Source of the DNA: a virus | Strand: one strand, 5' to 3' | IMG/VR virus record: IMGVR_UViG_3300044712_000999 | Location: 1-39,422 of that record | DNA: 39,422 bases | Shown: in pieces, positions 1-39,422 of the stretch | Layout: each line of letters opens with the position of its first letter | Numbering within the stretch: position 1 is the first letter of the stretch | Made by a program: the position numbers and the translations under genes | Notes under the pieces: generated by a model | Database searches by the model: none | What the model was told of the DNA's origin: nothing | What the model saw: the letters and a program-made list of their open reading frames with translations, nothing else

Positions 1-127
1 CCAAGCATTACCAGAGACCCGAGCATAACCAGAGACCTGAGCATAACCAGAGACCCGAGCATCACCATAGACCTGAGCATCACCATAGACCTGAGCATCA
101 CCATAGACCTGAGCATCACCATAGACC
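1..127. repeat. Exact terminal direct repeat, left copy (assembly overlap of a circular genome)
   Basis: Bases 1-127 are identical to 39296-39422, compared base by base. The length equals a commonly used assembler k-mer, and one reading frame continues through the join, so this is best read as the overlap of a circular or circularly permuted contig rather than a biological terminal repeat. The overlap lies inside a tandem repeat, so the true number of repeat units could be larger than assembled. Confidence 0.9.
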
Positions 128-246
128 TGAGCATCACCATAGACCTGAGCATCACCATAGACCTGAGCATCACCATAGACCTGAGCATTACCATAGACCC
201 AAGCATTACCAGAGACCCGAGCATAACCAGAGACCCAAGCATTACC
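1..246. repeat. 18-bp tandem repeat array, left part
   Basis: About 13 degenerate copies of an 18-base unit (minus strand GGTGATGCTCAGGTCTAT and variants such as GGTAATGCTTGGGTCTCT). The unit length is a multiple of three, so copy-number change keeps the reading frame of the beta-helix gene. Variation between units falls mostly at the third and sixth residues of the hexapeptide (Q/W/R and Y/S). Confidence 0.95.
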
Positions 247-393
247 ATCTTGATTAAGATTTTCCTCTTTCTCTATATAACCCCCTAATTCTCCCTTTAT
301 TACAGACCCAAAACTCACTTCTGCTTTAACTTGAAATAACGTAATTCCACGCCATTCTATTTTATTTTTTGTTAGACTATATTTTTTACTCAT
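1..393 (-). CDS. Hexapeptide-repeat beta-helix protein, N-terminal part (continues at 39295 across the circular join)
   Basis: The gene starts at ATG 393 and reads MSKKYSLTKNKIEW, then a GELGGYIEKEENLNQDGNAW segment around residues 34-53, and from about residue 50 tandem hexapeptides of the form G-(N/D)-A-(W/Q/R)-V-(S/Y). Each 18-base DNA unit gives one hexapeptide. This layout matches phage and bacterial hexapeptide-repeat proteins of the YdcK type, which fold as a parallel beta-helix. The frame leaves the window at base 1 and, because 1-127 equals 39296-39422, continues into the C-terminal part at 38927-39422. It is the last gene before the contig end, and upstream lies the structured non-coding stretch 394-761. 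No catalytic residues are evident, so a structural or receptor-related virion role is only a guess. An alternative frame reading MVMLRS is a repeat artefact. Confidence 0.8.
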   Translation of the reverse strand, partial: MSKKYSLTKNKIEWRGITLFQVKAEVSFGSVIKGELGGYIEKEENLNQDGNAWVSGYARVSGNAWVYGNAQVYGDAQVYGDAQVYGDAQVYGDAQVYGDAQVYGDAQVYGDARVSGYAQVSGYARVSGNAW

Positions 394-761
394 CTTATAT
401 TCCACAGTAGGATTTAAGAGACACTGTGATTCTCGTTATTTATAATGTTTAGATGAACAGGTTAGAGGGGGTAAGGATTTGTTTTTAATGGTCACCTTAC
501 ACGATTTTTATTGGTCTTAACGAAGCCAGGCACTTCAACCAAAAGGGCTATCAACCTTAGTATAATTCATCTCATACCCTGGATTTTTTTGTATGAGATA
601 TAGCGTCTCGCTTTTCCGCCACCCCTCTAATCTATTCACCTAATTTGATAATGAACTTTTGGGGAAGGTTAATGCGAATTAGCTTGTCCCTACATTAACC
701 GCCTGACTAATTACTGGCTTTCCCCCAGAAATCCACTATCTATTTTACTTTTAAAGAAGAA
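394..761 (-). ncRNA. Structured non-coding region (candidate RNA or long leader of the beta-helix gene)
   Basis: No convincing ORF is present in these 368 bases. On the minus strand 642-622 pairs with 450-470 in a stem of about 20 pairs out of 21, three of them G-U only on this strand. Inside lie further stems: 569-577 with 591-599 (nine perfect pairs), 511-515 with 538-542 plus 522-525 with 533-536, and 471-476 with 495-500. A second domain pairs 661-666 with 720-725 around 667-674 with 693-700 (eight perfect pairs). The wobble pattern suggests minus-strand RNA. It may be a free RNA, a 5' leader of the gene starting at 393, or an origin-like element. I recognise no known RNA family. Confidence 0.5.
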
Positions 762-884
762 CTAACTATAAAATACTTGAAACTCTATTAACGCCCATAT
801 TCCCCATTTTGGATTATTTGTAACAATAAAAGCTATCATCATCATTATTCCTAAACTTCCACAAAGTATTTTAATCATTTCCAT
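762..884 (-). CDS. Small membrane protein, 40 aa
   Basis: ATG at 884, stop TAG at 762-764. The product begins MEMIKILCGSLGIMMMIAF and has one hydrophobic segment at about residues 4-21 followed by a second aromatic-rich stretch. It is the last gene of the small-gene run that starts near 2819 and lies 14 bases after the nitroreductase stop. There is no strong Shine-Dalgarno sequence, as is usual in this genome. The function is unknown; a single-pass inner-membrane peptide is the only supportable statement. Confidence 0.55.
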   Translation of the reverse strand: MEMIKILCGSLGIMMMIAFIVTNNPKWGIWALIEFQVFYS

Positions 885-898
885 ATATCTTTTATCTA

Positions 899-1489
899 TT
901 AAGGTTTAATATGTTTTAAATCATAATTACCAACAGCCACACAACCGACATATTGATAGCCGTCATTTATAAATCTTTTATAAAAATATTCTTTATTAAT
1001 TTCCCTAATGTTTGGATTAACATAACAAGCTCCAACATTTAAAGCTTCACATATAAGATAAATAGTTTGTGCTAAAACACCCGCATCTATGTAACTCATA
1101 AAATCTTTTTCTGCTGGACTTTTGTAAGCATCTTTCCAAGCTAAAAATAAAAGTATCTTATCAGCACGATGAATCCAACCTGTTCCGCCAACAAGTAGGC
1201 CTCCAAGTAAATCTTTTTCATCTCGGCTTTCAATAACCTTAATTTCTATTGCTCGCCTATCACAAGAAGAAGGCCTATATTCTGCAAGTTCTAATATCTT
1301 TTGAATATCAACAGGTTGTTTATTAAAAGCTCTTTGACTTCTTCTATTTTTTAAGATTTCAATAAATGTTTTTTGTTCTTTTTTACTATATTTTTTAAAA
1401 TCTTTTGATCCATAAAAACTTTCCATCATTTCTCTTTTACGAGCCTGATGTTTAAGATATCTTTCTTGATATTTATCTTGATTTTCCAT
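899..1489 (-). CDS. Nitroreductase-family flavoprotein, 196 aa
   Basis: Nitroreductases are FMN-dependent NAD(P)H oxidoreductases. The N-terminal FMN-phosphate motif is seen as RRSQRAF at residues 49-55 with PV at 59-60. It is followed by PSSCDRRA (73-80), GGTGWIHRADKILLFLA around 101-117, the central helix DAGVLAQTIYLICEALNVGA (136-155) and VAVGNYD near the C-terminus (184-190). The length is typical for the family. I chose ATG 1489 because it shares its A with the previous stop (TAATG), which implies translational coupling; an in-frame start at 1525 would overlap the upstream gene further. The substrate is unknown. It lies outside the 7-deazaguanine gene block, and a role in virus metabolism is not established. 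Confidence 0.8.
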   Translation of the reverse strand: MENQDKYQERYLKHQARKREMMESFYGSKDFKKYSKKEQKTFIEILKNRRSQRAFNKQPVDIQKILELAEYRPSSCDRRAIEIKVIESRDEKDLLGGLLVGGTGWIHRADKILLFLAWKDAYKSPAEKDFMSYIDAGVLAQTIYLICEALNVGACYVNPNIREINKEYFYKRFINDGYQYVGCVAVGNYDLKHIKP

Positions 1490-1695
1490 TATGGACGAAG
1501 AGTTTTTAATACTAATATATACCAACCAACTTTATCTTTTTTAACTTCTACTTTTTTATATTCTGGAAGTTTACTTTTTTTATTCTCAAACCACCTATTT
1601 TCTTCTTTTTTAACCTGATTAATTATAGCATTTTTAACATTAAAAGGAAGACTATTATATTCAGATTGTGATAATTTAATTGTTTTCCGAGTCAT
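1489..1695 (-). CDS. Small basic protein of unknown function, 68 aa
   Basis: Begins MTRKTIKLSQSEYNSLPFNV and ends in a Lys-rich segment and a hydrophobic tail (GWYILVLKTLRP). ATG 1695 is preferred over an in-frame TTG at 1707, which would lengthen the overlap with the upstream gene. Its stop overlaps the nitroreductase start (TAATG). I do not recognise a family. Confidence 0.65.
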   Translation of the reverse strand: MTRKTIKLSQSEYNSLPFNVKNAIINQVKKEENRWFENKKSKLPEYKKVEVKKDKVGWYILVLKTLRP

Positions 1696-1870
1696 AGTCT
1701 GGTTCAATTAATTTACATTGACAAGTTTTCATTCCAGTATCGGCCCAATTTCCACCTTGATCCATTTCTAAAAAATAAAGAATTCCTTCTCCATGACAAA
1801 ACTCACAGATTTGTTCTCCTATATATTCCATTAAACCTTTTTTGTTTCCTTTGTAAGATAAATTAATCAT
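1676..1870 (-). CDS. Small zinc-ribbon-like protein, 64 aa
   Basis: Contains CEFCHGEG (residues 23-30, the CxxCxGxG signature of DnaJ-type zinc fingers) and a CQC pair at about 50-52, enough to bind one zinc ion. The start ATG 1870 overlaps the stop of the upstream gene by eight bases (ATGATTAA), typical of the tightly packed gene run here. The function is unknown; it may mediate a protein-protein contact or act as an adaptor. Confidence 0.65.
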   Translation of the reverse strand: MINLSYKGNKKGLMEYIGEQICEFCHGEGILYFLEMDQGGNWADTGMKTCQCKLIEPDYDSENN

Positions 1871-2192
1871 GTTGTTTTAATCTTAATTCTTGACCTACTT
1901 CTAATATACAACGATAACACATATTTCCATTTCTTATATAGTTTTGAATTGAATTAGGAATTTCTTTTTCGCATCCACAACATATATTTTTAATTCTTGT
2001 TTCAAAAAACTCACAATCAATACATCTCATTTTATTACTTTCTGAAACTTTTGCTACATGTCCTTTTAAGTCACACATAATAATTTCACAAATTGTACAC
2101 TTAGATAACTTAGAACATTTTTTACATAACGCAGGTTCAGATTTTGAAATTATTGAACTACAATGATTACATTTTTTTTGATTATCGTTCAT
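1863..2192 (-). CDS. Cysteine-rich multi-zinc-ribbon protein, 109 aa
   Basis: At least five Cys pairs occur along the chain (CNHC at 8-11, CKKC, CTIC, CIDC, CCGC and CYRC), so two or three zinc-binding knuckles are likely. No enzyme motif is seen. The start overlaps the upstream stop by four bases (ATGA), and its own end overlaps the next gene by eight, so it is co-translated in the same run. Such proteins often contact nucleic acid or host complexes, but that is inference. Confidence 0.65.
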   Translation of the reverse strand: MNDNQKKCNHCSSIISKSEPALCKKCSKLSKCTICEIIMCDLKGHVAKVSESNKMRCIDCEFFETRIKNICCGCEKEIPNSIQNYIRNGNMCYRCILEVGQELRLKQHD

Positions 2193-2527
2193 AATAATGT
2201 TTTCAATTTACTAACATCTTGTCTATGTCCTGGATTATAACCTAAATCAATCTTTGTTTTCTGTTCAAGAATCTTTTTACTATCTTTTTGATTATAATCA
2301 GTCCCTCTAAGATGTTCATATTCTTGTTGAATTCTCAAGATTGATCGATTAAAAGCCAGGCTATCAAAAATAATATCTTCCAATCTATCGTTTGTTAAAT
2401 GTTGTGATATAATTGACGGATATTTATTTAACAATAAATGCCTAATTGCTTTATATCTATTTTTTCTTTCTCGAGCCCTTACTTCTCTTTCTAAATATAA
2501 CTTAACTTGTCCTAATTGTGTTTTCAT
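2189..2527 (-). CDS. Predicted helical protein of unknown function, 112 aa
   Basis: Rich in Arg and Lys at the N-terminus (VRARERKNRYKAIRHLL, about residues 16-32) and mostly predicted helical, with a conserved-looking acidic and aromatic centre (DRLEDIIFDSLAFNRSIL). The tail includes YNPGHRQDV. Nucleic-acid binding is possible from charge but there is no recognisable domain. It is the first gene after the intergenic hairpin at 2565-2619. Confidence 0.6.
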   Translation of the reverse strand: MKTQLGQVKLYLEREVRARERKNRYKAIRHLLLNKYPSIISQHLTNDRLEDIIFDSLAFNRSILRIQQEYEHLRGTDYNQKDSKKILEQKTKIDLGYNPGHRQDVSKLKTLL

Positions 2528-2564
2528 ATAATCTTAAGATCATTGAACTTAATCGGAGGTTTTA

Positions 2565-2619
2565 CCTTGCTCTGCTACCTATCCTTATCAGTTAGATAGC
2601 AGAACGAGATAGATAAGGT
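2565..2619 (-). promoter_or_regulatory. Intergenic hairpin between two small genes
   Basis: On the minus strand 2605-2595 (GTTCTGCTATC) pairs with 2579-2569 (GGTAGCAGAGC) over 11 positions. Two are G-U pairs possible only in minus-strand RNA, with an outer CCTT/AAGG pair of segments. No U-run follows, so it looks like a processing or translational element rather than a terminator. Confidence 0.55.
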
Positions 2620-2627
2620 TAATAATT

Positions 2628-2819
2628 TTACTTCTCAAACTTTTGGAAACTTTCTTTTAGTAGTGCGTTGCCAAGTGCATCTATAAGAAACCTGCCTTTA
2701 CCAATAACTTCCATTTCTCCTACTTTTTCATCTTCTCCATCTCTTTTTGTCTTAAAGGAGTAAGTGCAATAATCTTCTCCTTCGTGTATTTTTTGTATAT
2801 CGTAATAATAATTTTCCAT
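2628..2819 (-). CDS. Small acidic protein of unknown function, 63 aa
   Basis: Begins MENYYYDIQKIHEGEDYC and has alternating charged and aromatic residues, suggesting a small beta-rich fold. It is the first gene behind the promoter at 2863-2891, with a leader of about 37 bases containing CGGAG eleven bases before the ATG, a weak Shine-Dalgarno candidate. First position after an early-type promoter suggests an early function. I recognise no homologue. Confidence 0.65.
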   Translation of the reverse strand: MENYYYDIQKIHEGEDYCTYSFKTKRDGEDEKVGEMEVIGKGRFLIDALGNALLKESFQKFEK

Positions 2820-2862
2820 TTTATTTTTTCTCCGATTAAGTTTTCAATGAACCTATGTACGT

Positions 2863-2906
2863 ATTATAAGATATTTTATTTAATTTCACAACCTCAGTTA
2901 TCCACA
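2863..2906 (-). promoter_or_regulatory. Sigma70-like promoter with DnaA-box-like upstream element
   Basis: The -10 TATAAT is at 2868-2863, the -35 TTGTGA at 2891-2886, spacer 17 bases. Six bases further upstream, 2898-2906 reads TTATCCACA on the plus strand, a perfect match to the consensus DnaA box. The same arrangement recurs at four other promoters. It sits directly after the stop of the ParB-like gene and drives the 2819-762 gene run. Confidence 0.8.
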
Positions 2907-2909
2907 CTT

Positions 2910-3629
2910 TTAGATAATTGGTTGTTCGTTCTCCATTTTTCTCTTATCTGCTTCAATTGTTTTTTTAATTTTGTCTTCTGCAACTTCTGTTTTATATTTA
3001 CCATACTGTAAATCATTTATATCCAACCAAGAATCCATCATTTGAAAAAGAGTATCAGATATTTCTTGCTTATTTTCCTTTGAAACATTAAGACATCTAT
3101 TCCACATATTTTTTATTTCCTCAGAAACAGCAATTGAAATAAGATTAGTTCTTTTTTCTTCTATATTTTCTTGATGATTATATTGATCAAAGTCAAACTT
3201 AAAAAGTTCTTTTTCATGAGTAATTTCTTCTTCAGTAAAAGGTAGTAGTTGAGCTTGACCTGATTCCATTTCTTCATATAATCTAGCTCTTTTTTCAATA
3301 TCATCTTTGCCGTGTGTATTATTGAAATAAATAGTCCAAAACTTGACATCTAATTCAGACATTTCATCGATAGCAACTTCAACTGGAATTTCTGTATAAC
3401 CAAGCTCTTTACAAGCCTTTGTTCTGTGTTCACCATCAAGAATTTCATATATTCCAGCACTCGGTCTTACATAAATACTTCCAAATAAACCTTTTTCTTT
3501 TATTGTCTGTTTCATTTTTTCATAAACATATTCAGACATCTTGTTTGGATTATAAGGATTGGGACGTAAATTATTTATACTTACGACCATTTTTTCTGTT
3601 GCTAACTTTTTATTCTCTGATTCAATCAT
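2910..3629 (-). CDS. ParB/sulfiredoxin-fold protein, possible partner of the DpdA-like enzyme, 239 aa
   Basis: The N-terminal third has the ParB/Srx fold signature: LRPNPYNPN at 21-29, a helix with MKQTIKEKGLFGSIYVRP, then YEILDGEHRTKACKELG at 61-77. DGEHR occupies the place of the ParB GERR nucleotide-binding motif and resembles the DGQHR motif of DndB/DpdB-type proteins. The rest is helical and Lys/Glu-rich without a recognised DNA-binding domain. It follows the DpdA-like gene, separated only by a 49-codon gene, all co-oriented and overlapping. In bacterial Dpd systems DpdB, a ParB-like protein, works with DpdA in DNA base exchange, so a similar role is plausible. An ordinary ParB-like regulator or nuclease is the alternative. 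Confidence 0.75.
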   Translation of the reverse strand: MIESENKKLATEKMVVSINNLRPNPYNPNKMSEYVYEKMKQTIKEKGLFGSIYVRPSAGIYEILDGEHRTKACKELGYTEIPVEVAIDEMSELDVKFWTIYFNNTHGKDDIEKRARLYEEMESGQAQLLPFTEEEITHEKELFKFDFDQYNHQENIEEKRTNLISIAVSEEIKNMWNRCLNVSKENKQEISDTLFQMMDSWLDINDLQYGKYKTEVAEDKIKKTIEADKRKMENEQPII

Positions 3630-3775
3630 AAAATTATCTCTTCAACTATACCGAATATTTCGGCAATTATTAATAATAAAACTCCTATAAACATATCAAA
3701 GATTAAACAAGTAAAACCAATAATTCTAATAGCACTCTTAATATAACTTATTCTACTATGTAAGTTTTGATTCAT
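3626..3775 (-). CDS. Small membrane protein, 49 aa
   Basis: Begins MNQNLHSRISYIKSAIRII and carries a strongly hydrophobic stretch at about residues 19-42 (ending LLLIIAEIFGIV) that should cross the membrane once. The stop overlaps the start of the ParB-like gene by four bases (ATGA) and the start lies five bases after the DpdA-like stop, so it is embedded in the modification operon. The function is unknown. Confidence 0.65.
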   Translation of the reverse strand: MNQNLHSRISYIKSAIRIIGFTCLIFDMFIGVLLLIIAEIFGIVEEIIL

Positions 3776-3779
3776 AAAA

Positions 3780-4649
3780 CTAATCTTCTAATAACTCTTG
3801 ATTAATTCCTCGACTTTTCCATAATTTGTTTGCTTGTTTGTGTAATTGTAAATATGATTTAATTGATAATCGAATTCTATCTTCCCATTTATTAGATGCA
3901 AGCGCTTCAATTCCCCAATCTTTAATATAGTCCCAAACTTCTTGAACTTGCTTTTTATCTTTATATTTAAAAACTTTCATTTTTAATGTATCTGTAAATA
4001 CAGGAATTGAACCAAATCGTGATGGAGATGTCCAAGAAGAACTATCTACTGAAAAGAAAGGATATCGATATAATTGCTCCCATGAAGTAACAGCAAATCC
4101 GTGTGTTTTAATCGTGTCTTTAATGATAGAAAAAACTTGATTTAACCAATTTAATTTCTCTTTCATTGAAACGTCGTTAGCGGGCGATATACCAATATAA
4201 TCACAATGATTTCGAAGCTTATCTAACCATTCAAAACTTTCATGTTGATGAAATACTGGAATAACTTTAAGACCTTTTGATTCCAAGTATTCCATATTTT
4301 TCCAACCTTCAGATGCACTTTCTTCTACTTGTCGTTGTGTTGGTCTTTGTCCAAACTTTCCAGGTAAGACATCTAAGTTTACGCAATAGATATTACAAAG
4401 AGGAAATAATTCTTTAACTTGTTCACAGAAATAAGCATATTGATCTATGTTTACTTCTTCGCCTCGAGTCCAAACTGAAAATGCCCCTGAATCTATAATT
4501 AAGTTTTTTGGATTATAATCTCCAAAGATCTTTCTTGTTTGGATAGGACTCTTAAAGAAAGCATAAGAAAATAGAACATTTTCTACTCCTTCTTTTTGAA
4601 GTAAACTTACATATTTTTCTGTGTGGCTTGTAGCAAAAAAGACTCTCAT
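3780..4649 (-). CDS. dpdA: DpdA-like DNA 7-deazaguanine transglycosylase (TGT superfamily), 289 aa
   Basis: Family members exchange guanine in DNA or tRNA for a 7-deazaguanine base. TGT-fold motifs in order are IDSGAFS (52-58, equivalent to DSGGFQ of tRNA TGT), NLDVLPG (91-97), IPVFHQHE (130-137), YIGISP (151-156) and VDSSSW (201-206), whose Asp is the likely catalytic nucleophile. The protein is shorter than tRNA TGT and lacks the C-terminal CxCxxC zinc site, as expected for phage DpdA proteins. The start is ATG 4649, overlapping the QueF stop by four bases (ATGA). Its position downstream of the preQ1 genes indicates that preQ1, or preQ0, is inserted into phage DNA. A phage tRNA-modifying enzyme is a less likely alternative. 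Confidence 0.85.
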
Positions 4650-5140
4650 TTTTTTATATCCCAACTATTAACAACTTTTCTAATTTCTTGCATTGTTGAA
4701 AAAGTTAATTCACAATTCCATCTTTCAACTAATGGTTTAATAGCTAAACCACCCCTTGAAGCAAAATCTCCAAATACTCTAAGATAATCAGGTTTTAATA
4801 CTTTAACTAAATCATTTGCAATACGATTACAAACATCTTCGTGAAATTCACCTGTATTTCTAAATGAAAACAAATAAAGTTTAAGAGATTTACTTTCAAT
4901 CATTTTATCTCCTGGAACATAAACTATTTCCATTTTTGCATGATCTGGCTGTCCTGTTTTTGGACACAATGAAGTAAATTCATCTCTTTCTTGAATAAAA
5001 GGAACAAGTGTAATCCCTTCGTTGTGTCCTTTAAGAGATTTATTTGTTTCAAATGTTTCAAGTAATTCAGGTCTAACTTGATCTGTTTTGTATTCTGTTT
5101 TTTTAGCTCCTAAACTTTTTAGATTTTTACTATTTGACAT
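4646..5140 (-). CDS. queF: NADPH-dependent 7-cyano-7-deazaguanine reductase QueF, 164 aa
   Basis: Reduces preQ0 to preQ1. It has the unimodular QueF architecture: [13 protein letters not shown] at 54-66 with the nucleophilic Cys59 and general acid Asp66, the ESKSLKLYL segment at 82-90 that contacts substrate and [15 protein letters not shown] at 93-102, and a [15 protein letters not shown]-terminal motif. Length is normal for this type. The start lies four bases after the QueC stop. Its presence means the pathway runs past preQ0, so the predicted DNA base is preQ1 rather than preQ0 or archaeosine. Confidence 0.92.
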
Positions 5141-5144
5141 AAAA

Positions 5145-5789
5145 TTAAATTAATGGATCTGGTAAATTAGCTTTCTTAAACGCTTCTTCTCGTTCTTGAC
5201 AAGCCCCACACTTGCCACAAGGTTTTTCTTTTCCTTCATAACAAGTTTGTGTTAATTTATAATCTACTCCAAGTTTACGACCCATAATTGCAATATCACC
5301 TTTATCCATCATCAAAAATGGAGCATAAACCTCTATTGATTTAAAGTTTGATATTCTTGAAAGGTCTCGTAAAGCATAAATGAATTCAGGTCTACAATCA
5401 GGATAAATAGCGTGATCTCCAGCGTGAACACCAAGAGCAATTTCATCATAATCAAGATTAACAGCATATCCAATTGCAATAGATGCCATTATCATATTTC
5501 GATTTGGAACAACTGTTAATTTCATATTTTCAGCTTCATAATGACCGTGAGGCACTTCTATATCTCCCGTAAGCGCTGAATTAGAAATTAACTTAGTTAT
5601 ATTAGAAATATCAACAATTTCGTGTTCAATCTCTAATTTACTACAAGTTTCTTTTGCTTGATTAAGTTCTCTTTTATGTCTTTGACCATAATCAAAACTT
5701 ATTGCTTTTACTTTTTTACCTTCATGCAAAAGTTTATATAATAAAGTTGTTGAATCCATCCCCCCACTAAGAATTATAACAGTTTTCAT
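5145..5789 (-). CDS. queC: 7-cyano-7-deazaguanine synthase QueC, 214 aa
   Basis: ATP-dependent conversion of carboxy-deazaguanine to preQ0. The PP-loop SGGMDS is at residues 8-13, [10 protein letters not shown] follows near 32-41, and the C-terminal zinc site uses Cys183, Cys191, Cys194 and Cys197 (TCYEG...CGKCGAC). Length and motif order are standard. The ATG is one base after the FolE stop (TAGTATG), so translation is probably coupled. Confidence 0.95.
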
Positions 5790-5790
5790 A

Positions 5791-6351
5791 CTATTTACAA
5801 TTAGTTAATGATAAAAATTCAGCCCTTGTTTCAGGTTCGTCTTTAAAGACACCACGAAGATCTGATGTTGTCATAAAACCATTTATCTTTTTAATTCCTC
5901 GCATCTCTTTACAAAGATGACGACCTTTAAGAATTAATGCTATTCCTTTTGGTTTAAGATGTTGCTCTAATTCATCAACAATCTCTTTAACTAATCTTTC
6001 TTGAACTTGAAGTTTTGCTGAATAATAATCAACAATTCTAGCAACCTTACTTAAACCAATTATTTTTTCATTAGGCACATAAGAAAAATAATACTGCCCA
6101 AAAAATGGAACCATATGATGTTCACATTGAGAGAAAAAATATCCAGTATCAGTTATCATTTGATCATAAGACAAACCATCATTTTTATTGTCAAAAACAG
6201 TTACTTTTGGCTTTTGATCTTTATCGTATCCTCGATAAAGTTCTTCCCACATTTTAACAACACGACTAGGAGTATCTTTTAGACCTTCACGATCTGGATT
6301 ATCTCCAATAGCACTTAACATACTCTTAACTAAATCTTTATAGTGACTCAT
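5791..6351 (-). CDS. folE: GTP cyclohydrolase I (FolE type), 186 aa
   Basis: Converts GTP to 7,8-dihydroneopterin triphosphate, the first step to queuosine-type bases. Zinc ligands are visible as Cys76 and His79 in SQCEHHMVPF and Cys147 in HLCKEMRG, with the same spacing as in the bacterial enzyme. GLSKVARIVD and LQVQERL (99-120) are the conserved core. In this context it serves deazaguanine rather than folate synthesis. The start overlaps the stop of the phosphoribosyltransferase gene by four bases. Confidence 0.95.
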   Translation of the reverse strand: MSHYKDLVKSMLSAIGDNPDREGLKDTPSRVVKMWEELYRGYDKDQKPKVTVFDNKNDGLSYDQMITDTGYFFSQCEHHMVPFFGQYYFSYVPNEKIIGLSKVARIVDYYSAKLQVQERLVKEIVDELEQHLKPKGIALILKGRHLCKEMRGIKKINGFMTTSDLRGVFKDEPETRAEFLSLTNCK

Positions 6352-6749
6352 ATTGTTCCATCTCTCTTAGAGCTTTTAATAGTTTCAAACGGAAACACAA
6401 CCCATTCATCTTTCTTAAGAACATTTACATAATAGTTTGGTTTAAACTTTGTGTGCGGTGTAGTCCAAAGTGTAGCCACTATACTATTTTTCTTAGCAAT
6501 TTTCTTTAAAGTTTTACCAGTATCTGAAATATCATCAACAATAAGAGTTTCGTCTGAAATCTTATTTGCTGATAAAATTAAAGGTAGTTTTAATCTATGA
6601 GACAACACAACCGCAATAATTAAACCACCTCTTGGGACTCCATAGATATTTTTAAAGTTAAAATTAAGAAACTTAAGTTCTTTTTCTAACTTACCAATAT
6701 CTTCCATCATTTGAACTAATCCATAGTGAACTAACTTTTTATTCTTCAT
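6348..6749 (-). CDS. Type I phosphoribosyltransferase-like protein, 133 aa
   Basis: Carries the PRPP-binding signature VDDISDTGKT at residues 71-80 and a YGVPRGGL strand-loop at 36-43, both typical of purine or xanthine phosphoribosyltransferases. At 133 residues it is on the short side. It lies between queD and folE with overlaps on both sides, so it is co-expressed with the preQ1 pathway. It could salvage guanine released by the DpdA exchange reaction, feed GTP synthesis, or act on a deazaguanine base; the sequence does not decide. Confidence 0.8.
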   Translation of the reverse strand: MKNKKLVHYGLVQMMEDIGKLEKELKFLNFNFKNIYGVPRGGLIIAVVLSHRLKLPLILSANKISDETLIVDDISDTGKTLKKIAKKNSIVATLWTTPHTKFKPNYYVNVLKKDEWVVFPFETIKSSKRDGTI

Positions 6750-7176
6750 ATTTTGCTGTGCTTGTAGGGGTTTCCCATATTTTCACATATTTAATTTTAA
6801 TACCGACCTCTTCTAATTTCATTTTCATTTTTATATATAACCACTTAGCTATGTTTTCAGCGGTGGGGATAAATGATACAGCAATAATTTTCATATCTAA
6901 ACCATCTCTAAAATCTTTAAAGTATTTCCAAAGATTTTCATCTTCAAACATCATAAATCCGTGGTCAAGTTTAGCATCTATTTCATCCATCATTATTTGT
7001 TTTAAATCTCCAAAATCAATTACCATTCCTTCTGAACTTGAACCATCTTCTGTAATAATTTTATCATCAACACCTACTTCAATCTTATATCTATGCCCAT
7101 GTAAATTACGACACTTGCTTTTGTGATTTGGAACTCTATGTCCCATATCTATTTCTATTTCTTTTGTTATGAGCAT
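6739..7176 (-). CDS. queD: 6-carboxy-tetrahydropterin synthase QueD, 145 aa
   Basis: PTPS/QueD family: zinc ligands His13, His26 and His28 with catalytic Cys22 in KCRNLHGHRY, then GMVIDFGDLK (50-59), LDHGF with Asp71-His72, PTAENIA (104-110) and WETPTS (134-139). The Cys and HGH spacing is that of QueD. The end overlaps the phosphoribosyltransferase start by 11 bases. It acts after FolE and before QueE. Confidence 0.93.
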   Translation of the reverse strand: MLITKEIEIDMGHRVPNHKSKCRNLHGHRYKIEVGVDDKIITEDGSSSEGMVIDFGDLKQIMMDEIDAKLDHGFMMFEDENLWKYFKDFRDGLDMKIIAVSFIPTAENIAKWLYIKMKMKLEEVGIKIKYVKIWETPTSTAKYEE

Positions 7177-7364
7177 AAAATCAAATTATCATCATCAAAA
7201 TAATAACAACGACCTTGTTTTCCATTTGAATTACAATCATGGCCTCCTTCAATTTCTTTGTCAAATTGTACTCCAATAGAATTAATACTAAAAGCAACTA
7301 TATTTCCAAACCAACCCTTAAAAGGACCATGAATAATTTTTACTTTATCTTTTAAATTAAACAT
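7167..7364 (-). CDS. Small SH3/KOW-like protein, 65 aa
   Basis: Begins MFNLKDKVKIIHGPFKGWFG, a KOW-like beta start, and continues with GGHDCNSNGKQGRCYYF, a Gly-His-Cys pattern seen in small phage proteins with an SH3-like barrel. It sits between the queE terminator-like hairpin and queD, overlapping queD by ten bases. No specific function can be given; a nucleic-acid or protein-binding accessory is likely. Confidence 0.65.
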   Translation of the reverse strand: MFNLKDKVKIIHGPFKGWFGNIVAFSINSIGVQFDKEIEGGHDCNSNGKQGRCYYFDDDNLILCS

Positions 7365-7398
7365 ATCTATAAATTAACTAATAATGGTTTAAAATTAA

Positions 7399-7430
7399 GA
7401 TAGAGCGAGACAGAAGCTCTCGCAACTATC
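7399..7430 (-). terminator. Hairpin after queE, terminator-like
   Basis: GATAG (7399-7403) pairs with CTATC (7426-7430) and GCGAGA (7405-7410) with TCTCGC (7418-7423), 11 pairs with a small internal loop. On the minus strand it is followed by an interrupted U-rich run (TTAATTTT). It lies nine bases after the queE stop. Read-through to queD would be needed to express the rest of the pathway from the same promoter. Confidence 0.6.
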
Positions 7431-7439
7431 TCACTCAGA

Positions 7440-8123
7440 TTATACTCCACGAACACCATCGAACTCAACCACATGAAGTCTATCTGAGAAATTGAAACCA
7501 AACCGAGCACAAAGCTCTTTGGTTGCACTTCGAGTCTGATTAAGCTCCTCTCTGGTTTTGCCGAGAGGCATCAGATAAACCGAAGTCATGTTAAAAGTAT
7601 CTACATACTCAAACACTTCTTCGATATCTTTCTGACTTGCAATCACAAACTTGAAATGAACCTTTGAACTTTGAGCAAGTGCTTCAAGTGCTTTTGACCG
7701 CACTCGATGTTTGTGAGTATCGCCAGAATTGCTGAGTTTAGGTGAACAGTTAAACTGATCAACCAACTCAAACATTTCAGACGACGGAATCATCGTGCCA
7801 TTTGTTTCGACTTCGATCCACCATCCTTTTGCTTTAAGAGCAATGAATAGTGTTTGAAGTTCTTTCTGTTGAAGAAGTGGTTCGCCTCCAGAGACAACCA
7901 ACGACTTCACTTCAGAACTTTCGAGAACAGACAGCACTTCACTCACTTCCATTTCGTGCACTTCTTTTGTTCTGTCGAACTGTTTCCAGTCCCAGGTGTA
8001 TTTAGTATCACACCAAGAACAACGAAGGTTACAAAATGAAAGTCGTAGGAACATTACAGGGAGTCCTACTGATTTTCCTTCACCTTGGATTGTTGGTCCA
8101 AAAATCTCATTGACTTTTAGCAT
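7440..8123 (-). CDS. queE: 7-carboxy-7-deazaguanine synthase QueE (radical SAM), 227 aa
   Basis: Makes 7-carboxy-7-deazaguanine from carboxy-tetrahydropterin. The radical-SAM cluster motif CxxxCxxC is Cys31, Cys35 and Cys38 (CNLRCSWC), preceded by TIQGEG at 11-16 and followed by a SGGEPLLQ SAM-binding motif. ATG 8123 is chosen because AAGGAGGA ends four bases upstream; an in-frame ATG at 8189 would extend over the leader hairpin. The gene is distinctly richer in GC (about 45% in sampled lines, against about 30% in folE), and it has its own leader and a hairpin after the stop. It therefore looks like a cassette of separate origin from the rest of the pathway. Confidence 0.95.
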   Translation of the reverse strand: MLKVNEIFGPTIQGEGKSVGLPVMFLRLSFCNLRCSWCDTKYTWDWKQFDRTKEVHEMEVSEVLSVLESSEVKSLVVSGGEPLLQQKELQTLFIALKAKGWWIEVETNGTMIPSSEMFELVDQFNCSPKLSNSGDTHKHRVRSKALEALAQSSKVHFKFVIASQKDIEEVFEYVDTFNMTSVYLMPLGKTREELNQTRSATKELCARFGFNFSDRLHVVEFDGVRGV

Positions 8124-8496
8124 TGAGTCCTCCTTTCTCAAAGAACTATTCAGTGTTAATTCACTGAATCCTGATAACGTGGCTGACATTATCAGGTCTC
8201 AATGAATTAAAAATCTATTGACGGTTTGATATAATCTCCCCGTCGATAGATGTGTTACTATTCTTTTCTACTAGGCCTTAAAAGTATGTTTAGAAAAAAA
8301 TAGAAGGCATATAAGCGAAGATTCATTTCAGCATTGTTTACTTTAACATTGTTATTAGTTAAACGATTGCTGTTGGTAAATGAAGAGCGTCGCGCCAGAA
8401 AGTCCTCTGATAAAAAACTCTGTATTTCAACTGAAATATGGATTCTTTTTTATCATAAGGATATTTCCAGCACCTTTTGGATAATTACTTATCCAT
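8124..8496 (-). promoter_or_regulatory. Long structured 5' leader of queE (about 370 nt)
   Basis: No gene is supported here. Consecutive hairpins on the minus strand: 8202-8144 (AATTCATTGA...CCTGATAA / TTATCAGG...TCAGTGAATT, 18 pairs), 8249-8215 (CTATCGACGG / CCGTCAATAG plus a U-run, terminator-like), 8303-8291 with 8270-8258 (13 pairs, one G-U), and 8377-8333 (CAGCA / TGCTG with an inner TTTAAC / GTTAAA). Further upstream, TATTTCA pairs with TGAAATA near 8430-8446. The proximal hairpin followed by GTTCTTTGAGAAAGGAGGA is shared with the cassette at 13211. I looked for a preQ1 riboswitch and did not find one. Confidence 0.6.
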
Positions 8497-8582
8497 ATAT
8501 TTATGATAAGATATTTTTTTTAATAAGACAACCGTAGTTATCCCCACTTAGTAGTTACAATATAAAATAAAAAATTAATCAA
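8497..8582. other. Remainder of the gap between the queE leader and the VRR-NUC gene
   Basis: Apart from the promoter at 8503-8546, this AT-rich stretch holds the outer arm of a stem (TTATGATAA with TTATCATAA near 8452) and no ORF that I trust. Confidence 0.5.
8503..8546 (-). promoter_or_regulatory. Sigma70-like promoter with DnaA-box-like upstream element (queE leader)
   Basis: -10 TATCAT at 8508-8503, -35 TTGTCT at 8531-8526, spacer 17. TTATCCCCA lies at 8538-8546, six bases upstream of the -35. The flank ACTACGGTTG between box and -35 is identical at the 13085 promoter. A start near 8496 would give queE a leader of about 370 nt. Confidence 0.72.
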
Positions 8583-8903
8583 CTATAAACCAATTTGAAT
8601 AACATCTTCAATACTTCTAACAACAAAATATTCAGCTCCAGCTAAAATTGCTCTTTTACTAAACTCAATTTGAACATCAGACAAGACACCTTTTTTAGTT
8701 TTAACTTCTAAAAAGATTGCTTTTCCTTCTTTAATTAAGATTATATCGGGGACACCTCTTAGTGCATACTTGCTCATTCGCCTAAAATGCCATTTATCGC
8801 CTGAAATCTGAACAGTTGGGCTTGTATTCTGTCTCCAAAAGAAATACTTCTTTAACGCCAAGTAATCACAAATTGCGGTTTGAATTTCACTCTCTTTTTC
8901 CAT
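8583..8903 (-). CDS. VRR-NUC domain nuclease, 106 aa
   Basis: PD-(D/E)xK nuclease of the VRR-NUC family, often Holliday-junction or flap-processing enzymes in phages. Motifs are an N-terminal helix with Glu residues, GVPDI at 50-54 (the catalytic Asp), FLEVKTKKG with ExK at 66-68, and a conserved Gln78. This is the usual minimal stand-alone domain length. It overlaps the HNH gene upstream by 17 bases and ends the nuclease operon; downstream is the queE promoter. A role in resolving replication or recombination intermediates is likely. Confidence 0.85.
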   Translation of the reverse strand: MEKESEIQTAICDYLALKKYFFWRQNTSPTVQISGDKWHFRRMSKYALRGVPDIILIKEGKAIFLEVKTKKGVLSDVQIEFSKRAILAGAEYFVVRSIEDVIQIGL

Positions 8904-9216
8904 ATAAGTTATTTAATCGATCTCTTTCTCTTATATAATCGACCGCTTTCGAATATTGTCTAAGTTGATCGTCTGTTGCTCTATTTAACATAATCCAGTT
9001 TATTTGTTCTTTTATCATTCTGTGTTTTTCATTATTGTGATGATATTGACACAAAGGCAAAATAGCCCACTTTTCATTTAACTGGCTCCCGGCATATATT
9101 AAATTATGATGCCACTCAACTCGTCCTTCACATAATCCATCTTCAGGCATACAGCACTGTTTATAGAAAGGATCATTTTCCATTTCGTTTCTTAAATTAA
9201 TAGGTATAGGTCTCAT
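8887..9216 (-). CDS. HNH-type nuclease-like protein, 109 aa
   Basis: Contains paired Cys at 21-22 and 29, WHH at 35-37 and LCQYHH with Cys56 and His59-His60, the arrangement of a zinc-stabilised HNH (beta-beta-alpha metal) domain. The ATG is coupled to the previous stop (TAATG). It is followed by the VRR-NUC gene, so the pair probably processes DNA together. A homing endonuclease is less likely because there is no intron or disrupted gene nearby. Confidence 0.75.
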   Translation of the reverse strand: MRPIPINLRNEMENDPFYKQCCMPEDGLCEGRVEWHHNLIYAGSQLNEKWAILPLCQYHHNNEKHRMIKEQINWIMLNRATDDQLRQYSKAVDYIRERDRLNNLYGKRE

Positions 9217-9392
9217 TAAAAGTTATCTGGAATTCTCCATATTCCAGGAGTTCTTGTTATTATTTTGATAAAAGGTTTTCTCGCTTTTTTTATTTTAGGT
9301 TTCTTTTTTCTTTTCTTTTTTAGCCAAGCATTTTTAGCTTCATTTGCTAATTTTTTATTTGCTCTTATTATTTCCCAATCGTATGATCTCAT
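9216..9392 (-). CDS. Small very basic protein, 58 aa
   Basis: Begins MRSYDWEIIRANKKLANEA, then a Lys/Arg-rich stretch (about residues 25-39, mostly Lys) and a C-terminal segment ending TPGIWRIPDNF. The TAA stop overlaps the HNH start (TAATG), strong support for a real gene. Nucleic-acid binding is likely from charge; no family is recognised. Confidence 0.7.
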   Translation of the reverse strand: MRSYDWEIIRANKKLANEAKNAWLKKKRKKKPKIKKARKPFIKIITRTPGIWRIPDNF

Positions 9393-9687
9393 GATGGTAT
9401 AAGCTACGCTTCCCCAATAAGTTTAATTGGAGATAAATAATGATACTTTATATAAAAATTGCTCTTCTCAATTACATAGCTGATATCCCCTTAATATCCC
9501 CGCCTTGATGAGTTATATCTCACGGCTTATAGCCAGGCATAGCATCAATCTTGAAGTCTTATTAAAATGAACAGAGGGTGTAGCGTGATGGGTGTTTATC
9601 CTGCTACAGGACTCTATTCACTTTATTTTGGATGTTTTTTTAGAGGATTACCCAAAAGCTCTTGCAATTTTATTGTCAAACACAACG
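9393..9687 (-). promoter_or_regulatory. Structured leader upstream of the nuclease operon
   Basis: No supportable ORF. On the minus strand 9624-9612 pairs with 9576-9564 over 13 positions (two G-U only on this strand), enclosing TGTAGC/GCTACA at 9608-9603 and 9584-9579. Further down are GCC-TGAG / CTCA-GGC (9526-9502) and small hairpins close to the start codon. The basal stem shares GTGAATAGA and the complement of TGAACAG with the stem at 450-642, so the two regions may hold related RNAs. A TTGACA at about 9679 has no matching -10. Confidence 0.5.
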
Positions 9688-9715
9688 AAAAAACGCGTAA
9701 CAATTAAGTTACGCG
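9688..9715 (-). terminator. Intrinsic terminator of the small RNA
   Basis: On the minus strand CGCGTAAC (9715-9708) pairs perfectly with GTTACGCG (9701-9694) over a 6-nt loop and is followed by six T (9693-9688). It lies about 75-100 bases after the promoter at 9797-9824. Confidence 0.88.
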
Positions 9716-9790
9716 CCTCGTCCGTTTATGTTGAACAGAAAGCAAAATACATTTTGGAATATATTCTGTTTTCTAAATCTGTTCAACATA
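9688..9790 (-). ncRNA. Candidate phage small RNA, about 103 nt
   Basis: A consensus promoter (9797-9824) would start transcription near 9790 and a strong terminator ends it at 9688. The transcript opens directly with TATGTTGAACAGA-type sequence: 9790-9778 forms a perfect 13-pair stem with 9739-9727. There is a 38-nt inner loop and then the terminator hairpin. No start codon with a plausible ORF lies inside. The 5' strand contains TGAACAGA, complementary to the UCUGUUCA found in the stem of the adjoining leader (9564-9576), so pairing in trans is possible. An attenuated leader of the downstream nuclease genes is the alternative. Confidence 0.65.
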
Positions 9791-9796
9791 CTACGT

Positions 9797-9840
9797 ATTA
9801 TATATCCATTAAAAAAAAAGTCAAGCAAAAATTATCCCCA
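9797..9840 (-). promoter_or_regulatory. Sigma70-like promoter of the small RNA with DnaA-box-like element
   Basis: -10 TATAAT at 9802-9797, -35 TTGACT at 9824-9819, spacer 16. TTATCCCCA at 9832-9840 lies seven bases upstream of the -35 and directly after the stop of the gene encoding the DnaA-domain-IV-like protein. Confidence 0.82.
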
Positions 9841-9842
9841 CC

Positions 9843-10211
9843 TTAATCCTGCTTAAGATATAAATACATAATCGTTGTATGGTCGTTTTTAAACAATTTA
9901 GCAATGTTGGTAATCGAATAATTAAAATTATCTTTTAATGCTTTTATAAGAATTGTTTTTTGTATAATAATCTTTTTCTGACGACCTTTATTTGAAAGTC
10001 GTTTAATCTCAGAAGTAAGATTATTTCTAATTAATTCATTAACATTCTTTTTATATTCCTTTCTAATTTTTTCAATTTGTTTTAATCGTCTTTCTTCTTC
10101 ACCTTTTCTTATTTGACGAGCTCTTTCATATGAAACACCATAACGTTTAGCAAGTTCTGTTATTGATAGTTTAGATGTTTTTATTCTGTTATTTCTGGTT
10201 TCTATTTTCAT
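9843..10211 (-). CDS. DNA-binding protein with HTH and DnaA domain IV-like region, 122 aa
   Basis: The N-terminal part has a helix-turn-helix (KLSITELAKRYGVSYERARQ, about 14-33). The middle is a basic helix. The C-terminus (about 80-118) resembles DnaA domain IV, which recognises DnaA boxes: SITNIAKLFKNDHTTIMY at 99-116 matches the family pattern of helix, basic loop and (R/N)DHTT. No AAA+ ATPase domain is present, so it cannot be a full initiator. ATG 10211 follows the preceding stop by one base; a longer start at 10241 would overlap the upstream gene. Because TTATCC(A/C)C(A/T) boxes precede five phage promoters, this protein is a candidate regulator of those promoters. Confidence 0.75.
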   Translation of the reverse strand: MKIETRNNRIKTSKLSITELAKRYGVSYERARQIRKGEEERRLKQIEKIRKEYKKNVNELIRNNLTSEIKRLSNKGRQKKIIIQKTILIKALKDNFNYSITNIAKLFKNDHTTIMYLYLKQD

Positions 10212-10212
10212 A

Positions 10213-10566
10213 CTAAAAATCATTATTTGATAATGTTCCAATTTTACTTACTTGTTCTTCGTAATTTTTATCTTGCATTTTAATTGCATATTCTTTTCTT
10301 CCTAACCATCTTGAATGTTGTTCTAATCTATTTTGACATTCTTTAAATAAGGGAATGTTTTTAATACTAAATGTTTCGGTTGTTGCTCCTCTATCAAAAA
10401 ACCATCTTTCGATTCCTTCTTTAGGTACATATCGAATCATTTTACCACTTAATTCTTTTTCTATTGCATATTTATCTAATTCAGCATCAAGTGCGTGTAG
10501 TTCTTGTTTAGATAATTCTGGATAAGTAATTTCTTTCTTAATTTGTGATTCTCCTATTCTTGGCAT
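10213..10566 (-). CDS. Hypothetical protein, 117 aa
   Basis: Begins MPRIGESQIKKEITYPELSK, mainly charged with predicted helices and an aromatic patch (IERWFFDRG). Its ATG shares bases with the previous stop (TAATG). It lies between the gene for the DnaA-IV-like protein and a 253-residue unknown in the replication/recombination block, so a DNA-metabolism role is likely by position only. Confidence 0.65.
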   Translation of the reverse strand: MPRIGESQIKKEITYPELSKQELHALDAELDKYAIEKELSGKMIRYVPKEGIERWFFDRGATTETFSIKNIPLFKECQNRLEQHSRWLGRKEYAIKMQDKNYEEQVSKIGTLSNNDF

Positions 10567-11327
10567 TATTTTATTAAGATCTTAAGTAATGTTTCTAATG
10601 TATAGTCTTCGTATTTAAGCTTAGCATATTCAATTGCTTTCACAATTTGACTATCTGTAAATGATACAAGTTGTCCGGCTGGTTTAACATGACGAGTAAA
10701 AGCAATTTGGTATTGTTTTTTATTTTGAATATCTGGTTTTCTATATCTTAAATATAAAGCCATTATGTTTAAATCACGACGAGGATTTGCTTCTAACTTT
10801 TCAATCTCCTTAGAAAGAGAAAAATCTTCCTTAATTGGATCTTTTGTTAAGATTTTATTTTCAACTAAGTAGTCAATAAAATTATCAGGACCTCCATAAG
10901 GAAAAATAGTATCTTTCCAATTTTTGAAGTAAGTTGGATTTAATGCTTGTTCAGGTGTTGCATAATTTTCTTCTAAGTAGTCAACAATTCTTTCTAAAAA
11001 ACCTTGATTTAATTTTCTTTTAGTTGATTGTCCTACTTTATGAACTTTACCAGCAATTGTAACAAGTTCAGCATTAAACTCAATTTTTAACCACTCCCTA
11101 ACTTTTTCAAGATCCTGAGAATCACGATGATCTAATTCTTCTTGATAAAAAGTTACCAAAGGCACAAGAGCTCCTTCAAACCAACCTCTTTGCTTTGAAC
11201 TTTCTGCTATTAAAGGTTTAATTTCAAAAGGCATACCAGGATTAGCTTTCATGTATTCTTTTAATTTTCTTCTGGTATAGTCTCCAAAATTAAGACCCCC
11301 ATCTTTTGTAAATCTACCTTTAAACAT
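10566..11327 (-). CDS. Hypothetical protein of the recombination block, 253 aa
   Basis: The N-terminus FKGRFTKDGGLNFGDYTRRK is followed by KPLIAESSKQRGWFEGALVP (about 38-57), which recalls the substrate segment of NinB-like phage recombination proteins, but the match is weak. The rest is helical and charged. The stop couples to the next gene (TAATG). It is best left as an unknown probably acting with the YqaJ exonuclease and the SSB-like protein. Confidence 0.6.
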   Translation of the reverse strand: MFKGRFTKDGGLNFGDYTRRKLKEYMKANPGMPFEIKPLIAESSKQRGWFEGALVPLVTFYQEELDHRDSQDLEKVREWLKIEFNAELVTIAGKVHKVGQSTKRKLNQGFLERIVDYLEENYATPEQALNPTYFKNWKDTIFPYGGPDNFIDYLVENKILTKDPIKEDFSLSKEIEKLEANPRRDLNIMALYLRYRKPDIQNKKQYQIAFTRHVKPAGQLVSFTDSQIVKAIEYAKLKYEDYTLETLLKILIK

Positions 11328-11328
11328 A

Positions 11329-11772
11329 TTAGAAAGGAATATCTTTAGGATTAATTACTTCATCTTCTACTTGAACTGTATCTTGATTTTCTGGATCTTT
11401 TGCTGTTCCATTTGTAATCCATTCACCCATATCGTTTCGTTCCCAGTTTGTTGGAACATAAATATAAGTAAATCCAGATTTTGCTTTTTCACTTTTTGTT
11501 TTCCAAGCTCTTAATTCTTTATTAAGCCAAGACTTTGTTTCGTCTCCCCAAGCTTCAACAAGTAATTTAACATTACTCCAATTAAGAGTAGTATTACGAA
11601 TATCTCCGTTTTTAAGTTTAATATCTACCCTAAACTCAGAAACAGGAGTTATTCCATCTTCCTTTTTCCATTTCTTTGATTCTACCCAACCTGCTTCGCT
11701 TACAACTGCTACAATATCTTTGTGTGCGATTTCTTTCTCTTTATCTAGAAACTGAGACATATTGATTTTCAT
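11329..11772 (-). CDS. Single-strand DNA-binding-like protein with acidic DIPF tail, 147 aa
   Basis: The last residues PKDIPF, after an acidic linker rich in Glu and Asp, copy the C-terminal tip by which bacterial SSB recruits partner enzymes. The core is beta-rich with several Trp (WVESKKWKK, TTLNWSNVKLLVEAWGD, WITNG), compatible with an OB fold, though I cannot show the fold. It lies next to the exonuclease gene, as SSB or annealing proteins often do. The ATG directly follows the previous TAA. It could be a replicative SSB substitute or a recombination annealing factor. Confidence 0.6.
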   Translation of the reverse strand: MKINMSQFLDKEKEIAHKDIVAVVSEAGWVESKKWKKEDGITPVSEFRVDIKLKNGDIRNTTLNWSNVKLLVEAWGDETKSWLNKELRAWKTKSEKAKSGFTYIYVPTNWERNDMGEWITNGTAKDPENQDTVQVEDEVINPKDIPF

Positions 11773-11913
11773 TTATTTGTTTTCTTCTTTTTGTAATTCT
11801 TGTAAAAACTTAATTGCTTCATCGACTGAAACAAAAATATCCTTAGGTCTAATGGTTTGAGAACAACCATCAGTATCCTTAAACGCAGAAACCGATATTT
11901 GATATGTTGACAT
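11773..11913 (-). CDS. Small hypothetical protein, 46 aa
   Basis: Begins MSTYQISVSAFKDTDG and ends in a coiled, charged helix (VDEAIKFLQELQKEENK). The stop is followed immediately by the ATG of the SSB-like gene, and its start lies one base after the YqaJ stop. This tight packing supports expression. The family is unknown. Confidence 0.6.
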   Translation of the reverse strand: MSTYQISVSAFKDTDGCSQTIRPKDIFVSVDEAIKFLQELQKEENK

Positions 11914-11914
11914 A

Positions 11915-12526
11915 CTATATTTTAATTATTGTTGATAAAATACTTTCGACCTCTTTCAAAAAGACATTTTCATTCTTTTTTGCTTTTTCAATGTCTTCTA
12001 AAATATCATTTTTATTTACTTCTATTATGTGCATTGGATGAACTTTAATTTCTGGATGATATGCAACAAAATAAAGTTTTTGAAGATTCTCATTAACGAC
12101 AAAATACTGAATAACTTGCCAATAATAATCATCTGGAACTTGATTAGTTAACCATACCTTAACATGGTTTTTACGGCCAAGACATTTAATTTCAATAGCT
12201 TCGTTGTCTCCAATTAAACCATCTGGACTATTAGCAATTTGAGGATTTTCATCGTCTTCGGCAAAACCTGTTTCCTGAACCTTTTTATTCATTTCAAACT
12301 CAAACATAATACGAGCTTCTCCTTCTAATCTATTTCCTCGTGCCATTGGATTTTCTTCTTCATCTTCAATACCAACAGCAAGACGATTTCCAATAGCTTC
12401 GTAAATAGCATCTTGGCGAGCTTTTGGAGTTCCCATAATTGATTTAAGCATTGTTCCAGTTAAAGCTGTTTTACGCTTTTGGTGCCACTCATCTGTTTTT
12501 TGATTTATTTCATTATATATTTTCAT
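11915..12526 (-). CDS. YqaJ-like (lambda exonuclease fold) recombination nuclease, 203 aa
   Basis: 5'-3' exonuclease family used with annealing proteins. The motif order is conserved: WHQKRKTALTGTMLKSIMG at 14-32, a helix with GNRLEGEA (64-71, Glu70), NSPDG at 99-103 with the metal-binding Asp102, and IEIKC at 111-115 (ExK), then YYWQVIQYF. Length is typical. The start overlaps the end of the upstream gene. It probably processes double-strand ends during replication or repair. No RecT/Erf-type annealing protein is certain beside it, though the SSB-like gene or the 120-residue unknown may take that role. Confidence 0.88.
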   Translation of the reverse strand: MKIYNEINQKTDEWHQKRKTALTGTMLKSIMGTPKARQDAIYEAIGNRLAVGIEDEEENPMARGNRLEGEARIMFEFEMNKKVQETGFAEDDENPQIANSPDGLIGDNEAIEIKCLGRKNHVKVWLTNQVPDDYYWQVIQYFVVNENLQKLYFVAYHPEIKVHPMHIIEVNKNDILEDIEKAKKNENVFLKEVESILSTIIKI

Positions 12527-12875
12527 ATGTTTGTTTAAGTTGATCTTTAACTTTTAAAATCTCAACATTATCTCTTTCGTCTTGAGATAAAGCTATCCAA
12601 AGAGATTTTAATTCTTCCATGTTTTTGGTTTGATTAAGGCGTTCAATTGTTTTATTTATATCAAATGGAAGTCCAACATTTGCAATAACTGTTGTATAAT
12701 ACTTTTTATGTTCGTCCAAAAGCCAATCTCTGTAAAATGTAATTCGATTTGTTAAATCTTTTGGATTTGCAACTCCTTCAAGTTTAACAATCTCAGTTGC
12801 ATTATTTGTAGCATTAAAAAATGCAATTGATAAACCTTTACGATATTGAGCATCTTTAATTAATTTTTCGTCCAT
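12513..12875 (-). CDS. Hypothetical protein upstream of the exonuclease, 120 aa
   Basis: Helical and charged, with LTNRITFYRDWLLDEHKKYY in the middle and LKSLWIALSQDERDNVEILK near the C-terminus, the latter like the tail segment of some phage annealing or exonuclease-associated proteins. It overlaps the exonuclease gene by 14 bases. No function can be named. Confidence 0.62.
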   Translation of the reverse strand: MDEKLIKDAQYRKGLSIAFFNATNNATEIVKLEGVANPKDLTNRITFYRDWLLDEHKKYYTTVIANVGLPFDINKTIERLNQTKNMEELKSLWIALSQDERDNVEILKVKDQLKQTYENI

Positions 12876-12877
12876 TT

Positions 12878-13078
12878 TTATATTTTAACTGCAGTGTCTC
12901 CTAAGATATCTGCAAGTTTATTTTTATCTTTTTGTAATATATAATTATCTAAGACCTTAGATAATAATTCACGATCTTGTTGTTTAGTATAATCACAATC
13001 TAGAACATAATTTGTATGTCCAGAACAATTCGACCCGTGATCATTAAACCTTGGAACAGCTTCGTATATTTTTTCCAT
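12878..13078 (-). CDS. Small hypothetical protein, first gene of the recombination operon, 66 aa
   Basis: Begins MEKIYEAVPRFNDHGSNC and ends LADILGDTAVKI. ATG 13078 is preferred to an in-frame ATG at 13129 because the longer form would run through the promoter at 13085-13113. With the -10 ending at 13085 the ATG sits at or next to the transcription start, so the mRNA is predicted to be leaderless. The family is unknown. Confidence 0.65.
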   Translation of the reverse strand: MEKIYEAVPRFNDHGSNCSGHTNYVLDCDYTKQQDRELLSKVLDNYILQKDKNKLADILGDTAVKI

Positions 13079-13084
13079 ATTTAT

Positions 13085-13128
13085 ATTATAATAACTTGGT
13101 TGTAAAAAATCAACCGTAGTTATCCCCA
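13085..13128 (-). promoter_or_regulatory. Sigma70-like promoter with DnaA-box-like element (recombination operon)
   Basis: -10 TATAAT at 13090-13085, -35 TTGATT at 13113-13108, spacer 17. TTATCCCCA lies at 13120-13128, six bases upstream of the -35. Only six bases separate the -10 from the ATG at 13078. Confidence 0.82.
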
Positions 13129-13166
13129 CTTTTGGTTTTTGTCTTTTAATATAACATAATAACAGT

Positions 13167-13203
13167 AAAAGACACAGTAGCTTTTTAAAGTTTTACTGTG
13201 TCT
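13167..13203 (-). terminator. Intrinsic terminator after the HNH-like cassette
   Basis: GACACAGTA (minus 13203-13195) pairs perfectly with TACTGTGTC (13179-13171), followed by TTTT at 13170-13167. It ends the long structural transcription unit just before the promoter of the recombination operon. Confidence 0.82.
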
Positions 13204-13210
13204 AATGTTT

Positions 13211-13459
13211 TTATTTCTGTGAAGTTTTGGCTCTTTGAATACGAAGAAGAAGTGAAATTACTTCGTCTAGATTCAAAAGTCCAAAAACTTTATGCCAGTT
13301 GTTGTGCTTTTCGATATCGATTAACAAGAGATTATATCTCTCGTCTGAACCTCCTCTTGATCTTGGAGTTAAGTGGTGATAATTTCTATCAGTAAAGTGT
13401 TTTTCATATCTTGCTCTTCTTCTGTCTTCACGCTTCACTCTACGATATGTCCTTGACAT
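13211..13459 (-). CDS. Small HNH-like protein (HHLTPRSRGG family), 82 aa
   Basis: A basic N-terminus (RTYRRVKREDRRRARYEKH) leads to YHHLTPRSRGGSDERYNLLL, then DIEKHNNWHKVFGLLNLDEV. The His-His...Asn...His-xx-Trp-His pattern is that of an HNH-like metal site without the Cys pairs. ATG 13459 has GGAGG four bases upstream; the adjoining GTG is too close. Similar proteins are, from memory, frequent in Patescibacteria genomes. It is expressed from a self-contained cassette with a hairpin leader shared with queE and its own terminator. It could be a nuclease, or a regulator using the HNH fold. Confidence 0.75.
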   Translation of the reverse strand: MSRTYRRVKREDRRRARYEKHFTDRNYHHLTPRSRGGSDERYNLLLIDIEKHNNWHKVFGLLNLDEVISLLLRIQRAKTSQK

Positions 13460-13533
13460 CACTCCTCCTTTCGAAGAACAATTTACTCCATCCGCTTACC
13501 ATTTGGTCGTAAATAGTAAGCGGGGGCAGTAAA
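13460..13533 (-). promoter_or_regulatory. Hairpin leader with strong ribosome-binding site (copy 2 of the shared leader)
   Basis: On the minus strand CCGCTTAC and GTAAGCGG form eight perfect pairs inside an outer stem of AGTTTACT with AGTAAATT. GTTCTTCGAAAGGAGGA follows and then the start codon. The queE leader has the same order: outer stem, CCTGATAA/TTATCAGG, GTTCTTTGAGAAAGGAGGA. The stems differ in sequence but not in design. Confidence 0.6.
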
Positions 13534-13773
13534 CTATTTATTTAATAATGAAGTCTTAACAACACGATAGCCACCCGTTGTAGCTAACCCTATCATAACA
13601 CCCGCAAAACTTGATAACCAATTAACTTCAGAGCTAAAGAAGTAAGTAGCAACTAATCCTAGAACTACCGCTAATAATGGGATATAACGCGATTTAAGGC
13701 CTGCATACTTAACAGCTTCACATATACCAACAACAACAACTACAATATATCCAATTTCTATATCGCTAATCAT
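13534..13773 (-). CDS. Probable holin, 79 aa
   Basis: Three hydrophobic stretches (about 7-22, 32-47 and 52-68) separated by short charged loops, with RYIPLLAVVLGLVATYFF and a GVMIGLATTGGYRVVK C-terminus. This is the size and pattern of small phage holins that form lesions in the inner membrane for endolysin release. It lies directly after the endolysin gene. The leader shares a 17-base sequence with the one after the major capsid gene. Confidence 0.75.
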   Translation of the reverse strand: MISDIEIGYIVVVVVGICEAVKYAGLKSRYIPLLAVVLGLVATYFFSSEVNWLSSFAGVMIGLATTGGYRVVKTSLLNK

Positions 13774-13789
13774 AAATTATTTTTTAAAT

Positions 13790-13806
13790 TAATAATGCGA
13801 CCTTTA
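13790..13806 (-). repeat. 17-bp repeat straddling a stop codon, copy 1
   Basis: The minus-strand sequence TAAAGGTCGCATTATTA begins with the TAA stop of the endolysin gene and is identical to 26526-26542, where it begins with the stop of the major capsid gene. Confidence 0.8.
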
Positions 13807-14676
13807 ATCGTCGTCTTCTACAATGGTTTGATCCATTTTGTGTATAGAAGAATCGATATCAATATGTAGGTGTTTTCTTGCAATTTCAACAAATACAGGA
13901 AATTCTTTTCTTATCATAGATATTCCTAGCAACATTTTAGTTAAAGAAAAATTATCCACAATTTTTAAATCAACAGCTAAACCTCTAAGATGAGACGAAT
14001 TACTTTTTCCTCCTACTTTTTTGTTTTGTTCAACCGTTCTTAATCCTGATGTTATAATAAAAGATGTTTCTGAAAGTTCTCTCATTTTGTCAAGTATGGT
14101 CCAGAGTTTAGGTTCTAGTTTCCATTTATTAATTTCTGCTTTTGAAAAATACTTATATTCATTTATATACGGAGCAAGTCTTTTAAACGCTTCAGCAAAA
14201 TTACCATCTACTGCATCTAATTGTTCGTTTTTGTAATAAGGCATCCATTTATTACCAACAACCATTCCATCAAGAGGATCTACTATAATTTGTTTTGGAT
14301 TTTCTGCTTGAAACTTTTGAATTATTGTGTGTAAGATTTCGTGACAAAAACTTTTCCAAGTATAATCAACATTATCGTCAGCAATACTTGTAGCTAAAAA
14401 TATACCTCTAAGAGTTTTAGTTACACCAAAAGCTAACCCAAAATAAGGACCTGTTGTAAATACACCTCGATTATAAATATACATAACACAGTCAACTTTT
14501 TTATCTTCAGGCAACATTAACTTAGAAAGAGCTTCATCTTTTGGAATATCTGTATTTTTAATATCAAAAATTATCTCTATGTTGTGTTTTAAAAAATAAT
14601 CACGACACTTAATGATATCGTCTTCTATTTTAGCTACCATACTTTTATGAATATATAACTTTATTTTGTATTTCAT
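13804..14676 (-). CDS. Endolysin with two metallopeptidase-like domains, 290 aa
   Basis: The C-terminal half is an M15-type D-Ala-D-Ala/L-Ala-D-Glu peptidase: SGLRT at 210-214, SSHLRGLAVDL at 227-237 (zinc ligands His229 and Asp236) and HLHID at 269-273 (His271). The N-terminal half has an independent HExxH motif, HEILH at 112-116, with a hydrophobic core like zincin peptidases. No signal peptide is evident, so release would need the holin encoded just downstream. The double-domain layout is unusual: phage M15 lysins usually carry a cell-wall-binding domain instead. The N-terminal half may be such a targeting or second catalytic module. Confidence 0.83.
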   Translation of the reverse strand: MKYKIKLYIHKSMVAKIEDDIIKCRDYFLKHNIEIIFDIKNTDIPKDEALSKLMLPEDKKVDCVMYIYNRGVFTTGPYFGLAFGVTKTLRGIFLATSIADDNVDYTWKSFCHEILHTIIQKFQAENPKQIIVDPLDGMVVGNKWMPYYKNEQLDAVDGNFAEAFKRLAPYINEYKYFSKAEINKWKLEPKLWTILDKMRELSETSFIITSGLRTVEQNKKVGGKSNSSHLRGLAVDLKIVDNFSLTKMLLGISMIRKEFPVFVEIARKHLHIDIDSSIHKMDQTIVEDDD

Positions 14677-15098
14677 TTTGTTATTCTAAAATCTTGAGAT
14701 CTCCAAGAAACATGATAATCTCTTAGTGGATTTATTTTATAAAACTTAGCAACGACCTCTAAGTGATAAATATCTTCGTCTAAGTAATCAGGTAAAACTA
14801 AATCATCTTTTGTAAATGTATGACAACCAGTAGGAAGATTTGTTGGTATTGTTGTAAAAGTTGTTATCGTTCCATTTACAAGTGTTCTAAATAACTCACC
14901 CGTAATTTGTTCTGATTTACAATAAGAAAAAGTATATACGAGTTTGTCGCCCGGATGATATACTTTTTCAACAACATGTGGGTTTCCAACTAAAACAAAA
15001 GGCTTTTTAGGAAAGAATTCCCAATATCCTATAAGCAACGAACTAAAAGTTATTATTGTTAAACAGATATATAAATATATATGTTCCCAGCGTTTCAT
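14673..15098 (-). CDS. Membrane-anchored extracytoplasmic protein, 141 aa
   Basis: Begins MKRWEHIYLYICLTIITFSS, a single N-terminal membrane anchor (about 7-26), followed by a beta-rich domain with YHPGDKLVYTFSYCKSEQIT and Cys residues that could form a disulfide outside the membrane. ATG 15098 overlaps the upstream stop (ATGA). It overlaps the endolysin gene by four bases, so it belongs to the lysis module; a spanin-like or lysis-timing role is plausible but unproven. Confidence 0.65.
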   Translation of the reverse strand: MKRWEHIYLYICLTIITFSSLLIGYWEFFPKKPFVLVGNPHVVEKVYHPGDKLVYTFSYCKSEQITGELFRTLVNGTITTFTTIPTNLPTGCHTFTKDDLVLPDYLDEDIYHLEVVAKFYKINPLRDYHVSWRSQDFRITK

Positions 15099-15265
15099 TT
15101 TATTGCCCATACAAGTTTAGTTAGGAAGCCGACAAAAGCCACACAGATTAAAGTAATAAAAGTAAATACAATCGTCTTGACAATCATTGGAGCATATTTT
15201 TCATCTGATACTTCTCTTTCTCTATCTAATTTTGTATGTAATTCAAAAGCGTCTTTTGAGTTCAT
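15095..15265 (-). CDS. Small holin-like membrane protein, 56 aa
   Basis: A charged amphipathic N-terminus (MNSKDAFELHTKLDREREVS) precedes one transmembrane segment (about 27-50, IVKTIVFTFITLICVAFVGF). This is the architecture of XhlA-type lysis accessory proteins. The stop overlaps the next start by four bases. Together with the 79-residue holin it gives two membrane lysis proteins around the endolysin. Confidence 0.65.
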   Translation of the reverse strand: MNSKDAFELHTKLDREREVSDEKYAPMIVKTIVFTFITLICVAFVGFLTKLVWAIK

Positions 15266-15267
15266 GT

Positions 15268-17235
15268 CTATATTCCTAGTCCTTTAATAATGTCTATGTT
15301 CTTACCTTTTGGAACTGATAAAATTGTTGGTCCACTTTTAACTTCTCTTCTTAATGCTCCCTCAATTGGAGCTGGTAATAATTTTACTTCTTCCAAAACT
15401 CGTCTAATTTGATTAGCAACAGCATTCCCTTTATTTTGTTGAACTTGTTTAAGTAAGGCATTTATTTTATTCATTTCACCTTCACGAATAACAGACATTA
15501 CTTTTGCATAAGCACTTGATTGTGTTCCAAAGATTTTTCCAATAGTTTTTTCTACAACAGGATAAGCGACATTGGCGACAACAGCACCTCCTGGTCCACC
15601 AACAGCACTACCAATAGCTGTTGATCCAAGACGAGCTCCTTCACTTGTTAACATTGAACTTAAGTTTTGATTATATACTGATTTTTCATGAATAGCATCT
15701 AGAAAATCCATAACTCCATGATATCTAGAAAGAAGTTGATTAATTTGTTTATTTACTCCGCCATAAGGCCCAACACTATCATTAATAAACTCTCCTAAAC
15801 CATGATAGATATTGCGATACGCATTTCTAACGGTGGCATCTGTCTCATTCTGGAATCTTGCCTTAACTCCTGCGGCAACTTGCTTAGCATTGAGTGTAAT
15901 TAGATCAACATCTGTTGTTCCAAGTGCTTTAAACCAATCATCAACAACTTTGATAACTTTTTGTTTTTCAAGAGGATCTTTTACCCAAGTTTCAACATTT
16001 GCTAAAACTCTTTCTTTAACAGGCTTAAGATCTGGTATTTTTATATTATTACTTGCAATATCGGTCCCACGAGCCGCACCTAATGTATCCATTGAATCTT
16101 GAAGTAATGTAGTTGCCTCAGTTGCGTCATATCTTCCGTTTTTTATTTCAGGCATCAAACCAGAATCGAGTGATTCTTTCATTCCTATTGCATGATCTTT
16201 TAAGATATTACGCCCTGAAACTGTTGAAGATAAAGACTTTTCATAGTCTTCAGAAAGTGCTTTTTTAACTATATTCATTGTGTCATTTGTTATACCTCTT
16301 GCTTTAGCTAAAACAGCACCAAGTGTTCCAAAAATAGCACCTCCAGCACCTCCAGTAACACCTCCAATCAATGAATCAACTGCAATTTTTGTAGCAGAAT
16401 TTCCTTCTGCCGCAGAAGTTCCTCCGCCATACATAAGACCTGAAAGAGCACCAATACCAGATGCTTTTGCTATTTGTGGTAAGACTGGTTTTGCATATTT
16501 AAGACCTTGTAATGCGGCCTCTGTTCCAACCTTAGTTCCTCCTCCGCCTACAAGATAAGAACTAAGTTCTAGCCCAGCCCCAACTGATTCTTTAAGATCT
16601 TGACCCATATTTCCAGTATTTCCAACAGGTTTAACTTCTCCTAAAAGACTACCAGAAAATGGTTGAGTTTGTTCTTTTCCTAGTGCTATTTGACCAGCAT
16701 TTACTAAGTTTGTAGCTAAACGAGCAGGCGTTTTAAGTAATCCTCTTACTACTTCTTTACCAAAAGATACCTTCTCTTCGCCTTGTGCGGGCACTACTTC
16801 AGATGTTTTAATTGATATTTCAGGTTTTTGTTCACTTTGTCCAGATAAATCTTTATAATACTGAGAAACTTTTTGAACATAAGAAGGAACATCGAATTGA
16901 ACACCTTTGTCGTTTGTTCCTTTGAATCCTTCTTTGTAAGCATCTGGTTTTCCTTCACCAGCATTCCACATACTGGCGATTTGCGCAGGATTAAAACCAG
17001 CATCTTTTTTTTCTTTTGCAAATGAATAAGCTATTTTATTTTGATTTTCAATTGTTGGTTGTGCGTTTGCGTCTCCTAGATATTTCTGAGCATAATTCTT
17101 ATATGTATCAGGCATGAATTGATAGGCCCCAAACTCACCAGAAGCACCTTTTTTGTTATAAGTGTCTCCTTCTCCAGTTTCAGCTTTTTTAATTGCTTGA
17201 ACTAAACTTTTTACTTTTGGGTCTATTGTATCCAT
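15268..17235 (-). CDS. Virion ejection protein with N-terminal lytic transglycosylase-like domain, 655 aa
   Basis: Residues 10-110 look like an SLT/goose-type lysozyme: KKAETGEG with candidate catalytic Glu19, GAYQFMP at 36-42 and IASMWNAG at 86-93. The middle (about 225-310) is long, Gly/Ala-rich and hydrophobic, with a second such stretch near 540-570, as in internal virion proteins that line a channel through the cell envelope. The rest is helical. Position after the nozzle/adaptor genes and before lysis genes fits a T7 gp16-like or P22 ejection protein that locally opens the wall during DNA entry. A tape-measure role is less likely in a podovirus-like gene order. Confidence 0.78.
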   Translation of the reverse strand: MDTIDPKVKSLVQAIKKAETGEGDTYNKKGASGEFGAYQFMPDTYKNYAQKYLGDANAQPTIENQNKIAYSFAKEKKDAGFNPAQIASMWNAGEGKPDAYKEGFKGTNDKGVQFDVPSYVQKVSQYYKDLSGQSEQKPEISIKTSEVVPAQGEEKVSFGKEVVRGLLKTPARLATNLVNAGQIALGKEQTQPFSGSLLGEVKPVGNTGNMGQDLKESVGAGLELSSYLVGGGGTKVGTEAALQGLKYAKPVLPQIAKASGIGALSGLMYGGGTSAAEGNSATKIAVDSLIGGVTGGAGGAIFGTLGAVLAKARGITNDTMNIVKKALSEDYEKSLSSTVSGRNILKDHAIGMKESLDSGLMPEIKNGRYDATEATTLLQDSMDTLGAARGTDIASNNIKIPDLKPVKERVLANVETWVKDPLEKQKVIKVVDDWFKALGTTDVDLITLNAKQVAAGVKARFQNETDATVRNAYRNIYHGLGEFINDSVGPYGGVNKQINQLLSRYHGVMDFLDAIHEKSVYNQNLSSMLTSEGARLGSTAIGSAVGGPGGAVVANVAYPVVEKTIGKIFGTQSSAYAKVMSVIREGEMNKINALLKQVQQNKGNAVANQIRRVLEEVKLLPAPIEGALRREVKSGPTILSVPKGKNIDIIKGLGI

Positions 17236-17241
17236 ATTATT

Positions 17242-18573
17242 TTACCATGTTTCAGCAAAACCTCCACCACTTTGATTAAAAGTTGGTGTCTTTGTGTATT
17301 CTTGAATCTTTGTATTCATAAGCTCGTTAGCAATACGAATAGAAGATTGAAGTTGTGCTGGAGTCATATTATCTGGTAATAATTCTTTTGCTGTTGCTCT
17401 AGTTCCATCTGTGGATGTTCCTCCTCCAAGTATCTTAGCAAGTTCATCTCTAACATTACTTAATGCTATTTCATATGCCTGTAAAGGACCAGAACCAAGA
17501 GCACTTGCAACTGCGTTAATTCCTTTGTTTATTAGAGGAATACCATATTGAGCTGAAAGCTTTTGAAACTCAATGCTTAGTGTGTTCATATGTTCTTTAA
17601 CTGTTTCAGCTTGTTTTGTAAGTTGTCCTCCAGTTGTTCCTGTTTGCAATGTTGAAGCTCCTTGCGCTTCTGCTAGTGCGTCAGATTGTTGTATATTAAA
17701 ATCAGGACCAAGTGCCGCAAGAACATCTTGTGCCGCTTTCGGACCAAAACCAGAAAGTTGAGAAATACCTGTTGAATATCCCATGTTTCCTGATCTAATT
17801 TGTTGAACAATGTTTTGAACCGAAGTTTCATATGTTCCGCCTGGTTGCCCAGAAATAGGTAATCCTGTTGTTGGATCAAGATATTGATTAGAATAAGGCA
17901 CTTGTTGAGGTTGTAATAAACCAGCGGCACTCGTCATTCCAGAAATTGTCTGACCTCTTTCTTCTAAGGCATTAGCTAATCCAGTTTGTAATGCTCTTTC
18001 TTTCTCAGCAGAAGCTTGTTGAACAACTTGTGCTCGTCCTTGTTGAAATTCTAAAGGTATCGGATCGCTCTTAATATCAGCAATCTTTTGAGATGTTCCA
18101 GTTTGAAACTTAGTAAGGTCTTCCCGAGCTTTATTCACACCTTCTGAACCTTCTTCCATTTTCTGTAGAAGTTGGCTGATTAAACCAGGATAAGTAATTT
18201 TACCTGCGTCGTTTATTTTAGGTTGTTCTCTCATTGTGGATGTTTCTACTTTAGGAGCATTAACTTCTTTCATACCAGCAGATCTTCCTTCATTTGTTAA
18301 AAGTCCTGTATTTCTATCATAATACTGAGGTTGAGCAGGTGGTGTTATTATACCTGGAGTATTTACTGTGTTTTGTTTTGTGGGAGTCGGAGCTTGTGGT
18401 TTAGCATAACTTTGAGTTCCAGAACTTCCATATTTATCAAGTGGAACTACAGGATTTACATAATCAACATCTCCGTATTTAGGAGTAGTATCTTTTTTCT
18501 TTATTGAAAAACCTTGTGTATTAAAACCAAGTGGATTCGACCCTACTAGATTAAACTTTACATTTAATGACAT
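17242..18573 (-). CDS. Probable internal virion / ejection protein, 443 aa
   Basis: The first 100 residues are Pro, Gln and Thr-rich and probably disordered; residues 125-215 are a long Gln/Glu/Lys-rich helical region; the C-terminal third is Ala/Leu-rich with LPDNMTPAQLQSSIRIANEL near the end. No enzyme motif is seen. It is adjacent to the 655-residue muralytic protein and separated from it by only six bases, which fits a pair of ejection proteins. Confidence 0.62.
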   Translation of the reverse strand: MSLNVKFNLVGSNPLGFNTQGFSIKKKDTTPKYGDVDYVNPVVPLDKYGSSGTQSYAKPQAPTPTKQNTVNTPGIITPPAQPQYYDRNTGLLTNEGRSAGMKEVNAPKVETSTMREQPKINDAGKITYPGLISQLLQKMEEGSEGVNKAREDLTKFQTGTSQKIADIKSDPIPLEFQQGRAQVVQQASAEKERALQTGLANALEERGQTISGMTSAAGLLQPQQVPYSNQYLDPTTGLPISGQPGGTYETSVQNIVQQIRSGNMGYSTGISQLSGFGPKAAQDVLAALGPDFNIQQSDALAEAQGASTLQTGTTGGQLTKQAETVKEHMNTLSIEFQKLSAQYGIPLINKGINAVASALGSGPLQAYEIALSNVRDELAKILGGGTSTDGTRATAKELLPDNMTPAQLQSSIRIANELMNTKIQEYTKTPTFNQSGGGFAETW

Positions 18574-18596
18574 ATTTTTATTTGATTAATTAATAA

Positions 18597-19505
18597 TTAT
18601 GTTAAATTCTGTGGAAAAAGATTTGGATTCATATGTTGTGGTCTCCGACCAAGATTAACATCCACACTCTTTTGTCCACTATATTCAGCAAGCCTTTCTT
18701 CTCCTTCTGTATATAAATCTCTAAACTGTTGTGCTTTTACTTTATCTGGATTAATTGATGAAAAATATATCATTAAAGGTCTATATACTAAGAGATCATG
18801 AAAATCCTCCATAATTAACGGCATTTGGCCTATTGTGTGAGGAATTAGTGTAGCTGTTTCATTTGTTGATGGATAGACATTTCTTAAAGTTAATGCTGTT
18901 GCAGAAGCAATCGAAGCTATTTGATACCAGTTATTATCACCTTTTGGAGCTGTTGGTTTTAACCAAAGATTTAGATTTGCAACACTTCCTGCGGCAGATA
19001 AATAATTAGCAAGCCAACCTGTTCCATCTCCAACAACAGCTTTACTATTTTCAGTCATCGTAACTGTGCCTGTTGTGTAGTCGTTAAAAGTTAAATCGGG
19101 AACTCTAATTTTATAATTATAAGTTATTGTATTATCTGCAGTTGATGGAATAGGCCAAATGTTTACTTTTCCGTTATATATAAAGTAATTCACAGGAATA
19201 TCCGCATAGTAAGGAAAAACATTTAATTCGTCCCATTCTCGCCTTGTAAGAATTTCAGTAAGTGTCCATTTTAATGTCCCAATAGTAATTGTAACTGATT
19301 TCATTTTCGAGTAATTTGCAGGCAAATCATAATCTTGTTGCTGTGAAACAGTAAGTGCGGTAGAGGTAAACTCATTATCAAAATACTTCTGTAAAAGATA
19401 ACGATGGGCATCGTTTATCATTTGTTCACCTAACAACTTGTTAGTGTTTGATGTGTTTTGTGAAAAACTTTGGAATAATGATGAAAGTGTTTGAAATGAT
19501 TTCAT
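18597..19505 (-). CDS. Phage adaptor / head-tail connector-like protein, 302 aa
   Basis: Begins MKSFQTLSSLFQ. A helical start (MINDAHRYLLQKYFDNEF) is followed by DYDLPANYSKMKSVTITIG, then VNYFIYNGKVNIWPIPST, segments recalled from podovirus adaptor proteins that sit between portal and tail nozzle. A beta insertion (TTGTVTMTENSKAVVGDGTG) follows. ATG 19505 overlaps the upstream stop (ATGA); a start at 19535 would intrude into that gene. Confidence 0.7.
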   Translation of the reverse strand: MKSFQTLSSLFQSFSQNTSNTNKLLGEQMINDAHRYLLQKYFDNEFTSTALTVSQQQDYDLPANYSKMKSVTITIGTLKWTLTEILTRREWDELNVFPYYADIPVNYFIYNGKVNIWPIPSTADNTITYNYKIRVPDLTFNDYTTGTVTMTENSKAVVGDGTGWLANYLSAAGSVANLNLWLKPTAPKGDNNWYQIASIASATALTLRNVYPSTNETATLIPHTIGQMPLIMEDFHDLLVYRPLMIYFSSINPDKVKAQQFRDLYTEGEERLAEYSGQKSVDVNLGRRPQHMNPNLFPQNLT

Positions 19506-20125
19506 TTTATTATAATTGTTCCTGATATTCGCCAAAACTCGGCGACAGTAACTGTTAATGTTAATAATCCATCTTTATAAGTATCTAAAACCAAAGAAGC
19601 AACTGTTGTTCCTGTGTCATCTACAACTAAAACTAAATGTGCAGGCGAAGCTCCAACTCTAGTATTAGCTAAACTTGTTGTATCTGTATATAGATAATTA
19701 CAACCTTGAACAAAAGGCAATCCTGTTGTTATTATATCTACGTTTGGAAATATTCCTTGAAATTGATAACAAGTTCCAAAAGTTACTTCACCGTCAACCG
19801 TTGCTCTTTTACTTACAGGATTTCCTTCTGAATTGTTTGCCGCAAATCCTTTAAAAGTAATGTTAGTTGGATTTACGACGTTTCTAAGTTGAAAAGTTAA
19901 AGATGCTGGATCTGGATCTCCTGTCTGCCAAAACAAATCAAGTAAACCAATATAACGAACACCATTAATTAGATTTTCTTCATTAATTTTAACTGAATCA
20001 ATTCCATTATGAGTATGAGTAGGAACTTGAGCAACATTATATTTTGTTCCTAGTTTATTATAAACCTCTGTTGCGATTGTTCTCGCTCTGTTGTCTATTA
20101 AGCTTTGTAGTTTTAATGGGTCCAT
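19502..20125 (-). CDS. Tail-associated structural protein, 207 aa
   Basis: An N-terminal helix (MDPLKLQSLIDNRARTIATE) is followed by VAQVPTHTHNGIDSVKIN, a motif common in phage tail and fibre-associated proteins, and then a beta-rich body. It is placed between nozzle and adaptor genes with one-base or overlapping junctions, so it is likely a tail component. Confidence 0.62.
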   Translation of the reverse strand: MDPLKLQSLIDNRARTIATEVYNKLGTKYNVAQVPTHTHNGIDSVKINEENLINGVRYIGLLDLFWQTGDPDPASLTFQLRNVVNPTNITFKGFAANNSEGNPVSKRATVDGEVTFGTCYQFQGIFPNVDIITTGLPFVQGCNYLYTDTTSLANTRVGASPAHLVLVVDDTGTTVASLVLDTYKDGLLTLTVTVAEFWRISGTIIIK

Positions 20126-20126
20126 A

Positions 20127-21923
20127 TTATCTAAATCTTATTTCCCTTAGCATGACATAGCTAGGTGTTGTTGCAGTAGACGACAATTCTGCTCTAATTT
20201 GTAACCATTGTATACTTTCAAAATTCATTGGCGAAAGATCTGAAATTAAACCAGCTGTTGCACTTGTAAATATCTCTGTAAAACTTTCGTTTAGGTTTGT
20301 TCGATAAGACAATTTAACTGATTCTCCAGAAACTAATGGTTTTCCTAATTTATATTCTATATTACTAAATGTATTTTTTGTAAGAAAAGACCCAAGAGGA
20401 ATAATGTCTGCGTCGATTCTAGTTTCAAAATTAATATATGGTGTTGCTGAAGTATAATCTATCCCTGTAGTAGCTCCTGAAACCCACATAGAAAAAATAC
20501 CATCACCTGTTGGAAACGAATTTCCCATTGGACACATTGTTGGCACTGTGCCTGTGTAAGTTCCAAAAGAAAGAGAATTACTTAATCTTAATGCCTGAGT
20601 ATCTAAATCAATAGCCCAAATACCAGCAAAGTTATTTATTGCAGTTGAGGAATTATTTGTAGCAGAAATTGAGAAATATAGTTGATTTTTCATATATATT
20701 CCCCATCCCCATACATAGTAAGGTTCCACATCTCCTGATAGAGAATCAGGAAACTTTTTAAATAACTCAACGTTAGCTCCATTTGTTATATATATTCTAC
20801 CTCTCTTTCCTGCAAAAATATAAGCATTTGAATTGGTTGAAACAATACATTTAATAAATGATTCAGCTACAACTAATGGATAATTAAACGAAGGACTTAT
20901 TCTATCCCAAGGATAAACAAAGTTTTCTATTCCACCTACAAGTAAAGTAACTCCAAGTTGAGCTAAACAAGTAGCTGAATCATTGCTTGGTAAAACTAAA
21001 GCAGAATCATTGTAGGTATAAGTAGGTGCACTTGTTGGGTCAAAAACAGAACCAGCATTTTCTAGTATTGAGCCTACTGTCTGATTATTGCAGAAATAAA
21101 TAGCATCATCGGTTGCGGCAAGAGCTCTATGTCCTCTAGGTGCGGCACTTGTTGATTTCCAAGCATAAACCCAACCACTGCTTGGTCTACCTGAGAGTAT
21201 GTAATTAATTGAAAGATAATCTATTTTACCGGACATAAATGCAAATAAATATCCTTTCCAAATTACAATACCTGTATTTTGACTACCAGATGAAGTAGAA
21301 TGTAAAAGATTTCCTAGAAACTGAACACTATTTATTGCAACAGTTCCACCAATTCCAGAAAATACAATAGGATTAATAGACCACACAAGGCCGTCACTAC
21401 ATAAAATAATTGTGTAATTATAAGTTGAACCAACAGGTGTTCCAATTAATGGTGCAGGAGCTGAAACTGAATCTGTGGGCGTGCCAAAAGTTGAAACAGA
21501 ATAAGTTCCCGTTCTATCGGTAGTAACATCTAATAAAGTATTTAAAAGCGAATCATCATAAAGTTTAAAGGTTGTTGGTGTTATATCCCCTACATAATAG
21601 GTTTGACCTGCTGTTCCTGAACCAGCCCCTGATACTGTTATTATGGTTAACGCCATTCCGTTATAAAATCCTGTAGTAGAAGCAACAGTAAATATATCTG
21701 TAGCATCGTCAGATGAAAAAGCAATACTTGTATGTCCAGATGGTGGTAAAGTTAAACTTTTATTAGCAAACATAACACTGGCTTGTTTTGGAGTAGAAAT
21801 TATATTAGCATTTCTCATATCAGCAATCCCTTCATACGCAGAATCAGCAATCCCTTTTTCAAAACCATCTATTATGATTTCTGGTAACCCTGTTTGTATA
21901 TTTTTATCAAATCTGTATGACAT
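20127..21923 (-). CDS. Tail nozzle-like beta-propeller protein, 598 aa
   Basis: The opening segment LPEIIIDGFEKGIADSAYEGIADMRNANI is typical of podovirus tail proteins related to T7 gp12 and P22 gp10 families. Repeated blades with aromatic and Gly pairs follow (for example GYLFAFMSGKIDYLS, NAYIFAGKRGRIYITNG, NQLYFSISATNN), consistent with a beta-propeller. The C-terminus has an FESIQWLQIRAEL strand pair. Size and location beside the adaptor support a tail hub or nozzle role. A receptor-binding fibre is the alternative. Confidence 0.72.
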   Translation of the reverse strand: MSYRFDKNIQTGLPEIIIDGFEKGIADSAYEGIADMRNANIISTPKQASVMFANKSLTLPPSGHTSIAFSSDDATDIFTVASTTGFYNGMALTIITVSGAGSGTAGQTYYVGDITPTTFKLYDDSLLNTLLDVTTDRTGTYSVSTFGTPTDSVSAPAPLIGTPVGSTYNYTIILCSDGLVWSINPIVFSGIGGTVAINSVQFLGNLLHSTSSGSQNTGIVIWKGYLFAFMSGKIDYLSINYILSGRPSSGWVYAWKSTSAAPRGHRALAATDDAIYFCNNQTVGSILENAGSVFDPTSAPTYTYNDSALVLPSNDSATCLAQLGVTLLVGGIENFVYPWDRISPSFNYPLVVAESFIKCIVSTNSNAYIFAGKRGRIYITNGANVELFKKFPDSLSGDVEPYYVWGWGIYMKNQLYFSISATNNSSTAINNFAGIWAIDLDTQALRLSNSLSFGTYTGTVPTMCPMGNSFPTGDGIFSMWVSGATTGIDYTSATPYINFETRIDADIIPLGSFLTKNTFSNIEYKLGKPLVSGESVKLSYRTNLNESFTEIFTSATAGLISDLSPMNFESIQWLQIRAELSSTATTPSYVMLREIRFR

Positions 21924-21925
21924 AT

Positions 21926-22693
21926 TTATACATTGGTATCTAAACTTTTAATGTTGGCTATTAAATTTGTATCTATACTTTTTATATTTGCTTTTAGGTT
22001 GGTGTTGTAGGATTTTAGATTAGCTGGACCAACGGCTGGAGCAAGTAAAGCACCAACCCAACCAGCCCAATCTGAAGATGTTGCCCTTGGTAAATCTCCA
22101 GTGGTAGCTCCGACTGCACCAGAACCTGCAAGTGTTCCAGTTCCTGCTCCGATTTGTCCTCCATTACCTGCCGAAGTTCCACCTTCAATTTGTTCTACTA
22201 TACTTGTTAAATTACTATTAACGATAGTGTAAGAACCAACAGTTGATGAATCAACTCCTTGTGCAACAGCAACTAAAATTACTTCTCCGGGAATAGTGGT
22301 ATTTACAGAACTTATGGAATAAGTTGTTCCCGCAGAACCAGTATTTGAACCAGTTACATCAAAGGGAACGCCAGTAGTAATGCAACCAACAAAACCTATA
22401 ACCTGTGCTATTCCGTGGTTTGTAGCACTAATATCTATTGAACAAGTGTCAGTTCCATTTGCTCGTTTCCACCAAACATGCAACCTACATTGGTTAGTAA
22501 CATTTTGAGAATCTACTGGGGAATTAGGAGCTTGAGTCCAGTTAGCTATACTAATTGTTTCACCTATACCAGTTTCAACAATAACTACTAAAATGTCGTC
22601 ATTAGAAGTGCCGGTTGGAAGCCCCGGCACAATTGGTGACCCTGCTGCTGTATTACTTGCTATTGTTCCTACTCCTCTTATTGTTACTGCCAT
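21926..22693 (-). CDS. Virion surface / tail protein with short C-terminal repeats, 255 aa
   Basis: Ser/Thr/Gly-rich beta-sandwich-like sequence (RGVGTIASNTAAGSPIVPG start; GWVGALLAPAV near the end) similar in style to phage decoration or fibre proteins. The last 30 residues contain three near-repeats of NLKS-(Y/I/L)-(N/D)-TN, which could trimerise. It lies between the collagen-like protein gene and the nozzle gene. Confidence 0.6.
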   Translation of the reverse strand: MAVTIRGVGTIASNTAAGSPIVPGLPTGTSNDDILVVIVETGIGETISIANWTQAPNSPVDSQNVTNQCRLHVWWKRANGTDTCSIDISATNHGIAQVIGFVGCITTGVPFDVTGSNTGSAGTTYSISSVNTTIPGEVILVAVAQGVDSSTVGSYTIVNSNLTSIVEQIEGGTSAGNGGQIGAGTGTLAGSGAVGATTGDLPRATSSDWAGWVGALLAPAVGPANLKSYNTNLKANIKSIDTNLIANIKSLDTNV

Positions 22694-22703
22694 ATAATTT
22701 ATA

Positions 22704-23630
22704 TTAAGCTACTGTTGTTTGTGCATCCATTGAAGGATTAAAGTAAATTGAATCAGCTGTTAATGCGTAACCCACTCTACGAATTACATTATCTACTCCT
22801 GTTGGTATTGCTACTTGAATCTCTCCTGCGGTTTCTCCAATATAAACTGCCGCACCAATTGTAAGTGCTGGAAACTTTGCATCTGCTCTTATATTTCCTA
22901 TCAAAAGCATAGTGCAAGCATTTCCATCTGTTCCAGCGACTACTACCATTCCAAGCATTCTATCTGCTGTTGTTGCCGCATCTGCATCTGTAAGTTCCCA
23001 TCTTGAATCTGCTACTGCAAGATAATTTAAATCTCCAAATGCCTGTGTGTAACCAGCTATTCCAGTAATTGTTATTCCTGTATATTTACCATCAGCAGAT
23101 AAAACTGGATCTAATCCAATTGATGTATTCTCTGTCATTGGATTTGCGAAGGTTCCAGTTGGCCCGGTTGGACCCGCTGGGCCCGTATCACCAGTTGCAC
23201 CTGTTGGTCCAGTTGGACCTGGAACAGTTGAATCAGCTCCTGTGGCACCAGTTGCACCTGTAGGTCCGGTTGGACCTTGAATACCTTGTATGCCTTGTGG
23301 TCCTGTGGGACCAGTTGGGCCCGTTGGTCCAGTGCTACCAGTAGCTCCACCTGTCGGACCTTGATTTCCTGTTGGACCAGTAGCTCCTGTAGGTCCAGCA
23401 TTTCCTGTTATTCCTTGTATACCTTGTGGTCCCGTTGGGCCAGTTGCGCCTGTAGGGCCCGCTGGGCCTGCTGGTCCGGTTGGACCTGTTCCTCCCGTTG
23501 AACCAGAAGCATCAACAAGAAGTCTATGAGTAACTGGATCAGCATAAACGCGAACAGGTGTTACTCCGTCCACACTAGAAGTTGCTAATAACGCAGGTAT
23601 TGAATTTTGATCTCTTGGTGCTTCTGCCAT
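22704..23630 (-). CDS. Collagen-like virion protein, 308 aa
   Basis: Three parts: a 43-residue N-terminal module ([20 protein letters not shown]...THRLLVD), a collagen-like stretch of G-P-T, G-P-A and G-I-Q triplets at about 46-163, and a C-terminal beta domain (about 164-308) with [15 protein letters not shown] and [15 protein letters not shown], resembling capsid decoration proteins. Collagen-like triplets should trimerise into a rod. The N-terminal module recurs in the next gene. A surface fibre or decoration with adhesive function is likely. Confidence 0.72.
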
Positions 23631-23634
23631 ATAA

Positions 23635-23904
23635 TTAATTTCTATTTATTAAAAGTTTTCCATCTAAAGACGCATAAATTACAACTGGTGTAACTCCGTC
23701 AACAGATGAAGTTGCTAATAAAACTGGAACACTATTTTGATCTCTTGGTGCATTTTCAGGATTCTCACCTGAACCATTTTCACCGTCATTAACACATAAT
23801 CTATGAGTTGTCTCATCGGCACAAATACGAATAGGTGTTTCTATATTAGTATTTAATGCTCCTAGTAGAGTTGATATTCCATTTTCATCTTTACTTGCTT
23901 GCAT
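23635..23904 (-). CDS. Protein with two copies of the [11 protein letters not shown] module, 89 aa
   Basis: Residues 1-38 and 50-89 are two related copies of the module that also opens the 308-residue collagen-like protein: first KDENGIST...THRLCVND, second [20 protein letters not shown]...KLLINRN. It has no collagen part. It looks like a truncated paralogue or an assembly partner sharing the same docking module. Confidence 0.65.
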
Positions 23905-24207
23905 TTAAATATAAGATACTGTAATATCTTGTGCCGCTGTTGCGGTTACTATTGTTAATCCATTTTCAAAACCTCTATCATATGTTAATGTAAATGGTTG
24001 TGGATTTGCTGGAATTGTGATTGTGGCGATTACTGTGCCTGAGGCCGCACCATTATCATAAACAGTAATCACACCAGTTGCAACAGGTTTGTTGAAAGTT
24101 ATTGTGTGTAAAACTCCAGGTGTTGATTTAATAACAGTTGTAGTTGGTGCCGCAAGTGTTATGTTAACCGAAGTAAAACTATTCCCTCTTGGTGTTAATT
24201 CGCTCAT
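23905..24207 (-). CDS. Small beta-rich structural protein, 100 aa
   Basis: Begins MSELTPRGNSFTSVNITLAA and continues with alternating hydrophobic strands (TPGVLHTITFNKPVATGVIT, FTLTYDRGFENGLTIVTATA). Small virion proteins of this style are common next to fibre or decoration genes. The stop adjoins the start of the following gene (TAAATG). Confidence 0.62.
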   Translation of the reverse strand: MSELTPRGNSFTSVNITLAAPTTTVIKSTPGVLHTITFNKPVATGVITVYDNGAASGTVIATITIPANPQPFTLTYDRGFENGLTIVTATAAQDITVSYI

Positions 24208-24901
24208 TTCTTTTTTCGTTACGTAATAATGTTTCGTATTTATCTCTTACAGCTTTTTCTCTATTCTCAATTTGTTTTTCTTTTTCTTTTAATGTTTGTG
24301 CAACTATTTCATTAGCTTCTTCATCAAACAAACATTTCTTTTCTCGTAAGACAACTTCTGCAATTCGCTTTTCTATTAACTTATCAGAAAACTCAGATCG
24401 TTGTTTACTTTGCTTTTCTTCTGCTTGAGCATTTCTAAGAGCAAGTTGAACCGCATCGACATCAGCATCCAATTCTTCTTCCATGTTTCTAAGAGCTGAT
24501 TCTCTCTTAATAAGTTCTTCTTCTTTCTTTTTAATTTCTGTTTCTCTCTCAATGAGGACGAGCTTTTCTTTTACTAACTCGTCCTTTGAGTGATTGAATT
24601 CAATTCTATCTTCATTGAGCTTTGCCCACTCATTGTCTAATGGAATACGTAATGCTTCCCTTTGACTTTGAAGAGTCTTAATATCAGACTCAAGTTGAGC
24701 TTTTGTACCATTAAGTTCTTCAGTTGCTTCTTTAAGAGCTTTCTTGGTATTGTCAATAAAGCTAGAATGTTGATTTTCAAGTGTGGATAACGTTTCTCTT
24801 AAGATATCAATTTTTTTAGCTATCTTAATACCGTCTTGAATTAACAAAGCTTTTTGAAAGTTCTGATCGCTATTTATTTTTTTCTTATCCAATAGCTTCA
24901 T
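24179..24901 (-). CDS. Long coiled-coil protein, 240 aa
   Basis: Residues about 30-235 are Glu, Lys and Leu-rich with heptad periodicity (for example EFNHSKDELVKEKLVLIERE). No other domain is seen. It lies among head and decoration genes after the major capsid gene. It may be a virion structural rod, an assembly chaperone or a tail-associated protein; a tape measure seems unlikely at this length. Confidence 0.62.
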   Translation of the reverse strand: MKLLDKKKINSDQNFQKALLIQDGIKIAKKIDILRETLSTLENQHSSFIDNTKKALKEATEELNGTKAQLESDIKTLQSQREALRIPLDNEWAKLNEDRIEFNHSKDELVKEKLVLIERETEIKKKEEELIKRESALRNMEEELDADVDAVQLALRNAQAEEKQSKQRSEFSDKLIEKRIAEVVLREKKCLFDEEANEIVAQTLKEKEKQIENREKAVRDKYETLLRNEKRNERINTKRE

Positions 24902-25361
24902 CTTTTTGTTTACCTAACTTAACTAGATTTTCTTCTTTGACATCTTCTTTAAATGCCTCGTTGAGATTTGCTTTTTCATCGATAGCTTTAGATGCTTTAA
25001 AGTTACGAACATCTTTTTTGCCTTCAACTACTTTAGCTTTTGCTGTTGGTAAAGGACTTAAACACATTTGGATTAAAGGTTCTAAGGTAGCATCATTACG
25101 AGTAGGAGGTAAACCACCACCCATGTTACTTAGCTTCTTATATTCTGCCCCTTTATACCATTCGCGTTCAGCCCATTTAAAAGCAAAGCGTTTGCGAATC
25201 TCTTGAACATTTTCAGGTGACTCACCTGCAATTATCATAGGAGAACAAGTTTTTGCTGGAAACGTATATTCTTTATTATTCCAAAGAACTGTGAAATCCT
25301 CGTCGCTATTATTAGAAAAACGAAACACTCCATCGAAATCAATACTCTTTTGTAATTCCAT
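24885..25361 (-). CDS. Head-proximal structural protein of unknown role, 158 aa
   Basis: The N-terminal half is a small beta domain (IDFDGVFRFSNNSDEDFTVL, EYTFPAKTCSPMII), then a helix with VQEIRKRFAFKWAEREWYKG and a charged, probably disordered tail. The start codon is buried in a predicted hairpin (25358-25407), so translation may be controlled. The position two genes downstream of the major capsid suggests a head completion or decoration role. Confidence 0.6.
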   Translation of the reverse strand: MELQKSIDFDGVFRFSNNSDEDFTVLWNNKEYTFPAKTCSPMIIAGESPENVQEIRKRFAFKWAEREWYKGAEYKKLSNMGGGLPPTRNDATLEPLIQMCLSPLPTAKAKVVEGKKDVRNFKASKAIDEKANLNEAFKEDVKEENLVKLGKQKDEAIG

Positions 25362-25407
25362 ATTATTACCGATTTCAGGTATCGGTTGACCTCTTTAATA
25401 ATAATGG
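25358..25407 (-). promoter_or_regulatory. Hairpin enclosing the start codon of the 158-residue gene
   Basis: On the minus strand CCATTATTATTA (25407-25396) pairs with TAATAATATGG (25368-25358, containing the ATG), around an inner ACCGAT/ATCGGT hairpin (25386-25368). The only SD-like sequence, AAAGAGG, lies within the loop region. This could throttle translation. Confidence 0.5.
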
Positions 25408-25456
25408 TTCTAAACATTATTAACTTGTAATTGAGCCAAAAGTGACCAAACTTCCG

Positions 25457-25497
25457 GTCTCACTCCTGCCTACAATTTCTTATAGGCAGAATGAAAC
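25457..25497 (-). promoter_or_regulatory. Strong intergenic hairpin directly after a stop codon
   Basis: On the minus strand 25497-25489 plus 25488-25483 pair with 25472-25467 plus 25465-25457: fifteen pairs with one bulged base, two of them G-U only on this strand. It starts at the TAG of the upstream gene and no U-run follows, so mRNA processing or stabilisation is more likely than termination. Confidence 0.6.
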
Positions 25498-26288
25498 TAG
25501 AGCTGTAAAGTAATCATTTGAGCTTTCGTATTCTCGCCGGCAACAGTTGCTGTTCCAACACGAGTCTTTGTAGCGACTACGTAGGTTACAACGGCTCCTG
25601 CGACAGAAGCTGAAGGCATCAAATCAAGACCAATAGCTGTTCCACTGTCATTTAATACCGCAACTGCTCCACTTTTAACAATAAAGCCATAAGACAATAC
25701 TGTTGCTGTTGAAGCTGGTAGGGGATAAAATGTAGCACCAATAACACGACCTGTAAGAGTCGTAGGACATACGATAACTCCGTGAGTTGTGAAAGCGGCA
25801 CCATTCTTTGTTCCATATTGTGGAAGTGTCAAAGAAACTTTTGAATCAGAAGATGTAATTGCTACTGACAATGGATCTTCCAAGGTCAATACAACATTTC
25901 CTGAAGTAGAGGATTGAGCAGGGTGAGAAAGAATTCTCAAAGTCTGACCAATTCCTGTTCCAGCAGAAATAACTGCGAATCCGCCTGCATATTGGTTAGC
26001 ACTAACAGCAGTACCACCAAGTGTTACTGTTATTTGTGTTGCTCCAATAGCGGCAGTTCCGACAACTGCAAGTCCTGTGTGATTTGCTCCAATTGATGCT
26101 GGACTCTGAACGAGTAAACCAGATGCAATTGCCGCAACTCCAACTTGGACAAGCGCTAATTCTCTTCCATCAGCTGTCATCCAAAGTGATCCGACAAGAG
26201 TTGCAAGCGAAGCATCGTTTGAACTATTGCCTCCGTTAACTCCGAAGAGTGACATTGGAGCTGATTTAAAATCTGATATATAAGACAT
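25497..26288 (-). CDS. Capsid-associated / decoration protein, 263 aa
   Basis: Ala, Gly, Thr and Val-rich beta protein (MSYISDFKSAPMSLFGVNGG; VVGTAAIGATQITVTLGG; GVIVCPTTLTGRVIGATFYP). Location right after the major capsid gene and the collagen-like mini-protein gene suggests a head decoration or minor capsid protein. There is no diagnostic motif. Confidence 0.6.
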   Translation of the reverse strand: MSYISDFKSAPMSLFGVNGGNSSNDASLATLVGSLWMTADGRELALVQVGVAAIASGLLVQSPASIGANHTGLAVVGTAAIGATQITVTLGGTAVSANQYAGGFAVISAGTGIGQTLRILSHPAQSSTSGNVVLTLEDPLSVAITSSDSKVSLTLPQYGTKNGAAFTTHGVIVCPTTLTGRVIGATFYPLPASTATVLSYGFIVKSGAVAVLNDSGTAIGLDLMPSASVAGAVVTYVVATKTRVGTATVAGENTKAQMITLQL

Positions 26289-26311
26289 AAGTTATAATGT
26301 TAAACTAATAA

Positions 26312-26506
26312 TTACGCTGTTGGACCGGTAGGACCCGTTGGTCCAGTTGGACCGGTAGGACCTGTTGGTCCAGTTGGACCGGTAGGACCTGTTGGTCCAG
26401 TTGGACCGGTAGGACCGGTAGGACCTGTGTATCCACTGAAGTTATCTGCTGGAATCTGAGCTCCTAAACTAAGAGCTGGATCATAATTTCTAGCATTTAA
26501 AGCCAT
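26312..26506 (-). CDS. Collagen-like mini-protein, 64 aa
   Basis: A 25-residue head ([20 protein letters not shown]...SGY) followed by 12 or 13 uninterrupted G-P-T triplets to the end. The DNA has a 27-base tandem unit, so length can change in frame by slippage or recombination. It is immediately downstream of the major capsid gene and probably forms short trimeric fibres on the head. Confidence 0.72.
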
Positions 26507-26525
26507 AAAATTGTATTCGTTAAGC

Positions 26526-26542
26526 TAATAATGCGACCTTTA
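26526..26542 (-). repeat. 17-bp repeat straddling a stop codon, copy 2
   Basis: Identical to 13790-13806; begins with the TAA stop of the major capsid gene on the minus strand and extends into the leader of the collagen-like mini-gene. Confidence 0.8.
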
Positions 26543-27577
26543 TGCGATTCCAGTAATACCTGTCAATTTTCCGTTACGGAAAGGATCAGTGCAGATAAGC
26601 TGACCTCCCATTATCATGAATCCATTTACTGCGGCCTGATTGTAGGCACGAATCCAGTTAGTCCAAGTAAATGCTTTCGCAGTTGAAGATGGATTTGTGT
26701 ATTCGTAAATGTTTCCTTTAATAGTCTTATCTGTTAATGAAACAGGAGAACCTTCCCACCAATTAAGACCAAAGAATTTCAAATAGTCTTTATTGATTAA
26801 GTAGAAGATTCCAGAAGCGACTTTTCGATCGCGATAGATTTCTAATCCATCCCAGATCAAACCTACTCCACCTTTGTAACCAGTGCCAGCTTTCATTGAT
26901 TGAAAGTTGTCAGTATAGTTATTTCTTTGGAAAGGCATCAAAAGTTGTTCAAAGAAAGCCCAGATATCATAAGTTGTCAACGCTAGTGTTGGTGCAACTT
27001 GACCATCTGTGATTGCGTTTGCAAGCTGTCGAACCTTCAATAAGGAAATAGTTCCAGATGAAGCTGTAACAGTTGCATTCAATCCTGCATATGTAGCACG
27101 TGCGAGTCCGCCATATGTTGATGCGGTGCTACCATCATCAACTATGTTTCCAAGGCCGGCAGGAGCTTTTCCGCCGTATGAAGTTCCATCTCCTTGAAAG
27201 AAATTACCGACATCATCTGCTCCATCTTGAGAGCGAGACTTCATCATAGTCTTCAAAAGATTTAACTTTTGCATTGGAGTCTTGTTAACAGAAAGATCAG
27301 ATCCTGCTAGTGCAACGTTTGTTGCTATGAATGTAGGATAGAAAGTCATGTTAACAGATACTGGTTGCTGTGAAGTAGGAAGTTGGTCAAAACCATTGAA
27401 GGCAACTGACGCAACACCTTTTTGATACTTAATAGGAAATAGCATTTGGCTACCATCCCACTTTTCGGTATTTGACAACACTTCTCCGAAGAAGAAGTTA
27501 TCTCTTAGTACTTGGTCAACCCAAGCAGGTGCAAGATATTGGTTAGTAGTTGTCTGAATATTTACATTTGGTTCCAT
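26540..27577 (-). CDS. Major capsid protein, 345 aa
   Basis: Length, position after the scaffold gene and sequence style fit an HK97-fold major capsid protein: an N-terminal arm (TNQYLAPAWVDQVLRDNFFF), an early segment with KYQKGVASVAFNGFDQLP, an A-domain-like stretch with TYDIWAFFEQLLMPFQRNNY, and a C-terminal strand pair (GFMIMGGQLICTDPFRNGKL). No separate protease gene is seen, so assembly probably relies on the scaffold protein. Fold assignment is inferred, not shown by a hallmark motif. Confidence 0.8.
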   Translation of the reverse strand: MEPNVNIQTTTNQYLAPAWVDQVLRDNFFFGEVLSNTEKWDGSQMLFPIKYQKGVASVAFNGFDQLPTSQQPVSVNMTFYPTFIATNVALAGSDLSVNKTPMQKLNLLKTMMKSRSQDGADDVGNFFQGDGTSYGGKAPAGLGNIVDDGSTASTYGGLARATYAGLNATVTASSGTISLLKVRQLANAITDGQVAPTLALTTYDIWAFFEQLLMPFQRNNYTDNFQSMKAGTGYKGGVGLIWDGLEIYRDRKVASGIFYLINKDYLKFFGLNWWEGSPVSLTDKTIKGNIYEYTNPSSTAKAFTWTNWIRAYNQAAVNGFMIMGGQLICTDPFRNGKLTGITGIA

Positions 27578-27602
27578 GAATTTATAAAATTAAACTAATA
27601 AA

Positions 27603-28385
27603 TTATCCTGTAAGTTTTGAAAAGATTCTGTCTACAGCATTCCAAGATTTATCTTCAACAACTGGTTCTTTTGTGGTATCCCCAGATCTTTCCATTGAAC
27701 GAGATGCTAAGTCTTTATTTCTTTGATTAGAAACAGGTGTCTTTTTTCTGAGCTCTTGAAACACTTTAAATGTTTGTTCGAAATCAGGATATTCTGTAAT
27801 ATCACCATCATCATTCTTTGGAGCAACTTGTCTAATAAACTCAATGAATTCACCTCGCAACTTGCGAGCTTGTGGAACACTTGATGTAAGATCTACATTA
27901 AATGTTTCTTCGATGCTACTAAACCCGTCGTTTAATACTTCACGAGCTTCTTTTTCAGCTTCTCGTTCAGCGTTAACTCTTAATTGGAATTCCTCTAAAG
28001 CTCTTTCGGCTCCTTTTTCTTCTCTTTCAAGAAGGACTTTTTTAAAGTCTTGGACAGCACGAACTTTCTCTGGAGTATCATTTCCAATAATCCGAGTAAG
28101 AACTTCATCGATTTCATCTGATTTATTTTCAACAACAACTTGCTGAGGTTTTAAATCTTTAGTTCTCTTTTCAACTTCTTTTTCAATGAACTTCAGAACC
28201 TTGGGATCTTTATGAAATGGAACTTTATGTTTTACTTCATTGTCCTCTCGTGTTCCTGTCGGACCTGTTGGTCCAGATTCGTCTTGGAACACACTATCCT
28301 TAGAAGCATCAAAGACAGAATCGTCTGCACTGTCATTTTTAATATCTCCTAAGAAATCATCTACCTCACTGTTTTTATCTGGCAT
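27603..28385 (-). CDS. Scaffold protein, 260 aa
   Basis: Acidic, highly charged and mainly helical (EFQLRVNAEREAEKEAREVL in the middle), with a disordered acidic N-terminus that includes GPTGPTG near residue 40 and a C-terminal helix. It is placed between portal-side genes and the major capsid gene, the standard site for scaffolds. ATG 28385 is preferred to an in-frame TTG at 28397. The GPTG insert echoes the collagen-like proteins of this virus. Confidence 0.75.
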   Translation of the reverse strand: MPDKNSEVDDFLGDIKNDSADDSVFDASKDSVFQDESGPTGPTGTREDNEVKHKVPFHKDPKVLKFIEKEVEKRTKDLKPQQVVVENKSDEIDEVLTRIIGNDTPEKVRAVQDFKKVLLEREEKGAERALEEFQLRVNAEREAEKEAREVLNDGFSSIEETFNVDLTSSVPQARKLRGEFIEFIRQVAPKNDDGDITEYPDFEQTFKVFQELRKKTPVSNQRNKDLASRSMERSGDTTKEPVVEDKSWNAVDRIFSKLTG

Positions 28386-28493
28386 AATATATTGCAATGT
28401 TTTTCAGGTTCAACAAGGAAACCTATATTATTGATAAACTTACGCAGGGTCTTATTTAACGTCCACTACCCGAGAAACGGACTTATTAAATTA

Positions 28494-28880
28494 TCAATTA
28501 AACTCTCCAGCTTTAGCTTTGCGATTCATTTCACGCATCTTTGCGTCGTGGATTTTCATTACTCTAATGCTAGGCTCCATTAAAAAATCTACTCCTTTTT
28601 GAACACCCTTCCTTGCAACTTTACCGACCGTTTTAAAAGTATCTTTAACGATTCTAAAAGGACTTGGTGCTTTTTTATAACTATCTAATGCTTTTTTAAT
28701 ACCCTTAACTTCTTTGTGGTCAATTTTTCCAAAATTCTCACCTGCACTACGCATTTTTTTTGCTAAACCTGTTGGATGTTTTACTCGATAACTATCCATT
28801 TCAGCTTTATTTTTAAAAGTCTTTAAAGGTAAAGATTTTGTTTCTCCTTTATGTTTAAACTTCATTTCTGATTCTATCAT
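28494..28880 (-). CDS. Basic structural-module protein of unknown function, 128 aa
   Basis: Lys-rich throughout (MKFKHKGETKSLPLKTFKNK start; KVARKGVQKGVDFLMEPSIR near the end). The charge suggests contact with packaged DNA or the acidic scaffold. It lies between the small zinc-protein gene and the scaffold gene; the 108-base gap after it has only weak hairpins. Confidence 0.58.
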   Translation of the reverse strand: MIESEMKFKHKGETKSLPLKTFKNKAEMDSYRVKHPTGLAKKMRSAGENFGKIDHKEVKGIKKALDSYKKAPSPFRIVKDTFKTVGKVARKGVQKGVDFLMEPSIRVMKIHDAKMREMNRKAKAGEFN

Positions 28881-28881
28881 C

Positions 28882-29031
28882 TTATTTTACTTTCTTTTTA
28901 TGACTCCTTCGAACAGCAGGAGCTTTCTTTTCTTCTAATGTCTCTTTTTCGACAACAACGCCTGTCCCTTTACAGTTAGGACATATCTCACCATCTATAA
29001 CTCCTTGTCTATGACAATCTAAACAATGCAT
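28882..29031 (-). CDS. Small zinc-binding protein after portal, 49 aa
   Basis: MHCLDCHRQGVIDGEICPNCKGTG has two CxxC pairs in DnaJ-type CxxCxG context, followed by a basic tail ending KKKVK. ATG 29031 lies four bases after the portal stop; a longer frame to 29190 would overlap portal without need. Probably one zinc ion; function unknown. Confidence 0.65.
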   Translation of the reverse strand: MHCLDCHRQGVIDGEICPNCKGTGVVVEKETLEEKKAPAVRRSHKKKVK

Positions 29032-29035
29032 TTTG

Positions 29036-30889
29036 TTATGCCGGCATCGCCGGTGTATTAATTGGTACTTGCGACAAATCTGACGAGGACTTGTCTGCTG
29101 ATAATGATTGATCAACTGGTGCCTGAGGTTGTTCCAAGTCAGCAGGATTGCCTGCATCAGGAGAACCAGGCATAGGCATTGGTTGACCAAAATACTGTTG
29201 ATAATAACTCATTGGATCTAATTTATACAAAGTAACCATTTTAGCTGTTTCCATGGGGTCCGCATAATTTAATTTCTTAAATAGATTTAATGGATCGAGC
29301 CAACCTTTGTTTGCTAAGTCAATTGCAAGATTTTGTTCTGTAATCTCATCTTTAGGTTGCATTGAATTAGGCGACACGGAAACAACAAACTGCCTATTCA
29401 TGTTGCTATTGATCAACTGAACATATTCAACAGCTCTTCCTGATCCAATTATTGCACCATAATGAGGTTCATCATAAAAGACATAGAATAATTGTAGCCA
29501 CCAATTAAAGATGTTATCTGCAACTTGTTCTAATTTATCACCCATACCACCACCAATACGAGTTGAATCATGTTCTGTGTTAAGTATTTGTCCACGTGCT
29601 GTTGTTTGTGAGTTAGGCTTCGAAGCCGATAGTCCAAGTGTTCCAAATACACTTCTAAGTGTATCTTTATCAATTTGCTGTGATTCAAGTATTCCTGATG
29701 GTAAAGCAGAAGCTGGTAAACGTTGAATTGCGTCATTTACTCGCCCATCTGGTACTAATATCGGATCTCCATCTTCAATTGCTTGTGCGGCCTGTCTCGC
29801 GGTTTCTGCGGTAAATGATTGACCGGATACTGCAAGTGAATTATTACCAGTACGAAGATTCTTTGTAATCTGTAAATCTCGCTCTACTATTCTATCTTGA
29901 TTTGGAATTGACTGTTCAATTAAAGTCGTTATATCGTGTGGTTGCTCTTGTAAAGAAAAGACTGACAGAAATGTATATGGCATTCTAGGTGAAGCAAAAT
30001 GATTCTTTCCAGGAGTAACTGTCTTTTCTTCTATTCCATATTTAATCTGATCATCTAGACTATTTTGTTCTTCAATGTCATAGTTAAAGAACTCATTTTT
30101 GTGTTTATCTAATACTATATCTTCAAATGTAGAAAAACAATACTTATCTGTCCACCATTCTGTGTAAGTTGTTGCTGAACTTAATTTTCCATTAGTTCTA
30201 ATAACTATATAGTCTTTTTTGTCAGGAAATAACTCAATCATCTTAGCTCCTGTAGTCGCAATACGCTCTCCTAAGAACTCTCCGCAATAGTTACCAAACT
30301 CGTCTATATATCCATCTGGATCAAGTATAAAGTTCTTTGGTTTTCTTATGTCTGTTGTGATATCGTTATATTCCTTACTCCAACCATGTTTAACGACACC
30401 TAAAAAGTAAATAGACCAGTGTCTTACCATTGTGCCTAATTTTTGCCTAAGGCCCATTGTATCAGCTTTGTGCTGAAGCATAGCCTTAATCATATTCGAA
30501 GCTTCTTTTCCTTCTTCTGTGTTATCACTCCAAACTACAGGCTCTGGATTTTTACTAAGTGCCTGTGGAATAAATGTTTCCTCTGCTTCAAAGATATAAT
30601 TAGAAGCGACTCCTTTTTGAGATTGAAGTCCAGTTATTACTTGTTTACCTAAGTAGTAGGTTTTATTTATTTCCTGTCTTTTATTTATTTCAGGAGAATA
30701 TGTTTTATCTTTAGCAATCCACTGATCTTTAAGATTGAGCAATTCTTGTTCTGTCATCTTAAGATCTAAGACATCTACATAAGGACTTTCTACGCCTTCT
30801 TCTTTACTAGAGTTGCTCATAACTTTATTGACATTTGAGTCAACGAGATTTTCAACTCCTCTTATATTTTCTTCAAATGAATCTGCCAT
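29036..30889 (-). CDS. Portal protein, 617 aa
   Basis: Forms the dodecameric DNA entry ring of the head. The N-terminal region has PEINKRQEINKTYYLGKQVI, then FEAEETFIPQALSKNPEPVV (the conserved membrane-like portal core of P22-like families), a central segment with VPDGRVNDAIQRLPASALPS and a helical, Gln/Pro-rich C-terminus. Length and location directly downstream of the terminase genes fit a portal. It is the first gene behind the strong promoter and terminator-like leader at 30901-30979, so its expression and that of the head genes may be attenuated. Confidence 0.88.
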   Translation of the reverse strand: MADSFEENIRGVENLVDSNVNKVMSNSSKEEGVESPYVDVLDLKMTEQELLNLKDQWIAKDKTYSPEINKRQEINKTYYLGKQVITGLQSQKGVASNYIFEAEETFIPQALSKNPEPVVWSDNTEEGKEASNMIKAMLQHKADTMGLRQKLGTMVRHWSIYFLGVVKHGWSKEYNDITTDIRKPKNFILDPDGYIDEFGNYCGEFLGERIATTGAKMIELFPDKKDYIVIRTNGKLSSATTYTEWWTDKYCFSTFEDIVLDKHKNEFFNYDIEEQNSLDDQIKYGIEEKTVTPGKNHFASPRMPYTFLSVFSLQEQPHDITTLIEQSIPNQDRIVERDLQITKNLRTGNNSLAVSGQSFTAETARQAAQAIEDGDPILVPDGRVNDAIQRLPASALPSGILESQQIDKDTLRSVFGTLGLSASKPNSQTTARGQILNTEHDSTRIGGGMGDKLEQVADNIFNWWLQLFYVFYDEPHYGAIIGSGRAVEYVQLINSNMNRQFVVSVSPNSMQPKDEITEQNLAIDLANKGWLDPLNLFKKLNYADPMETAKMVTLYKLDPMSYYQQYFGQPMPMPGSPDAGNPADLEQPQAPVDQSLSADKSSSDLSQVPINTPAMPA

Positions 30890-30900
30890 ATTTACAAATT

Positions 30901-30925
30901 AAAAAAGATGTCCGTATGGACACCT
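30901..30925 (-). terminator. Terminator-like hairpin in the portal leader (attenuator candidate)
   Basis: On the minus strand AGGTGTCC (30925-30918) pairs with GGACATCT (30913-30906), eight pairs with one G-U only on this strand, followed by T-run 30906-30901. It lies about 20 nt after the predicted transcription start and just before the portal ATG at 30889. Confidence 0.78.
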
Positions 30926-30950
30926 TTCAGTTTATGAGTAGGATATATGT

Positions 30951-30979
30951 ATTATATGAACTTTACCTAAAAAAGTCAA
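30951..30979 (-). promoter_or_regulatory. Strong sigma70-like promoter of the structural operon
   Basis: -10 TATAAT at 30956-30951, -35 TTGACT at 30979-30974, spacer 17. Unlike the other five promoters it has no TTATCC box upstream, only the partial flank CGGTTGAC, which marks it as possibly differently regulated (late class). Confidence 0.85.
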
Positions 30980-30984
30980 CCGTT

Positions 30985-31185
30985 TTAAAAGATTGGTGCC
31001 TTAAAATTGTGTATAACCTGGGCATTTCCGATTTGACCCTTGTTATCAAAGTCTATTATAAGCCTTCCTAATTTAATATCAAAGGCTCCAATAGAATTAA
31101 GGAACTCCATCATAACCCATTGTTTTGCTTGTTCTGGGGATAACTCAATTATTATTTTTTTTTCAACTAATCCAGTTTCCATCAT
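30985..31185 (-). CDS. Small hypothetical protein after terminase, 66 aa
   Basis: MMETGLVEKKIIIELSPEQA start and a beta-rich C-terminus (LGRLIIDFDNKGQIGNAQVI). ATG 31185 overlaps the terminase stop by four bases. The gene ends just before the structural promoter. No family is recognised. Confidence 0.62.
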   Translation of the reverse strand: MMETGLVEKKIIIELSPEQAKQWVMMEFLNSIGAFDIKLGRLIIDFDNKGQIGNAQVIHNFKAPIF

Positions 31186-32837
31186 AAATCTACTATATCT
31201 CCTCTAATAAATCTAGAACCTTGAACTTCGCCTAAGACATCTGTTGCTGTTGGAACATTCGCCATATAGTTATTTCTACTAACTATTGTTGCTAAATCTT
31301 CACCAAACTTATCTAATCCTACTAAAGCATAAATAAGAGATAAGAAATAGTGATCTGGACCTTTTCTTTTCCAGACCCAACGCCAACCATAAGTAGGCTC
31401 GTTTTCATCTGTTATTTCTTTAACACGATAAATGTTTAAAGCATGTTCAAAAAATGGTTGCCAATCTTCTTTACTTCCATTAAAAGCTATTCTTTGTTCA
31501 TTGATCTGATCAACAGCTAATTGCATAACACGATTTCTATCAGCTAAGACTTTACCTCTTTCCTCATTCTCACCCCATCTAATCAATTGCTGTGTTTTTG
31601 TTTCTTTACTAAACCAACATAAATAAACACGGCCCGGATATTTTGCTTGTAACTTTCTTACGCCTATTAAATCTCCACCTTGGTCCGCAATCAAGATAGA
31701 GTGTTTATAATCAATTAATCTTTTTTCTATTTCTGTATATGGATCATAGTTTGGATCGTTTCGTTCTTGTGGCGAATCACAATATCCAAAATAGAATATA
31801 CCTTGCTTGTTTGCCATTGTGTAATGCAAGTTATGCCCAGTATCCATACCGATAATCACACGTCCCGACTGATCATTTACTTCTTTAGATAAACAAGCTT
31901 CTAGTTTCTGTTGTGATAATCCATCATTTGGATTTATATATGGCAATCCAGCAACAAAGTTAGAAAAATACTCTGGTGTTTTGTTTTCTTTATAAACACA
32001 TATCTTTTCAGCACTAAACATTGGATTGATCCATAACGGAATCCACCAACCACTCCACTCATATTTTGAATTAATTATGCCGTCCCAAAGTCTATCGTCT
32101 TTATCATACCAATCGCCCATTCGTCTTTCTTCGTCTGTTATCTCGCCTTGACAAGATGGACAGATAAACTTTCTTTGTTTATAGTCAATACAAGATTCGT
32201 TCATTATAAATCTAGCCCCGCAAGAATGAGTTACATTCCAACTCTTTTGATCACTCTTTTTCCAATAAATATCAATACCAAAATCTGGGATAGTTGGATT
32301 ACTAAAGAATGCTTTTTTAGGACTAGTAACGTGCTGTAGACGAGAGTCGTACTGTTCAACAATAGCTGGTTTACAACGGTCCAACTCGTCAACAATTAAT
32401 TTACGAGCTGATATCATCAATGCTGTTCTTTCTGTCCAACTACCTCGATAATAAATAGTTGCCTTACCAACTTTCTTTTGTTCAATTGAATCTTTATCTG
32501 ATGTCCATTGCTGAAATACTGGATTGTTGTCTATGATACGATTTGTTTTACCACCAGAGAATTGTTTAACATCGTCAGCAGTAGGCAAGACATAAATAAT
32601 ATCCATCGCTTCGCCGTCAGGTCCTGTCTCATTTTTAGCTTCATGTAAACTCTTTAATATCTCATATGTAGTAAATCCAATCTGTGCCGCTTTCAAAGAA
32701 CAGATAAAATTAGATCTGTCTGCATAGATGTCAAATAAAAATCTATGAGTATGAAAGTCTATTGGTGTACCATTTTCTGTCTTTATTTGATTCTCTTGTA
32801 TAAAACTATGTATTGATAAACGAGAAAGTTGCAACAT
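31182..32837 (-). CDS. Terminase large subunit, GpA type, 551 aa
   Basis: The packaging motor ATPase and headful or site-specific nuclease. The Walker-A-like loop SLKAAQIGFTT (47-57) and Walker B LIVDELDR (147-154) match the GpA family form, followed by a zinc-knuckle region with Cys206 and CPSC (226-229). The C-terminal nuclease shows IIGMDTGHNLHY, ILIADQGGD and DHYFLSLIYALVG, giving the acidic metal-binding residues. The length is within the usual range. The ATG shares a base with the stop of a 26-residue membrane peptide gene (TAATG). Confidence 0.92.
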   Translation of the reverse strand: MLQLSRLSIHSFIQENQIKTENGTPIDFHTHRFLFDIYADRSNFICSLKAAQIGFTTYEILKSLHEAKNETGPDGEAMDIIYVLPTADDVKQFSGGKTNRIIDNNPVFQQWTSDKDSIEQKKVGKATIYYRGSWTERTALMISARKLIVDELDRCKPAIVEQYDSRLQHVTSPKKAFFSNPTIPDFGIDIYWKKSDQKSWNVTHSCGARFIMNESCIDYKQRKFICPSCQGEITDEERRMGDWYDKDDRLWDGIINSKYEWSGWWIPLWINPMFSAEKICVYKENKTPEYFSNFVAGLPYINPNDGLSQQKLEACLSKEVNDQSGRVIIGMDTGHNLHYTMANKQGIFYFGYCDSPQERNDPNYDPYTEIEKRLIDYKHSILIADQGGDLIGVRKLQAKYPGRVYLCWFSKETKTQQLIRWGENEERGKVLADRNRVMQLAVDQINEQRIAFNGSKEDWQPFFEHALNIYRVKEITDENEPTYGWRWVWKRKGPDHYFLSLIYALVGLDKFGEDLATIVSRNNYMANVPTATDVLGEVQGSRFIRGDIVDL

Positions 32838-32917
32838 TACAAATGACTATCTAAATGCTTAAGTAAAGCTAAGACAGTTACTACTACCATGATAATTATA
32901 AATATTCCAATCGTCAT
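32837..32917 (-). CDS. 26-residue membrane peptide between terminase genes
   Basis: MTIGIFIIIMVVVTVLALLK is almost entirely hydrophobic, followed by a short charged tail. Its ATG overlaps the small-terminase stop (ATGA) and its TAA overlaps the large-terminase ATG (TAATG), so ribosomes probably traverse it. It may be a real single-pass peptide or mainly a coupling device. Confidence 0.5.
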   Translation of the reverse strand: MTIGIFIIIMVVVTVLALLKHLDSHL

Positions 32918-33441
32918 AGATGATTTCTTAAATCTTGTTCATATTTCTGAGCAAGTTCGTGTGCTTTAGGATTTTTAATTTCCAAATCAACATTTAAGTT
33001 AATTGACTTTTCTGGAGCGTAAATACCTTTTATTTTATAAAGCATATCTAAGGCTCCTTTTCTTGCTTGTGGATCAATTGTATGATAAAAAGCATATTTT
33101 CCTTTTTCTCCTATTCTGATAACAACTACTTTAATTCCACAAGCTTCAACTTTTTCTATTATTTCTTCATTTTTCATATCCTTTGGAAAAACAAAGTATT
33201 CAAATCTTTTTTGATTTAATAATTCTTGATGTGCATTTGCTAAATCCTTTTCTGTAAAATAATCTCCAATACTTTTTATAGCTTCAATTATCTGAGGCTT
33301 AGCGAGGTTTTCTGAACCCATACTATTTGCTACTGATCTATCTTTAACATCATAAACTTTAGATGCCGCTTCTGTGGCATTGTCTGTTCGTATATATTCT
33401 TTAACAAACTTTTTTTGTTTACGAGTTAAGTTATCTAGCAT
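32914..33441 (-). CDS. Terminase small subunit, 175 aa
   Basis: The N-terminal DNA-binding region LTRKQKKFVKEYIRTDNATE (5-24) with AASKVYDVKDRSVANSMGSE and LAKPQIIEAI is the terminase small-subunit (Terminase_2-like) pattern; the rest supplies oligomerisation and a tail. It is immediately upstream of the large subunit with a small peptide gene between. It selects the packaging site. Confidence 0.88.
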   Translation of the reverse strand: MLDNLTRKQKKFVKEYIRTDNATEAASKVYDVKDRSVANSMGSENLAKPQIIEAIKSIGDYFTEKDLANAHQELLNQKRFEYFVFPKDMKNEEIIEKVEACGIKVVVIRIGEKGKYAFYHTIDPQARKGALDMLYKIKGIYAPEKSINLNVDLEIKNPKAHELAQKYEQDLRNHL

Positions 33442-33449
33442 ATTTTTTA

Positions 33450-33710
33450 TTAAGCAGATTGATGAGAACTTTTTGGATCTTTCTTTATTGGTGTTGTTTT
33501 AATGTTTTTCATTTCTTTGTTATCGCTTTTAAGTATGTTAATAATATCTTTTATATCTTGTTTATCTACGTTAAAGGTTTCTAATACATAAACTATTACT
33601 GCAATTTGTTCATTGTTTAGTTGGGTTTTAGCACTTGCAAAATTAATTATTCCAAAAATTAGAATTATTGCAACTATGATAATAACTATGACTTTTTTAA
33701 TTGTTGTCAT
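33450..33710 (-). CDS. Secreted or membrane-anchored small protein, 86 aa
   Basis: Residues 6-27 form a strong signal or anchor segment (VIVIIIVAIILIFGIINFAS) ending in ASAK, a plausible signal-peptidase site. A helical module follows (LNNEQIAVIVYVLETFNVDK...IINIL) of a kind I recall in Patescibacteria extracellular proteins. The C-terminus is basic. Function is unknown; a cell-envelope role during infection is possible. Confidence 0.62.
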   Translation of the reverse strand: MTTIKKVIVIIIVAIILIFGIINFASAKTQLNNEQIAVIVYVLETFNVDKQDIKDIINILKSDNKEMKNIKTTPIKKDPKSSHQSA

Positions 33711-33711
33711 T

Positions 33712-33915
33712 TTATTTTATATAATCTTTAAGTAATTCTAATACTTCCTGATTTGTATTTTTATCTACTCGTACTGAGTCTAATAGTACAACATATTCAT
33801 TATCTCCTTTGTTAAGTTGTAAACAGATAGGACCTAAACTTGAAATAGCAAATTCGTGTGTAATACTTGATACTTTAAATATATCCATTAACCTTTGATC
33901 TAATTGTTTATTCAT
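33712..33915 (-). CDS. Small hypothetical protein, 67 aa
   Basis: MNKQLDQRLMDIFKVSSITH start, a beta-strand centre (PICLQLNKGDNEYVVLLDSV) and a helical end (QEVLELLKDYIK). It overlaps the preceding stop by four bases and the following gene starts one base after its stop. No family recognised. Confidence 0.6.
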   Translation of the reverse strand: MNKQLDQRLMDIFKVSSITHEFAISSLGPICLQLNKGDNEYVVLLDSVRVDKNTNQEVLELLKDYIK

Positions 33916-34061
33916 GATATCATTTTTTTAACTGCTTTAAAGCAAGCACGACAAAGCTCACCTTTACTTGTAATCTTTTGACCTACCTTTTTAGGTATGT
34001 AAGATCGTTGTTTAATAAACCATTTTATTTTTCTACATGATTCACATTTACCTCTAATCAT
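33912..34061 (-). CDS. Small zinc-ribbon protein next to GroEL, 49 aa
   Basis: Two CxxC pairs, CESC at 6-9 and CRAC near 37-40, in a very basic protein (KKIKWFIKQRSYIPKKVGQK lies between). ATG 34061 shares a base with the GroEL stop (TAATG) and its TGA overlaps the next ATG, so it is co-translated with the chaperonin. Nucleic-acid binding is a reasonable guess. Confidence 0.68.
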   Translation of the reverse strand: MIRGKCESCRKIKWFIKQRSYIPKKVGQKITSKGELCRACFKAVKKMIS

Positions 34062-35578
34062 TAGAATGGCATTCGTTTAGCTTGTAACATTTCTAATTGT
34101 GCTTGTTCTAACGTTTTAACTGGAATATGAATAGCAACTGAAACTGTTAAAATTGTTGATGCAATACTAACTGCATTAATTATAGCATTTCTTACAACCA
34201 TAGCACTATCTTTAATGTCTTTTCCATAATCTTCATTACTTTTTATGTCAGCATTAATTAATAGTTGTTTAAGAGGAGCTTCTAATGCTCTTGTCATTAT
34301 CTTACCACCAATTGAATCATCAAGTTGTTTAGCAATTTGAGATAAAGTGACTCCAGCACCTAAGACTATTCCATACTGCAAAGCAAGACGACTTGAATGA
34401 ATAGCATCAGCCATTTTTAATCGTTTATAAGATAATTCAGATTCGCTTCCAGCTCCTAGTTTAAGAATTGCTGTTTTATTTACTAACCAAGATAATCTTA
34501 TTTTTGAGTCATTGTCTTCTTCTTTTTTTAATTGTTCTATGTGGTCACCTATATCAGCACCACCTTGTATAATAACTTCATCTTTATCTATAATTATTTT
34601 TTTACAAGTACCTAATGCTGATACAGGAAGATTTTTAAAGTTTAAACCAGAAGCATCTTCTACAATTGTTGAACCAGTTACTTTAGCAAAATCTTCAAAG
34701 ACATAATTTTTCCATAAGACAGGAGCTTTTATTATACAAATGTTAAATATCTTTCTTTTATGTGTTTCAACCATTAAAGAAGCAACATTTGAATCCATAT
34801 CATCTGTAAAAATAATAAGATCTTTTTTGTCTTGTTTTTTCAACAAAGCAAGTAAAGGTTCAATATCTAATACAGTTTGTATTTTACGTTTAGTAACTAA
34901 GATTGTAGGATTTTCATAAATTGCTTTTGTTTCTTTTCTATTTTCTTTTTGAGCAACTTCGTCGTGAACCATATAAGGCGACAAATAACCGCTACCAGTA
35001 AATCTTATTCCTTCTGTAATTGTATAGAAAGTGTCATAGGTTCCAGAACCTTCAACATGTATGATTCCATCTTTTCCTATTTTTTGATATATTTCTTTAA
35101 GTAATTTGCCAGTTTCTTCTGATTCACCTGCAACTCTAGCAACTTTATCTATTTCATCAACTATAATGTTTTCTTTGTAATCATCTAATATACCTAAAAC
35201 TATTGGAAGTAATTTATCTATTTCTCTTTTTATTTGAATACCAGAAATATCAGCTTCATATCCAGCTTTAAGTATTTCTTGAGCCATTAAAATAGTTGTC
35301 TTACGACCGTCTCCACTATCTTTATCAGCCTTATCTGAAAGTTCTTTAAGAATAGCTAACCCTCTTTTTTCTAATGGATTTGATAAATGAATTGCTTGAA
35401 CAATTGATTGAGCATCATTACAAACTTCATGATATGGATAATCCTCTCTTTCAATAACAGCGTTTGAACCTTTAGGTCCATAAGTAGGCCTAATTGCTTC
35501 TGCAACTTGTTCAACACCATTGATAAGACCTAAAAGGACTTGTCTACCTACTGTTAAGTTTTTTGTGTTCATGCTCAT
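34061..35578 (-). CDS. groEL: GroEL-like chaperonin, 505 aa
   Basis: Group I chaperonin subunit, slightly shorter than the usual 540 or so. TYGPKGSN (32-39) binds nucleotide, GDGRKTT (89-95) replaces the canonical GDGTTTA but keeps the catalytic Asp, and ADAIHSSRLALQYGIVLGAG near the C-terminus matches the last ATPase motif with its Asp. The flexible GGM tail is missing; the protein ends LQAKRMPF. It is encoded just downstream of GroES and probably folds the phage capsid or tail proteins. Divergence from cellular GroEL suggests a specialised client range. The start at 35578 overlaps the upstream gene by 35 bases; ATG 35572 is an alternative. Confidence 0.92.
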   Translation of the reverse strand: MSMNTKNLTVGRQVLLGLINGVEQVAEAIRPTYGPKGSNAVIEREDYPYHEVCNDAQSIVQAIHLSNPLEKRGLAILKELSDKADKDSGDGRKTTILMAQEILKAGYEADISGIQIKREIDKLLPIVLGILDDYKENIIVDEIDKVARVAGESEETGKLLKEIYQKIGKDGIIHVEGSGTYDTFYTITEGIRFTGSGYLSPYMVHDEVAQKENRKETKAIYENPTILVTKRKIQTVLDIEPLLALLKKQDKKDLIIFTDDMDSNVASLMVETHKRKIFNICIIKAPVLWKNYVFEDFAKVTGSTIVEDASGLNFKNLPVSALGTCKKIIIDKDEVIIQGGADIGDHIEQLKKEEDNDSKIRLSWLVNKTAILKLGAGSESELSYKRLKMADAIHSSRLALQYGIVLGAGVTLSQIAKQLDDSIGGKIMTRALEAPLKQLLINADIKSNEDYGKDIKDSAMVVRNAIINAVSIASTILTVSVAIHIPVKTLEQAQLEMLQAKRMPF

Positions 35579-35816
35579 ATAACGGATGTTGTGGCGGTAA
35601 CGCTTCTCTTAAATGATAATCTAAATACTCTAAATTATTTAATGGACCATAACCTAATTTAAAAATCTTTGTATCTTTGCAAATCTCACATCTTTCTTCA
35701 ACTGCATTTCCAAACTGTGCTACAATTTTATATCTATGTAACCATATCCCCAGGCATTGTGATTTTTCCAAGTATGAAACGTGGATCTTCGGCAACAAAG
35801 TGATAGATTTTGTCAT
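35544..35816 (-). CDS. Zinc-site protein between GroES and GroEL, up to 90 aa
   Basis: The conserved-looking part is LHRYKIVAQFGNAVEERCEI (CEIC pair) to LEYLDYHLREALPPQHPLYE. The only ATG in frame (35816) lies 82 bases inside GroES, so the true start may be a rare codon nearer 35750. It overlaps GroEL at the other end. Possibly an adaptor for the chaperonin; no family named. Confidence 0.55.
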   Translation of the reverse strand: MTKSITLLPKIHVSYLEKSQCLGIWLHRYKIVAQFGNAVEERCEICKDTKIFKLGYGPLNNLEYLDYHLREALPPQHPLYEHEHKKLNSR

Positions 35817-36003
35817 CTATTTCTAAAAAATTAACTCCCCATACTAAAAAAGCAATAACATCTCCGACCTTAACATTTTGCACATCGTCTCCAATAGCTA
35901 GAACTTTTCCATATTCACACAAAGTAGCTTTTTGTTGAACAAGGACTTGTTCTTTTTCTATTGGTTCTATTAAGATTTGATTTCCAAAAGGTTTAATTTC
36001 CAT
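35734..36003 (-). CDS. groES: GroES-like co-chaperonin, 89 aa
   Basis: IKPFGNQILIEPIEKEQVLV is the first strand pair of the GroES barrel; CEYGKVLAIGDDVQNVKVGD and DKIYHFVAEDPRFILGKI complete it. The mobile loop is present but short (about 20-29). It should cap the GroEL-like ring encoded just downstream. Confidence 0.88.
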   Translation of the reverse strand: MEIKPFGNQILIEPIEKEQVLVQQKATLCEYGKVLAIGDDVQNVKVGDVIAFLVWGVNFLEIDDKIYHFVAEDPRFILGKITMPGDMVT

Positions 36004-36175
36004 ATTCGCTAATTATATCTTTAACTTCATCTTTTCGACTAATAATTTGAGCCATATCTTTTGATTTCTTCTTTGAAAATAACTTAAATTCTTTTTGAAC
36101 AACTTCTTGTAAATCAGTAACATCTTTACTTTCGCTTAATTTCCAAAGATTTTTAATTCTTTGAATAATACTCAT
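35993..36175 (-). CDS. Small hypothetical protein, 60 aa
   Basis: Lys-rich and helical (MSIIQRIKNLWKLSESKDVT; VQKEFKLFSKKKSKDMAQII). Its start overlaps the preceding stop (ATGA) and its end overlaps GroES by 11 bases. Function unknown. Confidence 0.6.
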   Translation of the reverse strand: MSIIQRIKNLWKLSESKDVTDLQEVVQKEFKLFSKKKSKDMAQIISRKDEVKDIISEYGN

Positions 36176-36360
36176 AACTCTTTAATATGTTTGTTGTCTT
36201 GTAAAAAAGGTGTTACCTTAATTCCAAAAACATCATTCCCTAATGGTTCAAATGAAACTTGAGCACTTGGATTAAGTTGATTCTTTTTTAAATACTCAAG
36301 AGCATCTTTTTCTCTTTTTTGTATATCTTCTATTTGTTCTTTTGTTAGCGATATTTTCAT
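36172..36360 (-). CDS. Small hypothetical protein, 62 aa
   Basis: A helical start (MKISLTKEQIEDIQKREKDA) is followed by a short beta segment (SAQVSFEPLGNDVFGIKVTP). It overlaps neighbours by four bases on each side. Function unknown. Confidence 0.6.
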   Translation of the reverse strand: MKISLTKEQIEDIQKREKDALEYLKKNQLNPSAQVSFEPLGNDVFGIKVTPFLQDNKHIKEL

Positions 36361-36518
36361 ATTTTTAATCTATTTTTTATTAATAAACCCTTTAAATAAT
36401 GTCTTGGATTTCTAGGAAATGTTTTTATTTTCTTAAATTCAAATTGAGTATCAGACTTTTGTTTTTTCTTAAAAAGATTAGAAAACCAGTTTAAAATAAG
36501 TAAAAAAAGTCTTTTCAT
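36357..36518 (-). CDS. Small basic protein with N-terminal membrane segment, first gene of the chaperonin operon, 53 aa
   Basis: MKRLFLLILNWFSNLFKKKQ starts with an amphipathic, hydrophobic helix, then a basic region. The predicted transcription start (-10 ends at 36526) lies one or two bases before the ATG, so the message should be leaderless. Its TGA overlaps the next ATG. Membrane-associated role possible. Confidence 0.6.
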   Translation of the reverse strand: MKRLFLLILNWFSNLFKKKQKSDTQFEFKKIKTFPRNPRHYLKGLLIKNRLKI

Positions 36519-36525
36519 TAATTTA

Positions 36526-36568
36526 ATTATATGTTATTTGTTTTAATAAATCAACCACTTTATCCCCT
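36526..36568 (-). promoter_or_regulatory. Sigma70-like promoter of the chaperonin-terminase operon with DnaA-box-like element
   Basis: -10 TATAAT at 36531-36526, -35 TTGATT at 36554-36549, spacer 17. TTATCCCCT at 36560-36568 lies five bases upstream of the -35, and overlaps the end of the glycosyltransferase gene. Confidence 0.8.
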
Positions 36569-37454
36569 ATCTTTTAAACATAACATCTTTATTTTCCGCC
36601 TGATTTGCAATTTTTAACCATTTACTTTTATTTGGTTCGAAGTGCATAATAGACATTAATTTTAATGCATATTTAAAATCAGGATTTATTTGAATTGCTC
36701 TTAAACATTTTTCTCTAGCAATTTCACCTTGATTTGTATACCAATAGCATTCAGCTAACATTACAAGTGCTTCTGCTTTTTCTGCTGGATAATTTGAATC
36801 TTTGATATATTCAGTAAATTGATCTATTGCAACTTTATAATCTTTACGATAATAATATTCACGAGCAAGATAAAATCTCCATCTGGGTGTTTGAGGTTCT
36901 TCTTTAACTGCTTTAGTAAGAATTCTAATATATCTATCCGGGTCTTTATAATGATTAGGTGAATAATCGTATGTTATAATCGGAAATATACCCTCATCAT
37001 CGTCTTTTCCTAAAACATTTAAATCTTCATGTGCTTTTCCTAAATAATAAATTGATCCATTATTACGATATATTTTTCCTCTTTTATGACTTTCACTGGG
37101 TCGACCTTTTGGAGTTAAAATAACATTTATTACATCAAGATTTGTTCTTGATATAATTTTCATAATTTTTTCAACTCCACCTTTTTCTAAACGACAATCA
37201 GCATCTAAAGACATTATCCAGTCACTCGTACATTTTGAAGCCGCATGATTTTTAGCCTCAGAAAAATCATCATTCCACAAATAATCTTCGTAAACATTTT
37301 TAGTATATCTTTTAGCAATTTCAACTGTTTTGTCAATACTTCCAGTATCAACAACAACTAATTCATCAACTCCTTCTGTTGATTTAAGAGCTTCTTCGAT
37401 CATTTGCTCTTCGTTTTTAACTATCATGTATATTGAAAATGTTGGTTTTTTCAT
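36567..37454 (-). CDS. Family 2 glycosyltransferase with TPR-like C-terminus, 295 aa
   Basis: GT-A fold: IYMIVKNEEQMIEEALKS (8-25), VVVDTGS (33-39), the DFSEAKNHAASKC region and the metal-binding DAD at 84-86. Residues about 170-285 are helical repeats of the TPR type (EEPQTPRWRFYLAREYYYRK; AEALVMLAECYWYTNQGEIA). The same two-part layout occurs in SunS-like and other protein or sugar glycosyltransferases. Likely jobs are glycosylating virion proteins, modified DNA or host surface. No modified-base sugar pathway is encoded, so virion or host protein is more likely. Confidence 0.85.
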   Translation of the reverse strand: MKKPTFSIYMIVKNEEQMIEEALKSTEGVDELVVVDTGSIDKTVEIAKRYTKNVYEDYLWNDDFSEAKNHAASKCTSDWIMSLDADCRLEKGGVEKIMKIISRTNLDVINVILTPKGRPSESHKRGKIYRNNGSIYYLGKAHEDLNVLGKDDDEGIFPIITYDYSPNHYKDPDRYIRILTKAVKEEPQTPRWRFYLAREYYYRKDYKVAIDQFTEYIKDSNYPAEKAEALVMLAECYWYTNQGEIAREKCLRAIQINPDFKYALKLMSIMHFEPNKSKWLKIANQAENKDVMFKR

Positions 37455-37469
37455 ATCTTATTCTTTTAA

Positions 37470-37586
37470 TTAATAATACAAATCTTCATTAAATGACCAG
37501 TCTCTTATTTTGTCTGCCAACCAAGAAATTAGCGGTGTGTGTAAGTCATAGATTCTAGTAGCGAAAATGTAGATTTTTGTTTTCAT
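37470..37586 (-). CDS. Small hypothetical protein, 38 aa
   Basis: MKTKIYIFATRIYDLHTPLI start and an acidic end. AAAAGAATAAG precedes its ATG, and the same sequence precedes the glycosyltransferase ATG, so both seem to use the same weak initiation signal. Function unknown. Confidence 0.5.
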   Translation of the reverse strand: MKTKIYIFATRIYDLHTPLISWLADKIRDWSFNEDLYY

Positions 37587-37587
37587 C

Positions 37588-38433
37588 TTATTCTTTTATA
37601 GAGTTTATAATTGATTCCATCAAATCATAATTATGATTACATAATTCTTGTCGTCTTGAACAATTACACGGATAATTCCACATTTCCTTTATCTTCTCTA
37701 TTATCTCTCTCTTTACTCTTTCTTCAGCAGATTTACAAATAAAATTAAAGAAAGCATTTCGGTGCTTTTCTCCCAACCAACCGCATACTCTACTTTCGTC
37801 TATATCAAATTGTGGATTTTCTATTTGCTCTTTTTCCCAATCTTTCCATTCTTTACTTTCTACAATAGTTTTCCAAAAACTAGGATGACCATCGGAACAA
37901 CCACTACATTTTCCAATCCATCGTTCTTTTTTTACTCTTTCTTCAGTGGCTTTTTGATGCTCAAAACATTTTATGCCTTCTTCGGCTTTAGCTTTGGCTA
38001 AGGCAATTTTTGCATTTTTCACAGCATCGTTAGTTGGTATTTCATCTACATTTCCCGCCCCAAATAGTTGATAACCAGCATAAATAATTGCATCTTCAAA
38101 ACTCTTTTCTTTTTCTTGGCGGATGAAGGATAAAATAGGTTGGGCGAGTTTTTTGAATTCTTCATTTTTCATAATAAATAATTCCCTTCCTTCAAAACTT
38201 CCAACAACACCAGACAACACAACACACGCCATTTCTTCCCACGATTCTTTAGAAAAATCTTCACACAAGGGAGTGCATATTGGATTTCCACACTTACATT
38301 CTACTTTTGTAGATGGTTTTAAATCACATAGGCAACATTGGCTATGTTTTTCTAGGGGTATTCCACAAGGCGGATTTTTGGAAGTCCAACAATGAGAATG
38401 TGATATATGGTTGTAATCTACTTTATGGGTCAT
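37588..38433 (-). CDS. Cysteine-rich protein of unknown function, 281 aa
   Basis: The first 60 residues contain many Cys and His (CCLCDLKPSTKVECKCGNPI among them), a second Cys cluster lies near 175-185 (GKCSGCSDGHPSF) and a third near the end (YPCNCSRRQELCNHNYD). Between them are charged helices. Three zinc-binding nodules are likely. It overlaps the W/D-rich gene by four bases. No enzyme motif is seen. Confidence 0.62.
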   Translation of the reverse strand: MTHKVDYNHISHSHCWTSKNPPCGIPLEKHSQCCLCDLKPSTKVECKCGNPICTPLCEDFSKESWEEMACVVLSGVVGSFEGRELFIMKNEEFKKLAQPILSFIRQEKEKSFEDAIIYAGYQLFGAGNVDEIPTNDAVKNAKIALAKAKAEEGIKCFEHQKATEERVKKERWIGKCSGCSDGHPSFWKTIVESKEWKDWEKEQIENPQFDIDESRVCGWLGEKHRNAFFNFICKSAEERVKREIIEKIKEMWNYPCNCSRRQELCNHNYDLMESIINSIKE

Positions 38434-38906
38434 TTTTTAATATAAGTTATTCCATTAATATTTAATTCTAAGGGCAAAGTTTCAGAATAAGGTTCAGTTT
38501 CTAAATCCAAAGGACTTGCGAGAACTGCAGACGGATTGTCGACACCCCAGTCAGAGTCGAGCCAGTCGTACATCCAGTCCCACTCGCCGTCGCCCCAGAA
38601 CAGGTACAGGACAAAGCGGACGCCGTTCGGATTCTGCAGAATAGTTCCCCAAAAATATATATACTTGTTTTTCCATTCGTTGGGTATTTCTGTAGGATTA
38701 TCTAATAAGAACTTTAATACTGTGCTATTAAGAGGATTTTTTACTTTATTTTTTAATGTCTCGCCATATATATAGCCTTTTTCTTGCTCTTGAGATAGCC
38801 AAAGACTGACTTTCTTTTTGTCCCACTTAATTTTTCCTAGAGATTTATTTTCTGCTAGAGTAAAATTGTCAGGTATCCAAGGTTTTGATGTATCTATTGT
38901 TTTCAT
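38430..38906 (-). CDS. Protein with W/D-rich C-terminal island, 158 aa
   Basis: The N-terminal 85 residues are Lys-rich (KSLGKIKWDKKKVSLWLSQE). Residues about 89-131 (FWGTI then RFVLYLFWGDGEWDWMYDWL and DSDWGVDNPSAVLAS) are rich in Trp, Asp and Gly and encoded by DNA of about 59% GC, in a gene that is otherwise AT-rich. The codons at the Asp/Gly/Tyr/Met/Ser positions have the form expected if adenines of a template had been replaced, as in variable regions of diversity-generating retroelements. No reverse transcriptase is present in the window. Otherwise the function is unknown. Confidence 0.65.
   Translation of the reverse strand: MKTIDTSKPWIPDNFTLAENKSLGKIKWDKKKVSLWLSQEQEKGYIYGETLKNKVKNPLNSTVLKFLLDNPTEIPNEWKNKYIYFWGTILQNPNGVRFVLYLFWGDGEWDWMYDWLDSDWGVDNPSAVLASPLDLETEPYSETLPLELNINGITYIKK
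38525..38639 (-). other. GC-rich island inside an AT-rich gene (candidate hypervariable region)
   Basis: 71 of 120 bases in 38521-38640 are G or C, counted by eye, against roughly 30% on both sides. Each boundary falls at a CTGCAG (38525-38530 and 38634-38639). It encodes the W/D-rich part of the gene 38430-38906. Confidence 0.75.
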
Positions 38907-38926
38907 ATTTATTTTCTACTTAGCTT

Positions 38927-39422
38927 TTAATCTATTGTGGCAGTCCATTCTTTGCCATCTATTTTCACAGATACTTTTTTGCCTGAAAGAGATACCTCTT
39001 TCGGCTCGTCTATTGGTGTAATTTCATAATCTCCTAATACATATTGATTTTCCCAATAAGTTGAACCAGTTTTATCTGTAATGTCTGTGATTTTTCCTGT
39101 ATCATCTCCTCCAATAAACCAACCTTTTGTAAACGATGCTTTTAATGAGACCCAAGCATTACCAGAGACCCAAGCATTACCAGAGACCCGAGCATAACCA
39201 GAGACCTGAGCATAACCAGAGACCCGAGCATCACCATAGACCTGAGCATCACCATAGACCTGAGCATCACCATAGACCTGAGCATCACCATAGACCCAAG
39301 CATTACCAGAGACCCGAGCATAACCAGAGACCTGAGCATAACCAGAGACCCGAGCATCACCATAGACCTGAGCATCACCATAGACCTGAGCATCACCATA
39401 GACCTGAGCATCACCATAGACC
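38927..39422 (-). CDS. Hexapeptide-repeat beta-helix protein, C-terminal part (start lies at 393 across the join)
   Basis: Entering from the window end in the frame of the N-terminal part (39296-39422 = 1-127), about 15 hexapeptides of the GNAWVS/GDAQVY type run to 39150. A non-repetitive tail follows: SLKASFTKGWFIGGDDTGKI, then YWENQYVLGDYEITP and a small C-terminal beta domain ending GKEWTATID before TAA at 38927. The tail has no ATG-initiated frame of its own, which is why it is easily missed. Joined across the circle, the protein has about 21 or 22 assembled repeats flanked by unique ends. Confidence 0.8.
   Translation of the reverse strand, partial: VYGDAQVYGDAQVYGDAQVYGDARVSGYAQVSGYARVSGNAWVYGDAQVYGDAQVYGDAQVYGDARVSGYAQVSGYARVSGNAWVSGNAWVSLKASFTKGWFIGGDDTGKITDITDKTGSTYWENQYVLGDYEITPIDEPKEVSLSGKKVSVKIDGKEWTATID
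39150..39422. repeat. 18-bp tandem repeat array, right part
   Basis: About 15 copies of the same 18-base unit as 1-246, including two higher-order blocks of the same series of variants (39169-39296 and 39296-39422). This indicates duplication of a multi-unit block or an assembly ambiguity. Confidence 0.93.
39296..39422. repeat. Exact terminal direct repeat, right copy
   Basis: Identical to bases 1-127. See the left copy for interpretation as a circular contig overlap. Confidence 0.9.

Follow-up and report, generated by a model that had tools for sequence, protein, structure and literature searches.

A short structured RNA with a predicted promoter and terminator of its own ahead of a nuclease and 7-deazaguanine gene region in a phage

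The locus and its phage

The window, that is, the whole stretch of DNA that was analysed (39,422 nucleotides, record IMGVR_UViG_3300044712_000999), is viral and has a G+C content of 33%; its main genes lie on the minus strand and Shine-Dalgarno sites are few. Its genes include a GpA-type terminase, a chaperonin and a 7-deazaguanine cassette, a type of gene cluster that protects phage DNA (PMC6884629). Among named phages, the two capsid matches with the best coverage are the TM7 phage DolZOral124_53_65 (30% identity) and a spring phage, both of which also carry a chaperonin gene, so that the host is probably a Patescibacterium. The TM7 phage infects Saccharibacteria, a group in which, to our knowledge, the gene regulation of phages is poorly understood. 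An 18-bp tandem repeat, AGCATCACCATAGACCTG, occupies both ends of the window (1-248 and 39147-39422), reflecting either a circular genome that was opened inside the array or a joint made in assembly. The features around the RNA are as follows:

3780-8189: 7-deazaguanine cassette with DpdA-like transglycosylase (phrog_887), QueF, QueC, GTP cyclohydrolase (FolE), phosphoribosyltransferase, QueD and QueE
9393-9687, minus strand: structured leader after the terminator, ahead of a 58-aa frame (fold z = -3.4 for 9393-9670)
9715-9688, minus strand: intrinsic terminator, with an 8-bp core (9715-9708/9701-9694), loop 9707-9702 (TTAATT) and T6 at 9693-9688
9789-9709, minus strand: 26-codon ATG frame, a candidate coding frame, with its TAA (9711-9709) inside the terminator
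9790-9778/9739-9727, minus strand: lower stem of the 5' hairpin, 13 bp, a perfect inverted repeat
9777-9769 and 9742-9740, minus strand: internal loop of the 5' hairpin (9 nt and 3 nt), from the predicted fold
9768-9758/9753-9743, minus strand: upper stem of the 5' hairpin, 11 bp, with tetraloop 9757-9754, from the predicted fold
9792-9789 (predicted start) to 9688 (end), minus strand: short structured RNA, from its fold and a homologue
9824-9819 (TTGACT) and 9802-9797 (TATAAT), minus strand: sigma-70-type promoter, spacer 16
9843-10241, minus strand: 132-aa protein with an N-terminal HTH and a DnaA_C-like C-terminus, from profile matches

Read along the minus strand, positions 9824-9688 comprise the promoter, the hairpin, a linker and the terminator with its T6, giving an RNA of ~103 nt. 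All three elements described in an earlier note on this DNA were found again: the promoter TTGACT-16-TATAAT agrees with the consensus at 11/12 positions, the perfect 13-bp stem at the predicted start was recovered independently as an inverted repeat, and the perfect terminator with six T does end at 9688. The predicted fold of 107 nt has an energy of -44.5 kcal/mol (z = -10), and 0/200 shuffles were equally stable. The window's minus strand has three promoters of this score, compared with ~1.9 per shuffled strand, and the promoter alone is not significant in a genome of this G+C content; the case is carried by the hairpin, the terminator and a second phage's homologue rather than by the promoter.

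The unit follows the gene at 9843-10241 within 20 nt, in agreement with the earlier placement directly after a DnaA-like gene, and the DnaA_C match of the protein (E 1.8e-6) lies below Pfam's own cut-off. The protein has two HTH motifs, the first of which is weakly sigma region 4-like (E 0.016).

A homologue in a second phage

Relatives were collected by capsid protein and comprise some twenty near-complete records. While a direct sequence search among them missed it, a scan for promoter-RNA-terminator units (unit L125 19706-19559, minus strand) led to a homologue in a second phage, G027 (contig IMGVR_UViG_3300020045_008807), where an RNA of ~113 nt with the same layout lies at L125:19673-19561 on the minus strand, behind the promoter TTGCCC-18-TATAAT (L125 19706-19677) and ahead of an HNH gene, a 99-aa frame and QueE. 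Aligned with each other, the two RNAs score z = 10.8 relative to shuffles, and no other site in the fetched G027 sequence scores as well as the true one. Of the base pairs, 31/32 are common to both RNAs, and seven have changed on both sides (one in the lower stem, two in the upper stem and four in the terminator), compared with 0-1 two-sided changes in slid-alignment controls; an extra T-A pair is furthermore inserted in the lower stem. The sequence is conserved in the lower stem, the upper stem and the terminator loop, which reads TTAATT in both phages, and varies in the apical loop and the linker. This pattern probably reflects a conserved RNA fold, albeit in two sequences, which give no single-pair statistics, and with terminators covarying anyway. 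Covariation in relatives had been suggested as a check, and the compensatory stem changes are present in one relative.

A discrete structured RNA with a promoter and a terminator as its bounds, as originally proposed, is well supported by this homologue with compensatory changes at the corresponding place of a second phage. From the sequence features, the predicted fold, the homologue and its compensatory changes we infer that the unit is transcribed, and with good confidence that it constitutes a gene for a short structured RNA with its own sigma-70-type promoter and intrinsic terminator.

The homologue also bears on two simpler accounts of the locus. In the first, the terminator and an extra hairpin, acting as an RNase III site or as a 3'-end stabiliser, would close the transcript of the adjacent DnaA_C-like gene, and the promoter would be due to chance. 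It is true that promoters scoring this well are not rare by chance and that the gene is close by, but in G027 a promoter with a perfect TATAAT is found at the same place behind a different upstream gene, and in both phages the hairpin begins at the predicted transcription start, making this account unlikely. In the second, the inverted repeat would act at the DNA level, as a pair of operators (TGTTSAACA dyads) that lie in inverted orientation at the promoter and to which the neighbouring HTH protein would bind. Each arm does contain such a dyad, and the window has 7 where 0.6 are expected; however, the other five copies lie within long genes, near matches are only marginally enriched (36 vs 26; 3/100 shuffles), G027 yielded no counterpart of the HTH protein, and operators would leave the covarying pairs of the upper stem and the terminator unexplained. 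We regard operators as very improbable, and a tandem operator model was rejected as weak.

In searches of Rfam 15, tRNA and tmRNA the RNA fell below every family threshold, with the trpB motif giving the best Rfam score (24.6 bits vs gathering 59); the Rfam families with weak matches share with this RNA a terminator hairpin at the end. Blastn with the RNA sequence against phages and plasmids returned chance matches only, and matches in three further phages (G018, G043 and G044) were dismissed as chance hits to coding sequence. The exact stem pattern occurred at 17 loci in viral and genome collections, all of them unrelated hairpins. A covariance model of the RNA, run over the relatives, scored strongly only in the window and in L125; weak matches in L113, L117, L166, L167, L160 and L165 were rejected, and no third member emerged from the other records searched. 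On the strength of these searches the RNA appears to belong to no described family and to have two known members. Viral contigs yielded no relatives of the upstream protein (P0001), of its neighbour at 10566-11327 or of YqaJ.

Among the 22 capsid-sharing records, the RNA was found only in the window and in G027, the same two in which a profile search detected a QueD-family gene, and QueC only in the window. Since several records that lack the RNA share 82% capsid identity with the window, compared with 74% for G027, the RNA seems to follow the que region and not the capsid (n = 2). In other que phages a covariance-model search found the RNA absent. An RNA outside the described families, with covariation between two phages, heads a region that leads to a DNA-modification cassette.

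Possible gating of the downstream operon

In the window 298 nt separate the terminator from the first downstream frame. The leader in this gap (9393-9687) contains no recognisable promoter, the best score being 9/12, as in random stretches; the same holds for the stretch between the terminator and the next genes in G027 (best 8/12, as in random stretches). Within 9393-9670, upstream of the que region, the leader contains GCUACACCCUCU, which we take to resemble a strand of a preQ1-I riboswitch; a search with the preQ1 families of Rfam gave no match for the leader even at E 10.

An antiterminator pairing that would compete with the terminator is absent from both RNAs, such pairing being weaker than in 287/300 shuffles for the window and in 260/300 for the homologue. 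A riboswitch or attenuator with alternative folds was rejected on this ground; since no fold competes with the terminator, its passage would need a factor, which argues for a protein-driven gate or a stand-alone RNA.

The most likely role, which we favour tentatively, is that the terminator of the RNA gene gates the operon leading into the nuclease and que genes, in the style of lambda PR'-6S-tR'. The promoter would fire constitutively and give only the short RNA, a phage factor would let RNA polymerase past the terminator into the nuclease and 7-deazaguanine (que) operon, and the 5' hairpin would serve as a stabilising or recognition element on the nascent RNA. That the RNA and the QueD-family genes share the same two records among the 22 capsid relatives speaks for such a gate.

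The layout resembles that of lambda, where the PR' promoter, the 6S RNA and tR' are governed by the antiterminator Q (PMC6606751), in having its own promoter, a short RNA, an intrinsic terminator and an operon beyond it without a recognisable promoter. Promoter and intrinsic terminator of the unit lie within ~200 nt of each other, as they do in lambda gates, and in some relatives a position after a block of NinG- or HTH-type genes is shared as well. A block of this kind precedes the late gate in the lambda gene order. Unlike in lambda, no Q homologue is found here, the 5' hairpin is strong, and the downstream operon consists of a nuclease and que genes rather than of lysis or structure genes. 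The promoter spacers TTTTTTTTAATGGATA and AAAAATAACTAAAGGAGG have no common direct repeats (by eye), so that no Q-binding element was seen, and none of the antiterminator families matched among the proteins scanned. Because a Q-type antiterminator or binding element is lacking, the unit was not classed as a lambda-type gate. Q of phage 21 uses a sigma region 4-like fold (PMC6606751), and by analogy the HTH protein at 9843-10241 may be a Q-like factor, although this is only a lead, as the protein was not found in G027. The put RNA of HK022 is likewise a structured nascent RNA near a phage promoter, but put itself suppresses termination, whereas here a terminator follows at once (PMC9378689).

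The main rival to the gate is a stand-alone sRNA of the phage whose targets in trans would be host or phage mRNAs or a protein, with the downstream genes using an unrecognised promoter of their own; we consider this distinctly possible, if less likely. The compact gene, with its promoter, strong fold, strong terminator and conserved structure, fits an sRNA, as do the weak pairing of the RNA with its own terminator strand (below 287/300 shuffles) and the sequence conservation of both stems and the terminator loop. However, this loop (UUAAUU) is the only conserved stretch that is unpaired, so that a clear seed is missing, and the apical loop and the linker are not conserved. Nor does a target emerge from the leader: eight bases of the RNA 5' strand are complementary to it (TCTGTTCA, 9575-9568), as had been pointed out, but a match of this size was reached by 19/500 shuffles and is near chance, both partners are buried in stems, co-folding of RNA and leader gains only 0.4 kcal/mol, and the leader sequence is not detectably conserved in G027. 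Control in trans through this pairing, which the earlier note had suggested, is not supported, while its second suggestion, a leader-derived RNA, holds in the sense of a terminated leader and comes close to the gate that we prefer. The IsrK RNA of the Gifsy-1 prophage combines a short terminated RNA with a longer read-through form from one promoter, as proposed here; trans action is proven for IsrK, and the likeness is one of layout, with no homology seen (PMC4825925).

The RNA had been thought to contain no open reading frame, which is wrong, as the frame from ATG 9789 runs for 26 codons into the terminator and is nested in a 39-codon TTG frame from 9828. In the G027 homologue an ATG occupies the aligned position and its frame stays open for 31 codons, with a different peptide. 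This would suit a translation-coupled attenuator, in which leaderless ribosomes start at the ATG and stop within the terminator, keeping it open when they follow the polymerase closely. The leader of E. coli pyrBI works in this way. In both phages, of all frames only that from the conserved ATG reaches the terminator without a stop (probability of both by chance 0.025), and the scarcity of Shine-Dalgarno sites in the genome fits leaderless initiation. Yet the pattern was spotted post hoc, indels put the frames of the two phages out of register so that the peptides differ, and queuosine-read codons are not enriched (5/26 and 5/31 by hand count, about the expectation for an A+T-rich genome); we therefore think such coupling quite improbable. 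If it did operate, the RNA family would tie expression of the 7-deazaguanine operon to the state of the host ribosome.

Similar units before the portal gene and elsewhere

A second unit of this layout is present in the window:

30904-30979, minus strand: promoter-short RNA-terminator unit, 14 nt before the portal start (30889)

Many relatives, like the window, have a promoter, ~41-70 nt and a terminator directly ahead of the portal gene; in the clear cases the terminator ends 14-20 nt before the start codon, so that the portal operon needs read-through, either from this promoter or from upstream. About half of the 57 portal-upstream regions compared combine a promoter, a short conserved motif (roughly CTCAACCnAACA..GGCG) that can often form a mini-hairpin, and an intrinsic terminator; such units were seen in the window (30979-30889), L002, L009, L011, L041, L047, L054, L058, L074 and others, and together look like a family-wide late gate. 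Since no promoter is recognisable downstream of the RNA and the portal layout needs read-through, a gate is the most economical reading for both units of the window. Against it, the portal units do not have the long 5' hairpin, the 9688-9792 RNA does not clearly contain the motif that they have ahead of the terminator, and the 298-nt gap leaves room for an unrecognised promoter, for instance one of another type. If the gate is real, the RNA and the matching portal units would allow direct tests of when the phages of this group transcribe their genes.

Two further relatives carry noncoding elements in comparable positions. In G021 a promoter-terminator unit (L117:10236-10321) follows a NinG-like gene; it was rejected as a further member of the RNA family, being non-homologous, and its 8-bp GCUUUGUG/CACAAAGC pairing, which would compete with the terminator, makes it a candidate attenuator. 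In G019, ~390 nt of noncoding and apparently structured sequence (L108:802-1193, minus strand), for which Rfam gave no credible match, follow DnaA_C-like and NinG-like genes. The placement of both elements resembles that of the lambda gate, as a positional analogy and not as homology.
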